Assembly: GCF_004348455.1 (NCBI RefSeq) | Contig: NZ_SMKA01000004.1 | Location: 1-64,000 of the forward strand | Length of the DNA: 64,000 bases | Direction of reading: 5' to 3' | From: Kribbella albertanoniae | GTDB taxonomy: Bacteria; Actinomycetota; Actinomycetes; Propionibacteriales; Kribbellaceae | Shown: positions 1 through 64,000 of the stretch, piece by piece | Layout: each line of letters opens with the position of its first letter | Numbering within the stretch: the first letter of the stretch is position 1 | The notes under the pieces: generated by a model | Seen by the model: the letters and a program-made list of their open reading frames with translations, nothing else | Told to the model about the DNA's origin: nothing | Database searches by the model: none | Program-made: the position numbers and the translations under genes

Positions 1-150
1 CCCGACATCATCCGCACCCTCCCCTTCGGCACAGGCATCCTCCTAGCTCGCACAGCCCCACCCATCCTCCTCAACATGACCCCTTGGACCGCCCGCGCCG
101 ACGCCGACGCCATCCGCCTCAGCATCGCCCGAGCTACCGACCTGCCATGA
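1..150 (+). CDS. TraG/VirD4-type conjugal coupling protein, C-terminal end only
   Basis: Reading frame 1 is open from the window edge to a TGA at 148-150 and encodes about 49 residues, including LPFGTGILLARTAPPIL and ending near ARATDLP. A C-terminal LPFGTG...LL.R..PP segment followed by a Trp-containing strand is what I know from the tail of actinobacterial TraM/TraG-like ATPases that couple DNA to type IV secretion. The start and ATPase core lie outside the window, so the family call rests on a short tail. Its stop overlaps the next ATG by four bases (ATGA), so the two genes are probably translationally coupled. The relaxase at 9.2-12.8 kb supports a conjugation role. Confidence 0.6.
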   Translation, partial: PDIIRTLPFGTGILLARTAPPILLNMTPWTARADADAIRLSIARATDLP

Positions 151-509
151 GCCGAGACGATGAACTCGGCCGCGCCTTCGGGCTCCCAGCAACAGACCCG
201 TACGTCATCTGCTGGCGTGATCTTGACGAAAGCAGCACGGCCGAAGAGCTGGATCGGCTCAAAGACTGGGTCGACTGGGTGACGAGTCGGTACGACCTCG
301 ACCACAAGGTCGTCCCGCCATGCTGGGCTGCTCACGGTGCCGTGGTCGAGGAACTCTCCGCGCTCCGCACGCTCTGGGAGTCTTGCTACCAAGACGACGC
401 TGCGCCAACCGATCCCGTCGCATTCCACCGCGACCTGACGTTGGCGATGCGGCGCCTGAGGGACTGGACGTCAATGCTTGGTTGCACCAGGACCGTCCAC
501 CGTGGGTAG
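147..509 (+). CDS. DUF4913-like conjugation-module protein
   Basis: The ATG at 147 overlaps the upstream stop, giving 120 residues; a longer upstream reading would run into the coupling-protein gene and is not favoured. The middle has a PPCW motif followed by H..V.EL.AL...WE and then DPVAFHRDL, the order seen in DUF4913 proteins of actinobacterial conjugative elements (compare CPRWW...AL..AWE). Its biochemical role is unknown. It is predicted cytoplasmic and has no signal peptide or membrane segment. It is the last gene of the conjugation operon visible here, before a gap carrying the promoter of the toxin gene. Confidence 0.5.
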   Translation: MSRDDELGRAFGLPATDPYVICWRDLDESSTAEELDRLKDWVDWVTSRYDLDHKVVPPCWAAHGAVVEELSALRTLWESCYQDDAAPTDPVAFHRDLTLAMRRLRDWTSMLGCTRTVHRG

Positions 510-582
510 CCGAGCCCTCACAGCAGTTGCTGTCGGGTGGGTGTCTGTGTAGGGCAACAGGTATGGCGTTACGGAGGGGCGA

Positions 583-610
583 TTGCAGCTTGATGCAATT
601 TCTGTAACGT
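583..610 (+). promoter_or_regulatory. Putative sigma-70-type promoter for the RHS toxin gene
   Basis: TTGCAG at 583-588 and TAACGT at 605-610 are separated by 16 bp, close to the housekeeping consensus in high-GC actinobacteria. It lies about 97 bp upstream of the RHS start in an otherwise non-coding stretch. It is inferred from sequence only. Confidence 0.4.
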
Positions 611-706
611 GGCGCGGTCGCTTCGCGATGGTGGGGTTGCTGGCCGCCCTTCGGATGTCCCTCCGCGGGTGCTGTCCCTCTCGGCCGGCGTGAGGTGGGT
701 CTGCCC

Positions 707-3700
707 ATGTATGTCCTGGATCGTTCTCAGCGTGCCCGAGTTCAGCGTTTCCCGCGGGTTGTCGCAGCATTCGTGGCTCTTTCGCTACTGGTGACTGGCT
801 TGGAAGCCGAGCAGCCGGCCCAGGCCGTGCCTGTGGCCGATCCGGTGCCGCCTGCTACGAAGGTGGCATCTCGACCGGACCTGGTGTCTGCGGTGGTGAC
901 TGCGCGGTCGCAGGGCGCGAAGGTCGAGGTCGAGTCGATGCGCACCGAGACGGCGACGACCTGGGCGAATCCGGACGGCACGATGACGACCGAGGCGCAC
1001 ATGGCGCCGGTCCGATTCAAGAACGCGTCAGGGCAGTGGCGGTCGGTCAACCTGGAACTGGCCAAGGGCACGGACGGGACGGTCGCGCCCAAGGGACATC
1101 AGTTGGGGTTGCGGCTGGGGAAGCGGACGACGGGGACCGGTGGGGTGTTCGCGTCGGCTGCTTCGGCTAACGGTGGGTTGATGGAGTGGCTGGCACCGTT
1201 CGGTCTGCCGGAACCGTCGGTCGGCGGGACGAAGGCGACGTACGCGGATGTCCAGCCTGGTGTGGACTTGGCGTTGGATGCCCGGCGTAGCGGGTTCGAG
1301 GCTGACTTCGTCGTGAAGTCGCGGCCGGAGTCGGCGCCGGTGTGGCGGCTCCCGTTGCGGACGAAGGGTTTGACCGCCCGTACGGCGAAGTCGGGTGTGA
1401 TCGAGTTCGTTGACGCGGGCAACGTCGTCCGGGGCCGGATCCCGGTGGCCTACATGTGGGACGCGGCGAAGAACCCGGTGACGGGTGAGCCGGCCACGAA
1501 GACCGTCGTGAGCGTGTCGGTGGAGCACGTGTCGCCGGGTAAGGCGACGCTGGTGGTCGCGCCGGACCAGGCGTGGTTCATGGACCCGGCGCGGGTGTTC
1601 CCGGTGACGGTCGATCCGACGTACGTGGCGGGGACAGCGTCGCCGTCGTTCGACACGTTCGTGCAGACGAGTGTGGGCACGGATTTGTCGTCGACGACGG
1701 ATCTGCGGGTGGGGAAGAACGGGACGCATCAGGAGCGGACGTTCTTCAACTTCGGCACGGGGCCGTTCCAGGGCAAGGACATTGTGTCGGCGACGTTGTC
1801 GCTGTATCAGGACGGCGCGACGACCTGTACGCCGACCGCGGTGAACCTGTACGGCGCTGGGGTCGCCTCGAGTTCGACGACGTGGGCGAATCAGCCGACG
1901 ATCTCGTCGACCCTGTCGGGTACGGCGTCATTCGCAAAGGGCTTCTCGGGTTCCTGTGTGGCCGGCCGGGTCGGGATTCCGATGACGAGCTTGGCGCAAT
2001 ACTGGGCCACGACCCAGGCTGGCACAGTCGGTGTCGCGCTGAAGGCAGCCAGTGAGTCGGATGCCAGTTACTGGAAGCGCTTCAGGTCGATGGAGTCGTC
2101 GACCGATCCGTTCGTGTCGTTCACCTGGAACCGCAAGCCGAACGCTCCCGCGACGGTCGAGCCCAGTGAAGCCGTCGCATACGCCGCTCCTGGCGAAACC
2201 AGCTCATCGCTCTATTCTGCGTCCCTGCGACCATGGGTACGTACCAAGGCCACGGACCCGGACGGAAACACGGTCAAGTACATCTTCGAGTTCTACACCG
2301 GCTCGGGCTCGACGCTGAGCGTTAAGGGCACCTGTACGTCGTCGGTGTACGCCTCGGGTACGACGGCCGGCTGCCGACCGGCGACCGACCTGCCCGACAA
2401 CACGCTGCTGTACATCCGGGCCAAGGCCAACGACGGCCGACTCGATGGTCCGTGGGTGAGCTACAACCAGCGGCTGCGGACCGGTGCGCAGACCCCGGCA
2501 CAACCTGCCATTTCCTGCCCTGCGCCGCACGGCAACAACACTTGGCAGGACACCGCACCGACCGTCGACGTCAAGTGCACGATCACCGCGACCGGCACCG
2601 GCTACAACGCCCCCGGCTACTTGCGCGTGATCATCGATGGCAAGCGTCCGGCCGCTAACCCCGCCGGGGGAGCGGAAGGCCAGATCAAGATCACACCATC
2701 TAGCGACCCGACGGTCGCGAAGTGGGACGTGACCTTCCCGAAGGACAAAGCGGGTCTGCACACGATCGTGACCCAGGCCGAGACCCCGGCCGGACGGTTC
2801 TCGACGCCGAACAAGACCCACGCTTTCGGCTGGGGCGGCACGGCGCTCACGTCACCGACCGCCGATCCGCGCATCACGACCGCAGACAACATCCGGGTCA
2901 CCGCTGCCGGCCCGCCCAAGGGGACCGCCTCAAACGTCTCGGCGCGGGTCAAGTGGCGCATCTCCGGGTACGGCGGTGCCGACGACCTGGTGGGCTGGAA
3001 TGAGGACGCCACCGACCTGCCGGTGACCGACAACGGCACGGGTGGTGTCACGGTCAACACGCTGTGGGACACGAAGAAAGCGACCTCGGACGCGAACCTG
3101 GACTCCGACCCTGACGCGGCTGGCGTGCAGCCGACTGTGCTGAACGAACGGGTCCCGGTGAAGCTCGACATCCAGGTCTGCTTCAAGTACGGCTCAACTG
3201 AACAGTGCACCTGGTCGCAAACTCCCGACACCACTATCCAGCGTGTACCGCATGCCTTCGGCAACGGCTATCCGACGGCCGAGGCAGGACCAGGCCAGGT
3301 CGCCTTGTCTACAGGTGAGTTCAACATGTCGGCGACCGACATCTCGGTCCCTGGCTACACCGGTGACCTGTCGATCTCGCGGTCACACATGACGTACGAG
3401 ACGCCGCGAACTCCGCTCGAGAACCTCTTCGGTGATGGCTGGAGCACACAGTTCGACGGCGCCGACGCTGGCGCTGCCGGCATGCAGGTGGTCGACTCCA
3501 CCAGGACCGACGGCACTCTCGTTTTGATGGACGGTGACGGAACGACGCTGGTCTTCGAGACGCCCAACGCCCAGCGTCGCACCACGGCCGCTTTCGCGAC
3601 CGGCAACTGGGTTCCGGTGGATGAGGACACGCAACTCGACGGGTCACGCCTGACCGTGTCCGGTTCGGGTGCGTCGACACTGCTGTCCTACACCGAGGAC

Positions 3701-6700
3701 GACGGCACCATCACGACCTGGACGCTCCCCGCCGCGCCGACGGCCAACGCCGACGCCCAGTTCCGCCCGGCCGGGATTGCCGAGCCAGGGATTGCTGGCA
3801 AGACGACCTTTTCCTACGACGGGACCGGGCGGGTGGCCCGGGTGATCGCACCCGCGCCGCCCGGTGTCACCTGTGGCGCCTTCAACCCATCGGCGCCCCT
3901 GACGGGTCTGAACCCTGGTTGCCGGGCGCTCCGGCTTGCCTACGACACCGTCGGTTCGTCCATGGTCCGGATCGGCGAGGCGTGGCTGGACATCTACAAT
4001 CCGGACAAGTCCGGTGGCGCCGGGATGGACTCCATCAAGGTCTCTACCTATAGCTACGACACGCTGGGGCGCCTGATCAGGGTCACCGACCCGCGGTCGA
4101 ACCTGTCCACGGAGTACGGCTACAACGAAGGCAACGATCTCATCTCGGTGAAGCCCGCCGGCCAGATCGCGTACCAGCTGAACTATCTCACCGTCGACCA
4201 GCGCCAGAAGCTTGACTCCGTCAAGCGTGACCGCCCTGCCGGCGACCCGACGGGCGGTACTGCGACTCTCGGGAAGTTCGTCTACGACGTGCCGTTGTCC
4301 GGCCCGGGCCTCCCCGACCTGTCGGCAACCTCGGTCGCACGCTGGAACCAGAAAAGCAGCCCGGCCAACGGTTATGCGGTCTTCGGGCCTGACCGCCTAA
4401 TCTCCGGCACACCAACTACTGACGACTGGCAGTACGCCGACCTTCAATACACCGACGCCGCCAACTACACCGTCAACACGTCCCAGTACGGCGCCGGAGA
4501 CTGGCAGTACACCTCGACCGACTACAACGAGGAGGGCAACATCGTCCGAGCACTCGACGAACGCGCCCTGCGGTCGGTGATCGACGGGTCCATGCCGCCC
4601 GGTGCGTCGGTCGATCAACTGGCTTCGCTGACGGTCTACAACGCCGACATCAAGAACGCCGCCGGCGACACCATCACACCTGCAGGCTCCATGGTTACCG
4701 ACGCCTATGGCCCTGCGCGCTATGCCGCCCTGAAGGACGGCACTGTCACCTGGATCCGCCCGCACTCCCGCACCACCTACGACCAGGACGCGCCAAACGC
4801 GGGCATCAACCCCGACACATCGCTGCCCTACCGGCTGGCCACCAGCGAAACCTCCTATGCCCACGACCCCGGTACGGGCACCGACCTCGAGATCACAGGC
4901 CGAACCCTTACTGACTACGCAGCGCCCATCGCTGGCGATACCGACGGCTGGGCACAGAGCCGGCCGAGCAAGACCATCGCTGATCTAGATCTCGACGGCA
5001 TCAACAGTGCCGGCGACATTGCCAAGACCACGCGGTACGACGCGGAGGGTCGTGTCGTCGAGACCCGGCAACCGGCCTCAAATGGTTCTGATGCCGGTAC
5101 GACGAAAACCGTCTACTACACCACGGTCGCCAACAGTCAGTTCGCCGAGTGTGGAGGAAAGCCACAATGGGCCGGGCTGGTCTGCAAGACGTATCCGGCT
5201 GCCCAGCCGAACTCTGCCGCAGGATCGACGCCGACCCTGCCCTCCACCACGACGAGTGCGTTTACCTACCTGCTCGCGCCGAAGACCGTCACCGAAACCT
5301 CAGGGCCGGTAACACGCACCAGCACCACGTCGTTCCTCCTCGACGGCCGCACCGCCTCCACCAAGACGACCGTCGACGGCCTGACTGGGTCGAAGGCGAT
5401 CACGGAAAAGATCCCGACCTACGACACAGCCACTGGGCAGGCGATCCTGACGACCGCGAAGAACTCGAGCGGTGAAACCGTCGGCACCGTCACGACTGGC
5501 TATGACACCTGGGGCCGGCAGACCACATACCAGCCATCCGGCGAAACTGCCTCCACTACGGTTTACGACGCAGCAGGCCGAACCAAGACGGTTACCGACG
5601 CCAACGGCTCCACCACTTACACCTACGACGGCACTGATGCCGTCGGCAACTCTGAGCACCGCGGCCTGCCGACCAAGGTCGAGGTCACGACGGCCGGATC
5701 CACTTGGACATCGGTGGGCGCTTACGACGCCGACGGTGCCCAGACGATCCAGAAGCTGCCGGGCGGCATCACGCAGTACAACGACATCGACAACGCAGGC
5801 GAAGCGGGCGGCCGACGCTACACCGGGCAGGTCACCTCGCTGAACGCGGACGGTTCGACCACCGTTGACCCGAACGGCCCCTGGCTGTCCTGGTCAATCG
5901 AAAACGATGTCGATGGCCGTGTCGTCCGCGAGTGGACCCCCGACGGCGCTGCGTTCACCGGCCCAGCCGGCGATGCCCCGGGCGATGCCATCCCCTACGA
6001 CCGTGCCTACACCTACGACAACGCCGGCCGCCTGACCCAGGTCCGCGACCGCACTGCCGCGGCCACCGGCATCGACGTCACAGACCCGTCCGAAATACCG
6101 TCTTGCATCACCCGCAGCTACGGCTTCGACCGCAACGACAATCGCCTCACAAAGGCCACCGCCCCAGCTGCAACTGACGGCGCCTGCACCACGACAGGCG
6201 CCACGACAGTCACTCATGCCTTCGATACCGCAGACCGCCCAACCACCGGTGCCAACGGCATCGGAACCTACAGCTACGACGCCCTGGGCCGCACCACGAA
6301 TCTGCCAGCCGCGGATGCTCCACATCCGACCGACGGCGACATAACCCTGTCCTACTACGACAATGACCTGCCAGAGTCCATCAGCCAGGGCGGTACCACG
6401 ACGTCGTTCACCTTGGATGCGGCTGACCGACGCTCCACAGAATCAGTCACTGACGCAACCGGCACCAAGCAGACAGTCCGTCACTATGCAGACAGCTCCG
6501 ACAACCCCACCTGGGTAACCCAGGGCAGCGTCACCACCCGCTACGCTGAACTCATCGGTGACGACCTCAACCTCACCGTGGACCAGACGGGCGCCGCCGA
6601 CCTCACGATCGCCAATCCTCACGGCGACGTGGTCACCTCTGTCGAGTTGCCCGCCGCAGGCACAGCGGCAACCTCGATCGGCGGCTGGAACGGCTATGAC

Positions 6701-7390
6701 GAGTACGGCAACGCGGCCGCAGCCAATGCCAACCACACCGGCACTGTCAACTACGGATGGGTAGGCGCCAAGCAGCGAGCAACCTCAGGCGCAGGCCTGG
6801 TCCTGATGGGGGTTCGCCTCTACAACGCAGCGACCGGGCTCTTCACCTCGCTGGATCCGGTCGCGGGCGGCAACGCCAACGCCTACATCTACCCGGCCGA
6901 CCCGATCAACAGCTCCGACCTCGACGGCCAGTGGAAGAGGCCCAAGTGGCTCAACTGGAAGAACGTCGCCAGGGTCGCCACCGTCGCTGCGTTCGGCGCC
7001 TGCATCGTCGTCTCGGCCGGCGCCTGCCTGGCCGCCGGAGTTGTCGCAGCCGGTCTCTCCGCCCGCGCGAAAACCGGCACCTTCAAAAGCAGGAGGTTCC
7101 TGAAGGCATGGGGCGTCGGCTCGCTGTGGGCCCTGGGAGGCGGCGTCGTAGGCAAGGGCATCGGTAAGATGTACGGCGAGCGAGGCGTCCGGTACGCCAA
7201 GCACATGCGGATCGGGAAGTGGCGATCGCGCTGGCTGCGGAGGGTACGAGGGTTCAACGGCAGGCCGACCACACCACGCCGGGGAATGTACTACGTGCAC
7301 CAGGCAATGACCGGTGGCTACATGAGCGCCGCACAGGCAGTCAATTGGAAGAAGAAGCCGCGGCGCAGCCGCGCCCAGTACATCGATTAA
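707..7390 (+). CDS. Secreted RHS-repeat polymorphic toxin with DNRLRE domain
   Basis: This 2227-residue protein has an N-terminal signal (hydrophobic [14 protein letters not shown], Ala-rich cleavage region). A DNRLRE-type domain spans roughly 310-475 ([22 protein letters not shown]), followed by Ig-like stretches. YD/RHS repeats such as [10 protein letters not shown] and [10 protein letters not shown] run from about 850 to 2070. The RHS core ends with [13 protein letters not shown]...SSDLDGQ. After DLDGQ come about 150 variable residues, the expected toxin tip: a hydrophobic segment ([18 protein letters not shown]) then a very basic tail ending [13 protein letters not shown] do not recognise the tip. 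ATG 707 is preferred over GTG 695 because GAGGTGG lies 8 bp upstream. The next two genes are immunity candidates. RHS cores of this type encapsulate a toxic C-terminus; toxicity here is inferred. Confidence 0.85.
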
Positions 7391-7396
7391 AGGTTG

Positions 7397-7981
7397 ATGA
7401 ACCTCACCATGAACACCTCCGGAGCGGAGCCGACCGTCTTTCGTAACAAGACCAACCGTTTTTGGGGTGCCGGGCTGATCGGCATCTTCGCGGTCGGCTG
7501 GCTCCTGAGTGATCCGTTAATGCTTCGCGGTGTGCCGCTTGATGTGCCGCCTGCGGATCGCATTACGTCTCAAGATGCCGCAGTCTTCTCGTGGGTGCTG
7601 GCAGTTGTTTCTGGTCTGGTTCTGGCGCTGCTCTGGTACCCATGCGTGGAAGTGTCGGATGAAGAGGTGGTCATCAAGAATCCATTGCTGACAACGAGCA
7701 TCCCGAAAGAAACCATCACGGCCGTGGACGAGTCGAAGACCTACCTGCGAGTCATTGCAGCCGGCAAATCCTACATCTGCATCGGCTTGGAAAAATCTCT
7801 GGCCATGGCAGTCCGGGATGCCTCCGACTCGTCCACAGCATTGGCGACTGCCGCCATACCTGAAACACCGACGCCAACTAGCGAGGAGCCGAGCAGGTCT
7901 TTGCGGCGGCCGACAGTTGTTGAAATCGTCGTCATCTTGGTTTGGTTCTCCCTCGGTGCGATAGCGCTGGTCAAAGGGTAA
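7397..7981 (+). CDS. Membrane protein with PH-like segment, candidate RHS immunity protein
   Basis: This 194-residue protein starts 6 bp after the RHS stop; ATG 7397 and ATG 7409 are both possible, and AAGG at 7390-7393 is close to the first. Hydrophobic segments lie near residues 22-40 (GAGLIGIFAVGWLLSDP) and 60-80 (VFSWVLAVVSGLVLALLWYP), and a third is at the C-terminus (EIVVILVWFSLGAIALV). Between them CVEVSDEEVVIKNPL followed by short beta-like strands resembles a bacterial PH domain, common in small actinobacterial membrane proteins. The tight linkage to the toxin suggests immunity, and a membrane immunity protein would fit a membrane-active tip. The role is inferred from position only. 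Confidence 0.55.
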   Translation: MNLTMNTSGAEPTVFRNKTNRFWGAGLIGIFAVGWLLSDPLMLRGVPLDVPPADRITSQDAAVFSWVLAVVSGLVLALLWYPCVEVSDEEVVIKNPLLTTSIPKETITAVDESKTYLRVIAAGKSYICIGLEKSLAMAVRDASDSSTALATAAIPETPTPTSEEPSRSLRRPTVVEIVVILVWFSLGAIALVKG

Positions 7982-8073
7982 ACATCCCGTCACCGGCTGC
8001 CTTGAGGCTAGCGCCATGCTATTGCTCGGCCTGTGCACCGTGGGTGTTTCCGCAAGAGTTTCTAGGGATTGTC

Positions 8074-8853
8074 ATGCGACGAATGTTCGGCACTTTCGTA
8101 CCGGAATATAGAAAGATCGATGGCGTCAGGTACCGTGTCACGTATCGGCCCGAGATCCCAGTCGGCGTCCGGGCGATACAGGTTGACGAATTCGATAGCG
8201 GCCATGCTGAAGACTCTCTTGACTTCCTCGAACCAGCTCAAGGCACCCTCACGCACCTCATCGTCACCAACGGCCAAATCCGAGATGTCTCTGTCCTGGA
8301 GCGTTTGCCAGCTCTCCGCAACGTGACGTTGAATACCGGAAAGATTCGCAAAGGGGTGGAGGCTCCGATACCTGGACTCGAGGAAGTGGGTCTTGGATGG
8401 TCGGAGCGAGTCCGGGCACTGCTGGCAGGCCCTCGGCTAACCAAGGTCGTGCTGGACTCCCCTCCTAAGGAGGTGCCGGTCGCGGGGATGAGTCTGGAGA
8501 AGTTGAGGCTGACCGGCGTGGGGCATACATGTCTGCCGTCAGTCCGGGTGCGCGACCTATGGATTGCTAGCGGGATCCGTCGCGGCACTATTGAAGGCCT
8601 GCGACAGGTCGCCGGACTCCGCGAACTCTGGCTGGACAATGTCGTCCCTACAGATCTGGGAACAAGCCCAGACCCCGCTTTCTCGCAACTGCGGAGCCTG
8701 GCGCTGGAAGATTGCCGGAACATCCCGAGCCTGCTGCCTTTCGCCGAGACTCAGCTTGATGAGCTGATCGTGATCGGCGATGTTTCGGTGCAAGATGGCA
8801 CGCTCGCTGGTCTGAACGCCAGGAAGCGGCGATTCCCGCCGGGCTGGGCGTAG
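8074..8853 (+). CDS. Leucine-rich-repeat-like protein, second immunity candidate
   Basis: It encodes 259 residues from ATG 8074, with AGGGA at 8064-8068 as the ribosome site; GTG 8071 is an alternative, and a longer upstream start at 7942 would overlap the previous gene. From about residue 55 on, irregular units such as LTHLIVTNGQ, LPALRNVTLNTG, LEKLRLTG, LRELWLDN and LRSLALEDC recur about every 20-25 residues, indicating a leucine-rich solenoid. It has no signal peptide and is probably cytosolic. LRR-like proteins occur downstream of polymorphic toxins as binding partners, so it may be an immunity or accessory gene of the RHS locus, or an orphan. Confidence 0.5.
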   Translation: MRRMFGTFVPEYRKIDGVRYRVTYRPEIPVGVRAIQVDEFDSGHAEDSLDFLEPAQGTLTHLIVTNGQIRDVSVLERLPALRNVTLNTGKIRKGVEAPIPGLEEVGLGWSERVRALLAGPRLTKVVLDSPPKEVPVAGMSLEKLRLTGVGHTCLPSVRVRDLWIASGIRRGTIEGLRQVAGLRELWLDNVVPTDLGTSPDPAFSQLRSLALEDCRNIPSLLPFAETQLDELIVIGDVSVQDGTLAGLNARKRRFPPGWA

Positions 8854-8974
8854 CGGTTCCAGAGCGGAAGGGTTTCGCTGTGGGGCCTGCGCCCACAGCG
8901 CCGAGGATCCAAAGAACAATATTCATGCCCGCCCCAGGCAGGACGAGGAGGTAGCCCGGGAGCTGAAGGGGTCG

Positions 8975-9150
8975 TTGGTGGCGCCGGCATTGTCGCGAAC
9001 TGGCCGGGCTCCGCACGGGCGGCCTGCTCGCCCCTGGCGTCAGTTGGTAATACCGGCGTCGAGGACGGCCAGCGTCATGAGGATCGATGTTCTCCCAGGC
9101 GCTGGAAATCCATCCGGCACGCTCCAGCCAGGCAAGAACTGGGGTGCAAC
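8975..9150 (-). pseudogene. Remnant of a PadR-family repressor, frameshifted and truncated
   Basis: Translated on the minus strand, about 9145 down to 9029 reads PVLAWLERAGWISSAWEN, then IDPHDAGRPRRRYYQLTP. This is the PadR winged-helix signature (PVLARLE.AGW...WE.....GRPRRRYY.LT..G). One base later the continuation EQAARAE is found only in another frame, so a single-base frameshift breaks the C-terminal helix. The N-terminal HTH is missing. The rest of the 8854-9158 gap contains no other gene I can support. Confidence 0.6.
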
Positions 9151-9158
9151 CTCCCGCC

Positions 9159-12100
9159 TCAGCCCCGCGTGAGCGGCGGACTCGCAGCAGGGTCATCGAC
9201 TCCGGCGCCGTCATGGTGCTGGATCGCGAACCCCTGGCCGGACTCGGGGGGAGCGAGGTGGAGTGCGGTGGTGAGGCGGCTGTAGGCGGCGTACTGGGCG
9301 GCAGCGGTTGGCTGCGGAGGTTCACCAAGTGGGTCGGCAGTGTGGATGCCGTACCGCTCGCGATAGGCCACGATCTGGCGAAGCCATTCGGTGCGCTGTG
9401 AGGCGGATTGGTCAGAGACGAAACGGTCGAAGGCTTGGTACCAGGGAGGCGCCTCGTGAATCGCCTGCTCTGTCAGCCAATCAACGCGTTGCACGATTTG
9501 GTTCTCGATCTCGCGGAGCGGTGCAACCAACAGGGGGTCGCTGGTCTGACGAGCCGGACTGACCATCCCGGCGATCAGGATCGGCTGGCGACCTGTCTGG
9601 CGAGCGGATCTGTGGAGTAGGCGCAGCGCCCTGGTGTGGAGGACTGCGGCCAGGTCATGCGCATCCGTCAGGGGCGCCTGGTTGACGGCCATGCGAAGGA
9701 AGTCTGCGACGTTGAAACCGACGCTCTCGGCACGTCGCAGCGCCGCGGTCAAGGCGCCATACGCCGCAGATGCCTGAAGTGCGGCCTGGTCGGCAGAGTC
9801 CAATCCGCTGGTGGCGATGGCACCCGCGTAGCGGGTGCGGGCGTCTAGTTGGCAGAGGTGTTCGTGGATGGGGACTAGGCGGTCGAGGCGGGTGGCGTTG
9901 TCTAGCTCTTGACGCATGACTTCGTGGGCGGAGAGTTCTACGCCGGGGTTGTCGAGGACGGCTTCCAGGACGTCCTGCATCGTTTGCTCGAGCTGGGGTT
10001 CGTGGAGGTCTGGGGTGGGTTGGTGGGTGGTGATGTAGGCGTGGTTGGAGTGGCGGCCGCGGGTTAGGCCTACGTAGAGGAGGGCTCGGGTGAGGTGGTC
10101 GGTGACTACTAGGTGGGCGGTGTCGACTGTGGCGCCTTGGGCTCGGTGGGCTGTGGTGGCGTAGGCGAGTTCTACGGATTCTTGGACGTAGGTGGTGGGG
10201 AGGGTGACGGTGTCGTTGTTGTGGTTTTGGACGGTGAGGGAGCCGTCGGGCCAGCGGTGGATGACGGTCCAGTGGTCGCCGTTTTGGACGAAGCCGGTTT
10301 GGCCGTAGCGGAGGCGGCGGTTGTTGAGGCGGGTGACGATGTGGTCGCCGAGGCCTACGGCGGTGCCGTCGTGGAGTTCGACACCGTCGGGTTCGACTTC
10401 GCCGGTGGTGATGCGGTCCAGGCGGGCTCGGGCGTTGAGGCGGGCGACGGTGGCGTTGTCGGCGGCGATGAGGAGGCTGATTTTGCCGGTATGGATGTCG
10501 GCTCGCCAGGCTTGGTAAGCGGCGTCTTCCATTTCGTCTGCGGGGCCGGCTGCCAGGCGATCGTGCTCGTCATACGCGTCGATGACATCGAAGTGGCCGG
10601 CGCGGAGGGCGAGACTGGCATCGCGTTCCCAAGGGTTGGTGAAACGCCAGACATCGCTGAGTTCAGCGGCGTCGGTGTCGTTGGCGACGAGGCGGAAGGC
10701 GCCGCCGGTGTCGGCCGCTCCGAGTTGGGCGTCGTCGCCGATGAGAAGGAGTTTTGCTCCAGCCGCATCGGTTGCGCGGGCGAGGGTGGCGAGTTCCATG
10801 GTGCCGGCCATGGAGGCTTCGTCGATGATGACGAGTTGGTTCTTGTGGAAGGTCCATCGGTCGTCTTCGGCGCGGAGGCCGGCCAGCTGCGTGATGAGGG
10901 AATGGTGGCGGAGTCGGCGCCGACTGCGGTGGGCGAGGTGGGCGGCGTGCTCGGTTTCTTGGATGCGTTGTCGGCGGATCTCAGCGCCGAGGCCGGCGGA
11001 TTCGTAGATCCATTTGGCGATGTTCTCGGTTGGAGCTCCGATGGCGTCCGAGAGGATGGTGGAGGCGGCTGATGACGGAGCTAGGGCGATGATCGAGCCT
11101 TCGCCGTGGGCTCTCTGCCATGTGGAGCTCAGGGCGGACAGGAGGCTTGTCTTGCCGGTTCCGGCTGGTCCGCGGAGAGCTTCGACCTTCTGTCCGCTGG
11201 TGGCGATGCGGTGAAGTGCCCGGACCTTATCGGCGCTCAGGTTGTCTGCCTGGACGAGTCGATAGCTGATCTTCGGGCCGGCTGCGTCACGTGCCAGATC
11301 GAGGAGCACGGCCTCGGCGCCGAGGATGACGGGTGAGGTGTAGATCTGGCCATTGTGGATGGTGAAGACGCTCTCGCCGCTGGCGCGAGCTATCGGGACG
11401 GCGACCAGCTCTGGTGCGGTGAGACTGATGGAGTGCTGTTCGGCGCGCTCGACAATTGCCTGGAGTACGTCGAAGCGATCAGTCGACGAGATCAACCGAA
11501 GTAGCCGGGTTTGGCGGGCTGCCTCGGCCATCAGGTTCCAGCGGGTCCATGTGGCGCGCTTGTTCTGGAGGGTCAGAACGGTGGCCGCGCCGTACGCGTC
11601 GATCGTCTCCGGGCTGAGATCTGCGGCGGCGAGTGGTCGCTCACCTTGGTGTTCGAGAGACTGCTGAATCGTGGCCAGGACGTCGGCACCGACGGCTCGA
11701 TGCGCGCGGTTCTTCCACTCGGCCATCATGGCTGCGAGCGGTCGCGCCTGGTGCTTCGGTGGCCGGTTCAGGAGTGTTGCCTGCTGTCTGAGGACGTACA
11801 TCTCGCGGCGGCTGGGCGGGTGGGACCGGTCGCTCCGTTGTTCGAGCAGGGTGGCGAGGTTGGCCTCGATTTGCTCCGTTCTGGCTGAGAACTCGTTGAT
11901 CAGTTCGTCTGGGATCACGTCGATCTCGAAGGCTGGATTCCGACTGGATCCGCGCTCGCGCAGCTCCCATCCGACGCCGAGTCGGCGGGTCAGATTGTCG
12001 GCCAGGAGGACGTTGTGGATCTCGGACATCGCTACAGTCGCGCGATGGAGTACGCGGCTGTCGAGCGTCCGCCAGACGCCGTCCTCGCGGCCCTGAACGC

Positions 12101-12782
12101 GGTTGGCGACGACCACATGTGTGTGAAGTTGTGGGTCGCCACTCCGCGTGTCCCAGTGGTCGAACGTTGCCGCGATGACGCCGCGGATGTCGAGTTGCGC
12201 GATGCCGTGTTCGCCGGACCGGGTGAAGGCTGCGTGCTGTTCGATCAAGGTGACTACGTCGTGGACGGCCTCGTGATGGGCGGCGACGATCTGCTCCTGG
12301 ACGCCGACATCGGTCGTCGCCCAGAGGGCTGATACCGACTTGACGGGGGAGAACGTGAAGTCGAAGCCGGCCACGGCATGTTTCGTCTTCTTACGCATCT
12401 CGGTCTTGCGGATCTGCGCAATAGCGGCTTGTCGCTGCACGTCATCCAGGCTTGGTGAGAGGCGGCGGATCTCAGCTCGAATCCGCTCGGACGGGGACGG
12501 ATATGTCGGATACGGGCGCCCGAGAATTCGACCGTTGAGCGGGTCCTCGCCGCGGCCGAACAGAGCTGCCATCGAGTCTTCTGTCACCTCGGTTCCGGGC
12601 AGGAGCAGGCCGTCGCCGAGGCCGGGTAAGCCGCTTCCGATCCACCGGCCAGGTGGGTATCCGGTGGACGTGTAGTAGGCCGTCAGAGGGGTTGCCATCC
12701 TGCGGTCGAGGTCGCCGGACGCGATGTGCTGCAAGAGGTATTTGTAGCCGTCTCCAGCTGTCAGTCGATGGATCGTCAGCAT
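9159..12782 (-). CDS. MobF-family conjugative relaxase-helicase
   Basis: It encodes 1207 residues from ATG at 12782 (MLTIHRLTAGDGYKYL). Residues 1-300 form a TrwC-type relaxase: AYYTSTGY with paired Tyr36-Tyr37, and a metal-binding HUH-type triad at His209, His220 and His222 (FDHW...LHTHVVV). The C-terminal half is a RecD/TraI-like SF1 helicase: Walker A GPAGTGKTS at 538-546, Walker B VIIDEAS near 651-657, and a late ATTAHRAQGAT helicase motif. It would nick oriT, stay bound to the transferred strand and unwind it for the coupling protein encoded at the left edge. It reads as intact. The upstream intergenic region is a natural place for its oriT. Confidence 0.92.
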   Translation of the reverse strand: MLTIHRLTAGDGYKYLLQHIASGDLDRRMATPLTAYYTSTGYPPGRWIGSGLPGLGDGLLLPGTEVTEDSMAALFGRGEDPLNGRILGRPYPTYPSPSERIRAEIRRLSPSLDDVQRQAAIAQIRKTEMRKKTKHAVAGFDFTFSPVKSVSALWATTDVGVQEQIVAAHHEAVHDVVTLIEQHAAFTRSGEHGIAQLDIRGVIAATFDHWDTRSGDPQLHTHVVVANRVQGREDGVWRTLDSRVLHRATVAMSEIHNVLLADNLTRRLGVGWELRERGSSRNPAFEIDVIPDELINEFSARTEQIEANLATLLEQRSDRSHPPSRREMYVLRQQATLLNRPPKHQARPLAAMMAEWKNRAHRAVGADVLATIQQSLEHQGERPLAAADLSPETIDAYGAATVLTLQNKRATWTRWNLMAEAARQTRLLRLISSTDRFDVLQAIVERAEQHSISLTAPELVAVPIARASGESVFTIHNGQIYTSPVILGAEAVLLDLARDAAGPKISYRLVQADNLSADKVRALHRIATSGQKVEALRGPAGTGKTSLLSALSSTWQRAHGEGSIIALAPSSAASTILSDAIGAPTENIAKWIYESAGLGAEIRRQRIQETEHAAHLAHRSRRRLRHHSLITQLAGLRAEDDRWTFHKNQLVIIDEASMAGTMELATLARATDAAGAKLLLIGDDAQLGAADTGGAFRLVANDTDAAELSDVWRFTNPWERDASLALRAGHFDVIDAYDEHDRLAAGPADEMEDAAYQAWRADIHTGKISLLIAADNATVARLNARARLDRITTGEVEPDGVELHDGTAVGLGDHIVTRLNNRRLRYGQTGFVQNGDHWTVIHRWPDGSLTVQNHNNDTVTLPTTYVQESVELAYATTAHRAQGATVDTAHLVVTDHLTRALLYVGLTRGRHSNHAYITTHQPTPDLHEPQLEQTMQDVLEAVLDNPGVELSAHEVMRQELDNATRLDRLVPIHEHLCQLDARTRYAGAIATSGLDSADQAALQASAAYGALTAALRRAESVGFNVADFLRMAVNQAPLTDAHDLAAVLHTRALRLLHRSARQTGRQPILIAGMVSPARQTSDPLLVAPLREIENQIVQRVDWLTEQAIHEAPPWYQAFDRFVSDQSASQRTEWLRQIVAYRERYGIHTADPLGEPPQPTAAAQYAAYSRLTTALHLAPPESGQGFAIQHHDGAGVDDPAASPPLTRG

Positions 12783-13027
12783 CCGGAGCCGCCCTGTGAA
12801 CGGCCTGCAGGACGTTGTCGGGTTCGCGTCATAACCACTCAACGGCGCAAGCGCCGTACCTCTGATTCCTGCCGTGCAGGCAAGGCCTGCTCCTTGCGTG
12901 CCAGATGTGTGACGGTGCTTGCCCTTGCCGCGAAGGGCAAAAAGTTGTCCTCGGCATCCGTTGAGTGGCGGTGAACCCATCGGCCAGTCCTGAAGGCGGC
13001 ACTCAGGACTCCAACGGAAGGACGCAG
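12783..13027. other. Palindrome-rich divergent intergenic region, candidate oriT
   Basis: These 245 bp separate the relaxase (minus) from the plus-strand operon. I see three perfect short inverted repeats: CGGCGC-aa-GCGCCG at 12843-12856, GCAGGC-aag-GCCTGC at 12876-12890, and TTGCCCTT-gccgcg-AAGGGCAA at 12919-12940. Clustered hairpins next to a MobF gene are typical of origins of transfer. No nic consensus is recognised, so the call is an inference. The promoters of both flanking units should also lie here. Confidence 0.4.
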
Positions 13028-13366
13028 ATGAACACACACGATGATCCGGTACGACGACGTCTCGTTGACCTGGTCACGCGCGCCGAGGCGATCGTCGAGG
13101 CGATGGAGTCGACCACACTGGATGGCCGGTGGGCGATGACAGCGTTCGGTCGCTACCGGCTATGCGCTCTGCTCGGAATCGCGCCGTACGGAATCTACGA
13201 GGGCGACCTTGAGGCGGATCCCGTCGCGCTCATCGAGGAGGCGGCCGGACTCGCAGACGTGCTGGAGGTCTCCCTCGAGGAAGTCAGTTGGCGGCTGGCG
13301 CTTGGCGATGCACTTCGTACTGCGGCCACGGACATCCGGATGGTGCGCGATGCGCACGACGTATGA
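13028..13366 (+). CDS. Hypothetical conjugative-element protein
   Basis: It encodes 112 residues from ATG 13028, with GGAAGGA about 8 bp upstream. It is mostly helical and acidic-basic mixed (RRRLVDLVTRAEAIVEAMES, then EDPVALIEEAAGLAD-like helices) and has no Cys, signal peptide or membrane segment. The 3' end overlaps the next gene by 17 bp. It opens a five-gene unit ending in an excisionase, reading away from the relaxase, so it may belong to element maintenance or regulation. I do not recognise the family. Confidence 0.6.
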   Translation: MNTHDDPVRRRLVDLVTRAEAIVEAMESTTLDGRWAMTAFGRYRLCALLGIAPYGIYEGDLEADPVALIEEAAGLADVLEVSLEEVSWRLALGDALRTAATDIRMVRDAHDV

Positions 13367-14660
13367 GGACCTCTTGCGCGCCGCTCGCCGGTCCGCGGTC
13401 GAAGCGGCACAGAGTCGATACAAGAATCGGTCTGAGGCCGTAGACGACTGGAGGGCCGTGGTCGCGGCGTCTGCGGTCCATCTCCGCTGGCTGCGGCATC
13501 GATTCCGCGCGGCTGACCTGTACGACGAGCCCGCCGTACAGTCTGATCGCCCGCTGGGGCGCTTAGCTCAAGCGATCGGCGCTGGCAGCGATCTTCTGGC
13601 ACTCCAGGACGCATCGAACGCCAGCCTCCTTGATGATCCTTGGCGCCTTCGGGCTGCGCGAGCAGAAGTCGCGGCCATCGCTCTGACCGGCGCTGACTGT
13701 GTCATCGGCCATACCCGAAGTCGGACACCCGAGCGGCGTTTGGCGGAACTGGCCAGTGGAGAGCTCGAGAAACTCGCCAGACACGGCGAGCCCAGCAGCG
13801 GACTGGGGGAGCTCGGGTTGCTCTCAGCTGGCGGACCTGTCAGCTCCGACGACGAGCTCTCGATGTTGCCACGGCGCGCCTCGCGCTGGGAACGCGCCGA
13901 CGACGACATCGCTGTGGAATCACTGCTAACCCGCGATCTGCGATCTACAACAGCGCAGATCCGATGCGTCTGCGGATACGTCTGGCATTTGGCATGCCAC
14001 CTGCTCGCATCCTCTCAGGCTGAGCTGAGCGCCGTACGACGCCTGGAGCTCGGCGTACTCAAGCAGGCCGTGCGATCAGCCGAGGCAGGAGCCCTGCGCA
14101 CCGCGGAGTCCTGGAGACGACGACTCTCCGATCTGGACGGGCACACCGGTACGCCGAGCGAGGTGATGTTCCTGGATCTGAGAGCTGCCTTGGATCAGTT
14201 CGTGCGTCCGGAAGGCCGGCTACTCGAACCTGATGTGCTGGTGCCGGATCACGCGACTGCTGTGCGGGTCCTGGAGGTCGTCGACGAGATCGTTTGGTCT
14301 GCGGAGCAGGTAGCACGGCGGCAGCAGCGCGCGGCTGCAGTCTTGGTGAGCCAGGGGCGCTTGTTCGTTCCACGACAAGACGTCAGTAAGCAGGATCCGA
14401 GGTACTTGAACAAACCGAACAACACCAAGCTGCTTCAAGGGCGGTGGCTGCGAACCACTCGCCCGGAGTTCTTCGCCGCATTGACGGCGTGCCTGGCATG
14501 GAGTGCCGATCATCTGTCGGTCGCTTCCGACGTTGCTCGTCGGCTGGCGGGCACATCACTGGAGCGCCGCCCTAGCCACGGTCAGCCTCTGCGTAAACCA
14601 GCGCCGGATTTCGAGCTGCCAGAGCTTCTGGACGTCCAAGATCAAGGGAGGTTGCCATGA
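13350..14660 (+). CDS. Hypothetical conjugative-element protein, 436 residues
   Basis: The ATG at 13350 (MRTTYEDLLRAARRSAVEAA) lies inside the end of the previous gene. Starts further upstream in this frame would overlap it by more than 100 bp. The protein is Ala/Arg/Leu-rich and largely alpha-helical, with long amphipathic stretches around 1-60 and 240-330 (AVRVLEVVDEIVWSAEQVARR). It shows no signal peptide, membrane helix or obvious catalytic motif. The stop overlaps the start of the zincin gene by four bases (ATGA), indicating coupled translation. A structural or DNA-associated role in the element is possible, but nothing in the sequence proves one. Confidence 0.65.
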   Translation: MRTTYEDLLRAARRSAVEAAQSRYKNRSEAVDDWRAVVAASAVHLRWLRHRFRAADLYDEPAVQSDRPLGRLAQAIGAGSDLLALQDASNASLLDDPWRLRAARAEVAAIALTGADCVIGHTRSRTPERRLAELASGELEKLARHGEPSSGLGELGLLSAGGPVSSDDELSMLPRRASRWERADDDIAVESLLTRDLRSTTAQIRCVCGYVWHLACHLLASSQAELSAVRRLELGVLKQAVRSAEAGALRTAESWRRRLSDLDGHTGTPSEVMFLDLRAALDQFVRPEGRLLEPDVLVPDHATAVRVLEVVDEIVWSAEQVARRQQRAAAVLVSQGRLFVPRQDVSKQDPRYLNKPNNTKLLQGRWLRTTRPEFFAALTACLAWSADHLSVASDVARRLAGTSLERRPSHGQPLRKPAPDFELPELLDVQDQGRLP

Positions 14661-15178
14661 GCAAGGAGTCGGAAAAGACGCGCCGCCTGTGGGTTGCGTT
14701 GAGGCATCAGGCACAGCTCAAAGGATTCCGCGTTGTCGTGCGATCGATGGAGGCTACCGCGTCTGCCTACTGTGACTACGGCACGAAGAAGGTTGTGATC
14801 TCCGATCGTCTCAATCCGGCAGATGCGCTTGCCCGATTAGCTCACGAGGTTGGGCACGTGTACCTCCACACGAATCTCTCATTACAGGATCGCGGTATCC
14901 GCGAGATTGAGGCTGAGCTCTTCGCATACGCCATGCTGGCTGATCACGGGATCAGGCCTGATGATTCGTTGCTTCACTACATCGCGAGCTGGGCGATGCG
15001 GGTCGCACCGCATGCACCGGAAGATCTGGTCGGGACAATCTCCGAACAGCTCGTCCCGGCGACCAGACAGGTCAGCGTCCAAGTGCACAGGTACCTGCGT
15101 GACCACATGCAGCCGGCACGATCGGGCCCAGCTGAGCCGCCCTTCCTGCCATCCGACCATGACGGCCCGGTGTTGTGA
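14657..15178 (+). CDS. ImmA/IrrE-like zinc metallopeptidase
   Basis: In this 173-residue protein, LARLAHEVGHVYLHTN at about 56-71 carries a zincin HExxH (His62-Glu63-His66). The downstream EIEAELFAYAML supplies a Glu ligand at the usual spacing for the ImmA/IrrE and ArdC-C metallopeptidase group. Upstream, a beta-rich segment (YCDYGTKKVVISDRLNP) also fits these folds. ImmA-type proteases of mobile elements cleave a phage-like repressor to induce excision, while ArdC-type proteins have an antirestriction role; either fits here. It sits between a hypothetical gene and a small HTH gene, both coupled by four-base overlaps. The substrate is unknown. Confidence 0.7.
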   Translation: MSKESEKTRRLWVALRHQAQLKGFRVVVRSMEATASAYCDYGTKKVVISDRLNPADALARLAHEVGHVYLHTNLSLQDRGIREIEAELFAYAMLADHGIRPDDSLLHYIASWAMRVAPHAPEDLVGTISEQLVPATRQVSVQVHRYLRDHMQPARSGPAEPPFLPSDHDGPVL

Positions 15179-15519
15179 CGGTGGGCGCCAGCGAGAGAGC
15201 CGCTGCTCTGCGGCGTGCTCGAGAACGGCAGGCGAGGATCGAGGCCGCGACCGCCAGCGCGGTTGCGGCGCAGGGCAACGTCGTACGGGCCAGCGAAGCG
15301 AAAGCTCAAGCGATGGAACGCCATGATGAGCGCATCGCCGCGACTGAGTTGCTGTGCCAGTCAGAGATCGCCCGACTGACGAAGGCCTGCGGATCGGCCG
15401 AAGCTGCTGCGGAGATCCTTGGGGTCTCGCAGAGGGAGGTACGGCGGGTGGTCAAGGCCGAGCGCACCCGCCTGATGAATCGAAGTCCCAGGACGGAGCT
15501 GCGCGATGACGATGTCTGA
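15175..15519 (+). CDS. Small helical protein with C-terminal helix-turn-helix
   Basis: It encodes 114 residues from a GTG that overlaps the previous TGA (GTGA). Residues 1-75 form a charged Ala/Glu/Arg helix resembling a coiled coil. Residues 80-105 (SAEAAAEILGVSQREVRRVV) look like a homeodomain-like helix-turn-helix that could bind DNA. There is no membrane segment. It lies directly before the excisionase, which begins 14 bp inside its 3' end. A DNA-binding accessory or regulatory role in the integrative element is likely. I do not know the exact family. Confidence 0.6.
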   Translation: MTVGASERAAALRRARERQARIEAATASAVAAQGNVVRASEAKAQAMERHDERIAATELLCQSEIARLTKACGSAEAAAEILGVSQREVRRVVKAERTRLMNRSPRTELRDDDV

Positions 15520-15715
15520 CGCCGATCCGCTGTGGGACATCGATCAGGTCGCGGCTTACCTGAAGGTTCCGAAGCGCACCTTGTACCGCTGGCGAACGTA
15601 TGGCTACGGCCCACCGGGCAGGCGCGTGGGTCGCCACGTTCGTTACCGCGCGAGCGAAGTCATCGCCTGGTTCGCGGGTCTGAGCGACCATGATCCCAAG
15701 GAGAGCTGGGAGTAG
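15506..15715 (+). CDS. Excisionase-like MerR-type helix-turn-helix protein
   Basis: This is a 69-residue protein. DIDQVAAYLKVPKRTLYRWR followed by GPPGRRVGRHVRYRASEV is the classic HTH_17/Xis pattern: a winged helix with a wing ending in VRYR...V..W. Xis proteins bend att DNA and direct the integrase to excise. ATG 15506 is preceded by AGGACGGAG; ATG 15512 is possible. Integrative elements normally have int right after xis, but here the next gene is convergent and overlaps the last 56 bp, and no integrase is seen in the window. Confidence 0.75.
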   Translation: MTMSDADPLWDIDQVAAYLKVPKRTLYRWRTYGYGPPGRRVGRHVRYRASEVIAWFAGLSDHDPKESWE

Positions 15716-15923
15716 CTTCTCTGCGGAACTGCATTGCTAATAGGTACAAGCGATCTCTGTCGATCGCTGGCCCATTCTGCGACTCGAGTAGGTCGTCGAG
15801 GCGCCGCAATGCTTCTCCTAACCCGTCGTCCCAGCCGCTCGCGTAGCCGCGCTCCCAAGGCCAGCGGAGGACGTGGCGGATCTGGAAGCGCAGACGCCTG
15901 CTGGTGAGGTTTCGTGCTGTCAC
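15660..15923 (-). CDS. Small hypothetical protein, convergent with xis
   Basis: It encodes 87 residues from ATG at 15923. The core reads RWPWERGYASGWDDGLGEAL then RRLDDLLES, an aromatic helical motif I associate with small proteins of actinobacterial integrative elements, function unknown. There is no signal peptide or membrane helix. The 3' end overlaps the xis 3' end by 56 bp on the opposite strand, so a shorter real coding region is possible. The interval 15924-16100 upstream holds nothing I can identify. Confidence 0.45.
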   Translation of the reverse strand: MTARNLTSRRLRFQIRHVLRWPWERGYASGWDDGLGEALRRLDDLLESQNGPAIDRDRLYLLAMQFRREATPSSPWDHGRSDPRTRR

Positions 15924-16100
15924 GTTGGTCCGATCGGGCTGAGCGATTCAACTTTGGGGCAAGGGTTCCTGCCACCGACAGGGGAGACGGCGGCAGGAAC
16001 CCTGGTTCCCCGTGATCTCCACCGCACGGTGAGGCGCGTGGTGGAGTTGGAAGGCGTGACCGACGCGGAGACCGCTTCTCGACACGTCAGCCACGCCGGA

Positions 16101-16385
16101 TCAGGTTCGCTGCAAGCGAGTGGGGTCGGCGACGGGGATCTCGTCCGGGTCGAAGGGGTCGGGATCCAGCCAGCGGATGTCTGCAGCACCGAGATGCGCA
16201 TGCACTTCGAGCAGATCGCCGATGCTCGGCCAGAAGGCGATCCAGGGGTGCGGCCCAAGCCAGCTGACAGCGACCCACTGCCGGCCATCATGGTTCGGTG
16301 GAAACTCGACGAGCAGGGCGACCACGCCTGTTCCACCTGCGCCTGAGGGATCGCGGAACTGGTAGAGCTCGCCGCGCCGCATCAT
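16101..16385 (-). CDS. Small hypothetical protein, last of a three-gene minus operon
   Basis: It encodes 94 residues from tandem ATGs at 16385 and 16382. It is beta-rich and aromatic (ELYQFRDP, VVALLVEFPPNHDGRQWVAV, WLGPHPWIAFWP), with acidic DPDPFDPDEIP near the end and no signal peptide. The start overlaps the stop of the 32-residue membrane peptide upstream, so the two are translationally coupled. I do not recognise it; the composition suggests a compact soluble domain. Confidence 0.55.
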   Translation of the reverse strand: MMRRGELYQFRDPSGAGGTGVVALLVEFPPNHDGRQWVAVSWLGPHPWIAFWPSIGDLLEVHAHLGAADIRWLDPDPFDPDEIPVADPTRLQRT

Positions 16386-16480
16386 CTACGGCCTCGGCCG
16401 AGATCGTAGATGACATCGACGAGCATGACGGCTGTGCTGGCGGTCGCGATGGCCAGCAGCACATGGAATGCGATGTTCAC
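16382..16480 (-). CDS. 32-residue single-pass membrane peptide
   Basis: A GTG at 16480 overlaps the stop of the upstream gene (GTGA), and the stop overlaps the ATG of the downstream gene. The product begins MNIAFHVLLAIATASTAVML, one hydrophobic segment, and ends with a short Asp/Tyr then Arg-rich tail (YDLGRGRR). The double start/stop overlap is what marks it as a real gene rather than noise. Function unknown. Confidence 0.5.
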   Translation of the reverse strand: MNIAFHVLLAIATASTAVMLVDVIYDLGRGRR

Positions 16481-16656
16481 AGTCTGTTCCGTTCGTCGTT
16501 GGCTGCATCGATGGTGACCGGCAGGCTCGCGAAGCGACGCCTCATGGCCGTCGCGAACGCCTGAGCGTCCGCGGATGTCGTCGACCGATCGACGATGGCG
16601 AACTCTCCGAACCAGACGCGAACCCGCTGCTGCTCCGATGCAGTTGCCTCGTGCAT
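16477..16656 (-). CDS. Small VWFGE-motif protein
   Basis: It encodes 59 residues from ATG 16656, with GGAGGGG about 10 bp upstream; an ATG at 16761 would give 94 residues but extends into the divergent control region. The product has QQRVRVWFGEFAIVDR followed by FATAMRRRFASLPV. A related VWFGE...DH segment occurs in the 22786-23103 product, suggesting a small shared family in this element. It heads the coupled three-gene operon and is divergent from the XRE-DUF5919 gene, sharing its control region. Confidence 0.55.
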   Translation of the reverse strand: MHEATASEQQRVRVWFGEFAIVDRSTTSADAQAFATAMRRRFASLPVTIDAANDERNRL

Positions 16657-16756
16657 CTTCGGCACCCCTCCATCGGCTTGGTTGGTCGCTCGACGGCACT
16701 GCCGAGCGTGTCCCAAGCCTGTCGGCGACAGGCCGGACAGCAGAACCCTGTCCTCA

Positions 16757-16808
16757 GACATTTACGGACATTTCGTGCTACTGTCCTATCAGACATTTAC
16801 CGACATCT
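16757..16808 (+). promoter_or_regulatory. Two GACATYT direct-repeat sites and promoter of the first XRE-DUF5919 gene
   Basis: Two 17-bp sites each contain GACAT repeated at a 10-bp period: GACATTTACGGACATTT (16757-16773) and GACATTTACCGACATCT (16792-16808). Between them TACTGT (16779-16784) with CAGACA (16755-16760) 18 bp upstream forms a plausible promoter. The first site covers the -35 and spacer, and the second covers the start of transcription. This is what repressor binding, possibly autoregulation, would need. Confidence 0.55.
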
Positions 16809-16812
16809 ACCC

Positions 16813-17523
16813 ATGAGTAAGGGTTCGATTCGAGTGAACGAGGTGCTCCGGCGCGCGATGTACGACGCAGGCTTCACCGAGGTGGACCTGTCGGTCGAAC
16901 TCTCCGTCGATCCGAAGACGGTTCGGAACTGGATGCGAGGTCAGGTGCCTCACCCGGGTAGTCGTATCGCGCTGGCTGCTGCGTTGGGTGTCGAGGCTGA
17001 AGTGCTGTGGCCGCGGCTCGATGCAACGCTGCCCGGCGCCGGCAAGCCGTCGGATCTGGCTGCGGTGTACCCGAGGCGCTCCGGTATCACTCGATCGGAC
17101 TGGCTGGCATTCTTCGCTGCGGGTAGAACGGACATCGCTTTGCTTGCCAGCGCTTCGGATCTGCTGCTCCAGGACGCCGAGGTCGTCCAGCTCCTTGCGG
17201 CCAAGAGTGAAGGCGGTGCCCGAGTGCGGGTCGTGCTTGCGTCGGAGCAACCGGGATCCTCAAGCTCCTTGAGGCGTCTGCATCCCTTGATGCAGGCTGG
17301 GATCGTCGAGTTGAGGTTGCACGACGACGCAGGCATGTACAACTCGATCTACATCTCGGATGACCAGTTGCTCGTCAACCAGCGTGCATATGGCGTGTCG
17401 GACTCGGAGTCGCCGGTCTATCACTACCGCCGCTCCGAACATGGAGAGATGTTCGGCACCTACGTGAACAGCTTCGAGATGATCTGGTCGGCTTCTCGGG
17501 AAAACGTGAGTGCGAGCGGCTGA
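16813..17523 (+). CDS. XRE-family regulator with DUF5919 domain
   Basis: It encodes 236 residues from ATG 16813, the first start after the promoter. Residues 5-60 are an XRE HTH (VLRRAMYDAGFTEVDLSVEL, then DPKTVRNWMRG). A linker with AVYPRRSGITRSDW leads into a PLD-like DUF5919 domain with VVLASEQPGSS, MYNSIYISDDQLLVNQ and a terminal NSFEMIW. The HKD catalytic motifs of true phospholipase D are absent, so the domain is probably a ligand sensor. A paralog at 18626-19369 shares the order and many motifs (AVYPRRSG/KVYPRRSD; MYNSIY/LYNSIY). It is probably a transcription factor acting on the GACATYT sites. Confidence 0.8.
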   Translation: MSKGSIRVNEVLRRAMYDAGFTEVDLSVELSVDPKTVRNWMRGQVPHPGSRIALAAALGVEAEVLWPRLDATLPGAGKPSDLAAVYPRRSGITRSDWLAFFAAGRTDIALLASASDLLLQDAEVVQLLAAKSEGGARVRVVLASEQPGSSSSLRRLHPLMQAGIVELRLHDDAGMYNSIYISDDQLLVNQRAYGVSDSESPVYHYRRSEHGEMFGTYVNSFEMIWSASRENVSASG

Positions 17524-17529
17524 TCGTCG

Positions 17530-17546
17530 GACATCTCCCGACAACT
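17530..17546 (+). promoter_or_regulatory. GACATYT direct-repeat site upstream of the HD gene
   Basis: GACATCTCCCGACAACT has the same 10-bp spacing as the sites near 16.8 kb, with a degenerate second half. It lies 62 bp before the HD-domain start. A TACTGT -10-like hexamer at 17599-17604 is only 3-6 bp before ATG 17608/17611, so the message may be leaderless. Confidence 0.45.
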
Positions 17547-17607
17547 GGCTGCCCGGAGATTTCGGCAGATGTGGTTCTGATGTCCGGCCGGTACGTCGTA
17601 CTGTCGA

Positions 17608-18153
17608 ATGATGATCGATGTCGAGGAAGCGACGGCCTTGGCCGGGCGATTGCTCCGGGAGTATCTGCCGCGGCGCTGGGCGCACACACAAGGAGTCGGA
17701 GCTCGGGCTGAGGGGCTGCGAGACACCCTGGGGGAGCGAGCCCGAGTGGTCGAGGTGGCTGCATGGCTTCACGACATTGGATACTCACCAGTGCTGCGGT
17801 CGACTGGTTTTCATCCGCTGGATGGTGCGCGGTACCTGCGAGATGTGGTGGTGGCCGACGACATGGTGTGCCGCCTGGTTGCGCATCACAGCGGCGCTCT
17901 TGTTGAGGCCGATGAGCGTGGCATCTCTGAGCTGGCCGATGAGTTTCGGTTGCCGGATGCCGAGCTGCTCGAGGCGTTGACGTACTGCGATCTGACGACG
18001 GATCCGGATGGTTGCCAGGTCAGCGTCGAGGAACGGCTGAGCGAGATCCTGATGAGGTACTCGAGCGAACACGTCGTGCACAGGTCGGTGGTTCGCTCCG
18101 CGCCCTCGCTGCGGAGAGCAGCCCTCAACGTGCAAAGGCGGTTGCATCGCTAG
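17608..18153 (+). CDS. HD-domain phosphohydrolase
   Basis: In this 181-residue protein an HD metal site is visible: WAHTQGV (His25), AAWLHDIGYSP (His55-Asp56) and LVAHHSG (His91-His92), followed by helical C-terminal sequence. HD proteins of this size hydrolyse phosphomonoesters or diesters of nucleotides; the substrate is unknown. It follows the first XRE-DUF5919 gene on the same strand after an 84-bp gap with its own operator-like site. Its stop overlaps by four bases the stop of the convergent NUDIX gene. A nucleotide-processing pair (HD plus NUDIX) between two paralogous regulators suggests a common nucleotide signal or salvage role, which is inferred. Confidence 0.8.
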   Translation: MMIDVEEATALAGRLLREYLPRRWAHTQGVGARAEGLRDTLGERARVVEVAAWLHDIGYSPVLRSTGFHPLDGARYLRDVVVADDMVCRLVAHHSGALVEADERGISELADEFRLPDAELLEALTYCDLTTDPDGCQVSVEERLSEILMRYSSEHVVHRSVVRSAPSLRRAALNVQRRLHR

Positions 18154-18626
18154 TCGAAGTAGATGGTCTCGCCGGGTGTGAGGTAGTGCTCGATTCGGCG
18201 GCGCATCGAGCGGTCCATCTGAAGGTCCGCGAGCTTGGATCGCGGAACCCAGTGGACCTGGGTGCTCTCGCTGCTCGTGGTCAGGTCTCCGCCGGTGGCG
18301 CGTGCACGAAGTAGGATCGAGAACTCTTGGCGGGCCTCGCCGTTGCTGGTGTAGAGGATGACGTGTTTCGGGTCGGTGTAGATGCCGATCACGTCGACGA
18401 TCTCGCAGTCGACGCCGGTCTCTTCCTTGGTTTCGCGGACGCCGGCCTGCGACATCGACTCGCCTAGGTCGATGCCTCCGCCCGGGAGGGCCCAGTTACC
18501 GTTGTCTGAGCGCTCGATGAGCAGGATGTCACCTTCGTCGTTCTCGATCACCACGTTGACTGACGGGACCATGCTGTTGACCGTGGGCGCGTTCGGGTCG
18601 TCGTAGTAGTCGATGCGTTTCGGCAT
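18150..18626 (-). CDS. NUDIX hydrolase
   Basis: In this 158-residue protein the Nudix box is complete: GGIDLGESMSQAGVRETKEE followed by TGV, matching Gx5Ex7REUxEExGU with metal-binding glutamates. The usual flanking strands (SVNVVIENDEGDILLIERS; NWALPGGG) are present. Nudix enzymes hydrolyse nucleoside diphosphate-X compounds; the substrate is not predictable. The ATG at 18626 shares a base with the TAA of the XRE-DUF5919 gene (TAATG), so the two are coupled. XRE-DUF5919 and NUDIX genes adjacent to each other are, to my knowledge, a recurrent actinobacterial pairing. Confidence 0.9.
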   Translation of the reverse strand: MPKRIDYYDDPNAPTVNSMVPSVNVVIENDEGDILLIERSDNGNWALPGGGIDLGESMSQAGVRETKEETGVDCEIVDVIGIYTDPKHVILYTSNGEARQEFSILLRARATGGDLTTSSESTQVHWVPRSKLADLQMDRSMRRRIEHYLTPGETIYFD

Positions 18627-19369
18627 TAGTCCTCCGTCATCGGCGTCGCATCGGTCCAAACCCGTTCGAAGCTCTCGAGGTAGTGCCCTGCGAGTTCGCC
18701 GCCCGGAATCTTCCGTAGGTGCCACACCGGGGCCTGAGCGGCTGGAAGGCCGTACACGTGGGTGTTGACGAACAGACGGTCGTCAGCGCGGTAGATCGAG
18801 TTGTACAAGACGGTCCTGTGGATCCTGAACTCGACGCCGGCGGTGCGCGAAAGATCGCCGTACAGGGCGACTGCGTTACGAATCTTGGCGGCCACCGCAT
18901 CGCCGATGCCTTCTTCCCGGCCCCGGCTTGCAACGCTCGCGTCATCGGGATCGCCGATCAGGATCCGGACGCGGGCGCCGGCCTTGGCCTGCTTCCGGAG
19001 GATGCGCTGGAGGCCGGCGTCCTCGGCCAGGAAGAGGCCGGCGTAGACGAGGATCCCGATCTCTTCGGTGCCTGATTGGAAGAGATGGCGCCATTCGTCG
19101 GCGGGTACGTCGGATCGTCGTGGGTAGACCTTGACGATCTCGCTCTCGGAGATCGCGGCCGCCTTGTCGCGGGGGAGCGCGTCGGGCCACAGATAGGACT
19201 CGTCGCGACCGAGACGAGCCGCCACGGCGTGCCTGTTCCGCGCGAATGGGAGATAGTCGCCAACGACCCACCGTTCAATGGTCTTGACGTTGACACCAAG
19301 CTCCTCCGCGAGGGCATGATGGGTGAGGCCTTGCTCCACCATCGCTGCTCGCAGTCGTTCGTTAGGCAC
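18626..19369 (-). CDS. XRE-family regulator with DUF5919 domain, second copy
   Basis: It encodes 247 residues from GTG 19369. The HTH occupies roughly residues 3-60 (RLRAAMVEQGLTHHALAEEL, then NVKTIERWVVGDYLPF), followed by KVYPRRSDVPADEWRHLFQSG and a PLD-like DUF5919 domain (VRILIGDPDD, LYNSIYRADDRLFVNTHVYG, ending YLESFERVW). It is paralogous to the gene at 16813-17523 but not a recent duplicate, as many residues differ. A longer reading to 19570 would swallow the operator sites at 19384-19430, so the GTG start is preferred. It forms a coupled operon with the NUDIX gene and probably reads the same GACATYT sites. Confidence 0.8.
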   Translation of the reverse strand: MPNERLRAAMVEQGLTHHALAEELGVNVKTIERWVVGDYLPFARNRHAVAARLGRDESYLWPDALPRDKAAAISESEIVKVYPRRSDVPADEWRHLFQSGTEEIGILVYAGLFLAEDAGLQRILRKQAKAGARVRILIGDPDDASVASRGREEGIGDAVAAKIRNAVALYGDLSRTAGVEFRIHRTVLYNSIYRADDRLFVNTHVYGLPAAQAPVWHLRKIPGGELAGHYLESFERVWTDATPMTED

Positions 19370-19383
19370 GAGACCTAACCTAA

Positions 19384-19430
19384 GACATTTCGGGACATTT
19401 TGAGGCCAACCGAGACATCCCGGAGATGTC
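19384..19430. promoter_or_regulatory. Paired operator sites between the second XRE-DUF5919 gene and the next gene
   Basis: GACATTTCGGGACATTT (19384-19400) is a near-perfect copy of the 10-bp-period direct repeat. GACATCCCGGAGATGTC (19414-19430) is a perfect 6-5-6 inverted repeat of the same half-site and also 17 bp long. They lie between a minus-strand and a plus-strand gene, so they could control both. The first site is 15 bp upstream of the GTG at 19369. Confidence 0.5.
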
Positions 19431-19497
19431 GGCCGGTGCCGTGTCGCTGTCCGGCGGTTCTGATGCATCCTGCCTGCACGAGCCCGAGGAGGGTGAC

Positions 19498-19851
19498 ATG
19501 CGAGGCACGAAGATGTACGCGTTCGAGATTGCCACGCGCGGTAGAGGCGGCGAGTGGGTGACCGTGGCATCCGGCTTGGGTGTGTTCAGCCGGGCACCGA
19601 AGCCGACCGTGCGCAGCATCGCCGAGAGGTGGATCCACGAGCAGACCGGCCGCCTCCGCGGTGGCCGACTGATCGTCGTTGGGCGACGGCGGGCAGCTCC
19701 CCGCGGCTTCGTGCCCAGCGTGCGTATCAGGCTGACGGATCGGGCCGGCGATCGCCCGCTGGCTTCGGCGTACATCGGGGTCGACCGCCGAGACGTCGTA
19801 CGACGAGATGGCTACGAGCTGCCGACTCCAACGGGTGCTGATCGTGGGTGA
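19498..19851 (+). CDS. Hypothetical protein
   Basis: It encodes 117 residues from ATG 19498, which has a strong ribosome site (GAGGAGGGTG). The sequence is basic with beta-like strands (KMYAFEIATRGRGGEWVTVA, GRLIVVGRRR, VRIRLTD) and an acidic/basic end. There is no membrane segment or known motif. It follows the operator pair at 19384-19430, and its stop overlaps the start of the 479-residue XRE-like gene, so it probably begins a three-gene operon through the PPC-domain gene. Function unknown. Confidence 0.6.
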   Translation: MRGTKMYAFEIATRGRGGEWVTVASGLGVFSRAPKPTVRSIAERWIHEQTGRLRGGRLIVVGRRRAAPRGFVPSVRIRLTDRAGDRPLASAYIGVDRRDVVRRDGYELPTPTGADRG

Positions 19852-21283
19852 CCGTGGGCGGAAACCCAACAAGGTGCTCCGCAACGCTCGCGGGCCGCTG
19901 TCGCAGGAGGTCCTGGCCGAAAAGCTCAACGCATCGATCTACCGTGCTACCGGCCAGGTCGCGGAGATCTCGTCGAAGGTGATCTCGGATTACGAGCGCG
20001 GGTGGTACCAATGGCCTCGGGAGCCCCTGCGGAGCGCATTCTGCGAGGTTCTCGGAGTGCGGACGCCCGAGGAGCTCGGATTCCAGAATCCCCGGTCGGG
20101 GCCGCGGCCATCAGCGCCCGCGTCCGTCGACCTGCTGGCGCTCGCCGGGACGAGGAGCGCGTCGGGGCCGGTCGAGTGCGTAAGGGTGCCGGGTGGACGG
20201 TCGTACTTCGGCGCCGACCTCTCTGCGCACTACACCACCGCGAACCGGCAAGGCAGCGAACTCTTCTTGGTCGAACCTAGCGAGGAGATGTTGGCGGGAC
20301 TGGTTCGGCCCGACCGACGATCCCTGGTGGTGGCTGTCGATCGTGATCGACGTAGTTACGTCGCCGATGGCCGTCGATTCATGGACCGAGCCGGGCGAGG
20401 TATTGGTCCGCAGGCAGTGTCTGCTGCGAACGTCGTCGACGATCTGACCCTCGGCGTCATCTGGGCGACGACCAATGCCGATTCGTCGTTGCTTGCTGAT
20501 GACGGCCACCTTGAGCGAAGTCAGGCGTATGTCACCGATCAGGAGAGTCGGTCGGTCTCACGTGGTGATGTCGAGGAGGTGCCGCTCCTGAACCCGGTGG
20601 CCGGCCAGTGGCTGGGTTCACAATTCTGCTCGCGGCACATCCTGCGCAACCTGGACCAGCTAGGCGAGGAGCCGCTGTTTTGGACGCGTGAGCAGCGGGG
20701 CGAGGAGGCGGCGGCCTGGTTGCTGTGGTCGCACAAGTTTGACTACCTGCGGCGTACGTCGCGAAGGTTCACGACTCTGCGTCGCGGGTTCTGTATCCCG
20801 GAGAGCGAGGTCCAGGCCTCTCCAGGCTACGAGCGAGTCTTGCTCCTGCTCGCGATGGCACTGATGGAGGGCTTCGGTATCAAGGTGGAACTCAGCGTGG
20901 AGCCCGAGCATGCTGAGGTGGAAGGCTTCGTACTGGCAGGCCAAGCGGTCGTCGCCAACTGGCTGGGCAGTCCGGGCTTGTGGTGCGTCGAGGCCAGCGC
21001 CCCAGCGTCCCGCCTGGTTACCTATCGGGAGCTTGCCGGGCAGGTGAGCGGCGAATCGTCGCTGCCTCAGACGACCCCAGCCGGACGACTGGAAGCGTTG
21101 GCTGACCACCTGCAGGTGCCGTGGGGATGGTTCCGGCGAAGGTGCACAGAGCTTGCAACCGTGGGTGTCGACGACGTCTGTCACCCGCGCAGCCGCCTAC
21201 TGTCGACCCGCGGGCTGAACACAGCCATCAGTTTTGTGTCCTACATCGACGTCCTCGAGGGAGAAGACTTTGCGCGCCGCTGA
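19844..21283 (+). CDS. XRE-like HTH protein with large C-terminal domain of unknown function
   Basis: It encodes about 479 residues from GTG 19844; GTG 19835 or ATG 19808 are alternatives and would overlap the previous gene more. The N-terminus resembles an XRE domain (GPLSQEVLAEKLNASIYRAT, then KVISDYERGW). The C-terminal 380 residues show SRRFTTLRRGFCIPESEV and WLLWSHKFDYLRR but no catalytic motif I recognise. TETRRSL-like or periplasmic features are absent, so it should be cytoplasmic. It may be a regulator sensing the same signal as its neighbours. The PPC gene starts 14 bp inside its 3' end. Confidence 0.6.
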   Translation: MGDRGRKPNKVLRNARGPLSQEVLAEKLNASIYRATGQVAEISSKVISDYERGWYQWPREPLRSAFCEVLGVRTPEELGFQNPRSGPRPSAPASVDLLALAGTRSASGPVECVRVPGGRSYFGADLSAHYTTANRQGSELFLVEPSEEMLAGLVRPDRRSLVVAVDRDRRSYVADGRRFMDRAGRGIGPQAVSAANVVDDLTLGVIWATTNADSSLLADDGHLERSQAYVTDQESRSVSRGDVEEVPLLNPVAGQWLGSQFCSRHILRNLDQLGEEPLFWTREQRGEEAAAWLLWSHKFDYLRRTSRRFTTLRRGFCIPESEVQASPGYERVLLLLAMALMEGFGIKVELSVEPEHAEVEGFVLAGQAVVANWLGSPGLWCVEASAPASRLVTYRELAGQVSGESSLPQTTPAGRLEALADHLQVPWGWFRRRCTELATVGVDDVCHPRSRLLSTRGLNTAISFVSYIDVLEGEDFARR

Positions 21284-21758
21284 ACTGACCATGGGCCGGA
21301 CCTTCGCGGTCCACTTCGATCACGGCGACGACTTCTACACGGCTCTGGCCGAGTTCTGCGCCGAGCACGACGTACGACAGGGCTTCATCCCGATGTTCAT
21401 CGCAGGCATGCGTGAAGTCCAACTCGTCGGCACCTGCGAAAAGCTCGAGAACCCCGACGCCCCCGTCTGGAGCTCCGTACACCTCGAGAACGTCGAAGCC
21501 GTCGGCGGCGGGACACTGGCGTACGACGAGGAGTCTGCGACCGTGCTCCCGCACATCCACGTATCCGTGGGCTTGAAGGCCCAGTCCGCCGCTGCCCACA
21601 CCAGCCATCTGCTCGGCGCCAAGATCCAGTTCCTTGCGGAGATGTACGTTGTCGAGGTATCGGGACCGCAGTTCTCCCGCCAGCGAAACCCCGACCTCTA
21701 CGACGTACCGCTGTTGAACTTCGGATCCACAGAGGTTTCACCTCGTCCGAACCAGTAG
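21270..21758 (+). CDS. PPC/DUF296-domain protein
   Basis: It encodes 162 residues from TTG 21270, preceded by AGGGAGAAG at 5-bp spacing. A later ATG at 21291 lacks a ribosome site, and the residues before it (LRAAELTMGRTFAVHFDHG) match the start of known family members. FDHGDDFYTALAEFC, GFIPMFIAGMREVQL and LPHIHVSVG with LLGAKI are the PPC (plants and prokaryotes conserved) signature, including the metal-site His residues. PPC domains form trimers; plant versions bind AT-rich DNA, and the bacterial role is mostly unknown. It completes the operon started at 19498. Confidence 0.8.
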   Translation: MRAAELTMGRTFAVHFDHGDDFYTALAEFCAEHDVRQGFIPMFIAGMREVQLVGTCEKLENPDAPVWSSVHLENVEAVGGGTLAYDEESATVLPHIHVSVGLKAQSAAAHTSHLLGAKIQFLAEMYVVEVSGPQFSRQRNPDLYDVPLLNFGSTEVSPRPNQ

Positions 21759-21814
21759 CGCCGGTATTCCAGGAGTCCTGGACTGACAAATCCGGGTTCT
21801 GAAGGAAAGCCTCG

Positions 21815-21831
21815 GCCTCGAACGTCGAGGC
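21815..21831 (+). repeat. Perfect 7-3-7 inverted repeat at the primase-like start
   Basis: GCCTCGA-acg-TCGAGGC at 21815-21831 ends two bases before the GTG at 21833. Just upstream, CCAGGA-g-TCCTGG also pairs. As RNA, the hairpin would hide the start codon region, suggesting translational control, a terminator for the PPC operon, or a start further downstream such as TTG 21896. Confidence 0.4.
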
Positions 21832-21832
21832 T

Positions 21833-22789
21833 GTGGATCACCTGGAAGCATGGAGAAAGGCCTCAGAGGCCAACTCAGTAAGGGAAACTGCCCGCTTGGA
21901 GGAATCGAGGCGGGAACGGCTGATCGAGGTTCACGGCGCCGCCGCACGGTTCTACCGGCGAGAGCTATTGCGAGACAAGCACGCGTCGGCGCGTCAGCAC
22001 CTTGAGTCCGCTGGCGTCAGGGAGTTGCTTGATCCCGGCTCGCACTGGTCGGTGGGGTACGCCCCCGACAGTCGAGCGCGCCTCACGAACCATCTCCGAT
22101 CCCGCGGCTTCGACTTGGCAACGGTTCGCGACGCCGGCCTGTGTCTCTTGGACGCCGACGGTCGAACCGTCGATCGATTCCGGAACCAATTGATGCTGCC
22201 AGCAAGGAACTATCGCCTGCAGATCACCGGATTCGTCGGCGTTCGAGAGGGCGACAAGTCGCCGTACTACACCGCGACCCTCGACACCCTCATCCATACG
22301 CGCTCATCCAGCCTGCTCGGCCTGGCCGAGCAACTAGACCTCCTGGACGGCGAAGCCACGCCCATCCTGGTCAACGACCCAATGGACGCTTTGGCCATCG
22401 AGCGCCTCAGCAGACTGAGCGGCGGCCGCTGGGTCGGCATTCCCCTCTGCAACATGCCACTATCGGGTCAACAGGCAACGATGTTAGGTGTCCGTACGCT
22501 GACGGACACCGTCGTCGTCCTAGTCACAGATAGGCGGCAGGCACGACGCATCCTGTCCGAGTGCCTCCCGGAGCTGGCAGGCTCGTTTCGCCGTGTCCAA
22601 GCAGTGGAGCTCCCAAGCGACCAAACTCCCGCGGTCCTGGCGCAGGCGCCCGATGGCCTGCAACGTCTGCACGACGCTCTCCTCCTCACGCGGCCGCTCA
22701 GCGACTATCAATCGCATCGTCGAGAGCGGTCACGAGGAGCCTCGCCGACCGCGGTCAGTATCGAGGACCAACCGGGACCATGTTTATGA
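21833..22789 (+). CDS. DnaG-like Toprim-domain protein of the integrative element
   Basis: It encodes 318 residues. AARFYRRELL...ARQHLES, WSVGYAPDSRARLTNHLRSR and DRFRNQLMLPARN follow the order of the DnaG catalytic-core N-domain (a DnaG-type zinc ribbon is absent). A Toprim-like segment follows (PILVNDPMDALAIERLS; TVVVLVTDRRQARRILSECL), although the canonical EG...DxD acidic cluster is weakened. It is probably a primase-like replication or regulatory protein of the element. The start is uncertain: GTG 21833 overlaps a hairpin, while TTG 21896 has AAGGGA upstream. The stop overlaps the next ATG (ATGA). Confidence 0.65.
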   Translation: MDHLEAWRKASEANSVRETARLEESRRERLIEVHGAAARFYRRELLRDKHASARQHLESAGVRELLDPGSHWSVGYAPDSRARLTNHLRSRGFDLATVRDAGLCLLDADGRTVDRFRNQLMLPARNYRLQITGFVGVREGDKSPYYTATLDTLIHTRSSSLLGLAEQLDLLDGEATPILVNDPMDALAIERLSRLSGGRWVGIPLCNMPLSGQQATMLGVRTLTDTVVVLVTDRRQARRILSECLPELAGSFRRVQAVELPSDQTPAVLAQAPDGLQRLHDALLLTRPLSDYQSHRRERSRGASPTAVSIEDQPGPCL

Positions 22790-23103
22790 CGGGGAGCGCG
22801 CCAGGTACCGAGCAGCCGCCACGCCGAATCTGCGTGTGGTTCGGCGAACACGTGACCATCGACCACGTCTCCGATCCGACGAAGAAGGACTGGTGCGAGC
22901 CGCCAGCCGTGCCGAACCTGCCGAGACAAAGGCTGGCCACTCGCGCAGACCCGCATCACGAATGGCAAAGTCGTGACCGAGTCAGAACATGGGCCATGTT
23001 GGACCTGTGCCGGATCCGGCTGGGGCGATCAGTGACCCGGTGTCAGAGCCTCTTTCTGTGGAGGTGGATGACAATGGAACCAGAATGGGGGACGGTGCTA
23101 TGA
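22786..23103 (+). CDS. Hypothetical protein with VWFGEHVTIDH motif
   Basis: The ATG at 22786 overlaps the preceding TGA; ATG 22780 is also in frame. It encodes about 105 residues. It begins with a Pro/Gly-rich stretch followed by RRICVWFGEHVTIDHVSDP, similar in its first half to RVRVWFGEFAIVDR in the product at 16477-16656. The remainder is basic with scattered Trp (RTWAMLDLC, LWRWMTMEPEWG). There is no membrane helix. The coupling to the primase-like gene suggests the same operon. It is a short accessory protein of unknown role. Confidence 0.5.
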   Translation: MTGSAPGTEQPPRRICVWFGEHVTIDHVSDPTKKDWCEPPAVPNLPRQRLATRADPHHEWQSRDRVRTWAMLDLCRIRLGRSVTRCQSLFLWRWMTMEPEWGTVL

Positions 23104-23279
23104 GGCGTCCCTTCGGCCATGGAGCGGATTGTCGAAGACGGATCGAGTACAAGCTGTGCGCTTCGCTTGATCGGCAGCCGCCGTGGCAACGTACTCGCGC
23201 GGAGGTTGTCGAAGCAGGCAACGCGCTCGAGGCCAAGAAAGCAGCAGATCTATCGGGCGAGGGAGGCTCCAAGGATTAG
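23100..23279 (+). CDS. Possible 59-residue protein
   Basis: An ATG at 23100 overlaps the upstream stop (ATGA) and opens a 59-residue frame, basic at the start (RRPFGHGADCRRRIEYK) with a C-terminal helix (AEVVEAGNALEAKKAADL). The only support is the four-base coupling overlap and helix-like composition, so this is tentative. Confidence 0.3.
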   Translation: MRRPFGHGADCRRRIEYKLCASLDRQPPWQRTRAEVVEAGNALEAKKAADLSGEGGSKD

Positions 23280-23342
23280 CGGCTGAGAGGGTGTCAACTG
23301 GCCCTGGTGTGCTGGCTGCGTAGGCGCGGGGGATGCGGGATA

Positions 23343-24095
23343 TCAGTGTGACGAAGGCGGCGTTGCGTCTAGTAGTTCACCGGTCGGTACGGCCTTCTGC
23401 GCCATCGCCCAGCTTTCCAGCGAACGTTCCGCCGCTGCGAGGAGCACTAGACGCCTGCTGCGGTAGTCGGACATGTTGGTCTGGAAGGTCTTGACCGTTT
23501 CGTCCAACTCCCTCATTCGGCCCGATGCTTGTTCGTTGAGCTTCGAAATGATTGGCCGTAGCTCGCGAATCTTGTTGAGTTGAACCTCGCGGATCTGGGA
23601 CTCCTCTCGTTGAAGGAGCGCTGCTTCCCAGGTGTCGAACTTCGCTAGCGTCGTCGTACACCACTCATGGAGTGGCCGCATCTTCCTCCGGAGCCGACGT
23701 ACCTTCGGCGTGAACTGGATGCGCGAGAGCGCAGCTAACCAATGGATCTTGAGGTTGCTGGGCGACATCCGCGCTACGGTTCGCGCGTTCGCTCGTACGA
23801 GCAGTTCGAGTGCTGGAGCAACGACGAGCGTTGTGATCCCAACCTGGATGCCTAGCTCGATCACTAAGGGCCAGCCAGACCAGACCGCCTCTTCGGCCAA
23901 GGCGCGGAAACAGGCGGGTACAGCGAACGCATAAGACAGCAGCGAGAAGGACCATAGGAAACCTTGGAGGCTCTTGAAGAACCGGTCGCGGCCAGGAATC
24001 CAGCCGCGAATGATAACTCTTGCCTCGACGACGAGAGCCAGCGCCAGTACGGGCATTGTCTGAGCGCTCGTGGTCCAGAAATCTGGTGGCGGCAT
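23343..24095 (-). CDS. Membrane protein with long cytoplasmic coiled coil
   Basis: It encodes 250 residues from ATG 24095 (MPPPDFWTTSAQTMPVLALA). Three hydrophobic segments lie near 14-32, 46-63 and 74-97 (LGIQVGITTLVVAPALELLV). From about 120 to the end there is a Glu/Arg/Lys-rich helix with heptad-like spacing (REESQIREVQLNKIRELRPI; SKLNEQASGRMRELDETV) and no catalytic motif. Proteins starting FW.TSAQ.LPVLALALVVEAR are common, uncharacterised actinobacterial membrane proteins. It is the last gene before the att site, a position where elements often carry cargo, so a defence or envelope role is possible but unproven. Confidence 0.65.
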   Translation of the reverse strand: MPPPDFWTTSAQTMPVLALALVVEARVIIRGWIPGRDRFFKSLQGFLWSFSLLSYAFAVPACFRALAEEAVWSGWPLVIELGIQVGITTLVVAPALELLVRANARTVARMSPSNLKIHWLAALSRIQFTPKVRRLRRKMRPLHEWCTTTLAKFDTWEAALLQREESQIREVQLNKIRELRPIISKLNEQASGRMRELDETVKTFQTNMSDYRSRRLVLLAAAERSLESWAMAQKAVPTGELLDATPPSSH

Positions 24096-24169
24096 TGAGC
24101 AAGTATCGACTCACCCCCTGACAGATTCATCCGTGCGGCCGTGTCGGGGAATCATCAACGGGGACACGG

Positions 24170-24213
24170 TGTCCATACGGCTGCTAACAGGTCTGCTAGC
24201 AGCCGTATGGACA
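24170..24213. repeat. Perfect 17-bp inverted repeat beside the att site
   Basis: TGTCCATACGGCTGCTA (24170-24186) and TAGCAGCCGTATGGACA (24197-24213) are exact reverse complements around a 10-bp loop. No T-run follows, so it is not a standard terminator. It lies 82 bp from the tRNA-derived att fragment inside the element end and could be a recombinase or Xis arm site, or part of the control region of the gene at 24095. Confidence 0.5.
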
Positions 24214-24294
24214 GATGCAGACGGCGGTGGATCGTTGGGCTGACTGCGCCGCCTGATCGCGAACTGCTGGAACGGCTGTAGACCCTTTTGGCGG

Positions 24295-24341
24295 CACTCG
24301 TAATGAGAAGGTCGTCGGTTCGATTCCGACAGGCGGCTCCA
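24295..24341 (+). other. tRNA-Thr(CGT) 3' fragment, inferred att site (element boundary)
   Basis: The sequence from CACTCGTAA through GGCTCCA forms the 3' half of a tRNA: anticodon loop CTCGTAA (anticodon CGT, Thr), 3' anticodon-stem strand TGAGA, variable loop AGGTC, T-arm GTCGG-TTCGATT-CCGAC, acceptor AGGCGGC, then TCCA. The 5' side has only two matching anticodon-stem pairs and no D-arm, so it is not a functional tRNA. Such a duplicated 3' end is the hallmark of tRNA-targeted integration, with the element to the left. The exact identity block cannot be fixed without the intact tRNA, which should lie beyond the left edge. Confidence 0.75.
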
Positions 24342-24347
24342 CGAAAG

Positions 24348-24390
24348 GCCCTCTGACCAGGCAAAACGCCGAAGTCAGAGGGCTTTCTTC
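24348..24390 (+). terminator. Intrinsic terminator downstream of the tRNA fragment
   Basis: GCCCTCTGAC (24348-24357) pairs perfectly with GTCAGAGGGC (24374-24383), followed by TTTCTTC. It is 7 bp after the CCA end and was probably the terminator of the original tRNA gene. Confidence 0.7.
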
Positions 24391-24924
24391 GTGCCCGGTA
24401 GCTGCCAGGTACGGGCCAAAAGTACGGAAAGTGCAGCGAGCCGGTGTGCGGAGCAGAGTTTGCCCTGACCGGCGCGCGCGAGCGCGTCTCGCTCGCCATC
24501 GGATGCGAGCCCCCGGGATGAGAAGAACCTCGCCGTCGTCGGCCTGTGCAGGGGCAGCTGGTGGTCCATCGTGGGACCTCCGTGCGTCAGGCTCCGGATG
24601 GAGACCGAGGAACGACGTTCTCGCCTCACGAAGGGATCTCATAGTGTCGAATCCGCGGGAAGGAAGACCCGCGCTGGACGTGGACGCTGAGCGGCCATGC
24701 ATCGCATGACGCGTTCCGGCACAGTCACCGGGCACCGCTGAATACTGCTCACACCGTGGCGGTTATGGATCTCGGTTGCCCTCTGCTGACGCTCACCGGG
24801 TGCGAGGCGGACGTACCGCGCCTACGTCGACCGCCCAAGACAGCGGCAACGGACGCACCGGAGCCATTCGGCAATCAGCAACCGACGATGACCCCGAGGG
24901 TTGTTGTCGGTGGCCGAGCCGTGG
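24391..24924. other. Non-coding chromosomal flank, no gene seen
   Basis: These 534 bp between the att-side terminator and the TetR gene hold no reading frame with a plausible start, ribosome site or recognisable protein on either strand. I see no repeat or RNA gene. Confidence 0.5.
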
Positions 24925-25530
24925 CTAGCTCGACTTCGGCGTGGGCCTCTGGCGCGCTGGGCGCAGGGTGGCCAGGAGGGTTTGTATCAGCGAGTCGGCG
25001 GCTGCGTCTGAGGTCAGTCGGCCGGCGTCGACCTCGTCTGCTGCGGCGTGCAGGATGGCGTAGAACACGGCGGTGAGCCAGGCGCGAGAGAGATCGCTGC
25101 GGAAAGCTCCGGTGTCTTGTCCGCGAGCGATCAGTTGGTCGACGTGGCGGAATGCGGGATCGTGGTGGGCGCGGAGTGCCTCGTGCCCGATCGCTGTGAG
25201 GGCGACGGTTCGGACTTTGCGGTGGCGGTCAAGGATCGGCCACGAGGTTCGCACCAGTCGCTTGAGGGCGTCCTCGACTGGGCCCGTGTCGAGGCTGAGT
25301 TCGGAGAGGGCGTCATCGGTATCGGCGATCGCGCGGCGTACGACGGCCTCGAGCAGTACTTCGCGGGTCGCAAAGTGCTTGTACAGCGTGACCCGGCCAA
25401 CCCCCGAGGCGGTGGAAACCTCGCTCATCGAAGGGAGTGTTCCTTGGGCGAGGAATCCCCGGGCGGCGGCGAGAATCGTTTCGGTGTTTCGCTCGGCGTC
25501 CGCGCGTCGGCGTGGTTGGTCGGGGGCCAT
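24925..25530 (-). CDS. TetR-family repressor of the adjacent MFS exporter
   Basis: It encodes 201 residues from ATG 25530; upstream in-frame sequence belongs to the MFS gene. The N-terminal HTH is clear (ETILAAARGFLA, then GVGRVTLYKHFATREVLLEA, the TetR GV...LY.HF..K/R signature). The C-terminal helical half is the ligand domain (AWLTAVFYAILHAAADEV). It starts 32 bp after the MFS stop and is probably co-transcribed with it, giving autoregulated drug-responsive control through the palindrome at 27050-27069. The ligand is unknown. Confidence 0.88.
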   Translation of the reverse strand: MAPDQPRRRADAERNTETILAAARGFLAQGTLPSMSEVSTASGVGRVTLYKHFATREVLLEAVVRRAIADTDDALSELSLDTGPVEDALKRLVRTSWPILDRHRKVRTVALTAIGHEALRAHHDPAFRHVDQLIARGQDTGAFRSDLSRAWLTAVFYAILHAAADEVDAGRLTSDAAADSLIQTLLATLRPARQRPTPKSS

Positions 25531-25562
25531 GGTAGGAAGCGTACGGACTGCTCGTATTCGGT

Positions 25563-27008
25563 TCAGTGACCGTGCCCGTGGCCGACAACGGCCGTAGGCT
25601 TTCCGCCCGGCACCAGGACGAGCGCCACCAGCGCCGCTGCACCCGCAGCGATAGCGCAGGCGAGATATGCGTCGGCGAAGCCTTCGACACCACCTGACGC
25701 GCTGTCGGGTGTGGACAGGCTCGCCGCGGCAATCGTCGAGACAACGGCAACCCCGATGCTCCCACCTAGCTCGTGGAAGGTGTTGACCACACCTGAGGCG
25801 ACGCCGGCTTCCGGCGTAGGCACATTGGCCAGCGTGGTGGTGGTCGCCGTGACAAAGACCGGACCGATGCCGATCGCAGCCAGCAGGAAGCCCGGCAGGA
25901 CCGACGTGGTGACGCTGTCTCCCGGGGAGACCTGCGTCAACAACGCGGCTCCGGCTGCCACCATCAAAAAGCTGGCGACAGCGATGACCCGGCCACCAAC
26001 ACGGCTGATCAGGTGCGCGGCTACTTGAGCGCCGATGGTGATGGCGAGCGCAACAGGGAGGAACAGCAGCCCTGTCTTGAGAGGGCTGAACCTGAGCAGA
26101 TGCTGGAAGTAGAGCGAGGTGAGGAAGAACAAGCCAAGGAGCAGCCCTGTCGCCACCAGCATGAGAAAGGTACCGGATAGAACAGGGCGGCGGATCAGTG
26201 TCTGAATGCGCATCAGCGGAACCGCAACTCGTGTCTCGACCAGGACGAACATGCCGTATCCGATCGCGGCGCCGGCGAGGGCGGCCAAGGTCCCGGCTGA
26301 GGTCCAGCCTGCCTCGCCTGCGTGGACGAGGCCGTAGATCAGCACTGCGGTTGCCGCGGTGACCAGCATGGCGCCAGGTACGTCGACGCTCTGGCGCTCT
26401 CTGTCCGCGTCTGGTGCCACGAGCCGGGGGATGAGCGCCAGAACCAGGACGCCGATGGGCACGTTGATGATGAACACCCATTGCCAGCCTGGGCCTGCTG
26501 TCAGCAGGCCGCCGAGCAGTACGCCGATCGCGGCGCCGGTGCCTCCGATCGCTGCCCACACCCCGAGTGCCCGAGTTCGGTCCTTCCCGTGGAATCTGGT
26601 GGTGATGATGGACAACGCCGCGGGGGACAGCAGTGCGGCACCGATGCCTTGCGCTGCCCTGCCTCCGATCAACAGGCCTGCGTTGGTGGCCAATCCGGCT
26701 GCCAGTGATGCCAGCGTGAAGATGCCGAGTCCGGTGAGCAGAGTGCGACGCGCGCCGAACACGTCGGCAAGGCGTCCACCGAGGATCATCAGGCCGCCGA
26801 AGACGAGGGTGTAGGTGGTTACCACCCAGGTCAGGGATTCGCGGCCCAGGCCGAGATCGTCGCCGATGCTCGGCAGAGCGACCTGTACGACGGTGATGTC
26901 GACGATCAGCATGAATTGGGCGAACGCCAGCAGTGTCAGCGTGATCCACCGGCGCGGATCAGAGCGATTGGCGACCGGATGTGCCTGCTGGTGTGGTTGG
27001 TGCGTCAT
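25563..27008 (-). CDS. MFS transporter, DHA2 (EmrB/QacA) family
   Basis: This is a 481-residue integral membrane protein with about 14 hydrophobic segments. The N-terminal region has the DHA2 pattern FAQFMLIVDITVVQVALPSI followed by LTWVVTTYTLVFGGLMILGG and RLADVFGARR (motif A). GSIGVAVVSTIAAAS appears later. It exports drugs or hydrophobic compounds by proton antiport in the cell membrane; the substrate is unknown. Its start is divergent from the alpha/beta hydrolase with only 67 bp between them. The TetR gene follows it. The C-terminus is His-rich (VVGHGHGH), which is unusual for this family and might bind metal. Confidence 0.9.
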   Translation of the reverse strand: MTHQPHQQAHPVANRSDPRRWITLTLLAFAQFMLIVDITVVQVALPSIGDDLGLGRESLTWVVTTYTLVFGGLMILGGRLADVFGARRTLLTGLGIFTLASLAAGLATNAGLLIGGRAAQGIGAALLSPAALSIITTRFHGKDRTRALGVWAAIGGTGAAIGVLLGGLLTAGPGWQWVFIINVPIGVLVLALIPRLVAPDADRERQSVDVPGAMLVTAATAVLIYGLVHAGEAGWTSAGTLAALAGAAIGYGMFVLVETRVAVPLMRIQTLIRRPVLSGTFLMLVATGLLLGLFFLTSLYFQHLLRFSPLKTGLLFLPVALAITIGAQVAAHLISRVGGRVIAVASFLMVAAGAALLTQVSPGDSVTTSVLPGFLLAAIGIGPVFVTATTTTLANVPTPEAGVASGVVNTFHELGGSIGVAVVSTIAAASLSTPDSASGGVEGFADAYLACAIAAGAAALVALVLVPGGKPTAVVGHGHGH

Positions 27009-27049
27009 GTCTTGGCTCTCCTCCTGCGTGATAGAAAGTGAACACGAAT

Positions 27050-27069
27050 GTATAGTTTAAATACTGTAC
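27050..27069. promoter_or_regulatory. Imperfect palindrome, candidate TetR operator
   Basis: GTATAGTTTAAATACTGTAC at 27050-27069 is an AT-rich, nearly self-complementary 20-mer in otherwise GC-rich DNA. It lies between the MFS/TetR operon and the hydrolase gene. It contains TACTGT 8 bp before ATG 27076. It fits a shared operator for the divergent units. Confidence 0.5.
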
Positions 27070-27075
27070 CCGGGT

Positions 27076-27951
27076 ATGGCTAGTGATGACGAGTTGGGGA
27101 GATCCGTTCTCATGGGTGAAGGTCTCGCGGCCGCGGTGGTTTCGACGGCTCAGGTCCGGTTCAGCTATGTCCGGGCGGGTAGCGGGCCGCCGGTGGTGCT
27201 GTTGCCCGGTGCCGGTGGATGGCAGCTGACCTTCGACGCGTTGGTGGCTGAGCTTGCCGCCAGTCATGCGGTGTATGCGGTGGACCCGCCCGGTCAGGGT
27301 GGCACTCGGGTTCTTGACTCGGACTATGGGTACGACGCGGATGCGGTTGCTAGTTCTATCGCGGACTTCCTGGATGCCGTTGGCCTGTCGTCGGTAGCAA
27401 TCGTGGGTCATTCATGGGGTGGCGGCTTCGCGTTGCGGCTTGCTGAGTTGCGGCCTGAGCTGGCCGGTCGGTTGATACTGCTGGCGCCGGCAGGGCTTGA
27501 TGTGCCTGATGTCTGGGAGTTCCGCCTGCTCAGGCTGCCGGTCTTCGGTGAGTTGGCCGCCCGCTTCACCTCGGTTGCCTCGCTGCGGCACATGCTGCGC
27601 AAGTCCTTTGCTCGGCCTGATCGGATGCCGTCCGACGAGGTACTTCGTTCCGCGGCTACTGCTCTTCGGCACGAGCCCTCACTGCGACGAGACATGCTGC
27701 GCGTCGAGCGCGGTGTGCGATGGCGCGACACGGAACGGGATCTCGGCCTGATCGGATGCCCAGTACTGATCCTCTGGGGAGATCGCGACCGGTACTTCCC
27801 TGTAAGACTTCTTGATCGGTTTGCTCACCGGCTCCCTGGTGCCCGAACGCGAATACTCTCCGGCGCAGGTCACTCGCTACACGACGACTGCCCCGCGCAG
27901 ACCTACCCCCTCCTGAAAGCCTTCCTCGACTCACCCATGGAGGACCTATGA
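27076..27951 (+). CDS. Alpha/beta hydrolase
   Basis: It encodes 291 residues from ATG 27076; ATG 27112 is a possible later start. It has an alpha/beta-hydrolase fold: oxyanion region LLPGAGGW (43-50), nucleophile elbow IVGHSWGGG with Ser113, an Asp in LILWGDRDRYFPV, and the catalytic His in LSGAGHSLHDD. The cap region (about 135-205) is large and Arg-rich. It probably hydrolyses an ester or C-C bond and has no signal peptide. It lies opposite the MFS/TetR unit and before a membrane protein and an FAD monooxygenase, suggesting a small detoxification or catabolic operon. The substrate cannot be told. Confidence 0.85.
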   Translation: MASDDELGRSVLMGEGLAAAVVSTAQVRFSYVRAGSGPPVVLLPGAGGWQLTFDALVAELAASHAVYAVDPPGQGGTRVLDSDYGYDADAVASSIADFLDAVGLSSVAIVGHSWGGGFALRLAELRPELAGRLILLAPAGLDVPDVWEFRLLRLPVFGELAARFTSVASLRHMLRKSFARPDRMPSDEVLRSAATALRHEPSLRRDMLRVERGVRWRDTERDLGLIGCPVLILWGDRDRYFPVRLLDRFAHRLPGARTRILSGAGHSLHDDCPAQTYPLLKAFLDSPMEDL

Positions 27952-28373
27952 GCTCGCGCCGCGAAGCACCTGCAGTCAATGGCCTGGTGGTATCCGGACT
28001 GGCGCAGATCGCAGTCGGCGCGTTGACCGGATTCCCTTACGCAGCAGCCGTCTACAAGCCGGAACTCCTGGCGAAGACCGGCGTGCAAGCGCCGGGCCGC
28101 ATCCGTCAGCTTCACCTCGACCTCATCATCATGGGCGGAGTCGTCACGGCCACCGGTCTTGCCCTGCCGCGTCTGCCGCGTGCTGTCTCCGTGCCCCTGG
28201 CCATCGGCTGCTGGACCAACGCATTGGCCTTCGCGCCGGTCGCCATCCGGCCTTCGATCGAGCAGGCGAAGCCCTACCGTGCGGCGGTCACCGCCTCGTT
28301 CGTCACCACGACTGCCAGTTGGGTGGTGGTGGCCGGCATCGCCCTGCACCGCTGGTCGGAACGCCGCAGGTAG
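27948..28373 (+). CDS. Four-helix integral membrane protein
   Basis: It encodes 141 residues. The ATG overlaps the hydrolase stop (ATGA), so translation is coupled. Four hydrophobic segments are visible: GLVVSGLAQIAVGALTGFPY, LIIMGGVVTATGLAL, VPLAIGCWTNALAFAPVAI and FVTTTASWVVVAGIALH, linked by short charged loops. A conserved-looking HLDLIIMGG could be a ligand or cofactor region. The family is not recognised. It is probably a partner of the hydrolase and monooxygenase in the same operon. Confidence 0.65.
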   Translation: MSSRREAPAVNGLVVSGLAQIAVGALTGFPYAAAVYKPELLAKTGVQAPGRIRQLHLDLIIMGGVVTATGLALPRLPRAVSVPLAIGCWTNALAFAPVAIRPSIEQAKPYRAAVTASFVTTTASWVVVAGIALHRWSERRR

Positions 28374-28422
28374 CAGTCGCTGTCCTGTTCGGCGAGGAAC
28401 CACCGAAGGAGAGGAGTGAAGG

Positions 28423-29556
28423 TTGAGTAAGAGACGAGCTGTCATCGTCGGGGCGGGGATTGGCGGTCTAGCTGCTGGAATCGCTCTGCATCGGCGTGGC
28501 TGGGAGATCAGCGTCCTCGAACGGGCCGCCGAGTTGCGCGAAGTAGGAGCCGGGATCTCGCTGTGGCCGAACTCGGTCCGAGCGCTGGATCTGCTCGGGG
28601 TGGGCGATCAGGTCCGCGACCTGGGTGGGATCGAGGCTGCCGCGGGATTCAGGGACTCCACCGGCCGGTGGTTGTTCCGGTCCGACATCGCCGCAATCCG
28701 TGAGCGCTATGGCGACACGCTGATGATCCGCCGGCCTGATCTTCTCGACATCTTGAGGAGCGCGCTCCCGGCCGAGAGCGTCGTACTGGATGCAGAGGTC
28801 CACCAGGTCAGACCTCTCGGTGGGCAGATGGCCGTTGTGCACTCTCGAGGTGAGCACATCGGCGACGTCATCGTCGGCGCGGACGGCATCCGCAGTACGG
28901 TTCGGGCACAGCTCTGGCCGACCGCCAAACCACCGGTCTATGCCGGCTACACCACCTGGCGACTGATGACTCCGCCCCTGCGGATCCAGGTCGAGGCCAG
29001 CGAAAGCTGGGGCCGAGGAGAACGGGTCGGGATCTTTCCACTCAGCGATGGCTCCATCTACTCCTACCTGACGGCATCCGTGCCGCCCGATCACCGTCAC
29101 GCCGACGACCACGCCGAGTTGCAGCGGCGATTCGGGCGCTGGCATCAGCCGATCCCAGCCATGCTCGAAAGCGTCAGAAACGCGGAGATCCTGCGTCACG
29201 ACATCTATCGACTCCCGCCGTTGGATCGCTATGCCGTCGGCCGCACCGTGCTGGTCGGTGACGCCGCCCATGCCATGACGCCGGACTTCGGTCAGGGCGG
29301 CGGGACCGCGCTCGAAGACTCTGTCGAGCTCGCCGAAGTTCTCGATGACATCGCAGACGTCGCAACCGCCTTGCTTGCGTACGACCGCCGCAGACGCGCT
29401 CGCACGCAGGCAATAGCGCGTCAGTCAGCCTTGTTCGGTTCTGTCGCGCAGTGGTCATCGCCACCGCTGGCGCTCTTGAGGAACGCCCTGCTCGGCGTGC
29501 TGCCGCCTGCCGTCCTCCTCCGCTCGTTGAAGTCGATGCTGAGTTGGCACGCCTAA
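28423..29556 (+). CDS. FAD-dependent monooxygenase (aromatic hydroxylase type)
   Basis: It encodes 377 residues from TTG 28423, preceded by AAGGAGAGGAG. The Rossmann FAD motif is AVIVGAGIGGLAAGIAL (6-22). ISLWPNSVRALDLLGV, the DG motif DVIVGADGIRSTVR, and GDAAHAMTPDFGQGGGTALE (the GD motif binding FAD ribityl) are the signature of UbiH/PHBH-type flavoprotein hydroxylases. It would use NAD(P)H and oxygen to hydroxylate an aromatic or polyene substrate in the cytoplasm. It ends 8 bp before the convergent lipoprotein. It is probably co-transcribed with the hydrolase at 27076; the pathway is not identified. Confidence 0.9.
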   Translation: MSKRRAVIVGAGIGGLAAGIALHRRGWEISVLERAAELREVGAGISLWPNSVRALDLLGVGDQVRDLGGIEAAAGFRDSTGRWLFRSDIAAIRERYGDTLMIRRPDLLDILRSALPAESVVLDAEVHQVRPLGGQMAVVHSRGEHIGDVIVGADGIRSTVRAQLWPTAKPPVYAGYTTWRLMTPPLRIQVEASESWGRGERVGIFPLSDGSIYSYLTASVPPDHRHADDHAELQRRFGRWHQPIPAMLESVRNAEILRHDIYRLPPLDRYAVGRTVLVGDAAHAMTPDFGQGGGTALEDSVELAEVLDDIADVATALLAYDRRRRARTQAIARQSALFGSVAQWSSPPLALLRNALLGVLPPAVLLRSLKSMLSWHA

Positions 29557-29563
29557 CCTCGTC

Positions 29564-30037
29564 TCAGCGCGCGGCCTTGATCGCACAGCCGCCATCGGCT
29601 TTGATCTGAGCCGTTGCCTGCAGCTTTGCTCCCGGCGTCAGATCGAGCTTCGCGCCGCAGACCTGGCCGAGCGGCCCGAGGCCGTCCTCGCCCACCGTCG
29701 GGCACCTGCCAGTACAAGGACGGTGCCAGACAACCACGCGATAGGCACCTGGCGGCAAAGTCCGGGTGACGGAGATCGGCTGACCAGGGTAGGCCTGCTC
29801 CAGTACCGGTTTGGCGGCCGTGTCCTCGATCCTCAAGTACCACAAGGTGTTAGGGGGCGACTGCCCTTCCTGTGCGACCGTGATGGTACTTCCGCCGACA
29901 GCCGCCGATGCCGCAGTGGGCAGAGCTGTCGACGTGACCGGCTCGCTGGCGCCAGTGGAGGGCGAAGAAGGCGGCCCGCCGCAGCCGCCCGTGAGGAGGA
30001 CGGCTGCGGCGGAAACCACCAGGGCGAGACGGTTCAC
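29564..30037 (-). CDS. Small secreted lipoprotein
   Basis: It encodes 157 residues from a GTG (30037) overlapping the stop of the metalloprotease gene. An N-terminal signal (LALVVSAAAVLLTGGC) ends in an atypical lipobox LTGGC, and a Ser/Thr/Ala linker follows. The globular part has a conserved-looking core (ITVAQEGQSPPNTLWYLRI; GAYRVVVWHRPCTGRCP) with paired Cys that may form a disulfide. It is coupled to the protease under the same promoter, so it may assist that protein outside the cell. The family is not recognised. Confidence 0.6.
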   Translation of the reverse strand: MNRLALVVSAAAVLLTGGCGGPPSSPSTGASEPVTSTALPTAASAAVGGSTITVAQEGQSPPNTLWYLRIEDTAAKPVLEQAYPGQPISVTRTLPPGAYRVVVWHRPCTGRCPTVGEDGLGPLGQVCGAKLDLTPGAKLQATAQIKADGGCAIKAAR

Positions 30038-30714
30038 TTCGCCCAAGTGATCATGGTGACGGTGCTGCCGGTCTTGATCGTGGTGACGCCCTTTGTGCCG
30101 GACGCCGCGGCGGCCTTGTCGGAGTGGGAGTAGATCGAGGCCAGCTGGTTGAAGTCGTGGCTGTTGGGGTGCTGGTTGGTGCCCCAGTTGTTGGTGTAGT
30201 CCATGCAGGTGCCGAGGTTGGGATTGTTGAAGTTCTCGTCCTGGTGCGCCAGGCCGTAGGTGTGGCCGACTTCCTGGCACATCACGCCCTGCCGCTCGGC
30301 CGCTGGGGCGCCGGACTCGTAGGTGTCGTTGAGCTTTACGCTGCCTCGGCTGATGTGACCGCCGGACAGATTGATCGATGCCAGGCCGGCCCAGCCGTTG
30401 TTTCCGTAGGTGTAGTTGCAGACGCGGATCTGGCCGGTGGCCATCGGGCAGGAGCTGCGCGTGCTGCTGGATGTGCTGCCGGCGACGACTCCGCTTTGGA
30501 TGTAGGGGCTGGAGTTCCAGTCGTTCTTGGCGACGGTGAGGTTGCCGGACCAGTCCGAGGTCACGCTGGAGATCAGTGGCGCGGTGACCTGGCCGCTGCG
30601 CGACCAGTGGTAGCTACCCCAGGAGTGGCTGGCCTGCGCGGGGAGCGTAGCCGCGGCGGCCGTGACGGCGAGTAGCGCCGCGGCAGGGATGGTGAGGATG
30701 CGAAGGAGTTTCAT
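30034..30714 (-). CDS. Secreted metzincin-like protease with QExxH motif
   Basis: This 226-residue protein has a Sec signal (residues 1-28, ending PAQA). The zinc-site motif reads GVMCQEVGHTYGLAHQDE at 144-161: the pattern (H)ExxHxxGxxH is kept, except that the first His is Gln147; Glu148, His151 and His157 are present. Downstream MDYTNNW and HDFNQLASIY with Cys pairs are typical of this actinobacterial family, so the Gln is probably a family trait rather than damage. The promoter carries a BlaI-type operator at 30775-30793 with an internal TACTAT. The substrate is unknown; it may act on envelope or secreted proteins under stress. Confidence 0.7.
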   Translation of the reverse strand: MKLLRILTIPAAALLAVTAAAATLPAQASHSWGSYHWSRSGQVTAPLISSVTSDWSGNLTVAKNDWNSSPYIQSGVVAGSTSSSTRSSCPMATGQIRVCNYTYGNNGWAGLASINLSGGHISRGSVKLNDTYESGAPAAERQGVMCQEVGHTYGLAHQDENFNNPNLGTCMDYTNNWGTNQHPNSHDFNQLASIYSHSDKAAAASGTKGVTTIKTGSTVTMITWAK

Positions 30715-30774
30715 TGAGCGGTTCTCCTTTGGACGGTTCTCGCGATGGGCGGTGCGAGAGTGTCCAGGAAGCTA

Positions 30775-30793
30775 CTACTAGCGAGCATAGTAG
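30775..30793. promoter_or_regulatory. BlaI-type operator 1
   Basis: CTACTAGCGAGCATAGTAG has 6-bp arms with a 7-bp spacer. On the minus strand it contains a TACTAT -10-like hexamer for the protease gene (start 60 bp away). It is 210 bp upstream of the first blaI-like gene on the plus strand. Copies at 48654, 52173, 53612 and 58146 support a common regulator. Confidence 0.7.
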
Positions 30794-31003
30794 AACAGAG
30801 CGCAGAGCAAAGGTTCTCCCTAAATGTCGGCGGTGCCGGCGAAGGGATGCCCTCGTCTGCGGCGGGATGCTGCCATTGGCGCGTCCGTGCCAGGCGATGC
30901 GGGCGAAGTTGGCGTCTACTACGCCGCATCGTTGAGAATGGACCCTCGATGCCCACGGTCGCCGGTAGCAGAGCCGGCGCGGGCAATCAGGAGACAATGC
31001 CGC

Positions 31004-31387
31004 ATGCGTGGATTCGGTGATCTGGAAGCAGCCGTGATGGATCTGCTGTGGGGCAAAAGTGCTCCGGCTACCGTCAGGGCGGTCCTCGATGACTTGCAGA
31101 CCGCTCGCCCCCTCGCCTACACAACGGTCATGACGGTGATGGACAACCTGCACCGCAAAGGATTTCTGGATCGTGAGCTCGAAGGCCGGGCACACCGCTA
31201 CTGGCCGACCAGAAGTCGCGCGGAGTACGCCGCGGAGCTGATGGGCGAAGCCCTCTCCGCCAGCGGTGACTCAACCGCCGCTCTGCTGCGGTTCGTTGAG
31301 CAGATGCCGGCAGAAGAAGTCGACCGACTCCGCAATCTCCTCGATGACGGTGGCCCCGACGACCGCACGGCCGGGAGAGAGCCGTGA
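31004..31387 (+). CDS. BlaI/MecI/CopY-family repressor, first copy
   Basis: It encodes 127 residues from ATG 31004; AGGAGAC lies 10 bp upstream. The winged-helix pattern is typical (GDLEAAVMDLLWGKSAPATV, then YTTVMTVMDNLHRKGFLDRE) and the C-terminal helix mediates dimerisation and is the usual protease cleavage region. A GTG overlap couples it to the M56 peptidase. Family members repress resistance genes until the partner protease cuts them; in actinobacteria the signal may be a beta-lactam, copper or envelope stress. Here the operators sit in copper-linked promoters. Confidence 0.88.
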   Translation: MRGFGDLEAAVMDLLWGKSAPATVRAVLDDLQTARPLAYTTVMTVMDNLHRKGFLDRELEGRAHRYWPTRSRAEYAAELMGEALSASGDSTAALLRFVEQMPAEEVDRLRNLLDDGGPDDRTAGREP

Positions 31388-32322
31388 CGATCGCTCTCGC
31401 CTTGTTCGGCTACGCCGTTGCCATGTCCACCGTCGGAGCCGCAGCCTTGGAGCGTGCCTCCTGGCCTGGCCGAGCGCCACAGCTAGGAGTTCTCGCCTGG
31501 TTGTCTGCTATGGGGTCGGTGGTCGCCGCGGTGATGCTGGGCGGTTTCGCCGCGGCAACGCGGCTGCATGTGGCGAGAACAGATCCTGATGGCGCGCTGC
31601 GCGTTTGCCTCGATGAATGGGGAACGGCTTTCGCCACTCCCGGGGACGTTGTCATCACCACCCTGGCAGTTCTTGCATTCGCCCTTGTTGCCGGACGGGT
31701 CGTTGGGGGAGTCGTCACTGCCGCCCGAGGCGCCCGGCGGCAGCAGCGACGGCAACTCCAGTTGCTTGGGTTACTTGCGCACCGTGATCACCACCTCGGC
31801 GTACTGGTGGTCGATCATCCGACTGCCACCGTCTACTGCCTCCCAGGGCGGCGTGGCTGCGTAGTGGTCAGCAGCGCGGCTTTGAGTACCCTCGAGGCCG
31901 GCCAGCTCGCCGCAGTTCTGGCTCACGAGCACGCGCACCTGCGCGGTCGTCATCACCTACTCGTTGCTATCAGCAAGGGTCTGGTGAACGCATTCAGCGC
32001 CGTGCCCTTGTTTGTCAGGGGTGATGAGCAGGTGCGTGACCTGGTCGAGATGGCTGCTGATGATCACGCCTGCCGGCAGTACGGGCCATCGACGCTGGCC
32101 CGCGCACTGCTTGCCCTCGTCGACCAGGTACCTCCGGCGGCCGCCTTGGCGGCTCGGGGAGGACGGACCGAACGGCGATTGCAGCGTCTGTCGGTGAACC
32201 GCAGTCGCATGACGCCGGTTTCGTACGGCGCCGCCGGGGGAGTGGTATTCGCGATAGTTGGTGCGCCGCTCGCAATCGCAGTCGCTACAGCCCTCATCGT
32301 CGTCAGTGTGAATTACTGCTGA
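31384..32322 (+). CDS. M56-family membrane metallopeptidase (BlaR1-like, no sensor domain), first copy
   Basis: In this 312-residue protein the zincin motif is LAHEHAHLRGRHHLL near 178-192, preceded by VVSSAALSTLEAGQL. The rest consists of membrane segments: two near the N-terminus (1-60), one near 90-110 and one at the end. It lacks the extracellular penicillin-binding sensor of BlaR1, so how it senses its signal is unknown. It is coupled by a GTGA overlap to the BlaI-like repressor, which it is expected to cleave. It is convergent with the copper storage protein 43 bp away. Confidence 0.85.
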   Translation: MTIALALFGYAVAMSTVGAAALERASWPGRAPQLGVLAWLSAMGSVVAAVMLGGFAAATRLHVARTDPDGALRVCLDEWGTAFATPGDVVITTLAVLAFALVAGRVVGGVVTAARGARRQQRRQLQLLGLLAHRDHHLGVLVVDHPTATVYCLPGRRGCVVVSSAALSTLEAGQLAAVLAHEHAHLRGRHHLLVAISKGLVNAFSAVPLFVRGDEQVRDLVEMAADDHACRQYGPSTLARALLALVDQVPPAAALAARGGRTERRLQRLSVNRSRMTPVSYGAAGGVVFAIVGAPLAIAVATALIVVSVNYC

Positions 32323-32365
32323 CACGTCCGCGACCATCTGAGAGCGACTCAGGGTGCAACCGAGG

Positions 32366-32767
32366 TCAGTTGATTGAGGACAGGAGTGACTGGCATGCGT
32401 CGCTGCAGCGCTGGCACGCCTCGCTGCAGATCCGGCAATGCTCGTGCATCTCGGCGTGATGCCGGCACTGGTCGCCGCACGCCGTACAGGCCTGGATGCA
32501 GGTCTGGAGCAGAGCTCGGGTGACGACGGCGTCGTATGCGGTGTGGCGTGACACTACGCGGGCCGTGGTCTCGCAGATATCGGCGCAGTCGAGGTCGGTA
32601 CGGATGCACTTGCGTAGCGGATCCACCTCCTGCTCCGAGAGGCACGCATCCGCGCACGCCGTACAGGCTTGGGCGCATTCGAGAAGGGCTTCGACCGCAT
32701 CGGCGAGGAGATTCCGGTCGAGGTTGATCTGTGCTGGGTAGGACTCGATCATTTCCTGTACGGACAT
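32366..32767 (-). CDS. Four-helix-bundle copper storage protein (Csp-like)
   Basis: It encodes 133 residues with 16 Cys arranged as CxxxCxxC and related repeats on amphipathic helices (ECAQACTACADAC, CIQACTACGDQC, CRICSEACQRCSDAC) plus His residues near the third and fourth helix. This is the pattern of Csp/DUF326 four-helix bundles, which bind many Cu(I) ions inside the core. No signal peptide is seen, so it is the cytosolic type, buffering copper. It is downstream of the DUF2269-like gene on the same strand and next to the BlaI/M56 pair. It fits the metal island. Confidence 0.85.
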   Translation of the reverse strand: MSVQEMIESYPAQINLDRNLLADAVEALLECAQACTACADACLSEQEVDPLRKCIRTDLDCADICETTARVVSRHTAYDAVVTRALLQTCIQACTACGDQCRHHAEMHEHCRICSEACQRCSDACQSLLSSIN

Positions 32768-32830
32768 GGCTCCTGCGCCTCTCGAGTTGGTGGCAAACGT
32801 TCGGTACCCCCGGCGGAAAGGTGGTATTCG

Positions 32831-33367
32831 TCAGCCGACACTGTCGCGCCGGAGACTGGCTCCAGTGCGCCGACTGCGCGACTGCCGGTCTTGCCGCCGC
32901 CATTCGTAGCGGGTCAGGCCCTGAGGTTTGAAGACCGACAAGATCAGGATGACCAGGAGCATCGTCAAACCGCCGATGGAGTGCGGGAGCGTGCCGGGGA
33001 GCTGACGGGGATCGGCCGCGGATGCCGCTGTCTCACCGAGGTAGCGCACGGTCTGGGTCTCGATCAGCAACACCGCCGTGGCGATCAGGGTCAACAGGAG
33101 CTTTGCCAGCACCCAGTAGTGCCGGATCAGACCCCACGGCGTACCGAGCGCGTTGACGATCCCGATGACCACCGACGCAAGCGCGAGCGGTACGACGACA
33201 TACATCGCCACCAACGCCATCGCCGAGTAGGCGCCGCGAACGGCATCGACGTCCTGGCTTGTCGCAGCGGTGACATCCAGTGCGAGGTACGCGACCACTG
33301 AGCCTAGCCAGCCGACCGACGTGGCTACGTGAGCTGTCAGTACGACCTTCCGTAGCCTCGGGGACAT
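32831..33367 (-). CDS. DUF2269-like integral membrane protein
   Basis: It encodes 178 residues from ATG 33367; GTG 33373 overlapping the upstream stop is an alternative. Four hydrophobic segments: VVLTAHVATSVGWLGSVVAYL, AYSAMALVAMYVVVPLALAS, YWVLAKLLLTLIATAVLLIE and GGLTMLLVILILSVFKP. H in TAHVATSVGWLG and HSIGGLTM could bind a cofactor. DUF2269-like proteins are uncharacterised membrane proteins of similar size and topology; the match is by pattern. It sits between a small membrane protein and the copper storage protein on the minus strand, probably one operon. Confidence 0.55.
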   Translation of the reverse strand: MSPRLRKVVLTAHVATSVGWLGSVVAYLALDVTAATSQDVDAVRGAYSAMALVAMYVVVPLALASVVIGIVNALGTPWGLIRHYWVLAKLLLTLIATAVLLIETQTVRYLGETAASAADPRQLPGTLPHSIGGLTMLLVILILSVFKPQGLTRYEWRRQDRQSRSRRTGASLRRDSVG

Positions 33368-33369
33368 GG

Positions 33370-33627
33370 TCACCGCTCGGCCGGGCCGGCGTGCCCATCC
33401 GTAGCTGAGTGGATCGCCGTGACGCCGAACGGCGCGGTGCCTGTGTGTCGTCCGGGGCCGTGGCCGTCTCCTGCGCCGCTGAGCTTCAACGCGATGGCCG
33501 CAAGGATCAGGATGGCCACCACGATCGCCGAAATCTTCACCCAGCGCGGCGCCCTCGGTGGTCCGGCGGCAGGTCGAGGGCGAGAAGCGGCGCCGCCGGG
33601 ATCGGGGTGCTGGGTCGGTTCGGCCAT
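33370..33627 (-). CDS. Small single-pass membrane protein
   Basis: It encodes 85 residues from ATG 33627. A Pro-rich cytoplasmic head (MAEPTQHPDPGG) precedes one membrane helix (VKISAIVVAILILAAIALKL) and a Gly/His-rich outer tail (GDGHGPGRHTG). Three His in the tail could bind metal. It is the first gene of the minus-strand operon that runs to the Csp gene and is divergent from the TetR gene, with a palindrome between them. Function unknown. Confidence 0.55.
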   Translation of the reverse strand: MAEPTQHPDPGGAASRPRPAAGPPRAPRWVKISAIVVAILILAAIALKLSGAGDGHGPGRHTGTAPFGVTAIHSATDGHAGPAER

Positions 33628-33648
33628 CAGATTGCTCCAATTTTGCGA

Positions 33649-33678
33649 GACAGTATGTCTGTATAGAATCATACTGTC
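33649..33678. promoter_or_regulatory. TetR operator, 9-bp arms
   Basis: GACAGTATG (33649-33657) and CATACTGTC (33670-33678) are perfect inverted arms 12 bp apart in an AT-richer patch. The palindrome is centred between the minus-strand operon (start 33627) and the TetR gene (start 33708). Confidence 0.6.
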
Positions 33679-33707
33679 ACTCATGAGTCGTCCTGTATGC
33701 TTCAAGG

Positions 33708-34295
33708 GTGCCGAAGCTGTGGAGCGAGACGATCGATGCGCATCGCCGTACCGTCCGGGACGCGATCTTGGAGGCCGGTTGGGCGCTGGTGACCGAGCGC
33801 GGGCTGATGTCTGTGACGATGACGCAGATCGCGGCGAAGGCCGGTATCGGCCGCGCAACGTTGTACAAGTACTTCCCGGACGTCGAAGCGATTCTGGCCG
33901 CTCAACACGAACGCCATGTTGCTGCTCATCTCGGAGAACTCACAGTGCTTCGCGAGCAGCCTGGCGCGGCAGGCCAGCGGCTCAAGGCGGTTCTCGAGCG
34001 CTATGCACTCATCTGCTATCACCGCGGGCGACATGGCACTGAAGAACTCGGGGCCCTGCTGCACAGGGGTGAACACGTTGCCCGTGCCGAGCAGCAACTG
34101 ACCGCGCTGTTCGGGGAACTGCTGGTCGAAGCTGCTGCTACTGGTGAGCTGCGAGACGACGTCCCAGCCGATGAGCTTGCCAGCTATTGCCTGCATGCGC
34201 TGGCCGCCGCCGGCGGTCTCCCCACAGAGGAGGCGGTGGATCGGCTCGTCTCGATCACGCTGGCCGGGCTGGGTCTGTCTGACAGCGCTACGTAA
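33708..34295 (+). CDS. TetR-family regulator, divergent from the Csp operon
   Basis: It encodes 195 residues from GTG 33708. The HTH is clear: RDAILEAGWALVTERGLMSV and MTQIAAKAGIGRATLYKYFP, followed by a helical ligand domain with His-rich RYALICYHRGRHGTEELGAL and LLHRGEHVAR. It probably represses the divergent operon 33627-32366 through the palindrome at 33649-33678. The His/Cys cluster near residues 103-125 could suggest metal sensing, but TetR ligands are usually organic, so this is speculation. Confidence 0.85.
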   Translation: MPKLWSETIDAHRRTVRDAILEAGWALVTERGLMSVTMTQIAAKAGIGRATLYKYFPDVEAILAAQHERHVAAHLGELTVLREQPGAAGQRLKAVLERYALICYHRGRHGTEELGALLHRGEHVARAEQQLTALFGELLVEAAATGELRDDVPADELASYCLHALAAAGGLPTEEAVDRLVSITLAGLGLSDSAT

Positions 34296-34333
34296 CTGCT
34301 GCCCGCCGCTGGATTCGCAGTCGAGCAGGGTCT

Positions 34334-35518
34334 TTACTGCAGTCGACTTCTCCAGCGGGGCATGGCAAGGGAGAGGGACGCGATGATGGTCGCGGTGGCG
34401 GCGATGCCGGTTCCGATCCAGAGGGGTCCGCGGTCTATGGCGGCTCCGGCGCCCGCGCTGCCGGCGGCGAAGCCGAGCCAGTTGGCTGTCGTCAAGGCGG
34501 CGAAGGCCTGGGATTGTGCTTGGGGAGGCGTGTGGTTGGCGATGAGGAGCGCTTCGATGGCGTCTGCTGGTCCGGTCGCTGCGCCGGCCAGGAACAGCAA
34601 TGCGATGGAGATCGCGACGCCGGGACCGGTGCCGATGGCAACGATGAGAACGCCGTACAGCGCGAGCGCGATGGAGAGTTGTGCTGGCAGCGATCGGGGC
34701 AGGGCCAGGCCGCCGTAGGTGAAGCTGGCAAGTACTCCGCCGCAGGCTATGGCCGCAATGAATGGCCCCGGATTGATGCTGAGGTGAGCGGCGTGGGCAA
34801 CGACACTGACCTGTAGCGCTCCAATGGCGACTGCGCCAAGGACCACGACGGCCAGCACGTGCAGCTGCCGACTGTCCAGGGTGGTACGGCGGGCACGCTC
34901 GGCTCGAAGGCTGTCGCGATTGATCGCCTCCAGGGACCGGACGGCCGGCGCCGCGCGAAGCCACCAGAAACCGGCCAGCGCGACGACGGCCGTGACCGCT
35001 ACAGCAAGGATCGGCCGGGTGACGGCGACCACGCCTCCGACGATCAGTGGACCGACGACGAAGACCATCTCGGCGAACAGTCCCGAGATGGAGAAAAGCG
35101 CCCGGCGGCTGGCCGGGTCGTCGTACATCGCGAAGACCTTCTTCGCGATTGCCGACGCAGGCGGCGTGCAAGATCCGGCAGCTGCGGCGGTCGCGATGAG
35201 GACAAATGCGGGAGCGTCGACAAGTGTGGCAGTGATGTAGCCGGCGAATGCGGTGGACTGTGCGGCGCTCGCGACACCGAGTGTCCACAGAGGGCCGCGG
35301 TGGTCGACGGCGCGGCCCCAGACGGGTGCGGTGAGGGCGACCGCGACGGAGTAGGCGCCAACGACGGCGCCAGCGATGCTGTAGCTGCCGGTGCTGTGCA
35401 TGGTGCTGGTGAGCAGGGATAGATTCACCATCCCAGCCAGCAGATAGCAGACCAGAACGGCCGCGACCACGCGGGCGACACCGGGGATGGCCAGGGCGCT
35501 GCGGTAGCTGGCCAGCAC
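34334..35518 (-). CDS. MFS transporter, 12-helix type
   Basis: This 394-residue protein has about 12 hydrophobic segments. VWGRAVDHRGPLWTLGV resembles motif A between helices 2 and 3 (normally G.L.D..GRR). PPASAIAKKVFAMYDDPASRRALFS sits at the central loop. It starts with GTG 35518, 1 bp after the stop of the DHA2 exporter, so the two form an operon. It exports an unknown compound. The pairing of two MFS genes with the TetR at 37011 suggests regulated efflux of related compounds. Confidence 0.85.
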   Translation of the reverse strand: MLASYRSALAIPGVARVVAAVLVCYLLAGMVNLSLLTSTMHSTGSYSIAGAVVGAYSVAVALTAPVWGRAVDHRGPLWTLGVASAAQSTAFAGYITATLVDAPAFVLIATAAAAGSCTPPASAIAKKVFAMYDDPASRRALFSISGLFAEMVFVVGPLIVGGVVAVTRPILAVAVTAVVALAGFWWLRAAPAVRSLEAINRDSLRAERARRTTLDSRQLHVLAVVVLGAVAIGALQVSVVAHAAHLSINPGPFIAAIACGGVLASFTYGGLALPRSLPAQLSIALALYGVLIVAIGTGPGVAISIALLFLAGAATGPADAIEALLIANHTPPQAQSQAFAALTTANWLGFAAGSAGAGAAIDRGPLWIGTGIAATATIIASLSLAMPRWRSRLQ

Positions 35519-35519
35519 G

Positions 35520-36956
35520 TCATTGCCCGTCGGTCGGCTGCGCGATCGGCTTGATCAGCACGGCTGCCAGGGCCGCCGCCACGCCGGTCAAGGCGGCAGC
35601 AACGAGCAGCGCCAAGCCCCAGCCGTTGGTGGTCGACTCAGGGGATGTAGGGCCAGTGGCTGCTGCGGCGCTGATGGTGGTCAGGACCGCCAGACCTAAT
35701 GCTCCTCCGATCTGTTGGGCGGCGTTGAACAGCGCGGAGGCGATACCGGAGTCGGCGGGTCCGGCACTGGACATCGCGGCCGTGGTCAGCGGGACGAACG
35801 TCAGCCCCAGCCCGAGGCCGGCAACGACCAGACCGGGCAGCAGGGTCGTCGCGTAGCTGGACGCCGGATCGATCCTGACGAGCGCTAGCAGCCCGAGCGC
35901 CACCAGCGCTGCTCCGGCCGCAGACAAGTGACCTGGCCTCACCCGGTCGGCCAGCGCTCCGGAGATCCGCGCAGCGACAGCGATCGCGACAGTCATCGGG
36001 ACGAACGCCAGCCCGACGTAGACCGGATCCCTGCCCTGAACGGTGGACAGGAACAGGCTGACGAAGAAGAACAGCGCGTAGATCGCGACACCCAGGATCA
36101 GCCCCACGCAGTCGGCAACGACGACGGTTCGGCTGCGGAGGATGCTGGCGGGCACGAGCGGCGCTCGGCGAGTGGCCTGCAAGATCACGAAGGTCGCAAG
36201 AAGCAGGACCGCAGCGAACAGGACCAGCAAGGTCTCGGTCGCCCACCCATGGTCGGCAGCGCTGGTCAGGCCGTAGACCAAGAGGATCAGACCTGCGGTG
36301 GCCATGGTCGCGCCAGCCACGTCGATCCGCGATGTGCGCGCTCCGCTGGACCGGGGCAGTACCAAGAGGCCGAGCGTCACGACGACAGCGACGATCGGAA
36401 CGTTGATCCATAGCACCCAGCGCCACGACAACGCCTCGGTCACTACCCCACCCAGCACAGAGCCCAGGGCTGTGCCGCCGGCCGTCACGCCGGCCCAGAT
36501 ACCGAATGCCAGCACCCGGCCGCGACCCGGCGCGAACACATCCATCACCAGGGCCATCGCCGCCGGTGCCATCATCGCCGCGCCGGCGCCTTGAACAGCC
36601 CGCGCACCGACCAGGACCAGTCCGTCTCCGGCAGCCCCACCAGCCAGCGACGCGAAACCGAACGCCAGCGCGCCGAGCAGGAACATCCGGCGGTGCCCGA
36701 ACCGGTCCGCGACTCTGCCGCCGACAAGCAGCAGCCCACCGAAGGCCAGCGTGTAGGCGGTGATCACCCACTGCAGTTGCGCGTCGGTGAACCCCAGTCC
36801 GTCACGAATAGGGCCTAACGCCACGTTGACGATCGTCGCGTCCACCACGATCAGCAGCTGACTACCCGCCAGCACACCCAGCGCCACCGCCGCGCGTGCA
36901 CCGATCCGGCCCGGCGCTGCCGCGCTCGCCACCGCATCCACTCCTCGCTTGTTCAC
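35520..36956 (-). CDS. MFS transporter, DHA2 (EmrB/QacA) family, second copy
   Basis: It encodes 478 residues from ATG 36956. GSQLLIVVDATIVNVALGPI, LQWVITAYTLAFGGLLLVGG and RVADRFGHRRMFLLG are the N-terminal DHA2 motifs, and about 14 membrane segments follow. It is a proton-driven multidrug-type exporter. It is divergent from the TetR gene at 37011 with 54 bp between and shares motifs with the exporter at 25563-27008, although it lacks that protein's His-rich tail. The second MFS gene follows at once. The substrate is unknown. Confidence 0.9.
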   Translation of the reverse strand: MNKRGVDAVASAAAPGRIGARAAVALGVLAGSQLLIVVDATIVNVALGPIRDGLGFTDAQLQWVITAYTLAFGGLLLVGGRVADRFGHRRMFLLGALAFGFASLAGGAAGDGLVLVGARAVQGAGAAMMAPAAMALVMDVFAPGRGRVLAFGIWAGVTAGGTALGSVLGGVVTEALSWRWVLWINVPIVAVVVTLGLLVLPRSSGARTSRIDVAGATMATAGLILLVYGLTSAADHGWATETLLVLFAAVLLLATFVILQATRRAPLVPASILRSRTVVVADCVGLILGVAIYALFFFVSLFLSTVQGRDPVYVGLAFVPMTVAIAVAARISGALADRVRPGHLSAAGAALVALGLLALVRIDPASSYATTLLPGLVVAGLGLGLTFVPLTTAAMSSAGPADSGIASALFNAAQQIGGALGLAVLTTISAAAATGPTSPESTTNGWGLALLVAAALTGVAAALAAVLIKPIAQPTDGQ

Positions 36957-37008
36957 TCAACGAGCGTAGAGCGAAGGCAGGTGTTCGGTCAACGCGTGTA
37001 GAGTGAAC
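36951..37008. promoter_or_regulatory. Operator region between the DHA2 exporter and its TetR
   Basis: GTTCACTC (36951-36958) is matched by GAGTGAAC (37001-37008), and inside lies CGT-N4-CGAA...TTCG-N4-ACG. Two copies of a CAACG.G.GTAGAG.GAA-type unit, one beginning at 36958 and one at 36990, form an imperfect direct repeat. Nested symmetric elements suit a TetR-family repressor. Confidence 0.45.
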
Positions 37009-37010
37009 GT

Positions 37011-37592
37011 GTGGTGGAGGACGAACGGATCTCGCGCGCCGACCGGCGCCGTCGTACGGAAGAAGCGATCGTGACGGCGGCGCGCCGCCAGTTCGGCGAG
37101 CTGGGCTACGAGCGGACCAGCATCCGCGGCGTCGCCGCTGAGGCGGGAATCGATCCCGCGCTGGTGATGCAGTTGTTCGGGAACAAGGAGGCGCTGTTCT
37201 CGGCGGCTGCCTCCGCCGGTGTGGGCCTGGAGGCGCTGACCGGCGCGACCACCAGCGAGCTGGCGCGGGCGGCAGCTGCGCATCTGTTCGCCGACTTCGA
37301 AGATGCCGAGCGGCGCGGAGGCGCGGAGGCGTTACTGCGCAGCTGCCTGACCCATCCTGCGGCTGGCGCCGTGCTGCGTGATCAGGTGATGGCGCCGACG
37401 CAGGCCGCAGTGGCCGCGACGATCGGTGGTGACGACGCCGAGCTTCGCGCCGCCGTCCTGAATGCCTGCACGCTCGGTGTGACGATCGCCCGCTACCTCC
37501 TGGAAGATCCAGTCCTGGCTGCAGCCGACCGTACCGATGTGGAGCGGATCCTTGGACCGGCACTCGAGGCCATCGTGTCGACTGGCGCCTAG
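37011..37592 (+). CDS. TetR-family repressor, divergent from MFS exporters
   Basis: It encodes 193 residues from GTG 37011. RRTEEAIVTAARRQFGELGY followed by TSIRGVAAEAGIDPALVMQL is the TetR HTH with the A.EAG...V...F motif; the last motif residues (LFGNKEALF) complete it. The C-terminal half has the TetR-C17 or C13-like helices with a short Ala-rich end. It should repress the divergent exporter operon and its own gene. The ligand is unknown. Confidence 0.88.
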   Translation: MVEDERISRADRRRRTEEAIVTAARRQFGELGYERTSIRGVAAEAGIDPALVMQLFGNKEALFSAAASAGVGLEALTGATTSELARAAAAHLFADFEDAERRGGAEALLRSCLTHPAAGAVLRDQVMAPTQAAVAATIGGDDAELRAAVLNACTLGVTIARYLLEDPVLAAADRTDVERILGPALEAIVSTGA

Positions 37593-37598
37593 CGGCGC

Positions 37599-38237
37599 CT
37601 AGTCGGTCAGGCCGAACGTATGAGGTGGGCCGTCCGTGAAGGCGACTTCGACTCGCCGCGGTCCCGCCGTCCCCGGCAGCGCATGCAGACCGCTGGGGGG
37701 TCCCCCGCACCAGTCTTCAATCTGGCCGGCTGGGCCGGCCACATCGATGCGAGTGATGCCGACCGGGTCGCGCCGGTGCGCGGCGGTGAGAATCGGCTGT
37801 CCTTGTGGCCAATGGATGAGGCACGGCAGGAAGCGCCGCTCGAAGTTCGCACCGAAACCGGCCAGGATGTACGGCGGAAAGCCCGGACCCTCGGCGGGCG
37901 CATCGAACACGGACATCTCGTGGATCGCTGCAAGCTCGCGCAGTCGCTGCTCTTCCTCGATCACCACCAACCAGGCCATCGGTATCAGCTCGTCCGCCGG
38001 ATGTGCGTCCAGCGCCTCCTGATCGAACGCGAGGAGCGGTGGGGCGCCGGCCGCCGGTGCGTCGCCATTCGGGTAGTGGATCTCCAGCAATTGGCCGTGC
38101 CGCAGCGGCACCACCAGGTTCGACAGACCAAGTCCTGGAATGGTCCGGCTTCGGGCAACTGCCAGCCCGGCCCGCTCGAGTACCCCCTCCGCTGCTTCCC
38201 GGCTGCGCGCGGCCAAGACGACATGATCGATCTCCAT
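37599..38237 (-). CDS. VOC-family (glyoxalase-like) protein
   Basis: It encodes 212 residues from ATG 38237. MEIDHVVLAARSREAAEGVL is a glyoxalase-like strand-helix opening with a metal-binding His5. GQLLEIHYPNG supplies the Glu/His position and later ITRIDVAGPAG repeats the module. Two modules make one VOC fold able to hold a divalent metal; substrates range from methylglyoxal to antibiotics. It is preceded by a large Fur/Zur-like palindrome, so its expression may follow metal supply. It is convergent with the TetR at 37011. Confidence 0.75.
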   Translation of the reverse strand: MEIDHVVLAARSREAAEGVLERAGLAVARSRTIPGLGLSNLVVPLRHGQLLEIHYPNGDAPAAGAPPLLAFDQEALDAHPADELIPMAWLVVIEEEQRLRELAAIHEMSVFDAPAEGPGFPPYILAGFGANFERRFLPCLIHWPQGQPILTAAHRRDPVGITRIDVAGPAGQIEDWCGGPPSGLHALPGTAGPRRVEVAFTDGPPHTFGLTD

Positions 38238-38250
38238 GATCTCGAGGCTA

Positions 38251-38281
38251 CTTGCTATTGGAATCGATTTTCAATAACAAG
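38251..38281. promoter_or_regulatory. Fur/Zur-like 31-bp palindrome upstream of the VOC gene
   Basis: CTTGCTATTGGAATCGA and the complementary TCGATTTTCAATAACAAG form a 31-bp near-perfect palindrome with only three mismatched pairs, centred on ATCGAT. The TTGRAAATCGATTYYCAA core resembles Fur/Zur boxes. It starts 14 bp upstream of the VOC ATG at 38237, where a repressor would block transcription. Confidence 0.5.
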
Positions 38282-38377
38282 CCGCCCCGACTGCAGAAAC
38301 TGCGAGCTCCGTGATCCCGTCCTCGCCGATGCTGACCGCGAGGATCTGGAACGGCTCCTGCGACCAAGACCTTCGGG

Positions 38378-38596
38378 CTAATCGGTGAGGCGGCGGGCGG
38401 TGTAGCCGGTGCTCGTGATCGCATCGTGGATGGCGGATGGATCGATACCCGCCGAGTCGACCTCGACGGTCGTGCGGCCGGCTCGGACGTCGGTGGTGGA
38501 TGAGGTGACGCCGGGGACGTCCTCGACGGCGTCGTCGACGAGGAGTCCGCAGCTGGAGCAGTGCATTCCGGTGACTTCGAAAATCAGTTCAGCCAT
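38378..38596 (-). CDS. Heavy-metal-associated (HMA) copper chaperone-like protein
   Basis: It encodes 72 residues from ATG 38596. MAELIFEVTGMHCSSCG carries the MxCxxC metal-binding motif (Cys13, Cys16); the rest follows the beta-alpha-beta-beta-alpha-beta fold (GVTSSTTDVRAGRTTVEVD; IHDAITSTGYTARRL). It would bind Cu(I) and pass it to an ATPase or cupredoxin. It lies 5 bp downstream of the TauE-cupredoxin gene, so the pair form a copper-trafficking operon. A second HMA protein is at 41048-41317. Confidence 0.9.
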   Translation of the reverse strand: MAELIFEVTGMHCSSCGLLVDDAVEDVPGVTSSTTDVRAGRTTVEVDSAGIDPSAIHDAITSTGYTARRLTD

Positions 38597-38601
38597 CACG
38601 G

Positions 38602-39630
38602 TCACGCTCCCTGGAAGACGACGCGGCCGCCGTACATGCCCATCCCGCAGCTGTAGCTGAGGGTCCCGGGCTTCGGGGTGCCGAGGTCGATGGTGGCTTC
38701 GCCGGTCGGCTCCAGGACGAGTTGCTTGTCCAGGTCGGGGACGACGAACGATCGCACGCAGCCGCCGGTCCTGTTGGTAGCGACAACCAGGGTGGTGGGG
38801 ATCCCGGCCTTGGCTGTGACGATTTCGGGCTGGTATCCGTCGCTGCGGGCCTGGATGGTGACGAGCTGTCGGCCGTCGGGCGCGGACCGGACAGCGTCTG
38901 CCGGTACTGCGCTCGCCGCCGCAGAGGTAGATCCATCTGGCCACCAGCCGCCGAGCCGGATACCGGAGGTGACAGTCCAGAGCGCTACCGCGAGGATGAC
39001 GACGCCGGTGGCGATGCTGAGCCTGCCCTGCCAGAGGCGAGTGGCCGAGCGCAGTACAACGCCGATGACGGCGAAGAGCGGCCCGGTGCCCAGGACGAAT
39101 CCGGCCATGACGGCCGCGCCGGCAACTGGTGAACCGGAGGTGATAGCGACGAGCTCCATGCTCAAGGTGACGCCGCAGGGGATGAGGATGGTGAGGAAAC
39201 CCAGGATTGCAGGGGCGGTGGCGCTGCTGGACTTTGCGGATCTGCGGACGCGCTTGCCCCATGCTGCTGGGGGATGCGGGACGAGGCGGCGTACGGCGGC
39301 GACTCCGAGCAGGTCTAGCGCGAACAGCACCATCAGTACGGCTGCCGCTATCAGTAGCAATGCCTGGAGGTGAGGACTCGGCTGGATCGCAGCTCCCACG
39401 ATGCCGAGTGCTGCGCCCAGCAGGCTATGGGAGATGAGCTTCGCGCCGAGGAAGGCGCCTACGGGAGCGAACGGGCCGACGTGCCGGTGGTTCTCGTCGG
39501 ACAGTGCGTCGTGGCGGCGCGTGACAGCACTGGCGAGCAGACCTCCTTGTACCGCGGCGCAGGAGGCGCCACCGGCGAGGAGACCGGTGGTGAGGCCAGT
39601 GAGGAACAAGGTCATGGAACTAGCCATCAA
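38602..39630 (-). CDS. TauE/UreH-like membrane protein fused to a cupredoxin
   Basis: It encodes 342 residues (tandem ATGs at 39630 and 39627). Residues 1-225 are a six- to seven-helix SafE/UreH-type membrane domain (TGLLAGGASCAAVQGGLLA; ILGFLTILIPCGVTLSMEL with CG near a helix). Residues 230-342 are a blue-copper-like domain with VTIQARSDGYQPEIVTAKAG and a Cys-containing end (GTLSYSCGMGMYGGRVVF) that holds the expected Cys and Met ligands. It may move copper across the membrane or reduce disulfides; the fusion is known in Gram-positive copper operons. The HMA gene follows it. Confidence 0.75.
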   Translation of the reverse strand: MMASSMTLFLTGLTTGLLAGGASCAAVQGGLLASAVTRRHDALSDENHRHVGPFAPVGAFLGAKLISHSLLGAALGIVGAAIQPSPHLQALLLIAAAVLMVLFALDLLGVAAVRRLVPHPPAAWGKRVRRSAKSSSATAPAILGFLTILIPCGVTLSMELVAITSGSPVAGAAVMAGFVLGTGPLFAVIGVVLRSATRLWQGRLSIATGVVILAVALWTVTSGIRLGGWWPDGSTSAAASAVPADAVRSAPDGRQLVTIQARSDGYQPEIVTAKAGIPTTLVVATNRTGGCVRSFVVPDLDKQLVLEPTGEATIDLGTPKPGTLSYSCGMGMYGGRVVFQGA

Positions 39631-39724
39631 GCAGGATCCTTCTGTGTGCCGCGGGACCTGGTAGCCGCGGAGATATCGAACGAGGCAGGCGAGACAGCAC
39701 CCACGAGGGATGCTGAGTCACCTG

Positions 39725-40114
39725 CTAGGTCCGATTCACACAGAGCTGATGGATGTCGGGCGGTCTAGCCGCCGATTGGTCAACACACACAGGACACGTG
39801 GCGGCCAATGGCCTGGCGAAAGTCGCGTTGACGGAGACATCCCCGAGCGGGGCAGACGCAGACCCGCTGTCCGGTGTGGCCGGGTGGCACTGCTGGCGCG
39901 TGTCCATGCAGTGGCCGGTGGTCTCCTGGCCGTGATGATCGGGGAGATCCGTCGCCGGTTCGCCGTGCTGTTCCATCACAGCCATTGTTGCCATGGGCGC
40001 CGAGGACTCTTGGTGCGAGGGCGACCAGCCGATACCCGCAAAGCAGGCCAGAGTCAGCAGACAGGCCGTGATCGCCCAGCGAGTCTGAGCCGATACCCTC
40101 GCCGCCGCCGACAT
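39725..40114 (-). CDS. Small His/Met-rich secreted or membrane protein
   Basis: In this 129-residue protein an N-terminal hydrophobic segment (RWAITACLLTLACFAGIGW) is followed by a Met/His-rich loop (MATMAVMEQHGEPATD, DHHGQETTGHCM) and a Cys-containing tail (CHPATPDS; ATCPVCVDQS). Cys, His and Met spacing suggests metal binding at the outer face. The gene at 57678-58070 has the same plan. No known family is certain. It is upstream of the TauE-cupredoxin gene on the same strand, so it may be part of that operon. Confidence 0.5.
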   Translation of the reverse strand: MSAAARVSAQTRWAITACLLTLACFAGIGWSPSHQESSAPMATMAVMEQHGEPATDLPDHHGQETTGHCMDTRQQCHPATPDSGSASAPLGDVSVNATFARPLAATCPVCVDQSAARPPDIHQLCVNRT

Positions 40115-40175
40115 GCCCCAGATCGTAGATCAGCCGGATGCATCGGCCCCAACTGGTCCCTTCGATCTGAGGCGG

Positions 40176-40961
40176 TCAAGCGAGGAATCCGGTGATGCGC
40201 CTCGTCCAGGTCCTCACGTCGTCGGCGCTGGTGGAGACGTGAAGTTCGGCGTTGGGCAGCAGATCGTGAAGCTTGTGAGCAGTGGACACGGGGTGGAGCG
40301 GGTCGGTGTCCCACGCCAGGATCAGGGTCGGCTGCGTGATTGTTGCGACCATGTCTTGCGCGGGAAGGTCGGATCGGCTGATGCCTGTGAAGACGCTCGC
40401 GAGCAGTTCGTCGTCAACAGCCGGCGTAAGTTCGAACTTGGGGTAGTCGGCGAAAATAGGTAACGGGTCCGCGGCGGCCCATTGCTCTCGCCAAACTGCG
40501 GGGCCTTGTGACTCGATCGTGCCGGCGATGTCGGAGTAGACGTGCTGAGCGAGTGGCGCGTCGTCCCAGGCGGCGGGCGGGATCATGAGCACTAGCCGCC
40601 GGAACAGATCCGGTTGGGCGATCGTGGCGCGCAGGGCGGTGTCTGCTCCCAGCGACGATCCAGCGAAGTCGATCGGCTCGTCGATGCCGATCGCGTCGAC
40701 CAGTGCCAGCAGGTCTCGGCCGAAGTTGTTGAAGGTGTAGTCGGCGGCGATCGGTCGGCCGGTGGATTCGCCGTGGCCGCGGGCATCGTAGGTGAGCAGG
40801 CGCCTGCCCTCACCCAAGGCATCGAGGTCGAGCAGCTCGAGACGCCTCACGGCGTCGCGACTCAAGGGCACTCCGTGCGCGTAGGCAAGGGTCAACCCGG
40901 TCCCGAAGTACTGGTAGGCGATCGTTGCGCCGTCGCGGTCGAAGTAGCTGTCGGTGGGCAT
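40176..40961 (-). CDS. Alpha/beta hydrolase with missing catalytic His
   Basis: In this 261-residue protein the nucleophile elbow is DFAGSSLGADTAL (Ser about 103), a strand before it gives LLTYDARGHGESTG, and the Asp region is LILAWDTDPLHPVS. Where the catalytic His (usually GH) should follow, the sequence reads HVSTSADDVRTWTRR, so the His is not in the normal place. It may be inactive, use another His or be a non-enzymatic relative. It sits before the CopZ gene on the same strand with no membrane segment. A role in metal handling is not evident. Confidence 0.75.
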   Translation of the reverse strand: MPTDSYFDRDGATIAYQYFGTGLTLAYAHGVPLSRDAVRRLELLDLDALGEGRRLLTYDARGHGESTGRPIAADYTFNNFGRDLLALVDAIGIDEPIDFAGSSLGADTALRATIAQPDLFRRLVLMIPPAAWDDAPLAQHVYSDIAGTIESQGPAVWREQWAAADPLPIFADYPKFELTPAVDDELLASVFTGISRSDLPAQDMVATITQPTLILAWDTDPLHPVSTAHKLHDLLPNAELHVSTSADDVRTWTRRITGFLA

Positions 40962-41047
40962 CTCGTCTCCTCGCTGACGCAGGTGATCGGGGTGCGCCCC
41001 GGCCCGGCTGCGCGGTGCGCGAGCCGAGCCGGAGCAGGTAGTGCGGT

Positions 41048-41317
41048 TCAGGCGTGGGCCAGTTGGTAGCCGGCGTCCTCGATGGCGGCGCGGACCTGGT
41101 CGTCGGCCAGCGGGGTGCTGCTGTGGACTGCGACCGTGCCGGTGGCGACGTCGACGTCGACGGAGGTGACTCCGTCGAGCTTGCCGATGCTGGTGCTGAC
41201 CCGGCCGGCGCAGCCACCGCAGGTCATGCCGACGACGTTGTAGGTCGCGGCGGTGTCATGAACGCTCGGTGGTGCGGCCTCGATGTCGACGGTGCCGCAG
41301 TTGCAGTCGGTGCACAT
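41048..41317 (-). CDS. copZ: Copper chaperone (CopZ-like HMA protein)
   Basis: It encodes 89 residues. After a Cys-rich N-terminus (MCTDCNCGTV) comes YNVVGMTCGGCAGRVSTSI with MxCxxC at Cys33 and Cys36. The rest is the ferredoxin-like HMA fold. The extra Cys residues near the N-terminus (2, 5 and 7) may form another metal site. It is downstream of the copB-like ATPase, 37 bp away, in the CsoR-controlled unit. It should deliver Cu(I) to the ATPase or CsoR. Confidence 0.88.
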   Translation of the reverse strand: MCTDCNCGTVDIEAAPPSVHDTAATYNVVGMTCGGCAGRVSTSIGKLDGVTSVDVDVATGTVAVHSSTPLADDQVRAAIEDAGYQLAHA

Positions 41318-41354
41318 TGTGTTCCTTTCCTGAATCCATCGGTCGGGGAGTGGG

Positions 41355-43493
41355 TCAGCGGTCCGGTGTCAGCCGGACCCGGCGCAGGAGCTGGGCATTG
41401 GCGGCGACGACGATGGTCGAGGCCGACATCAGTACTGCGCCGATGGCAGGGCTGAGCGTGATACCGGCCCAGGCCAGCACGCCGGCGGCGAGCGGGATGG
41501 CGACGACGTTGTAGCCGGCGGCCCAGGCGAGGTTCTGGATCATCTTGCGGTACGACGCCTTCGACAGCCGGATGATGCCGGTGACGCCGCGCGGATCGGA
41601 TGAAGCCAGCACGACGCCGGCCGATTCGATGGCAACGTCCGTGCCGGCACCGATCGCGATCCCGACATCGGCACGAGCCAGCGCGGGTGCGTCGTTGACG
41701 CCGTCGCCGACCATCGCCACCGTCAGGCCGCGGGCCTGTAGTTCGATGACCGCTTTGTCCTTGTCGGCGGGCAGTACTTCGGCGAAGACCTCATCAATGC
41801 CCTCGCGGAAACCGAGATCCGCCGCAACAGCCCGGGCGACCGGCTCGGCATCGCCGGTGATCATGACGATCTTGCTGACGCCGATCGCGCGGAGCTGCTC
41901 GACGGCCTCGCGAGCTTCAGGCCGTACTTCGTCCTCCAGCGCGACCGCGCCCGTCGCCACCGACGTGGAGCCCTCGACCCGCAGCAGATAAAGCACCGCG
42001 GCTCCGCGTCCAGACCATTCCTCGGCCTTGTCCCGCAGGCCGCTCGGCACCGTTGCATCCAACTCACGCAGCAGCGCGGGCCCGCCAACCGCGTAAGTCG
42101 CACCTTCGACCGTGGCCTGAACGCCTCGACCGGTGAGCGACTTGAACTCGCTCGCCTTGGCACGTCCGCCGCGCTGGTCGGCAGCCGTGACGATCGCGCG
42201 CGCCAGTGGGTGCTCGCTGTCGGCTTCGACGGCACCGGCGATGCGCAGTACTTCCTGCTCGTCGATGCTGTCGCCGGCGACGCCGGAGACGACGTGCTCA
42301 CCCTTCGTCAGGGTTCCGGTCTTGTCGAACAGAACCGCGTTGACGGTGCGCATCCGCTCCAGTGCCATCCGGTCCTTGACCAGGATGCCCGCCTTCGCGG
42401 CGACCGCGGTGGACAATGCGATCACCAGCGGAATGGCCAGCCCGAGGGCGTGCGGGCAGGCGATGACCAGGACGGTGACGGTCCGTACGACGGACTCGTC
42501 GAGGTCGCCGAAGGCCCACCAGGCGACGAAGGTGATCAGCGCTGCGGCGGTGGCAATGTAGAACAGCATCGCGGCGAACCGGTCGGCCAGGACCTGGGCG
42601 CGTCCGCTGGACTGCTGTGCCTCGGAGACGAGCCGCTGGATTCCCGCCAGGGCGGTGTCCTCGCCGACCGCGTCGACCCGGACCCGGATCGCGGAATCGG
42701 TCGCGACCGTACCCGCGACCACCCGATCGCCGGTCGACTTGGCGACCGGCCGGGACTCGCCGGTGATCATCGATTCGTCGAGCTCTGCGGCTCCGTCCAC
42801 GATCTCGCCGTCGGCCGGGACCCGGGCGCCAGACCTCACCAGGACGACGTCGCCGACACGCAGGTCGGAGACCGAGACGGTCTCGACGCCGTCGCCGGTG
42901 ACCCGGTCGGCGTCATCGGGCAGCAACGCGGCCAACGCCGCGAGCGCTCCTTGGGCCTGGCCGATCGCCTTCATCTCCTGCCAGTGACCCAGCAGCATGA
43001 TCGTGACGAGTGCGGCCAGTTCCCACCAGAAGTCCAGGTCGAATACACCGAGACTGGTGGCGAGCGAGGCGACGTACGCGACGGTGATCGCCATCGAGAT
43101 CAGCAGCATCATGCCCGGGGCCCGGTCGCGGGCCTCGCGGACGCCGCCGACCAGGAACGGCCAGCCACCGTAGAAGAAGACGAACGTGCCCAGTACCGGC
43201 CCGACCCAGCTCATGCCGGGGAAGTCCAACGTGTAGCCGAACCAGCCCATCACCATGTGGCTGGTCGCCACGATCGGCAGCGTCAGCAGCAGGCTCAACC
43301 AGAACTTCTGCCGGAACATCTCCGGGTCATGACCGGCGTGCTTGTCATGCCCGCCGTGGGCGCCGTGATCTGTGTGCTGACCAGACCCACCGTGGTCGAC
43401 GGCGGTGGGCCCGGTCGTCGCCGTGTGCGCGTCGTGATGGTGTTCATCGCCAGGGTGCTGGTGATCCTGGCCGGATGGAGTGGCCTTCACCAT
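41355..43493 (-). CDS. copB: CopB-type copper P1B-ATPase
   Basis: It encodes 712 residues from ATG 43493; a longer reading would run through the CsoR operator. The N-terminus is His-rich (EHHHDAHTATTG, GAHGGHDKHAGHD). Membrane motif VLVIACPHALGLAIPL is CPH, the CopB class. Also present are DKTGTLTKGEH, TGESRPV, SEHPLARA, TGDAEPVA and [11 protein letters not shown]. It lacks a Cys-type HMA domain. It pumps copper (likely Cu+/Cu2+) out of the cytosol with ATP. It is divergent from csoR with two CsoR-type palindromes between. Confidence 0.93.
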   Translation of the reverse strand: MVKATPSGQDHQHPGDEHHHDAHTATTGPTAVDHGGSGQHTDHGAHGGHDKHAGHDPEMFRQKFWLSLLLTLPIVATSHMVMGWFGYTLDFPGMSWVGPVLGTFVFFYGGWPFLVGGVREARDRAPGMMLLISMAITVAYVASLATSLGVFDLDFWWELAALVTIMLLGHWQEMKAIGQAQGALAALAALLPDDADRVTGDGVETVSVSDLRVGDVVLVRSGARVPADGEIVDGAAELDESMITGESRPVAKSTGDRVVAGTVATDSAIRVRVDAVGEDTALAGIQRLVSEAQQSSGRAQVLADRFAAMLFYIATAAALITFVAWWAFGDLDESVVRTVTVLVIACPHALGLAIPLVIALSTAVAAKAGILVKDRMALERMRTVNAVLFDKTGTLTKGEHVVSGVAGDSIDEQEVLRIAGAVEADSEHPLARAIVTAADQRGGRAKASEFKSLTGRGVQATVEGATYAVGGPALLRELDATVPSGLRDKAEEWSGRGAAVLYLLRVEGSTSVATGAVALEDEVRPEAREAVEQLRAIGVSKIVMITGDAEPVARAVAADLGFREGIDEVFAEVLPADKDKAVIELQARGLTVAMVGDGVNDAPALARADVGIAIGAGTDVAIESAGVVLASSDPRGVTGIIRLSKASYRKMIQNLAWAAGYNVVAIPLAAGVLAWAGITLSPAIGAVLMSASTIVVAANAQLLRRVRLTPDR

Positions 43494-43563
43494 GATGTGT
43501 CCTCTCAGTGTCCGCGTCGGTGTGACAGCAGTTGCCAAGTCGCTGCCACCACCTCTGAACAAT

Positions 43564-43580
43564 ATACCCCATAGGGGTAT
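43564..43580. promoter_or_regulatory. CsoR operator 1, copB side
   Basis: ATACCCCATAGGGGTAT at 43564-43580 is a perfect 17-bp palindrome of the known CsoR type (TACCCC...GGGGTA). It lies 71 bp upstream of the copB ATG. Confidence 0.8.
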
Positions 43581-43641
43581 TCCGGATTGGCGTGTCGCTC
43601 CGTGCCGCAAGTGCGCTGCGGGCTTCCAGGGACATTAGCAG

Positions 43642-43658
43642 ATACCCTAGGGGGGTAC
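43642..43658. promoter_or_regulatory. CsoR operator 2, csoR side
   Basis: ATACCCTAGGGGGGTAC at 43642-43658 is a slightly degenerate second palindrome of the same type, 75 bp upstream of the csoR ATG, so each divergent gene has its own operator. Confidence 0.75.
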
Positions 43659-43732
43659 GATCGCCCGGCGGAATCCCGCCGTAGCGGATTGGCGGTAGTG
43701 TGCGCGGCGAGGTCAGGGAGGAAGTGGTGGGA

Positions 43733-44029
43733 ATGGCGCAGCAAGCGCAGCACGGTTACATCGGCGACAAAGAGGCATATCAGCGTCGGCTGAAGCGGAT
43801 CGAGGGCCAGGCTCGCGGCCTGCAACGGATGGTCGATGACGAGCAGTACTGCATCGACATCCTCACCCAGATCTCGGCCATGACGAAGGCGCTGGAATCC
43901 GTGGCGCTCGGGCTGCTGGACGATCATCTGGCGCATTGCGTCGTCGACGCGGCGGCTGCCGGCGGCCCAGAGGCGGACCGCAAGCTCAAGGAAGCCTCCG
44001 AAGCGATTGCCCGCCTCGTCCGCTCCTAG
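43733..44029 (+). CDS. csoR: CsoR-family copper-sensing repressor
   Basis: It encodes 98 residues from ATG 43733, with AGGGAGGAA 10 bp upstream. It is all-helical; the ligand set is Cys40, His65 and Cys69 (QYCIDIL; LLDDHLAHCV), matching the CsoR C-H-C arrangement (spacing 25 and 4), and AYQRRLKRIEGQARGLQRM is its DNA-binding helix. It represses by binding the TACCCC-type operators and releases them when Cu(I) binds. It is divergent to copB. The 3' end is convergent with an M28 peptidase 17 bp away. Confidence 0.93.
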   Translation: MAQQAQHGYIGDKEAYQRRLKRIEGQARGLQRMVDDEQYCIDILTQISAMTKALESVALGLLDDHLAHCVVDAAAAGGPEADRKLKEASEAIARLVRS

Positions 44030-44046
44030 CGCTGGGGCGAGCCGGT

Positions 44047-45042
44047 TCACCTCATGACCGCCCAGGTCAGCCGTACCGCGGCGGCGATCGTCTCGAGCCT
44101 GAGCACGGAGGGCCGGTCCCGGATCGTGTGGTACTGGCTGTAGGGCCGGCCGCCGATTACCACGGCCGGCAGGTCCACGTCCTCGAACGACAGGTGGTCG
44201 CTGGCGCGGCTTGTGCATTCGGTGACAGACACCGCGACTTCCTTGGCCCGCCGCACGACAGCCGCGCTGAACCGATCGGAGAGCCGGCGGCCCCGGCAGA
44301 CCGGCAAGATCGACCCGGTGCCGACGGCATCGAGCGAGATCATGCCGCGATATGTCCTGCGGGCAGTGTCGTCGAGGGTTGCGGCGTAGGCCTTGGATCC
44401 GAAGTGGCTGCCACGGGGACGACGTGGTTCTTCGCCGCCGAAGACGATGAACACGATGGCTGGTTGCGACCGGGATGCTGCCGCCAGCCGAGCGAGTTCG
44501 AGCAGAGCCGCGACACCAGAGGCGTTGTCGTTCGCACCTGGTGAGTCCGGAACGGTGTCCAGATGTGCACCGACCAGAAGGCGAGGCTGAGTGGAGGAGA
44601 GGGTGGGGAGCGCGGCAACGAGGTTCGTCGTCGTGCCGGCGCGAAGCCGGAACGACTGCCATGTACCGGCCGGCACCGGCACCGATTGACGGCGTACCTG
44701 GTAACCGAGTGCCCGAAGCCGGGCTTCTGTGTAGTCGGCCGCTGTTGCGTAGGCCGTGGAGGTTGCCTCCCGCGGTCCGATCCGGGTCAAGGCTTTGATT
44801 GTCGCGGCCATCGCCACCAGATCTGCTGTCGGTGGGGTGAGTGCAGACGGAGTCGGCCGGCGCGTCACAGGCGACGGCATCGGTGTTCGCGGTGACGGTG
44901 GTGCCGACGAAACCGTCTCGTCGATCGGTGTGGGCGTGGTCGGCCGTCCGGGGGAAGGTTGCGTCGCGGAATCGGCGCAGGACGTTCCGATTGCCAGCGC
45001 CAGTGTGGCGGCGAGCGCGGACGTCGACCGGCGAAGAGACAT
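44047..45042 (-). CDS. M28-family secreted aminopeptidase
   Basis: It encodes 331 residues from ATG 45042, with AAAAGG 11 bp upstream; GTG 45051 is an alternative. It has an N-terminal hydrophobic signal (STSALAATLALAIGTSC), Cys lipobox-like, then a Pro/Thr linker. The catalytic core has LLVGAHLDTVPDSPGANDNA and VFIVFGGEEPRRPRGSHFG: the metal-binding Asp/His and catalytic Glu-Glu of M28 zinc peptidases. It is exported and cleaves N-terminal residues of peptides in the envelope or medium. It ends the MurJ-M28 stretch. Confidence 0.85.
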   Translation of the reverse strand: MSLRRSTSALAATLALAIGTSCADSATQPSPGRPTTPTPIDETVSSAPPSPRTPMPSPVTRRPTPSALTPPTADLVAMAATIKALTRIGPREATSTAYATAADYTEARLRALGYQVRRQSVPVPAGTWQSFRLRAGTTTNLVAALPTLSSTQPRLLVGAHLDTVPDSPGANDNASGVAALLELARLAAASRSQPAIVFIVFGGEEPRRPRGSHFGSKAYAATLDDTARRTYRGMISLDAVGTGSILPVCRGRRLSDRFSAAVVRRAKEVAVSVTECTSRASDHLSFEDVDLPAVVIGGRPYSQYHTIRDRPSVLRLETIAAAVRLTWAVMR

Positions 45043-45089
45043 TGTGTGCACATCCTTTTCAGTGACCGGCGAGCGACGGGACAGGGCGT

Positions 45090-46727
45090 TCAGATCAGGC
45101 GCCGGACACGTCGTCGCGCCGTTTCGGTGAGCATGGCGATATCGCCGATGTGCAGGACGCGAGCCGAGATGGCAAACAGGACCAGGAACCCGATCGACCC
45201 AGCGACGACCGCCATCAGTGACGCCGAGGCGCCATAGCCGACCAGGGCCGCAGTTACCCGGCCGATGGCGTACGCCGCGGCGGCGGGCACGATGCTCGCG
45301 AGTAGGAGCCGCGCATGGTGACGCACGGCATCGCCGGCTCCGAAGTCACCGATCCGTGCGTGCAGTTTCCGGGCGGTGACCGCCAGTCCAACGGCGTTGG
45401 CGATCCCGTAGCCGGCGGCCATGCCAGTGACGGCCCAGCGAGCCGGCAGCGTCATGAAGGCGCCGATCGACAGCCAGCCGTGAACACATGTCGTCACGAC
45501 CGCGATCGCCAGGGGCGTCTTCGTGTCGTGGAACGCATAGAACACCCTCACCAGAACGTACTGCGCCGAGAACGGGATCAGCCCGAGCGCGAACGCCATC
45601 AGCATGTACCCGATCGCCAGAGTGTCCTGGAGGGCTACGTTGCCTCGCAGAAACGCCGCCGTTGCGATCTGGGGACCGAGAGCGAGGAACAGCAGGGCCG
45701 TCGGCACGATCACGGTGGCGCTGATACGTACGACGTACGCCACATCAGCGCGGACCGCCGCGAAGTCGTGGTCGGCGGCTGCACCGCTCAATCTGGGCAT
45801 CAATGCGGTCAGCATCGACACGGTGACAACCCCCTGAGGGATGAGCCAGAGCAGGTGCGCGTTGCTGTAGGCGGTGTAGCCGACGCCGTACGGGATACCT
45901 TGCCGGTCGGCCCCCACGGAGACGTTCGTGGAGAGCAGCGTGACGACCCAGTACCCGATCTGGTTGACGATGACGACCAGCACGGTCCAGACGGCCAACT
46001 CCGCGATCCGTTGGATGTCCTTGTCGCGCCAACGCACCCGAGGCTGCCATCTGAAGCCGGTCGCGCGGAGCGCGGGTATCAAGATCACAGCCTGCACGAT
46101 GACGCCTGCCGTGGTCCCTGCACCCAGAAGCCGGATTTCCAGGGTTCCGAGTTCCGCGGCGGTGTTGCTGTCGCTCGCAACCACGAGATAGATGCACACG
46201 GTGACGATGACCACGAGGTTGTTCACGACCGGGGCCCACATCATCGGCCCGAACCGGCCGCGGACGTTGAGCAGTTGCCCGAGCATCGTGAACAGTCCGT
46301 AGAAGAAGATCTGCGGCAGAAAGAAGCGGGCGAAGGTGATGGTGAGGGTTCGCTGAGCGCCGGTGAAGTCCGAGTAGAGGTCGACGATCTGGGGAGCCAG
46401 CAGCCACGAGGTGACGGTGATCGTCAACAGGAAGAGCAGGGCTGCGTTCAGCAGCCGGTTGGCGAACTCAGCGCCGCCGTCGGGATCCCGCCGGGCCGCG
46501 GCGGTGAGTTGCGGGACGAAGACCGCGTTGAGTGCGCCGCCCAGAAGCAGGATGTAGAGAATGGTCGGCAGGGTGTTGGCCACGTTGTAGGCGTCCGCGA
46601 GCAGCGCTGTTCCGAGCGCCGCGACGAGAGCCGCGTTCCGCGCGAAGCCGGTGATCCTGGAGACGATCGTTCCTGCCGCCATGATCGCGCTCGAGCGCAG
46701 CAGCGGCGGGCCGTCGGTCGTCGTCAT
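45090..46727 (-). CDS. MurJ/MviN-like lipid II flippase
   Basis: It encodes 545 residues from ATG 46727. It has about 14 hydrophobic segments with conserved MurJ features near the start (SAIMAAGTIVSRITGFARNA) and LRGNVALQDT in later helices. It exports lipid-linked cell-wall precursor across the membrane. It is coupled by overlap to the FemX-like gene upstream (TATGA) and precedes M28. The length is typical of a MurJ core without a C-terminal pseudokinase, seen in some actinobacterial forms. It may be a second copy of the housekeeping gene, since the context is a metal island. Confidence 0.88.
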   Translation of the reverse strand: MTTTDGPPLLRSSAIMAAGTIVSRITGFARNAALVAALGTALLADAYNVANTLPTILYILLLGGALNAVFVPQLTAAARRDPDGGAEFANRLLNAALLFLLTITVTSWLLAPQIVDLYSDFTGAQRTLTITFARFFLPQIFFYGLFTMLGQLLNVRGRFGPMMWAPVVNNLVVIVTVCIYLVVASDSNTAAELGTLEIRLLGAGTTAGVIVQAVILIPALRATGFRWQPRVRWRDKDIQRIAELAVWTVLVVIVNQIGYWVVTLLSTNVSVGADRQGIPYGVGYTAYSNAHLLWLIPQGVVTVSMLTALMPRLSGAAADHDFAAVRADVAYVVRISATVIVPTALLFLALGPQIATAAFLRGNVALQDTLAIGYMLMAFALGLIPFSAQYVLVRVFYAFHDTKTPLAIAVVTTCVHGWLSIGAFMTLPARWAVTGMAAGYGIANAVGLAVTARKLHARIGDFGAGDAVRHHARLLLASIVPAAAAYAIGRVTAALVGYGASASLMAVVAGSIGFLVLFAISARVLHIGDIAMLTETARRRVRRLI

Positions 46728-47914
46728 ACAAGCCGCCGGGACGCCAGATAGAGGTTGAAGGCGTGGTACAGGGAACGATTGAGTGGGTAGTCCCACTCGC
46801 CGAGCAGTTCGACAGCTCGACCGCCAGTGCCGACCTTCCATCGGAGGAGCCCGCTGCGACGGTCCGTTGTGTCCAGGGTGGTGTTGAACCCTCGCATGTC
46901 GTACGTGGCACAACCCGCGCGGTGGGCATCTCGGATCATCTGCCACTGCACGGCGTGGCTCGGGCACAGTTGCCGGCGGTGGCTGGCTGACGCCCCCAGG
47001 TGGTACCAGGCGCGGTCCCCGACAATGTTCATCGTGTGTGCGGCCAGTGTCTCGCCGCTGTGGCGCGCCAGGTACAGCGCCATCCTTTCTGGATGCTCAG
47101 CGCTGAGCGCGTCGTACTGTCGTTGGTAGTAGCCAAGTGACCTGCCCAGGTCGAAGCCATCGCGTTCCTGGGTGACCTTGAGAAGCGTGTAGAAAGCCGG
47201 CAGGTCTTGACCGTCCCCGAGGGAAACCGCGACCCCCTCGCGCTCGGCTTTCCTGATGCTGTGGCGCCACTGCTTGTTGAATCCTCTCCAGATGTCGTCG
47301 AGCGAACGGTTCGCCAGGGGAAGTTCGAAGATGAGTGCCGGCTGCACGGAGGCGCGGGTCAGCCGGCCGCTGCTGCGCCATCCGAGGGACCGCAACTGCT
47401 CTGCGGCCGCAACCCCGTTGTCGTTCACCTCATCTGGCGCGACATCGCCAAGGTCGAGGACCTCATCATGACGCAGTGCCGACTTGAGGGTCGGCGCGTT
47501 CCATCGGTGCAGGTCGACTGCCGGTCCTATCCGGACCGCGAAGGCTCGCCGTTCGCGAAGATGCGAGACCAGTGGATCGAGCCACCGGGAAAGGTCGCCA
47601 TCGCTCCAGTCGATCAGGGGGCCTTCGGGCAGGTAGGCGAATCGGTGTCCAGTCGCTCGAATGGTTCGGTAAAGCACGAGAGCCGACCCCACGATCGTTC
47701 CGGTTCGATCGGTCCAGCCGATCGTTTCGGATTCCCAGCCGGCCTTCACCTGCGCCCATGACGGGCACTGGAGGAAGCTGGCACTCGGCAGAGTCTGGAT
47801 GTAGTCGGCGTGCAACTCGGGGGTGATGGTGAGGACCTCGAACGGATCCTGCTGCGGCCGCGGCTGCGGCGAAGAATGCGGCGATGACGGATGGCGCGAG
47901 ATTTGGCCAGTCAT
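46724..47914 (-). CDS. FemX/FemAB-like peptidoglycan bridge aminoacyltransferase
   Basis: It encodes 396 residues from ATG 47914, with AAGGAG 7 bp upstream. The two GNAT-like halves have SFLQCPSWAQVKAGW, RIGPAVDLHRW and FNKQWRHSIRKAEREGV near residue 220-240, as in FemABX enzymes, plus HLGASASHRRQLCPSHAVQW with YDMRGFNTT late. These add amino acids from aminoacyl-tRNA to the lipid II stem peptide. It is coupled to the MurJ gene, so product and transport are linked. The longer upstream reading (48010) has no ribosome site. Confidence 0.8.
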   Translation of the reverse strand: MTGQISRHPSSPHSSPQPRPQQDPFEVLTITPELHADYIQTLPSASFLQCPSWAQVKAGWESETIGWTDRTGTIVGSALVLYRTIRATGHRFAYLPEGPLIDWSDGDLSRWLDPLVSHLRERRAFAVRIGPAVDLHRWNAPTLKSALRHDEVLDLGDVAPDEVNDNGVAAAEQLRSLGWRSSGRLTRASVQPALIFELPLANRSLDDIWRGFNKQWRHSIRKAEREGVAVSLGDGQDLPAFYTLLKVTQERDGFDLGRSLGYYQRQYDALSAEHPERMALYLARHSGETLAAHTMNIVGDRAWYHLGASASHRRQLCPSHAVQWQMIRDAHRAGCATYDMRGFNTTLDTTDRRSGLLRWKVGTGGRAVELLGEWDYPLNRSLYHAFNLYLASRRLV

Positions 47915-48147
47915 GGGAGTACTCCTTGAAGGCTTCAGGCGTGACCACTCCCAGGGCTTTGCTCGACGTCGCTCAGACGCGTCGCTTGCCGCCGGTGAGT
48001 CGGCCACCAATGGATCGGAGAAGCCCGGGCTGCGTCGATCTACTGCGTCGGCAGGTCTACCTGGGGCCTTCGAGGCGTCTCAGGAACAAAGCAACTGCCA
48101 CACAACCGGGCCGCTTCCGGGAAGGGGAGCGGAATCCATTGGTCGGC

Positions 48148-48615
48148 CTACAGCAACAGTCGTGACGAGAGGGCCAGCCGTCGGGCTGGCTGGGGGCATG
48201 CGATTCTCGCCCAGACTGCAGGGAAGGCGAGGAGCGGAGGCAGGATCCACCTTCGTGATGGCAGAGCTCGCAGGACAAGGGTGAGCAGAAGCCCGAAGGC
48301 CATCGCGATCAAGAAAGCCAAGCAGGCGCCAGGCATCGGATGGGGTTCGTGGCTCGCGGCGCTGCCCGACATATCGCCGGCTGCAGGCGCGCCGAACTTG
48401 CTCCCGACGGTGGGCCGATCCTCGCCGTGCTTGGCACGAAGGACGTCCGGCACTGATTCGAGCGTCGAGGTACAGCCATGCAGGGAAGAGCCAACCGAGC
48501 TGGACCGGCTCTCGGGGTGCGGCGAACTGTGGGTGATCAACGTCAGGAGACCCACGGCTACGGCGAACGCGATGATCGCCGGCAGACCGCCGTTCCTGCG
48601 CCTCACCTTGTCCAT
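48148..48615 (-). CDS. DUF6153-like small membrane protein
   Basis: It encodes 155 residues. A hydrophobic segment (AIIAFAVAVGLLTLITHS) is followed by a His/Ser loop (HSSPHPESR, ASHEPHPMPG), then GACLAFLIAMAFGLLLTLVL and a basic, Pro-rich tail. The plan (helix, His/Met loop, Cys-led helix, basic tail) is shared with the products at 53773-54300 and 59862-60281, which fit the DUF6153 family as I know it. Metal binding is likely but unproved. Its promoter faces BlaI operator 2 at 48654-48672, divergent from the gene at 48745. Confidence 0.55.
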   Translation of the reverse strand: MDKVRRRNGGLPAIIAFAVAVGLLTLITHSSPHPESRSSSVGSSLHGCTSTLESVPDVLRAKHGEDRPTVGSKFGAPAAGDMSGSAASHEPHPMPGACLAFLIAMAFGLLLTLVLRALPSRRWILPPLLAFPAVWARIACPQPARRLALSSRLLL

Positions 48616-48653
48616 GCGCCTCTCTCAGAGTCAGCTGGGCCTCGATGCGTGTT

Positions 48654-48672
48654 CTACTAAGGAGCATAGTAG
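48654..48672. promoter_or_regulatory. BlaI-type operator 2
   Basis: CTACTAAGGAGCATAGTAG has the same arms and 7-bp spacer as operator 1, with the right half GCATAGTAG identical. It sits between divergent genes at 48615 and 48745. Confidence 0.65.
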
Positions 48673-48744
48673 ATGGAGGGGGTCGCCAACCGGCACCGCC
48701 CGGCACCGCGTCCAGATCGTCGAAACCAGGCAGAGGTGAGTGGG

Positions 48745-49812
48745 ATGCGCGTACCAGCCAAACTGGCCGGCCATCGAGGGAACGCCGAGCAGCGCTCCAG
48801 CGTTGCGGACGATGGCATCGCCGCGCTACTGGGTGTCTGGCTGATCGCTGGCGTGTACGCCGACGGCTGGGCGCACCTGAACGTTGGCGGACTGGACAGC
48901 TTCTTCACGCCGTGGCACGGGGCCTTGTACGGCGGGTTCACGGCGTTGACGGCGTGGCTGGCCTGGATGACGTGGCGACGTAAGCAGCCTGGCCGCAGCT
49001 GGCGTGACGCGATCCCTGCCGGGTACCGGCAGGGGGTGGTGGGGGTTGCGGTGTTTGCTGCCGGCGGTGTCGCTGACATGGTGTGGCATCTGGTGTTCGG
49101 GGTCGAGGCCGGGGTTGATGCTTTGGTCAGTCCCACCCACCTGGTGCTGCTGGTTGGGGGCACCTTGTTGCTGTCGAGCCCGCTGCGCGCAGTGCTCCAG
49201 CGTTCCGGGGCGTTGCCGCGCCGAGTCACCGATGCCTGGCCTGCGGCCGTGTCGCTGGCCACGATGACTGCTCTGGCGGGGTTCTTCCTGAGCTATGTAT
49301 CGGTGTTCGCTCAGCCGACCGCCACCATGCCACTGACCTCGATCCCTGAGGGAGCGCCAGGTCACCTCGAGGCGGAACTGCCTGCCACCGTTGGATTGGC
49401 CGGCTACTTGATCGGTACGGCGTTGATCGTCGTACCGCTGCTGCTCGCGCGGCGCCGGGGGCCGTTGCCGGCGGGAACGGTCGCACTCGTGGTGACTTTT
49501 GTCGCTGTCCCGGCCGCGGCCTTGTCCGAGATGCGCTGGGCGGTGCCTGCAATCGCTGCCGTCGGGGCGAGTCTGGTCGTCGAGCTGCTGCTGCGAGCCC
49601 TTCCGGCGGCGTCGGCGGTGACGCTGGCGGTTGGCGTGCCAGGCGCAGTGTGGAGTGGTCAGCTGATCGGCCTGGCGCTGGCGGGTGACCTGGGATGGGG
49701 TGTAGAGATGTGGGCTGGTGTCGTCGTCCTCACCACGCTCGCGGGATACCTGCTTGCTGTCGTTGCCGGCGCCAACGACCGGCCACGCACATCGGCCGGG
49801 ATGGCCGGCTGA
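48745..49812 (+). CDS. Multi-pass membrane protein of unknown function
   Basis: It encodes 355 residues from ATG 48745, with AGAGGTGAG 5 bp upstream; a reading from 48673 would begin inside the operator. About nine membrane helices; conserved-looking motifs include GWAHLNVGGLDSFFTPWHGA with two His and DMVWHLVFGVEAG. His residues next to membrane helices may bind metal or haem. I do not recognise the family. It is directly downstream of BlaI operator 2, so it belongs to the inferred regulon. Confidence 0.65.
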   Translation: MRVPAKLAGHRGNAEQRSSVADDGIAALLGVWLIAGVYADGWAHLNVGGLDSFFTPWHGALYGGFTALTAWLAWMTWRRKQPGRSWRDAIPAGYRQGVVGVAVFAAGGVADMVWHLVFGVEAGVDALVSPTHLVLLVGGTLLLSSPLRAVLQRSGALPRRVTDAWPAAVSLATMTALAGFFLSYVSVFAQPTATMPLTSIPEGAPGHLEAELPATVGLAGYLIGTALIVVPLLLARRRGPLPAGTVALVVTFVAVPAAALSEMRWAVPAIAAVGASLVVELLLRALPAASAVTLAVGVPGAVWSGQLIGLALAGDLGWGVEMWAGVVVLTTLAGYLLAVVAGANDRPRTSAGMAG

Positions 49813-49846
49813 CGAAAGCGTCGATGGGCTGCCGAGCTTCGGGAAG

Positions 49847-50791
49847 TCAGGTCAGTCCGCAGTAGTCCATGCCGGCGGCCACGAGTGCGGGGACGGCGAT
49901 GACGACGGGTGCGATCAGTACGCCCGCGATCACGCCTGCGAGGGTGCTGTGCATTGCGCGGCGTAGCGGGAGCCGTCGGCTGGTGAGCCGCAGGAGGCGC
50001 AGTTCGGTGGCTTCGCCGCTCAGCGCGAGTGCAGCGGCGGGTGGTGCGGCGCCGGCCAGTAGGAGGATGGCGTTCGCCACGCTCGACGGCCGGTGGCGTC
50101 GGCAGGCTTGGTCGTCGGCTGCGAGTTCTACCAGTCGCCGGACCTGCTGGTGACCCCAGGTGAAGACTGGGATGCCGGGAAATGCGAGAGCCAGTCCTTG
50201 CGAGAACCCCACGAGCAAATGGTGGCGGCCGGCCAGGTGGGCCTGCTCGTGGGCCAGTACGGCTGCGAGTTGGCTGCGGCTGAGCAAGCCCAGTGCCGCG
50301 CTGGTCACCACGATGCGGTGGCCGCGGCCGGGAAGGCAGAACGCCGACGGTGCCGGGTGCTCGAGGACGAGGATGTCGAACTCGGGGTCATGGCAGGCGA
50401 CGAGTTCGAGGATCTGGCGGTGCCGATGGCGCTGCCGCGCGGCGCGGCGCAGAACTGTCGTCACGCCCCACACGGCTCTGGCCGCCACGGCGATCATGAC
50501 AACGATGGCGAGCGTGGTGGTGGCTGCTCCGCCGGGTGTCGCGTAGGCGGCGCGCAGGTTCGTTGCGCAGATGTGGAGTATGTCGGCCAGGTCGGTGCTG
50601 ACCAGGTGCAGCCGCACCGCCAGTGCGGCGGCGCCGAACAGGACCGACGACAACACCGAGGCTGCCAGTGCGTGCCAGGTCGCGATGGCCAGCCGCGGCG
50701 CGTTGGCCGGCCATGCTGCTTCGCGCAGCAGCCATGCCCCACCGGTCGCCATCAGAAGTGCGTACCCGAACAGGGTCACGGCGATGATCAT
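49847..50791 (-). CDS. M56-family membrane metallopeptidase, second copy
   Basis: In this 314-residue protein AVLAHEQAHLAGRHHLLVGF near 182-200 is the zinc motif HExxH and follows VVTSAALGLLSRSQL, as in the first copy (31384). Hydrophobic segments lie at the N-terminus, near 40-60, near 90-110 and at the end. No sensor domain. It overlaps the stop of the second BlaI gene (coupled), with the same gene order as copy one: BlaI then M56. It is expected to cleave that repressor. Confidence 0.85.
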   Translation of the reverse strand: MIIAVTLFGYALLMATGGAWLLREAAWPANAPRLAIATWHALAASVLSSVLFGAAALAVRLHLVSTDLADILHICATNLRAAYATPGGAATTTLAIVVMIAVAARAVWGVTTVLRRAARQRHRHRQILELVACHDPEFDILVLEHPAPSAFCLPGRGHRIVVTSAALGLLSRSQLAAVLAHEQAHLAGRHHLLVGFSQGLALAFPGIPVFTWGHQQVRRLVELAADDQACRRHRPSSVANAILLLAGAAPPAAALALSGEATELRLLRLTSRRLPLRRAMHSTLAGVIAGVLIAPVVIAVPALVAAGMDYCGLT

Positions 50792-51168
50792 GCGGATCGT
50801 CCCTTGGAACTGCTGGTGTCGTCGTCGCGCAGCAAGGTGCGCAGTTGTGACACCTCATTGGGCGGCATCTGCTCGACGAACTGCAGCAGGGCGGCGACCG
50901 GGTCGCCGCTGTCGGCCAGTGCCTCGCCCATCAGTTCTGCGGCGTACTCGGCGCGGCTGCGCGTCGGCCGGTACCGGTGTGCGCGGCCATCACGCTCACG
51001 GGCGAGGAATCCTTTGCTGTGCAGGTTGTCCATCACGGTCAGGACCGTCGTGTAGGCCAGCGGACGGGTGGTCTGCAGGTGGTCGAGAACGGTCCGCACC
51101 GTTGCCGGGGTGTCCTGGGTCCACAGGTGATTCATCACCACTGCTTCCAGATCACCGAATCCGCGCAT
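50788..51168 (-). CDS. BlaI/MecI/CopY-family repressor, second copy
   Basis: It encodes 126 residues from ATG 51168. RGFGDLEAVVMNHLWTQDTP and YTTVLTVMDNLHSKGFLARE show the same winged-helix fold as the copy at 31004, with which it shares most residues of the HTH. It is 54 bp downstream of the BNR-repeat gene (51223), so it probably is transcribed from the promoter carrying BlaI operator 3, giving autoregulation through that operon. It may recognise the same palindromes as copy one. Confidence 0.88.
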   Translation of the reverse strand: MRGFGDLEAVVMNHLWTQDTPATVRTVLDHLQTTRPLAYTTVLTVMDNLHSKGFLARERDGRAHRYRPTRSRAEYAAELMGEALADSGDPVAALLQFVEQMPPNEVSQLRTLLRDDDTSSSKGRSA

Positions 51169-51222
51169 GGCTCATTCTCCCTCGATCCGTGTCCGCATGC
51201 CTGTGGCGTCGTCGACGAGCGG

Positions 51223-52131
51223 TCATGCGGCCGTCCAGGTCGATCCCGAATCGGTGCTGGACTGCAGTTGGGCGCGGTCGCCGGTCAAGGTGGCGGCCAG
51301 TAGTCGGCCCTGCTTGTCGAACGCGGCGGCCGCGGTGCCGGCGGGTGCATCGATCTTCTGCCACGACCGGCCGGCGTCGGTGCTGACCATCAGCCCGTCG
51401 GCGCCGACCGCGGCCATCCGGGCGTGATCATCAGGATCCCAGGCCACCGACATTGCGCCGCGTGGGCCTCCCAGAGATTGCCAGTTCCGGCCGCCGTCGC
51501 GGGTCTCGACCACGGTGCCCCCCATATCCGGTGCGATCGCGTGGTCGGGGTTGATGGCATCGACCAGGATCGTGCCCATGAACGACCGCCCGACCACGCT
51601 GCGCTGGATGAACGTCTTGCCGGCGTCGGTCGAGACGAACATGCCCGCCTGCGGCGAGGCCAGATAGACCGTAGACCCGGTGCCACCGAGGGAGTGGACA
51701 TCGGTGACGGGCAGATCGACCGGTGCGGCCGCGAAGGTGGCCCCTGTGTCGGTCGAGACGTACAGGCCCTCGTGGCCACCGACGAGTATGCGGCCGGCAA
51801 CGCTGGCCCAAGCCATTGCATCCTTGCCTTCCAGGCCGCGCACGGCTGTCCATGCGCCGGCGCCGTCGCTGTAGGCCGCTCCGGCGTGCCCGCTGACGAA
51901 CCGGCGATCCCCGGCGACCATGACCGCATGCAGGTCGCCACCCACCAGCGCCTCACCGGCGGCCACCGCTCCCGGTCCGCTGGCCGGATCCTGGTCACGA
52001 CCGCGCCACGACGCGACGCCGGCCACGACCACACCGACCGTTACCAGCACCGCCATCAGCGGGAGAATGCCGCGCCCGCGGCCGGAGGGCTGGACCATGG
52101 GCGACCGCGCCGCAGAGGTCTGTTTGGCCAT
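51223..52131 (-). CDS. BNR/WD40-like repeat protein (F510_1955-type)
   Basis: It encodes 302 residues. An N-terminal membrane helix (GILPLMAVLVTVGVVVAGVASW) anchors it, with the repeat domain outside. Repeated YVSTDTGATF, FVSTDAGKTF, VETRDGGRNW and MVSTDAGRSW units are the S.D.G..W type of BNR/Asp-box repeats, giving a beta-propeller of the F510_1955 glycosylhydrolase-like family. Actual glycosidase activity is not shown. It is the first gene of the operon BNR-BlaI-M56 and has BlaI operator 3 in its promoter 42 bp upstream. Confidence 0.75.
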   Translation of the reverse strand: MAKQTSAARSPMVQPSGRGRGILPLMAVLVTVGVVVAGVASWRGRDQDPASGPGAVAAGEALVGGDLHAVMVAGDRRFVSGHAGAAYSDGAGAWTAVRGLEGKDAMAWASVAGRILVGGHEGLYVSTDTGATFAAAPVDLPVTDVHSLGGTGSTVYLASPQAGMFVSTDAGKTFIQRSVVGRSFMGTILVDAINPDHAIAPDMGGTVVETRDGGRNWQSLGGPRGAMSVAWDPDDHARMAAVGADGLMVSTDAGRSWQKIDAPAGTAAAAFDKQGRLLAATLTGDRAQLQSSTDSGSTWTAA

Positions 52132-52172
52132 GGCCCGGAGTTCTCCTGTCGACAGGGGGTGTCACCAACCAA

Positions 52173-52191
52173 CAACTATCGTGCATAGTAG
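52173..52191. promoter_or_regulatory. BlaI-type operator 3 and promoter of the BNR-BlaI-M56 operon
   Basis: CAACTATCGTGCATAGTAG keeps the right half GCATAGTAG, with one altered base in the left arm. On the minus strand it contains TACTAT, with TTGGTC 17 bp upstream as a -35, giving a complete promoter-operator for the gene starting at 52131. Confidence 0.7.
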
Positions 52192-52261
52192 ATGCCCTGC
52201 TGTCCCTGACCAATACCCCTGACCGCCACGGACATCAACCAGCTGCTGGTGTCCGCGATCG

Positions 52262-52732
52262 TCAGGAGGGGAGACCTGTCCAGGGCTCCATGAGCAGGTC
52301 GGCGTGCAGTTGCTGACGTACCTCGAGGGCTGCTATCGCGACGAGCAGCGCGATGATCCACAGGCGCTTGTGCGATAGGCGGAAGCCGAGCCACCGTCGC
52401 GTTGTCAAGCCGATCACCGTGCGGCACAACAGCACTGCGGCAGCGAAGGCGAGCGGAAAGATGATCGGATTGTACGTCCAGGCCGCAGTCCACTGGCCAT
52501 GGGCGAACAGGTAGGTGGCGCGGGTCCCCCCGCAGAGCGGATCCATGATCCCGGCGAAGTGCAGCGGTCCGTGCAGATTCGCCCTCGGCACGCCGGCGAC
52601 CGCGAGCACAACGGCAGTCAGCAATCCAGTCAGCGTCAGCGCGGTCAGCGAGCGATGCGGATCCCGCGACCGGATCGAGAGCCAAGAACCGGTGCCAGCC
52701 CTCGCCTGCGGCGGGTCCTGATCGACATTCAT
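52262..52732 (-). CDS. DUF2752 membrane protein
   Basis: In this 156-residue protein three membrane segments (ALTLTGLLTAVVLAVAG; IIFPLAFAAAVLLCRTVIGL; LWIIALLVAIAALEV) surround the DUF2752 core: MDPLCGGTRATYLFAHGQW, AAWTYNPI. The Cys in CGG is characteristic of the family. Function unknown. It is upstream of the BNR operon on the same strand. Operator 3 at 52173-52191 lies after its stop, so it would not be controlled by it from the same promoter. Confidence 0.8.
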   Translation of the reverse strand: MNVDQDPPQARAGTGSWLSIRSRDPHRSLTALTLTGLLTAVVLAVAGVPRANLHGPLHFAGIMDPLCGGTRATYLFAHGQWTAAWTYNPIIFPLAFAAAVLLCRTVIGLTTRRWLGFRLSHKRLWIIALLVAIAALEVRQQLHADLLMEPWTGLPS

Positions 52733-52822
52733 GACATCGCCATCGACTTCCCTTTCAAGGCTGTCGTGGAGTTCGACTCGTTTCCGGCGAGGCTGCAGGA
52801 GACGAGTGGCCGGGGTCGGGGA

Positions 52823-53569
52823 TCAGTCTCGGCGCTTGCGGAACACGAGTAGTTCGGTGCGACCGCCGCTGAGGGGCTCGAAGTGGCTGCCGACGAGATC
52901 GAGGCCCCAGCGATCGAGCAACTGAACAGTCCAGTTGCGTGGCGTCACCATGTAGATGACAGCGTTCTCGGCCACCCAGGTCTTCGTCGCCTGCTCGTCC
53001 AGGCAGGCCTCCGTGACGATGTCGAAGGCGACGATCCCGCCTGGGCGGACCACTCGGGCCATCTCCTCCAGGTACCCGACAGTCGTCACGAACGGGATAT
53101 AGACGAAGAGCTTGTGCGCTTGGACAAGATCGACCGAGCTCGTCGCCGTCGCTGACAAGGTGTGACCGTCGGCCGGATGCTCCACCAGGTTGGGCAGCCT
53201 TCGCAGGTAGGGAAGCCAGTCTGAGGCCGTCTCGTAGATCTCGTACGCCGAGGGCCGCAAAACCTCGATGATCTTCTCGGCGTACCGTCCTGACCCCGGA
53301 CCGATCTCGCACACCCGGTCCACCTCGTTGCCTAGAGCACTCATCTGCAACAGCGCCTGCACTGCCGCAGCCGTCACCTGCGGCTCGGCACTGTACTGGT
53401 CGAGGTAGTCACCGACAGACAAGCCCGCGCGCTTCGCGGCTGCGATGGTCTGCCTGGCCGGCAAGAAGGCTTGGATTGCCCGATCGGTCGTGCGGGCACG
53501 GATCATCTGAACACCCAAGGGCCGCAGAACAGTGTTGATACCTTGACGTATCACGCTGGCAATCGCCAT
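52823..53569 (-). CDS. Class I SAM-dependent methyltransferase
   Basis: It encodes 248 residues from ATG 53569, with a GGGGGAG ribosome site. Motif I is VCEIGPGSGRYAEKII; later EYIYETAS-like region (YEIYETASDW) and ARVVRPGGIVAFDIVTE are typical post-I and IV/V motifs. It transfers a methyl group to an unknown substrate. Its start lies 38 bp from BlaI operator 4, divergent from the DUF6153-like gene, so it should be in the regulon. Cytoplasmic, no signal peptide. Confidence 0.8.
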   Translation of the reverse strand: MAIASVIRQGINTVLRPLGVQMIRARTTDRAIQAFLPARQTIAAAKRAGLSVGDYLDQYSAEPQVTAAAVQALLQMSALGNEVDRVCEIGPGSGRYAEKIIEVLRPSAYEIYETASDWLPYLRRLPNLVEHPADGHTLSATATSSVDLVQAHKLFVYIPFVTTVGYLEEMARVVRPGGIVAFDIVTEACLDEQATKTWVAENAVIYMVTPRNWTVQLLDRWGLDLVGSHFEPLSGGRTELLVFRKRRD

Positions 53570-53606
53570 GTCGCTCCCCCGGACCACTGCGGCCGCCTCG
53601 ATTCCA

Positions 53607-53635
53607 CCCAACTACTATGCGAGATAGTAGTTGGG
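53607..53635. promoter_or_regulatory. BlaI-type operator 4, extended palindrome
   Basis: The CTACTA-TGCGAGA-TAGTAG core (53612-53630) is flanked by CCCAA/TTGGG, extending each arm to 11 bp. It is the most symmetric of the five sites and has TACTAT on both strands, suggesting two divergent promoters, for the methyltransferase and the DUF6153-like gene. Confidence 0.75.
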
Positions 53636-53772
53636 GTCTGTGCCCGGAACAAGAGGGGCGTGTCGGGCACCTCGCCGCGTGATGTCCGGCCAGCACATTC
53701 GGCGGGTTGTGGCCGGATCGACGTTGACCTGTGACCACGGCGTCGGGCGGAGGATGGCTATCGTGGGGTCTG

Positions 53773-54300
53773 ATGAACATTCGGAGCTTATCGGGAGTGT
53801 CGGGGCTTACGCGGCGCCTGACGCTGCTCGGTGTGCTTGCCGGCGTGTTCGCGATGCATGCCTTGACGATGAATCACGATCCGGCCATGGCCGGCATGGA
53901 CAGCATCGCCTCGATGACCTCCTCCGGTGCGGGACACACGTCTGCCGCGACCGGAGTCGCCGCAGTTGCCGACAACGGTGGAGCACCATCTGGTCACGTC
54001 AGGATGTCTGATCAGGTGACTGCCGAAATGGCGGCGGTGACCGAGTTTGCGTCGGCCTCGAACTTGATGGTGTCGGCTCACTCCAATGCCGGCAGCCATC
54101 AGATGAGCGACGTGTGTGTGGCCGTTCTGGCGGCGTCACTCGCGCTTGTGGGGCTGGCGTTGATGCTGTGCTGGCTGCGGTCTGCCCGGTTCGCGCCCTG
54201 GGCGTGGCAGCTGCTGCCGCTGCAGTTGTCACCACTGTCCGGGCGTTCTCCGCCTTGGCTGGCGCCGTCGTTGTCGAAGCTCTGCGTACTGCGGACCTAG
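53773..54300 (+). CDS. DUF6153-like His/Met-rich membrane protein
   Basis: It encodes 175 residues from ATG 53773. RRLTLLGVLAGVFAMHALTM is the first helix, followed by a loop rich in Met and His (MNHDPAMAGMDSIASMT, SNAGSHQMSDVC), then VCVAVLAASLALVGLALMLC, and a basic/Pro tail. The plan is that of DUF6153 proteins. The Met/His loop may bind Cu(I) outside the membrane. It precedes the DUF305 lipoprotein gene (98 bp), and both follow BlaI operator 4. Confidence 0.6.
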   Translation: MNIRSLSGVSGLTRRLTLLGVLAGVFAMHALTMNHDPAMAGMDSIASMTSSGAGHTSAATGVAAVADNGGAPSGHVRMSDQVTAEMAAVTEFASASNLMVSAHSNAGSHQMSDVCVAVLAASLALVGLALMLCWLRSARFAPWAWQLLPLQLSPLSGRSPPWLAPSLSKLCVLRT

Positions 54301-54398
54301 GCCCACCGGCCTGTGGGTGACCGCATGCTGTGGCGTGCCGTCTACCTGTCTTCGCATACCCAGATCTCTTCAGGCAGTCGATGGAAGGAACAATTCTT

Positions 54399-55043
54399 AT
54401 GAAGCACATCACCCGTGTCCACGTCGCGGCGACCCTCACCCTGGCGGCCGGTCTGGCCCTGGCCGGTTGTGGCAACAGCGACAACGCCCAGCCAGGCGGT
54501 TCGACCAGTTCGTCTTCGATGCCGGGGATGAATCACGAGACGATGGCGCCTACGACGGCGGCCACGATGACAGCGCCGGTGGACCACAACGACAGTGATG
54601 TCGAGTTCGCGACCGGGATGATCCCGCACCACCGCCAGGCCGTGGAGATGGCCGACATGGCGCTGAAGCAGGCCAAGAGCGCGTCGGTGAAGCAGTTGGC
54701 GACGGCGATCAAGGCTGCGCAGGATCCGGAGATCCAGCAGATGTCGGGTTGGCTGACCGGATGGGGCAAGCCGGTCCCGAGCCCGGGCATGAGCCACTCC
54801 ATGCCGGGCGGCGGCATGATGACCGAGCAGGAGATGACTGATCTCGGTAAGGCCAGCGGGGCGGCGTTCGACCGGATGTGGGTGCAGATGATGATCAAGC
54901 ATCACCAGGGCGCGGTCGCGATGGCCAAGACCGAGCAGTCCTCGGGCGAGAGCGCGAAGGCGATCGAGCTGGCCAAGAAGATCGAGGCGGCCCAGAACGC
55001 CGAGATCGCCACGATGCAGAAACTCCTCAACCAGCTCCCGTAA
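54399..55043 (+). CDS. DUF305 lipoprotein, first copy
   Basis: It encodes 214 residues from ATG 54399, with AAGGAA 8 bp upstream. Signal with lipobox LALAGC (Cys24), then a Ser/Met-rich linker (SMPGMNHETM). DUF305 repeats follow: EFATGMIPHHRQAVEMADMA and VQMMIKHHQGAVAMAKTE, with the His pairs and Met expected to bind metal, probably copper. It is anchored on the outer face of the membrane. A second DUF305 lipoprotein is at 60337. A strong hairpin follows the gene. Confidence 0.88.
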   Translation: MKHITRVHVAATLTLAAGLALAGCGNSDNAQPGGSTSSSSMPGMNHETMAPTTAATMTAPVDHNDSDVEFATGMIPHHRQAVEMADMALKQAKSASVKQLATAIKAAQDPEIQQMSGWLTGWGKPVPSPGMSHSMPGGGMMTEQEMTDLGKASGAAFDRMWVQMMIKHHQGAVAMAKTEQSSGESAKAIELAKKIEAAQNAEIATMQKLLNQLP

Positions 55044-55056
55044 CCAGCGACCGCGA

Positions 55057-55093
55057 CTGCGGCCGGGATCATCATGGGTGATCCCGGCCGCAG
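55057..55093. terminator. Bidirectional terminator between DUF305 and the MFS gene
   Basis: CTGCGGCCGGGATCA (55057-55071) pairs perfectly with TGATCCCGGCCGCAG (55079-55093), loop 7 nt, between convergent genes. It lacks a T-run, as many actinobacterial terminators do. Confidence 0.7.
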
Positions 55094-55125
55094 GGCGCCG
55101 GCCAGCGGCGATGATTGGCGTGGTG

Positions 55126-56403
55126 CTAAGAGGTCGTGGTGACGGAATGGCTGGTGGAGGTGAGGCGTCCGGTCCGGTGCAGCGCGATGATCATCACTGC
55201 ACTGAGGGCGCCGAGCGTGGTGAGGGCCAGCCACGGCAGCCCGGGCAGTCCGTGATTGCGGGCCGTGTCGAGGGCTGCTCCGGTGAGTAGGTTGCCGGCG
55301 GTGATGCCGATACCGCAGATGGTGTTGTAGATGCCGTAATGGGTGGCGACCAGGCGGCCACCGGCGAGATTGACGATGGTGTCCATCTCGAACGGGAACG
55401 CGAGCATCGTGCCGATGGCCAGCAAGACCGCGGCGGCCAGTGACGGTGTCACTGCCAGCGCCCACAGTGCAGCCGGGTTGCTCGGCCGGGGCAGTGCGGC
55501 GGTGGCCAGCAAAGGCAGGAAGGCCGCTGCCATTGTCGCGACACCCAACGCCAAGGCGTACCCGGCGGGAATTCTGGCGCGGCACCATGCTGTGAGCCTG
55601 GTCTGCGCAAGCACGGTCACCAGGCCGGAGGCAACGAACAGTGCCGCGACGCCCAGGGTGGCTCCGGTGTCGTCGCCGCCGATGCGCCGCACCTCGAGCG
55701 GGAGCGCGAGATAGACCTGGAAGGACAGTACGTAGGAGCAGATCATCGCGGTGGCGAACAGCAGGAAGGGCCGGTTCGCGATAACGACACGCCACTGGGC
55801 CAGGATGCCCTCGTTGCTGCGGGTGCCCGCTTGTTGTGGAGGCAGTGCCCGGATCTGGATGATCGACAGTACGGCGAACACAGCGGCGGCCACCGCGCAG
55901 GTGAGCCGGAAACTGGCACCCGTGAGCGCCAGTCCGACCAGTGGACCGGCGAGGATCCCGGCCTGGTAGAACACGTTGAACAGTGCGAATGCCTCGACGC
56001 GCCGCGGCCCTGCGTCGACGGCGAGGTAGGCGCGGACGGCGGGGTTGAACAAGGCACCGGCCAGGCCGGTCGCTGCCGATGCGATCACCAGGGCGGGGAC
56101 GGATTCCACCATGGCAAGCATCGCGAAACCAAAAGTCCGCAGCACACATCCGGCCACGATGAGTGGCTTGTAGCCGAACCGGTCGGCCAGCGCGCCACCG
56201 AGGGCGAACAGACCCTGCTGGGAAAGGTTCCTGACGCCAAGTACCAAGCCGACAAGCCAGGCGGCCAGGCCAAGGGTTCCGGCCAGATGCTGGGCCAGGT
56301 AGGGCATCAGCATGTAGAAGCCGAGGTTGATGGTGAACTGGTTGACCAGCAGCAGCCGTGTCACAGTCGGCATTCCCCGGTACTGGGTGACCAGTTGTTT
56401 CAT
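55126..56403 (-). CDS. MFS transporter coupled to a cysteine-synthase-like enzyme
   Basis: It encodes 425 residues from ATG 56403, overlapping the stop of the upstream gene (ATGA). Eleven to twelve membrane segments; [20 protein letters not shown] and [16 protein letters not shown] are MFS helix 2-3 motifs. It is translationally coupled to the PLP enzyme, implying that it exports or imports the enzyme's product or a relative. A siderophore-like exporter is one possibility. The upstream unit shares the region of BlaI operator 5. Confidence 0.85.
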
Positions 56404-57581
56404 CGGCTGGTCACCGCCCCCGCCGGTTCGGCGCCGCGCCGGCCGGCCGGAGTTGATTCGGTGCGCGGGTCGACGACCGTGGCGCACCGGGTCCACCGGT
56501 GCGGCACCGCGGATGTGGGATGGGCGAGCTCATCGGGATGGAGCGCTGGTACGGCGCCGGTCAGGCTGTGCCGGGTGCAGTAGTCGTCGCTGAAGATGGT
56601 GTCCCAGTAGCGTTGTGGCCCGTCGGGGAACACCGCGGCGATCCGGGTCCCGGCCGGTGAGGTGCGGGCGATCCAGTCGGCGACCAGACCGACCGCACCG
56701 ACGCTCCAGCCGCCGGTGGTGCCGGCGTTCGCCGCGAGCCGGCGGCATGCCCAGACCGCCTCGCTGGGGGCGACCCAATGGATCTCGCTGAAGGTGGAGT
56801 AGTCGACGTTGCCGGGGTAGATGCTGCTGCCCAGTCCTCGCATCAATCGGGTGCCCGCGGGCTGCCCGAAGATGGTGGACCGGATCGAGTCGACCCCGAT
56901 GACCGTCAGGTCCGGGCAGTGGTCGCGCAGGACACGCGACACTCCGGCGGAGTGGCCACCGGTGCCGACGCTGGCGACCAGCACATCGACGCGGCCGACC
57001 TGTGCGAGCAGTTCGGTGGCCAGTCCTGCGTAGGCGTCGACGTTGTCGAGGTTGTGGTACTGGTCGGGGCACCACGCTGAGGGGTCGATGGCGAGGAGTT
57101 GCTGGACCCGGTCGCGGCGGGCTTGCTGCCAGCCACCTACCGGATCCGGGGCCGCGACCATGTCGACGGTGGCTCCGTGGGCGCGCAGCATGTGGACCAC
57201 CAGGGGTTCCATGCCGGGATCGGTGACAACGGTGACGGGATGCCCGTAGACGATGCCGGCCAGGGCCAGGCCGAGCCCCAAGGTTCCGCTACTGGACTCG
57301 ATGATGCGGCCTCCGGGCCGTAGATCACCGCGATCGCGGGCGCAGCGGACCATGTGGAGCGCGGCGCGATCCTTCATCCCGCCGGGATTGTGGCCTTCCA
57401 GCTTGGCCCAGTAGCCGTGCTCCCTCCCTGTGTCGTGAAGGACGTCGCCGATCCACAGCGTGGGGGTGTTTCCGACGATCCCGGCCGGGGTACGCCAAGC
57501 GATACCGGCTGACACCGCCGCCGTACCGGTGGCTGGTTCTGGGTTTTGGGCGCGCCGAGGCGCCATCGTAGTGCTGTTCAT
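56400..57581 (-). CDS. PLP-dependent cysteine-synthase-family enzyme
   Basis: In this 393-residue protein the PLP lysine is in [17 protein letters not shown] (Lys70). The substrate loop is [17 protein letters not shown] (compared to TSGNTG in CysK), and [13 protein letters not shown] is the phosphate-binding loop. [12 protein letters not shown] is the C-terminal motif typical of cysteine synthases. The altered S-S-S-G-T-L loop suggests a non-standard amino-acid substrate, as in enzymes making diaminopropionate or other beta-substituted alanines. It is coupled to the MFS gene. It may build a metal-binding small molecule, but that is an inference. Confidence 0.8.
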
Positions 57582-57677
57582 GTCGTGCTGTCCCTTCGAG
57601 GCCCCTCGCGTCTGGCGCGGCAGGGGGAAAACACTGACAAAGGTCTCGGTCCGGCAGTAGGGCCGGCGAAGGAACCG

Positions 57678-58070
57678 CTATATGCGCAGCAGCGAGAACT
57701 GTGCGACTGGCGACCGTGGCGGTCGGGAAGCAGACCTGTCACAGGAGATGGGAGATTGTGCGGCGCGGACAGCCAGCCACGGCCGCGGTGTCGATGTGGC
57801 CGGCAGCGGTCCGGGAGAATCACCGGACTGGGCGAGGAATGCGTCGTCCGGTCCGGTAGCGGCGCAGTGAGTGCCGGACTCGCCCGATGTGTGGTCGAGG
57901 GCCGGCTCTGCCGGCTCGTGGTCCGCCGCGACCGAGTGCGAATGATGGCTGTGATGGTCTGCTTCTGCGTAACACCACAGGCCGCCTCCCAGCATCAGGG
58001 CCAGCGCCGCGACAAGGGAGACCGCAAGCCAGTGCCGGATACAGCTCCCCAGGTCGGTCACACGATGCAT
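57678..58070 (-). CDS. Small His-rich membrane or secreted protein
   Basis: In this 130-residue protein one hydrophobic segment near 14-32 (HWLAVSLVAALALMLGGGLW) is followed by a His-rich stretch (HHSHHSHSVAADHEP), then HTSGESGTHCA, and a Ser/Pro-rich tail. The design resembles that of 39725-40114. The His cluster should bind a metal. It is divergent to the multicopper oxidase; BlaI operator 5 lies 76 bp upstream. The PLP enzyme gene is 96 bp downstream on the same strand. Confidence 0.55.
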   Translation of the reverse strand: MHRVTDLGSCIRHWLAVSLVAALALMLGGGLWCYAEADHHSHHSHSVAADHEPAEPALDHTSGESGTHCAATGPDDAFLAQSGDSPGPLPATSTPRPWLAVRAAQSPISCDRSASRPPRSPVAQFSLLRI

Positions 58071-58145
58071 CCTAGCGAGTTCTTTGAGTAATCAAAGGCT
58101 GATGATCAGGACACCAAGGCCGGGGCCGCGAGAATCACCACCTAT

Positions 58146-58164
58146 CTACTATGTTGATTAGTAG
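58146..58164. promoter_or_regulatory. BlaI-type operator 5
   Basis: CTACTATGTTGATTAGTAG has perfect CTACTA/TAGTAG arms and 7-bp spacer. TACTAT at 58147-58152 can be the -10 of the oxidase gene (start 58279). The small IR CTTTGA-gtaa-TCAAAG at 58082-58097 lies beside it. Confidence 0.7.
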
Positions 58165-58278
58165 TTGGGTGGTGATCTGCGTCAGATCGGGGAGCTCAAT
58201 CGCGGATGGGAGGGAGGCGGTCGCGTTGCGCCTCCCAGGCCTGTCGCCGCTCTCCACGCCTCTAGAAAGGGTTCGTAC

Positions 58279-59790
58279 GTGAGCAGCATCACCCGCCGGT
58301 CCGTTCTGTTTGCCGGACTTGGCATCACCGGGGCCGGCGTACTGGGCGGCTGCAGCCAGCCCAGCAACAACACCTCCACCGCTGCTCCTTCGCTGCTCAG
58401 CCCGTCCGGTCCAGAGGTGGAAACGGTCGACGGCGCTCGGGCCAGCTCCGGCAAAGAAAACCACCTCATTCTGACCGCAGCCGCTACCACTGTGGACCTA
58501 GGCGCCGGCGTCATCGCCAAGACGTGGGCCTTCGACGGTCGCACGCCGGGCGAGGCGATCCGGATCTCGGCAGGAGACACGCTCGTCGCGGGGTTGTCGA
58601 ACCGGCTTCCTGACCAAACCGCAACGTCGATCCACTGGCACGGTGTTGCCCTGCGCAACGACATGGATGGTGTCCCGCCGGCCACACAGGCAACGGTGGC
58701 AGCCGGTGACTCGTTCACCTATCGATTCATCGCACCAGATCCAGGGACATACTTCTTCCATCCGCACGTCGGTGCGCAACTGGACCGCGGCCTGTACGCA
58801 CCCCTCGTCATCGAGGATCCGAAAGAGCCCATGTCCTACGACGACGAGTGGATCGTCATCCTGGACGACTGGATCGACGGGGTCACCGGGACACCCGATG
58901 AGGTGTTCGCCGAACTCAAGCAAGGCATGGCCGGGATGAGCGGTATGGCGATGCGTTTCATGCTCGGTCGCGCAGACAGTGAACTACTCGGTGGCGATGC
59001 CGGCGACGTGAAGTACCCGCACCACCTGGTCAACGGGCGCGTCGCCGCCGATCCGGCCGTCTTCAACGGCAAGCCCGGATCGAGGATCCGGCTGAGAATC
59101 ATCAACGCGGGCTCGGACACCGCCTACCGGGTCGCGCTGGCAGCACACAAACTGACCATCACACACACCGACGGCTATCCAGTCCAGCACCAGCAGGTCG
59201 ACGCACTACTGATCGGCATGGGCGAACGCTACGACGTACTGGTCACCCTCGGCGACGGCGTCTTCCCGCTGGTCGCCCTGGCCGAAGGAAAGAACCAGAC
59301 GGGCCGGGCGTTGGTGCGCACCAGTGCAGGTCGTGCTCCAGTTGCAGGCTTTCGCCCAGCCGAGCTGAACGGCCTGATTCTGACCGCCTCCCGGCTCAAC
59401 GCCGCCGACCAGGCCCGCCTCGCACCGTCCAGCGTTGACGTCACGCATCAGGTCAAGATCACCGGCGGTATGGACGCCTACGACTGGTCGATCAACGGCA
59501 GCCGGTTCGACATGGCCAATCCCACCGCTGCGCCCCTGCTGGTCCGCCACGGACAGCGGGTGCGGCTCGACTTCGTCAACGACACCACCATGTGGCACCC
59601 CATGCACCTGCACGGCCATACCTATCAGCTCGGCGATACCGGACCCCGCAAAGACACCGCGATCGTGCTGCCGAAAACGACTCTGACGGTCTTCTTCGAC
59701 GCAGACAATCCGGGCCAATGGTTGCTGCACTGCCACAACGCCTACCACGCGGAGGCTGGAATGATGGCGCTGGTGGGCTACCAGCAATGA
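58279..59790 (+). CDS. Tat-exported multicopper oxidase
   Basis: It encodes 503 residues from GTG 58279 (AGAAAGG 8 bp upstream). The Tat motif is SSITRRSVLFAG and LGGC (Cys25) suggests a lipoprotein. All copper motifs are visible: HWHG (119-122), HPHV (161-164), HPMHLHGH (440-447) and HCHNAYHAEAGMM (484-496) with Cys for type 1 copper. A Met-rich insertion (MAGMSGMAMRFM) near residue 215-230 may bind Cu(I), as in CueO-type oxidases. It oxidises Cu(I) or phenols outside the cell. BlaI operator 5 controls it. Confidence 0.92.
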   Translation: MSSITRRSVLFAGLGITGAGVLGGCSQPSNNTSTAAPSLLSPSGPEVETVDGARASSGKENHLILTAAATTVDLGAGVIAKTWAFDGRTPGEAIRISAGDTLVAGLSNRLPDQTATSIHWHGVALRNDMDGVPPATQATVAAGDSFTYRFIAPDPGTYFFHPHVGAQLDRGLYAPLVIEDPKEPMSYDDEWIVILDDWIDGVTGTPDEVFAELKQGMAGMSGMAMRFMLGRADSELLGGDAGDVKYPHHLVNGRVAADPAVFNGKPGSRIRLRIINAGSDTAYRVALAAHKLTITHTDGYPVQHQQVDALLIGMGERYDVLVTLGDGVFPLVALAEGKNQTGRALVRTSAGRAPVAGFRPAELNGLILTASRLNAADQARLAPSSVDVTHQVKITGGMDAYDWSINGSRFDMANPTAAPLLVRHGQRVRLDFVNDTTMWHPMHLHGHTYQLGDTGPRKDTAIVLPKTTLTVFFDADNPGQWLLHCHNAYHAEAGMMALVGYQQ

Positions 59791-59861
59791 CCGGCACCGC
59801 CTGCGATGCCATCCGGTCGATCTCGTCGGGGCACTGGACACGATGATTTAGGATTGCGCGC

Positions 59862-60281
59862 ATGTCGAAGGACGTCACACAACCGCCACGGTGCGGCGCC
59901 CGCTGGGGCGTTGCCGGTGTGTTGTGTGCCCTGATTCTCGGCATCGTCGGGCTTCTCGGCCTTGAGACGCACTGCTCCGAGCCCGCTGCAGAGAGCGGTT
60001 CTCATGCCGTCGCGCACGTGCCTTCCCACGCCGGCATCGATGCACATGCTGCCGCATTCCGAACCGGAAACTGGATCGAGCCGGCAAGTCCCACGAGTGG
60101 CGGCGACCTGATCGCCTGTGCGTTGTTCGTGGGCTTGGTCGCGCTGCTCTTCGCGGCGGTCCGTGCCCGGCGGCCGAGTGCTAGTTGGCTGGTACCTGCG
60201 GTCCGCGGTCGGCTGGTCCAGCCGTGGCGAGTGTGCTTGTTGTCAATCTCTGTGAGGACGGTTTCGCCGCTGAGGTGCTGA
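59862..60281 (+). CDS. DUF6153-like membrane protein
   Basis: It encodes 139 residues from ATG 59862. WGVAGVLCALILGIVGLLGL is the first helix, then a His-rich loop (ETHCSEP, SHAVAHVPSHAGIDAHA), then a second helix LIACALFVGLVALLFAAV and a basic tail (RARRPS) ending VRTVSPLRC. It is similar in plan to the products at 48148 and 53773. Copper binding is probable. It is downstream of the oxidase (71 bp) and upstream of the second DUF305 gene, so an oxidase-led operon is likely. Confidence 0.6.
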   Translation: MSKDVTQPPRCGARWGVAGVLCALILGIVGLLGLETHCSEPAAESGSHAVAHVPSHAGIDAHAAAFRTGNWIEPASPTSGGDLIACALFVGLVALLFAAVRARRPSASWLVPAVRGRLVQPWRVCLLSISVRTVSPLRC

Positions 60282-60336
60282 GCGACAGGGCACGTTTCGA
60301 CGCCCTGCACGCTCAATACACCACTCAGGAGTTTCC

Positions 60337-60954
60337 ATGCGCACCTCGTGCGCGCTGCGCTGTTTCGTTGTTGCCACGACAGCTGCGCTGGCTGTCGTCC
60401 TGGCAGGTTGCGCGGACATCGGAGCTGATTCCGGTGAGACTTCACACCTGCCCGTCAACGCTGTCGATATCGCCTTCGCGCAGCGAATGATGGCCCAGCA
60501 CCGCCAGGCGGTGGACATGTCTGCGCTCGCTACGACCCGCAGCAAGAACAGCGCAGTGATCCAGCTGGCAAGCACAATTGGCCGCACACACGCGGACGCC
60601 ATCGGCGAACTTGACGGGCTCCTCAAGGCTTGGGGCCCAACAGAACAGCCGACATCACCACCGGCTTCGGATCCTGGCCCGGCCGGCGCTACTCCGCCAG
60701 TTGCTGTGTCCGGCGTGATCGTTGAAACCGATCTCGCGCGCCTGCGGGCGTCGTCCGGTGTGGTGTTCGACCAGCTGTTGTTGGGCCTCTTGATCGATCA
60801 CCACCGCGAAGACGTCTCGACCGCCCGGCTGGAGCAGGAGGCGGGGCAAAACCGCCGGGCCCGTGGCATCGCCGACCGTATCGAAGCTGATCACACTGCG
60901 GAGCTCAGCGAAATGCGGAAGCTGCTCAGCTCTCTCGGCACCGTGTCACGCTGA
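60337..60954 (+). CDS. DUF305 lipoprotein, second copy
   Basis: It encodes 205 residues from ATG 60337. Signal with lipobox VVLAGC (Cys25). DUF305 halves: AFAQRMMAQHRQAVDMSALA and LGLLIDHHREDVSTARLEQE, with an Asp-Pro-rich link between them (PTSPPASDPGPAGATP). It has fewer Met than the first copy and so may have a different affinity. It is probably the last gene of the oxidase operon and outer-face metal-binding. Confidence 0.85.
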   Translation: MRTSCALRCFVVATTAALAVVLAGCADIGADSGETSHLPVNAVDIAFAQRMMAQHRQAVDMSALATTRSKNSAVIQLASTIGRTHADAIGELDGLLKAWGPTEQPTSPPASDPGPAGATPPVAVSGVIVETDLARLRASSGVVFDQLLLGLLIDHHREDVSTARLEQEAGQNRRARGIADRIEADHTAELSEMRKLLSSLGTVSR

Positions 60955-61058
60955 ACCACTACTCGCAAAAATCCTCACTTGTACTTGCCCCTGCCTGCGT
61001 CTGCGGAAGATCACGCGACCACGGCAGACGTGAACTTTGAGAAGGGACCTGCCAGACC

Positions 61059-62129
61059 ATGTTGAACGGTTGGAGGCGCCGCCCGGTACGGGTGGCATTG
61101 CCTCTCATTACTGCTGTCGTCGTCGCGGCTGCTCTGGGGCTTGCCGGGGGTTCGGCCGCGGCAGAACCGAAGCCGACCCTCGCCGAGGCCAGGAAATCAG
61201 TCGCGACCCTGCAGCATCAGGCCGAGGAAGCCGGCGAGGCAGCCAACGACCTGACCGGTCAAATCACCGCTGCTCGTCGCAAGGTTGCTGCACTCAACGA
61301 AGGCGTCGGCCGCCAGCAACGTGAGGTCCAGCAGATCGGTCGCCGGATCGGCCTCCTGGCGGTGGCGAACTACCAGCGGTCGCAGATGACGACGACCGCC
61401 CAGCTCCTCCTTTCGAGCGATCCCGACCAGTTCCTGAAACAGGCTTCGACGGCTCAGGCCTACGCGGGCCAGCAGACGGCAGTCTTGCGCCGGTATCAGA
61501 ACGCCAGCGGCAAACTTGCCGATCTACAGAGCATCGAGCGGTCGGAGCTGCAAGCTTTGGCGGCGGTGCAGGCCAAGCAGAACGAGCTCAAGGCGAAGAT
61601 CACCTCGAACCTGGCGGCAGCTGACAAAGTGCTGGCCAAACTGACGGACGCCGAACGTGATCGGCTCGCGGCCGAGGACGCCGCCGAAGTGCAGCGAGAA
61701 AAAGACGAGGCCGAGACGGAGCGACGCCGTACCAGCCGCGACGGTGAGCGCACTGCCGGACCCGACGTGCCTGCATCGGGACGGGCGAAGGCCGCGGTCG
61801 TCTATGCCTTGGATCAGATCGGTGACCCGTACTTGTGGGCTGCCGCGGGTCCGGACTCGTTCGACTGTTCCGGGTTGACGATGTCGGCCTGGGCCAAGGC
61901 AGGGGTCGCGTTGTCGCACTCGTCGAAGGCCCAGTACAACGAAGGACGCCGCGTGAGCCGGGCCGACCTGATGCCCGGGGACTTGTTGTTCTATTTCACT
62001 CCCATCTCCCACGTGAGCATGTACATCGGTAACGGGAAGGCGGTCCACGCGAGCCGTCCTGGCAAGCCTGTCCAGATTGACCCGGCATTTGGGCAGATGC
62101 CGTACGTCGGCGCTGTGCGCCCTGGCTGA
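61059..62129 (+). CDS. NlpC/P60 peptidoglycan endopeptidase with coiled coil
   Basis: It encodes 356 residues from ATG 61059 (GAGAAGGGA upstream). N-terminal signal (about 1-35, AAALGLAGGSAAA). Residues 38-225 form a long Ala/Gln-rich coiled coil (LAEARKSVATLQHQAEEAGE) as in RipA-type enzymes. The NlpC/P60 domain (244-356) has Cys270 in DSFDCSGLTMSAW, His318 in ISHVSMYIG and His330. It hydrolyses D-Glu-meso-DAP bonds in the cell wall. No operator seen. It may be a housekeeping gene at the island's edge. Confidence 0.92.
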   Translation: MLNGWRRRPVRVALPLITAVVVAAALGLAGGSAAAEPKPTLAEARKSVATLQHQAEEAGEAANDLTGQITAARRKVAALNEGVGRQQREVQQIGRRIGLLAVANYQRSQMTTTAQLLLSSDPDQFLKQASTAQAYAGQQTAVLRRYQNASGKLADLQSIERSELQALAAVQAKQNELKAKITSNLAAADKVLAKLTDAERDRLAAEDAAEVQREKDEAETERRRTSRDGERTAGPDVPASGRAKAAVVYALDQIGDPYLWAAAGPDSFDCSGLTMSAWAKAGVALSHSSKAQYNEGRRVSRADLMPGDLLFYFTPISHVSMYIGNGKAVHASRPGKPVQIDPAFGQMPYVGAVRPG

Positions 62130-62141
62130 AGCCGCAACCGA

Positions 62142-62176
62142 GCGTTCCCTCATGGAGGAGGTCCAGGAGGGAACGC
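62142..62176. terminator. Hairpin between NlpC/P60 gene and copper ATPase
   Basis: GCGTTCCCTC (62142-62151) pairs with GAGGGAACGC (62167-62176), loop 15 nt, between the convergent genes. There is no T-run. Confidence 0.55.
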
Positions 62177-62194
62177 GGCGAGCTGATGAGAACC

Positions 62195-64000
62195 TCAGCG
62201 GCGTGGTGCGGCGTGGTCGGTGAGGGGCCGGAACCGACGCAGTCGCAGGCTGTTGCTCACGACGAAGACAGAACTGAACGCCATTGCGGCACCGGCAAGC
62301 ATGGGGTTCAGCAAGCCGGCTGCAGCTAGCGGTAGAGCGGCGACGTTGTAGGCAAAGGCCCAGAACAGATTGCCCTTGATCGTGCCCAGGGTGCGACGCG
62401 ACAGCCGGATGGCGTCCGGTGCGGCGCGCAGGTCTCCGCTGACCAGCGTGAGGTCGGCGGCTTCGATGGCGACATCGGTTCCGGTGCCCATGGCCAGGCC
62501 GAGATCGGCCTGGGCCAATGCCGGTGCGTCGTTCACGCCGTCGCCGACCATGGCGACGGTTCGCCCTTCATCTTGCAGCCTGCGGACGACATCGACCTTG
62601 TCCTTCGGGAGCACCTCCGCGATGACCTCGTCAATGCCCACCTCGGCTGCGACGGTGTGGGCCACTGCAGCGTTGTCGCCCGTGAGCAGCACGGGCGTCA
62701 AGCCCAAGGCGCGCAACTGCCGGATTGCCTGCGCTGAGGTCGGTTTCACGGTATCGGCGACGACGATGATGCCGCGCGCGGCGCCGTCCCAACCGACCGC
62801 GACTGCGGTGCCCCCGGCTGCTTCTGCCTTCGCCTTCGCGTCCGCCAGTTCGGTAGGAAGGTACTGCGACCATTCCTCCAGCAGCCGCGGGCGCCCGACC
62901 AGTACGGCGTGCGAGTTGCCGTCGACCAGGACAACGCCTTGTACGCCGAGGCCCTCGAGGTTGGAGAACCCTTCAACGGCGGGTAATTCGCCGGTCCTCT
63001 CAACGGCGGCGGTGGCAATAGCCTGGGCGATCGGGTGCTCGGAAGCGTGCTCCAGAGCTCCTGCCAAACGCAGTACCTGGTCGGCGTCCTCGCCGGTGGC
63101 AGGAATGACCTCGGTGAGGGCCATCTTTCCGGTGGTTACCGTGCCGGTCTTGTCCAGTACGACGGTGTCGATCCGGCGGGTGGATTCGAGCACCTCCGGA
63201 CCTTTGATCAAGATGCCGAGCTGCGCGCCACGGCCGGTACCGACCATGAGGGCTGTCGGGGTCGCCAGTCCGAGGGCGCAGGGGCAGGCGATGATCAGGA
63301 CCGCGACGGCCGCGGTGAAGGCGGCCGCAAGTCCTGAGCCCGTTCCGATCCAGAATCCAAGGGTGCCGATAGCCAGGGCGATCACGATCGGGACGAACAC
63401 CCCTGAGACGCGATCGGCGAGCCGCTGCACCTGTGCCTTGCCGGTTTGTGCGGCCTCGACGAGTCTGGCCATCTGGGCGAGTTGGGTGTCAGCCCCGATC
63501 CGGGTGGCCCGGACGACGATTCGGCCGCCGGCGTTGATGGTGGCGCCGGTGACGGTGTCGCCAGGGCCGACCTCGACCGGTACTGATTCGCCGGTGAGCA
63601 TCGATGCGTCGACCGCGGACGAGCCTTCGGCAATCACACCGTCGGTGGCGATCTTCTCTCCCGGACGAACGACGAACAGGTCCCCGGCGGTGAGTTGGTC
63701 GGTGGCGATCCGCTGCTCTTGGCCGTTTCGCAGTACGGAGACCTCTTTGGCGCCGAGCTCCAGCAGCGCTCGCAGGGCTGCTCCGGCACGGCGCTTGGAG
63801 CGAGCCTCGAAGTACCGCCCGGCCAGGATGAAGGTCGTCACCCCGGCGGCCGCCTCGAGGTAGATGTTGCCCGCGCCGTCGCTACGTCCGATGGAGAGTT
63901 CGAACGGGTGCGTCATGCCGGGTTCGCCGGCGGTGCCGAAGAACAGCGCGTACAGGGACCAGCCGAGTGCGGCGAGCGTGCCGACCGAGATCAAGGTGTC
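62195..64000 (-). CDS. copA: CopA-type copper P1B-ATPase, N-terminal part cut by the window
   Basis: It is open through the right edge (the first visible residues [11 protein letters not shown] fit just after the start of a CopA core). At least 602 residues are present. Motifs: [16 protein letters not shown] (CPC), [34 protein letters not shown] and [16 protein letters not shown]. Class IB-1 copper pumps have this set. N-terminal HMA domains, if any, are outside. It complements the CopB-type pump at 41355. It is convergent with the NlpC/P60 gene. Confidence 0.92.

Follow-up and report, generated by a model that had tools for sequence, protein, structure and literature searches.

Actinomycete integrative elements (AICEs) carry mdp-nud-xre clusters, in which genes for an HD metal-dependent phosphohydrolase, a NUDIX hydrolase and an XRE regulator adjoin one another, and such clusters have been named for pMEA100, pSE211 and Sco5349 (PMC3218068). 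The same paper suggests that NUDIX-based conjugal immunity is widespread in actinomycete elements and calls its mechanism unknown, and the word "operator" is absent from its main text. Pif of pSAM2 is a NUDIX conjugal immunity factor (PMC3218068, PMC9513070). SinR of Bacillus subtilis, a member of the Xre family, recognizes 7-bp half-sites in tandem and inverted arrangements at promoters and has an approximately 10-fold preference for the inverted pair over the tandem one (PMC3163267, PMC5733473). In actinomycetes, the MerR-like protein BldC binds head-to-tail to tandem sites with a period of one helical turn (PMC5859096).

We examined a 64-kb window (the whole stretch of DNA analysed, 64,000 nucleotides), in which XRE, NUDIX and HD genes are adjacent, giving the gene content of mdp-nud-xre clusters; the likeness is one of gene kinds. 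Unlike the AICE clusters, the window encodes a TrwC relaxase (MobF type), and an additional XRE gene lies convergently ahead of the HD gene. The features of the locus are as follows.

16736..16738, + strand: separate GAC triplet, located exactly 21 bp upstream of tandem operator 1, an offset conserved in the wider family
16757..16773, + strand: predicted tandem operator 1 of XRE1, GACATTTACGGACATTT, an exact motif found at the same position in orthologs
16779..16784, + strand: candidate -10 hexamer TACTGT between both tandem sites, picked by eye; relatives have similar hexamers
16792..16808, + strand: predicted tandem operator 2 of XRE1, GACATTTACCGACATCT, an exact motif
16813..17523, + strand: XRE1 regulator, 236 aa, HTH and DUF5919-like domain, start codon picked by eye
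17530..17546, + strand: imperfect tandem site ahead of the HD gene, one mismatch, not conserved
17608..18153, + strand: HD-domain phosphohydrolase (PF01966), mdp-like
18150..18626, - strand: NUDIX hydrolase with Nudix box (PF00293, E 8.7e-22)
18626..19369, - strand: XRE2 regulator, 247 aa, predicted HTH and PLD-like fold (model pLDDT 91)
19377..19382, - strand: candidate -10 hexamer TAGGTT of XRE2, picked by eye, close ahead of the GTG start
19384..19400, + strand (opposite to the gene): predicted tandem operator of XRE2, 15 bp off the start codon
19414..19430, no strand: inverted half-site pair GACATCCCGGAGATGTC with 6-bp arms, upstream arm of the putative XRE2 operator
19449..19451, - strand: separate GAC triplet, placed 21 bp upstream of the GACATCT at 19430, a conserved offset
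19498..19851, + strand: small divergent gene, 117 aa, with homologs in six other stretches; a family search of its frame, with a longer start, gave no match

The initial annotation had reported a shared GACAT motif at this locus, and this was borne out. The 17-bp tandem motif GACATYT-N3-GACATYT (GACATYTNNNGACATYT) occurs in three exact copies (16757-16773, 16792-16808 and 19384-19400), the second lying 35 bp after the first, a distance of 34-35 bp in most two-site relatives; the copy at 17530-17546 has one mismatch and is the weakest of the sites, and the half-sites are inverted at 19414-19430. Allowing up to three mismatches, the window holds 16 motif sites against 7.65 expected, a number reached by none of 100 shuffles. 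The tandem motif is thus real and far beyond chance. Across the 9.7-Mb assembly, six exact sites were found, three in the window and three on another contig (C11), where the element segment is present again, and all six lie upstream of XRE genes. Beyond the sites listed, no other site with up to one mismatch occurs within the 64-kb window, and the idea that the same motif controls other genes of the element, for transfer or replication, was therefore dropped.

We then looked at genomes of the same genus, where the motif proved to track the XRE genes, so that the case of homologs lacking the motif, named at the outset as the one that would speak against it, did not arise. In 38 such genomes, 37 exact sites were found, compared to one for a reversed control pattern; all 37 lie upstream of an XRE gene of this kind, 36 of them no more than 100 bp away from the matched start. 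An exact site is present in 13 of the 19 genomes with the XRE gene and in none of the 19 without it (Fisher p 1e-5, within one genus whose lineages are not independent). The other six XRE-bearing genomes are without an exact GACATYT site, three of them having GACGT forms. Among 17 same-genus two-XRE stretches, a GACRTYT-N3-GACRTYT site with up to one mismatch was seen by eye within 110 bp at 33 of 34 XRE promoters, with gene starts extrapolated from tblastn ends. At the XRE2 promoters, placed in the same way, the offset of the tandem site is identical in 13/19, one base off in 5/19, with no site near in 1/19, and an inverted pair like the window's is seen in 7/19 (both by eye); the TAGGTT-type hexamer is present in most of them. 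Operator typing, which covered 129 of 137 promoters after omission of low-scoring sites and used extrapolated starts, showed that both XREs of an element share an operator type: in most same-genus elements both have GACAT, and in L059-L061 both have a GACGT half-site. In L065, an element from another genus, XRE1 has GACGT forms, and the site at XRE2 is a poor one of GACGT type.

The wider survey used one recognition-helix pattern and took the best 80 of at least 523 confirmed actinomycete candidates, 79 of them new and one (L084) being the record of L016. Between -200 and +20 of the XRE gene, GACRTYT-N3-GACRTYT was found with up to one mismatch in 57 and exactly in 20 of these best 80 of at least 523 loci, leaving 23 without such a site. 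In the same best 80, spacers of 0-2 and 4-7 gave no exact pair and at most five with one mismatch, so the 10-bp period proposed by the initial annotation is upheld. A looser alignment lacked an acceptable site in 7 of 90 rows. After removal of these seven rows with low site scores and of incomplete rows, and thinning at 75% identity, 49 non-redundant promoters remained aligned. A GAC stands at offset -21 in 33/49 of them, against six at most for each of the other offsets between -35 and -6, and an inverted pair lies 11-13 bp downstream in 31/49 and is absent there in 18/49. The layout around the promoter is similar in single-XRE relatives. As for the HD promoter, ahead of which a site had also been noted, the claim of sites upstream of the genes held for the XRE promoters but not here: with extrapolated starts, up to one mismatch was found in 1/64 (the window's own) and up to two in 6/64, and a conserved operator at this promoter was rejected. 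We also rejected residue-base covariation as a proof of recognition. XRE residues 39 and 45 agree with the fourth half-site base in 112/122 and 113/122 cases (122 of 133 proteins, low-scoring sites omitted, starts extrapolated), but this is a raw association, lost after correction on the tree (not significant, median p 1 and 0.25).

The enzymes accompany the regulator over a similar range. In the best 80 of at least 523 loci, a NUDIX gene follows the XRE gene in 78 and an HD gene is near in 40, and hence the XRE regulator forms a conserved unit with NUDIX, which HD often joins. The window's HD protein matches PF01966 with 38.2 bits (cut-off 22), and the H..HD..HH..D pattern is found in 53/64 best HD matches; the Nudix box pattern G.{5}E.{7}RE..EE.G is found in 109/110 best matches, and the window's NUDIX protein has Thr at the first U position of GX5EX7REUXEEXGU. 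However, in the two-XRE stretches L055 and L058 (2/17 of the same genus, in a by-eye tally of 13/2/2), no HD or NUDIX match was found, meaning that the regulators can do without these enzymes, and the self-contained signalling unit suggested earlier holds only in part. The same applies to the pairing of regulators: two XREs are found in the window's genus, but many relatives have one, and the XRE pair is therefore a local variant. In a PADLOC comparison with known defence systems, the NUDIX protein matched PDC-S07 (E 3.2e-10) and the small HTH protein matched mad1 (E 6.7e-9), with weaker Cas3-HD and RmrA matches also.

The assignment of the regulators to DUF5919 was only partly sustained, since XRE2 scored 18.4 bits against a cut-off of 23.5 (PF19319) and XRE1 was not reported, although 36/47 family members match at E<=0.01. 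PLDc_2 is matched by 11/47 members, and the Pfam HTH matches of the XREs are below the cut-off. In a structure search, the XRE2 model was most similar to TrmBL2 (Z 14.0 over 137 residues at 2.9 A), Nuc (12.9) and TrmB (12.6), and its residues 1-65 to P22 c2 (Z 10.9) and SinR (Z 10.1), as in a Cro/CI-type HTH fold; these matches express likeness rather than function, and a family off the list may fit as well. The PLD fold match notwithstanding, the HKD pattern (HxKx4D) was found in 0/133 family members. The model thus points to an HTH of the Cro/CI type linked with an HKD-less PLD fold, resembling archaeal TrmB and TrmBL2, in which a DNA-binding domain is likewise fused to a PLD fold. Since the predicted PLD-fold domain lacks the HKD motif, the protein is probably a ligand-sensing repressor of TrmB-like build. 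The DNA-binding domain of TrmB/TrmBL2 differs from that of the XREs, and TrmB has a sugar-binding domain (structure entry title), whereas the XRE ligand is putative. SinR is not known to carry a PLD-fold domain. The tandem arrangement, at first considered atypical for XRE proteins, has a precedent in the tandem 7-bp half-sites of SinR, but here the N3-spaced tandem is the fixed unit, in contrast to the preference of SinR for the inverted pair (PMC3163267, PMC5733473).

We consider it likely that the tandem repeats are XRE operators, mediating the autorepression of an xre-nud operon within a mobile element. At each XRE promoter, a pair of neighbouring 7-bp half-sites would be spaced by one helical turn, with a further GAC two turns upstream of this pair and a second half-site pair downstream, around the -10-like hexamer, inverted in most relatives and in the same orientation at XRE1. 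Several XRE subunits, side by side on one face of the DNA, would then switch off their own promoter, and XRE would control the xre-nud operon, with HD (mdp) as a companion enzyme. Release of the repressor may occur by a small ligand, perhaps of nucleotide type. Where two XREs use one operator code, as is often the case in the window's genus, each probably also represses the other.

The setting itself suggests a different use of the repeats, as iteron-like sequences or as processing sites, when the element replicates, is excised or is transferred. The contig starts at window base 1, and among the window proteins scanned (part of its genes) are a TrwC relaxase and a DNAG_N protein; the repeats are, moreover, tandem with a helical period. 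AICEs combine Int, an FtsK-type Tra and Rep. FtsK- or RepSA-like genes occur in the flanks of 37 of the best 80 of at least 523 loci, for example in Amycolatopsis acididurans (L152), where RepSA and FtsK genes lie beside XRE-NUDIX-HD and a tandem operator. A relative of the L016 protein is found in seven plasmid records; a phage origin was rejected, a single phage record carrying a 31% relative of XRE2. However, the distance to the XRE start codon is nearly constant across many different contexts, a hexamer resembling a -10 box was seen by eye between the arms, and despite the transfer and replication genes, 806,703 bases of flanks of the best 80 of at least 523 loci contain only three sites with up to one mismatch (L120, L128 and L158), making a replication or transfer site hardly probable. 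It is also very unlikely that another regulator, either the small BldC/excisionase-like HTH_17 protein encoded within the element (15506-15715) or a host factor, binds the sites, the XREs being mere neighbours. BldC does bind tandem repeats of one-turn period head-to-tail, but it differs in its HTH family, its AATT-containing half-site and the lack of an effector domain (PMC5859096). Against the motif in 57, a homolog of the HTH_17 protein was seen by eye in the flanks of at least 12 of the best 80 of at least 523 loci, several at the very edge, and the absence of the exact site from all 19 same-genus genomes without XRE implies that no host regulon uses the motif there.

It is possible, although rather unlikely, that the XREs are mainly activators, or a CI/Cro-like two-protein bistable switch in two-XRE elements, instead of simple autorepressors. 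The operator type common to both XREs of an element is consistent with this, but the similar layout in single-XRE relatives suits repression, and GACGT is found in few elements, which are related to one another. More doubtful still would be a new regulator class, in which TrmB-like sensors with a Cro/CI-type HTH form cooperative head-to-tail pairs on an operator of five half-sites: the GAC at -21, the tandem pair and, beyond the -10, the inverted pair. These sensors would respond to a nucleotide-like signal set by NUDIX and HD and thereby decide if a further copy is admitted or rejected by the element, and the two-XRE form would be a CI/Cro-like switch with a shared code.

With autorepression as the preferred reading, the likeliest role of the module is the upkeep of the element, such as conjugal immunity or element quieting. 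An immunity role may be suggested for the window's NUDIX protein by analogy with Pif, likewise a NUDIX protein of an actinomycete mobile element, the likeness being one of description (PMC3218068, PMC9513070). A literature search, with most subscription papers outside it, returned no paper on DUF5919 and none describing the operator by title or abstract; the operator, its extended layout and the two-XRE variant are apparently new. A precise operator for a NUDIX-linked regulator would make the regulon predictable and autoregulation testable on short DNA, and would allow a ligand to be sought by binding assay and the module to be detected by its DNA pattern. The locus would also offer a clear case in which a Cro/CI-type protein bearing a PLD-fold domain has tandem half-sites with a one-turn period, and a little-studied yet widespread mobile gene module of soil bacteria would gain a testable control mechanism.

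The exact tandem pattern GACATYT-N3-GACATYT was found by pattern search at 16757, 16792 and 19384 of the window, a tandem site at 17530 has one mismatch to it, and the same half-site forms an inverted pair at 19414-19430, confirming the direct repeats and the inverted version described in the initial annotation. The genes concerned are the following, the first four of which form a convergent island.

16813-17523, plus strand: XRE1, an XRE/DUF5919-type regulator
17608-18153, plus strand: HD, an mdp-like phosphohydrolase
18150-18626, minus strand: NUDIX, a hydrolase with a Nudix box
18626-19369, minus strand: XRE2, a second XRE/DUF5919-type regulator
9159-13037: TrwC relaxase, part of the mobile-element setting of the island

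Other element-type genes around the island encode an M78 peptidase, an excisionase-like HTH protein, a PCC-domain protein and a DNAG_N protein. Contig C111 of the same assembly carries an intact tRNA-Thr(CGT) gene, and its 3′ end is matched without a difference by the 37 bases at 24305-24341; as would be expected of one, this stretch looks like an attachment site of the element. A third copy lies at C111:173879, adjoining an integrase-like frame that scores under the family cut-off. We could not locate the opposite end of the element, the contig starting at window base 1. Near that left end, a very long frame (695-7390) has an RHS repeat match in its first 1636 residues.

The whole 9.7-Mb assembly holds six exact sites, three in the window and three on contig C11, where a second, diverged copy of the window's segment (DNA identity about 69-76% in the three longest blocks) has the same sites ahead of both its XRE genes. 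In this copy, the distance from XRE1 to HD is about 3.9 kb and includes other frames (L009:6659-10612), compared to 84 bp in the window; by eye, one of these frames resembles an ECF-type sigma factor.

XRE1 relatives were present in 29 of 293 genomes, own genome counted, in an order-level search (E ≤ 1e-10), and 36 stretches around them were taken and mapped with the window's proteins. By eye, both XREs occur in 17 same-genus stretches, counting the window and the C11 copy; the order XRE1-HD-NUDIX-XRE2 is kept in 13 of them, some with inserted DNA, and in two others a pair of additional element genes separates HD from NUDIX. Two (L055 and L058) keep both XREs and the operators with no HD or NUDIX match. 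GACRTYT-N3-GACRTYT, in which the fourth base may be either A or G, occurs with at most one mismatch within 110 bp in 33 out of 34 XRE promoters in these stretches, again counted by eye, the sole exception being XRE2 of L062, with an exact site 1.4 kb upstream. In all 17 of them, a 478-aa protein (19847-21283 in the window) is encoded next to or inside the island; apart from a weak HTH match at its N-terminus it matches no family.

The exact pattern and the XRE2 protein were both searched in the same 38 genus genomes, own genome counted. Every one of the 37 exact sites has an XRE gene downstream of it, with the matched start no more than 100 bp away in 36 cases and 1402 bp away in the other; genomes with the protein had sites in 13/19 cases and those without it in 0/19 (Fisher p 1e-5, kinship uncorrected), while a reversed control pattern occurred once. 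Hence, in these 38 genomes, the exact motif tracks the XRE genes and not a host regulon.

To look beyond the genus, we took from a scan of named genomes the best 80 of 523 confirmed candidate loci; among the 80, L084 is the same record as the already seen L016. Among these best 80, GACATYT halves with at most one mismatch were found at the XRE promoter (-200 to +20) in 21 and nowhere in the other 807 kb of flanks; GACRTYT halves were found there exactly in 20 and with at most one mismatch in 57, compared to two exact and three with at most one mismatch in the flanks, and were absent at that threshold from the XRE promoter in 23. Spacers of 0-2 and 4-7 gave no exact locus and at most five with one mismatch. 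The expectation that the motif recurs upstream of XRE homologs was thus borne out in most cases, both in the genus and among these loci. As a shared feature, the HD-promoter site at 17530 did not hold up: among 64 HD promoters examined, a site with at most one mismatch was found at the window's own alone, with no conserved counterpart. L120, L128 and L158 each have one tandem site away from the XRE promoter, the L158 one being exact and 3.3 kb upstream of its XRE. In the same best 80 of 523, NUDIX directly follows the XRE in 78 and HD is nearby in 40; FtsK- or RepSA-like genes lie in the flanks examined of 37, counting the query source L152 (Amycolatopsis acididurans), where RepSA and FtsK_SpoIIIE adjoin XRE-NUDIX-HD.

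We aligned 90 promoters on the tandem pair, removed 7 poor ones and thinned the remainder to 49. In 33/49 a GAC is found exactly 21 bp ahead of the pair, compared to no more than 6 for any other offset between -35 and -6. An inverted pair starts 11-13 bp after the tandem pair in 31/49 (elsewhere in 8, none in 10). The half-sites therefore fall at intervals of about 0, 10, 30 and 40 bp, and a further one is at -21, a spacing predicted to put all of them close to the same face of the DNA. At XRE1 of the window there are two tandem pairs, oriented alike and 35 bp apart; XRE2 has a single pair, which is on the opposite strand and 15 bp away from its GTG, plus the inverted pair at 19414. Both promoters have the -21 GAC (16736 and 19451). 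By eye, a -10-like hexamer lies between the pairs (e.g., TACTGT at 16779), and we read the GACA of a half-site as placed about where a -35 element is expected. Many relatives have a further conserved GGAC...CACCGCA-like box upstream of the tandem pair, at roughly -22 to -6 relative to it, and the middle of this box is not accounted for by half-sites.

The XRE2 structure model, from a 47-sequence alignment (pLDDT 91.2, pTM 0.70), combines an HTH at the N-terminus, resembling P22 c2 and SinR, with a PLD fold at the C-terminus. Its top structural matches are FAM83B (Z 14.0) and TrmBL2 (Z 14.0, 2.9 A, 137 residues), followed by Nuc (Z 12.9) and TrmB (Z 12.6). At E ≤ 0.01, DUF5919 matched 36 of the 47 family members and PLDc_2 matched 11. 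The HKD catalytic pattern was found in 0/133 XRE family members, and 102/133 have Tyr-Asn-Ser at the position that we equate with it; the domain would most naturally be a sensor, not an enzyme. The Nudix box pattern is present in 109/110 best matches and the HD pattern in 53/64. XRE residues 39 and 45 track base 4 of the second half-site in 112/122 and 113/122 proteins, the direction being nearly always as expected in the few independent changes, and a tree-corrected sign test was not significant (median p 1 and 0.25), so that this possible association is a lead only.

In PMC3218068, an mdp, nud and xre cluster is described in four Frankia AICEs (actinomycete integrative elements), Sco5349, pMEA100 and pSE211, and Pif, a NUDIX protein of pSAM2, is cited as conferring conjugal immunity by an unknown mechanism; going by that description, the module is already known as a gene cluster. 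Our literature search found no operator for it. The initial annotation had called head-to-tail binding atypical for XRE dimers; tandem binding is unusual, but with precedent, since the 7-bp half-sites of SinR, of the Xre family, are arranged both as tandem and as inverted pairs (PMC3163267, PMC5733473), and tandem repeats spaced by one turn are bound head-to-tail by BldC (PMC5859096).

In summary, the motif is genuine and operator-like, and in actinomycetes it is dedicated to XRE/DUF5919-type regulators, many of which are found in mobile elements. This is best explained by an autoregulation of the XREs through putative side-by-side binding, and it is reasonable to propose a putative nucleotide signal, a role in immunity and a two-XRE switch.
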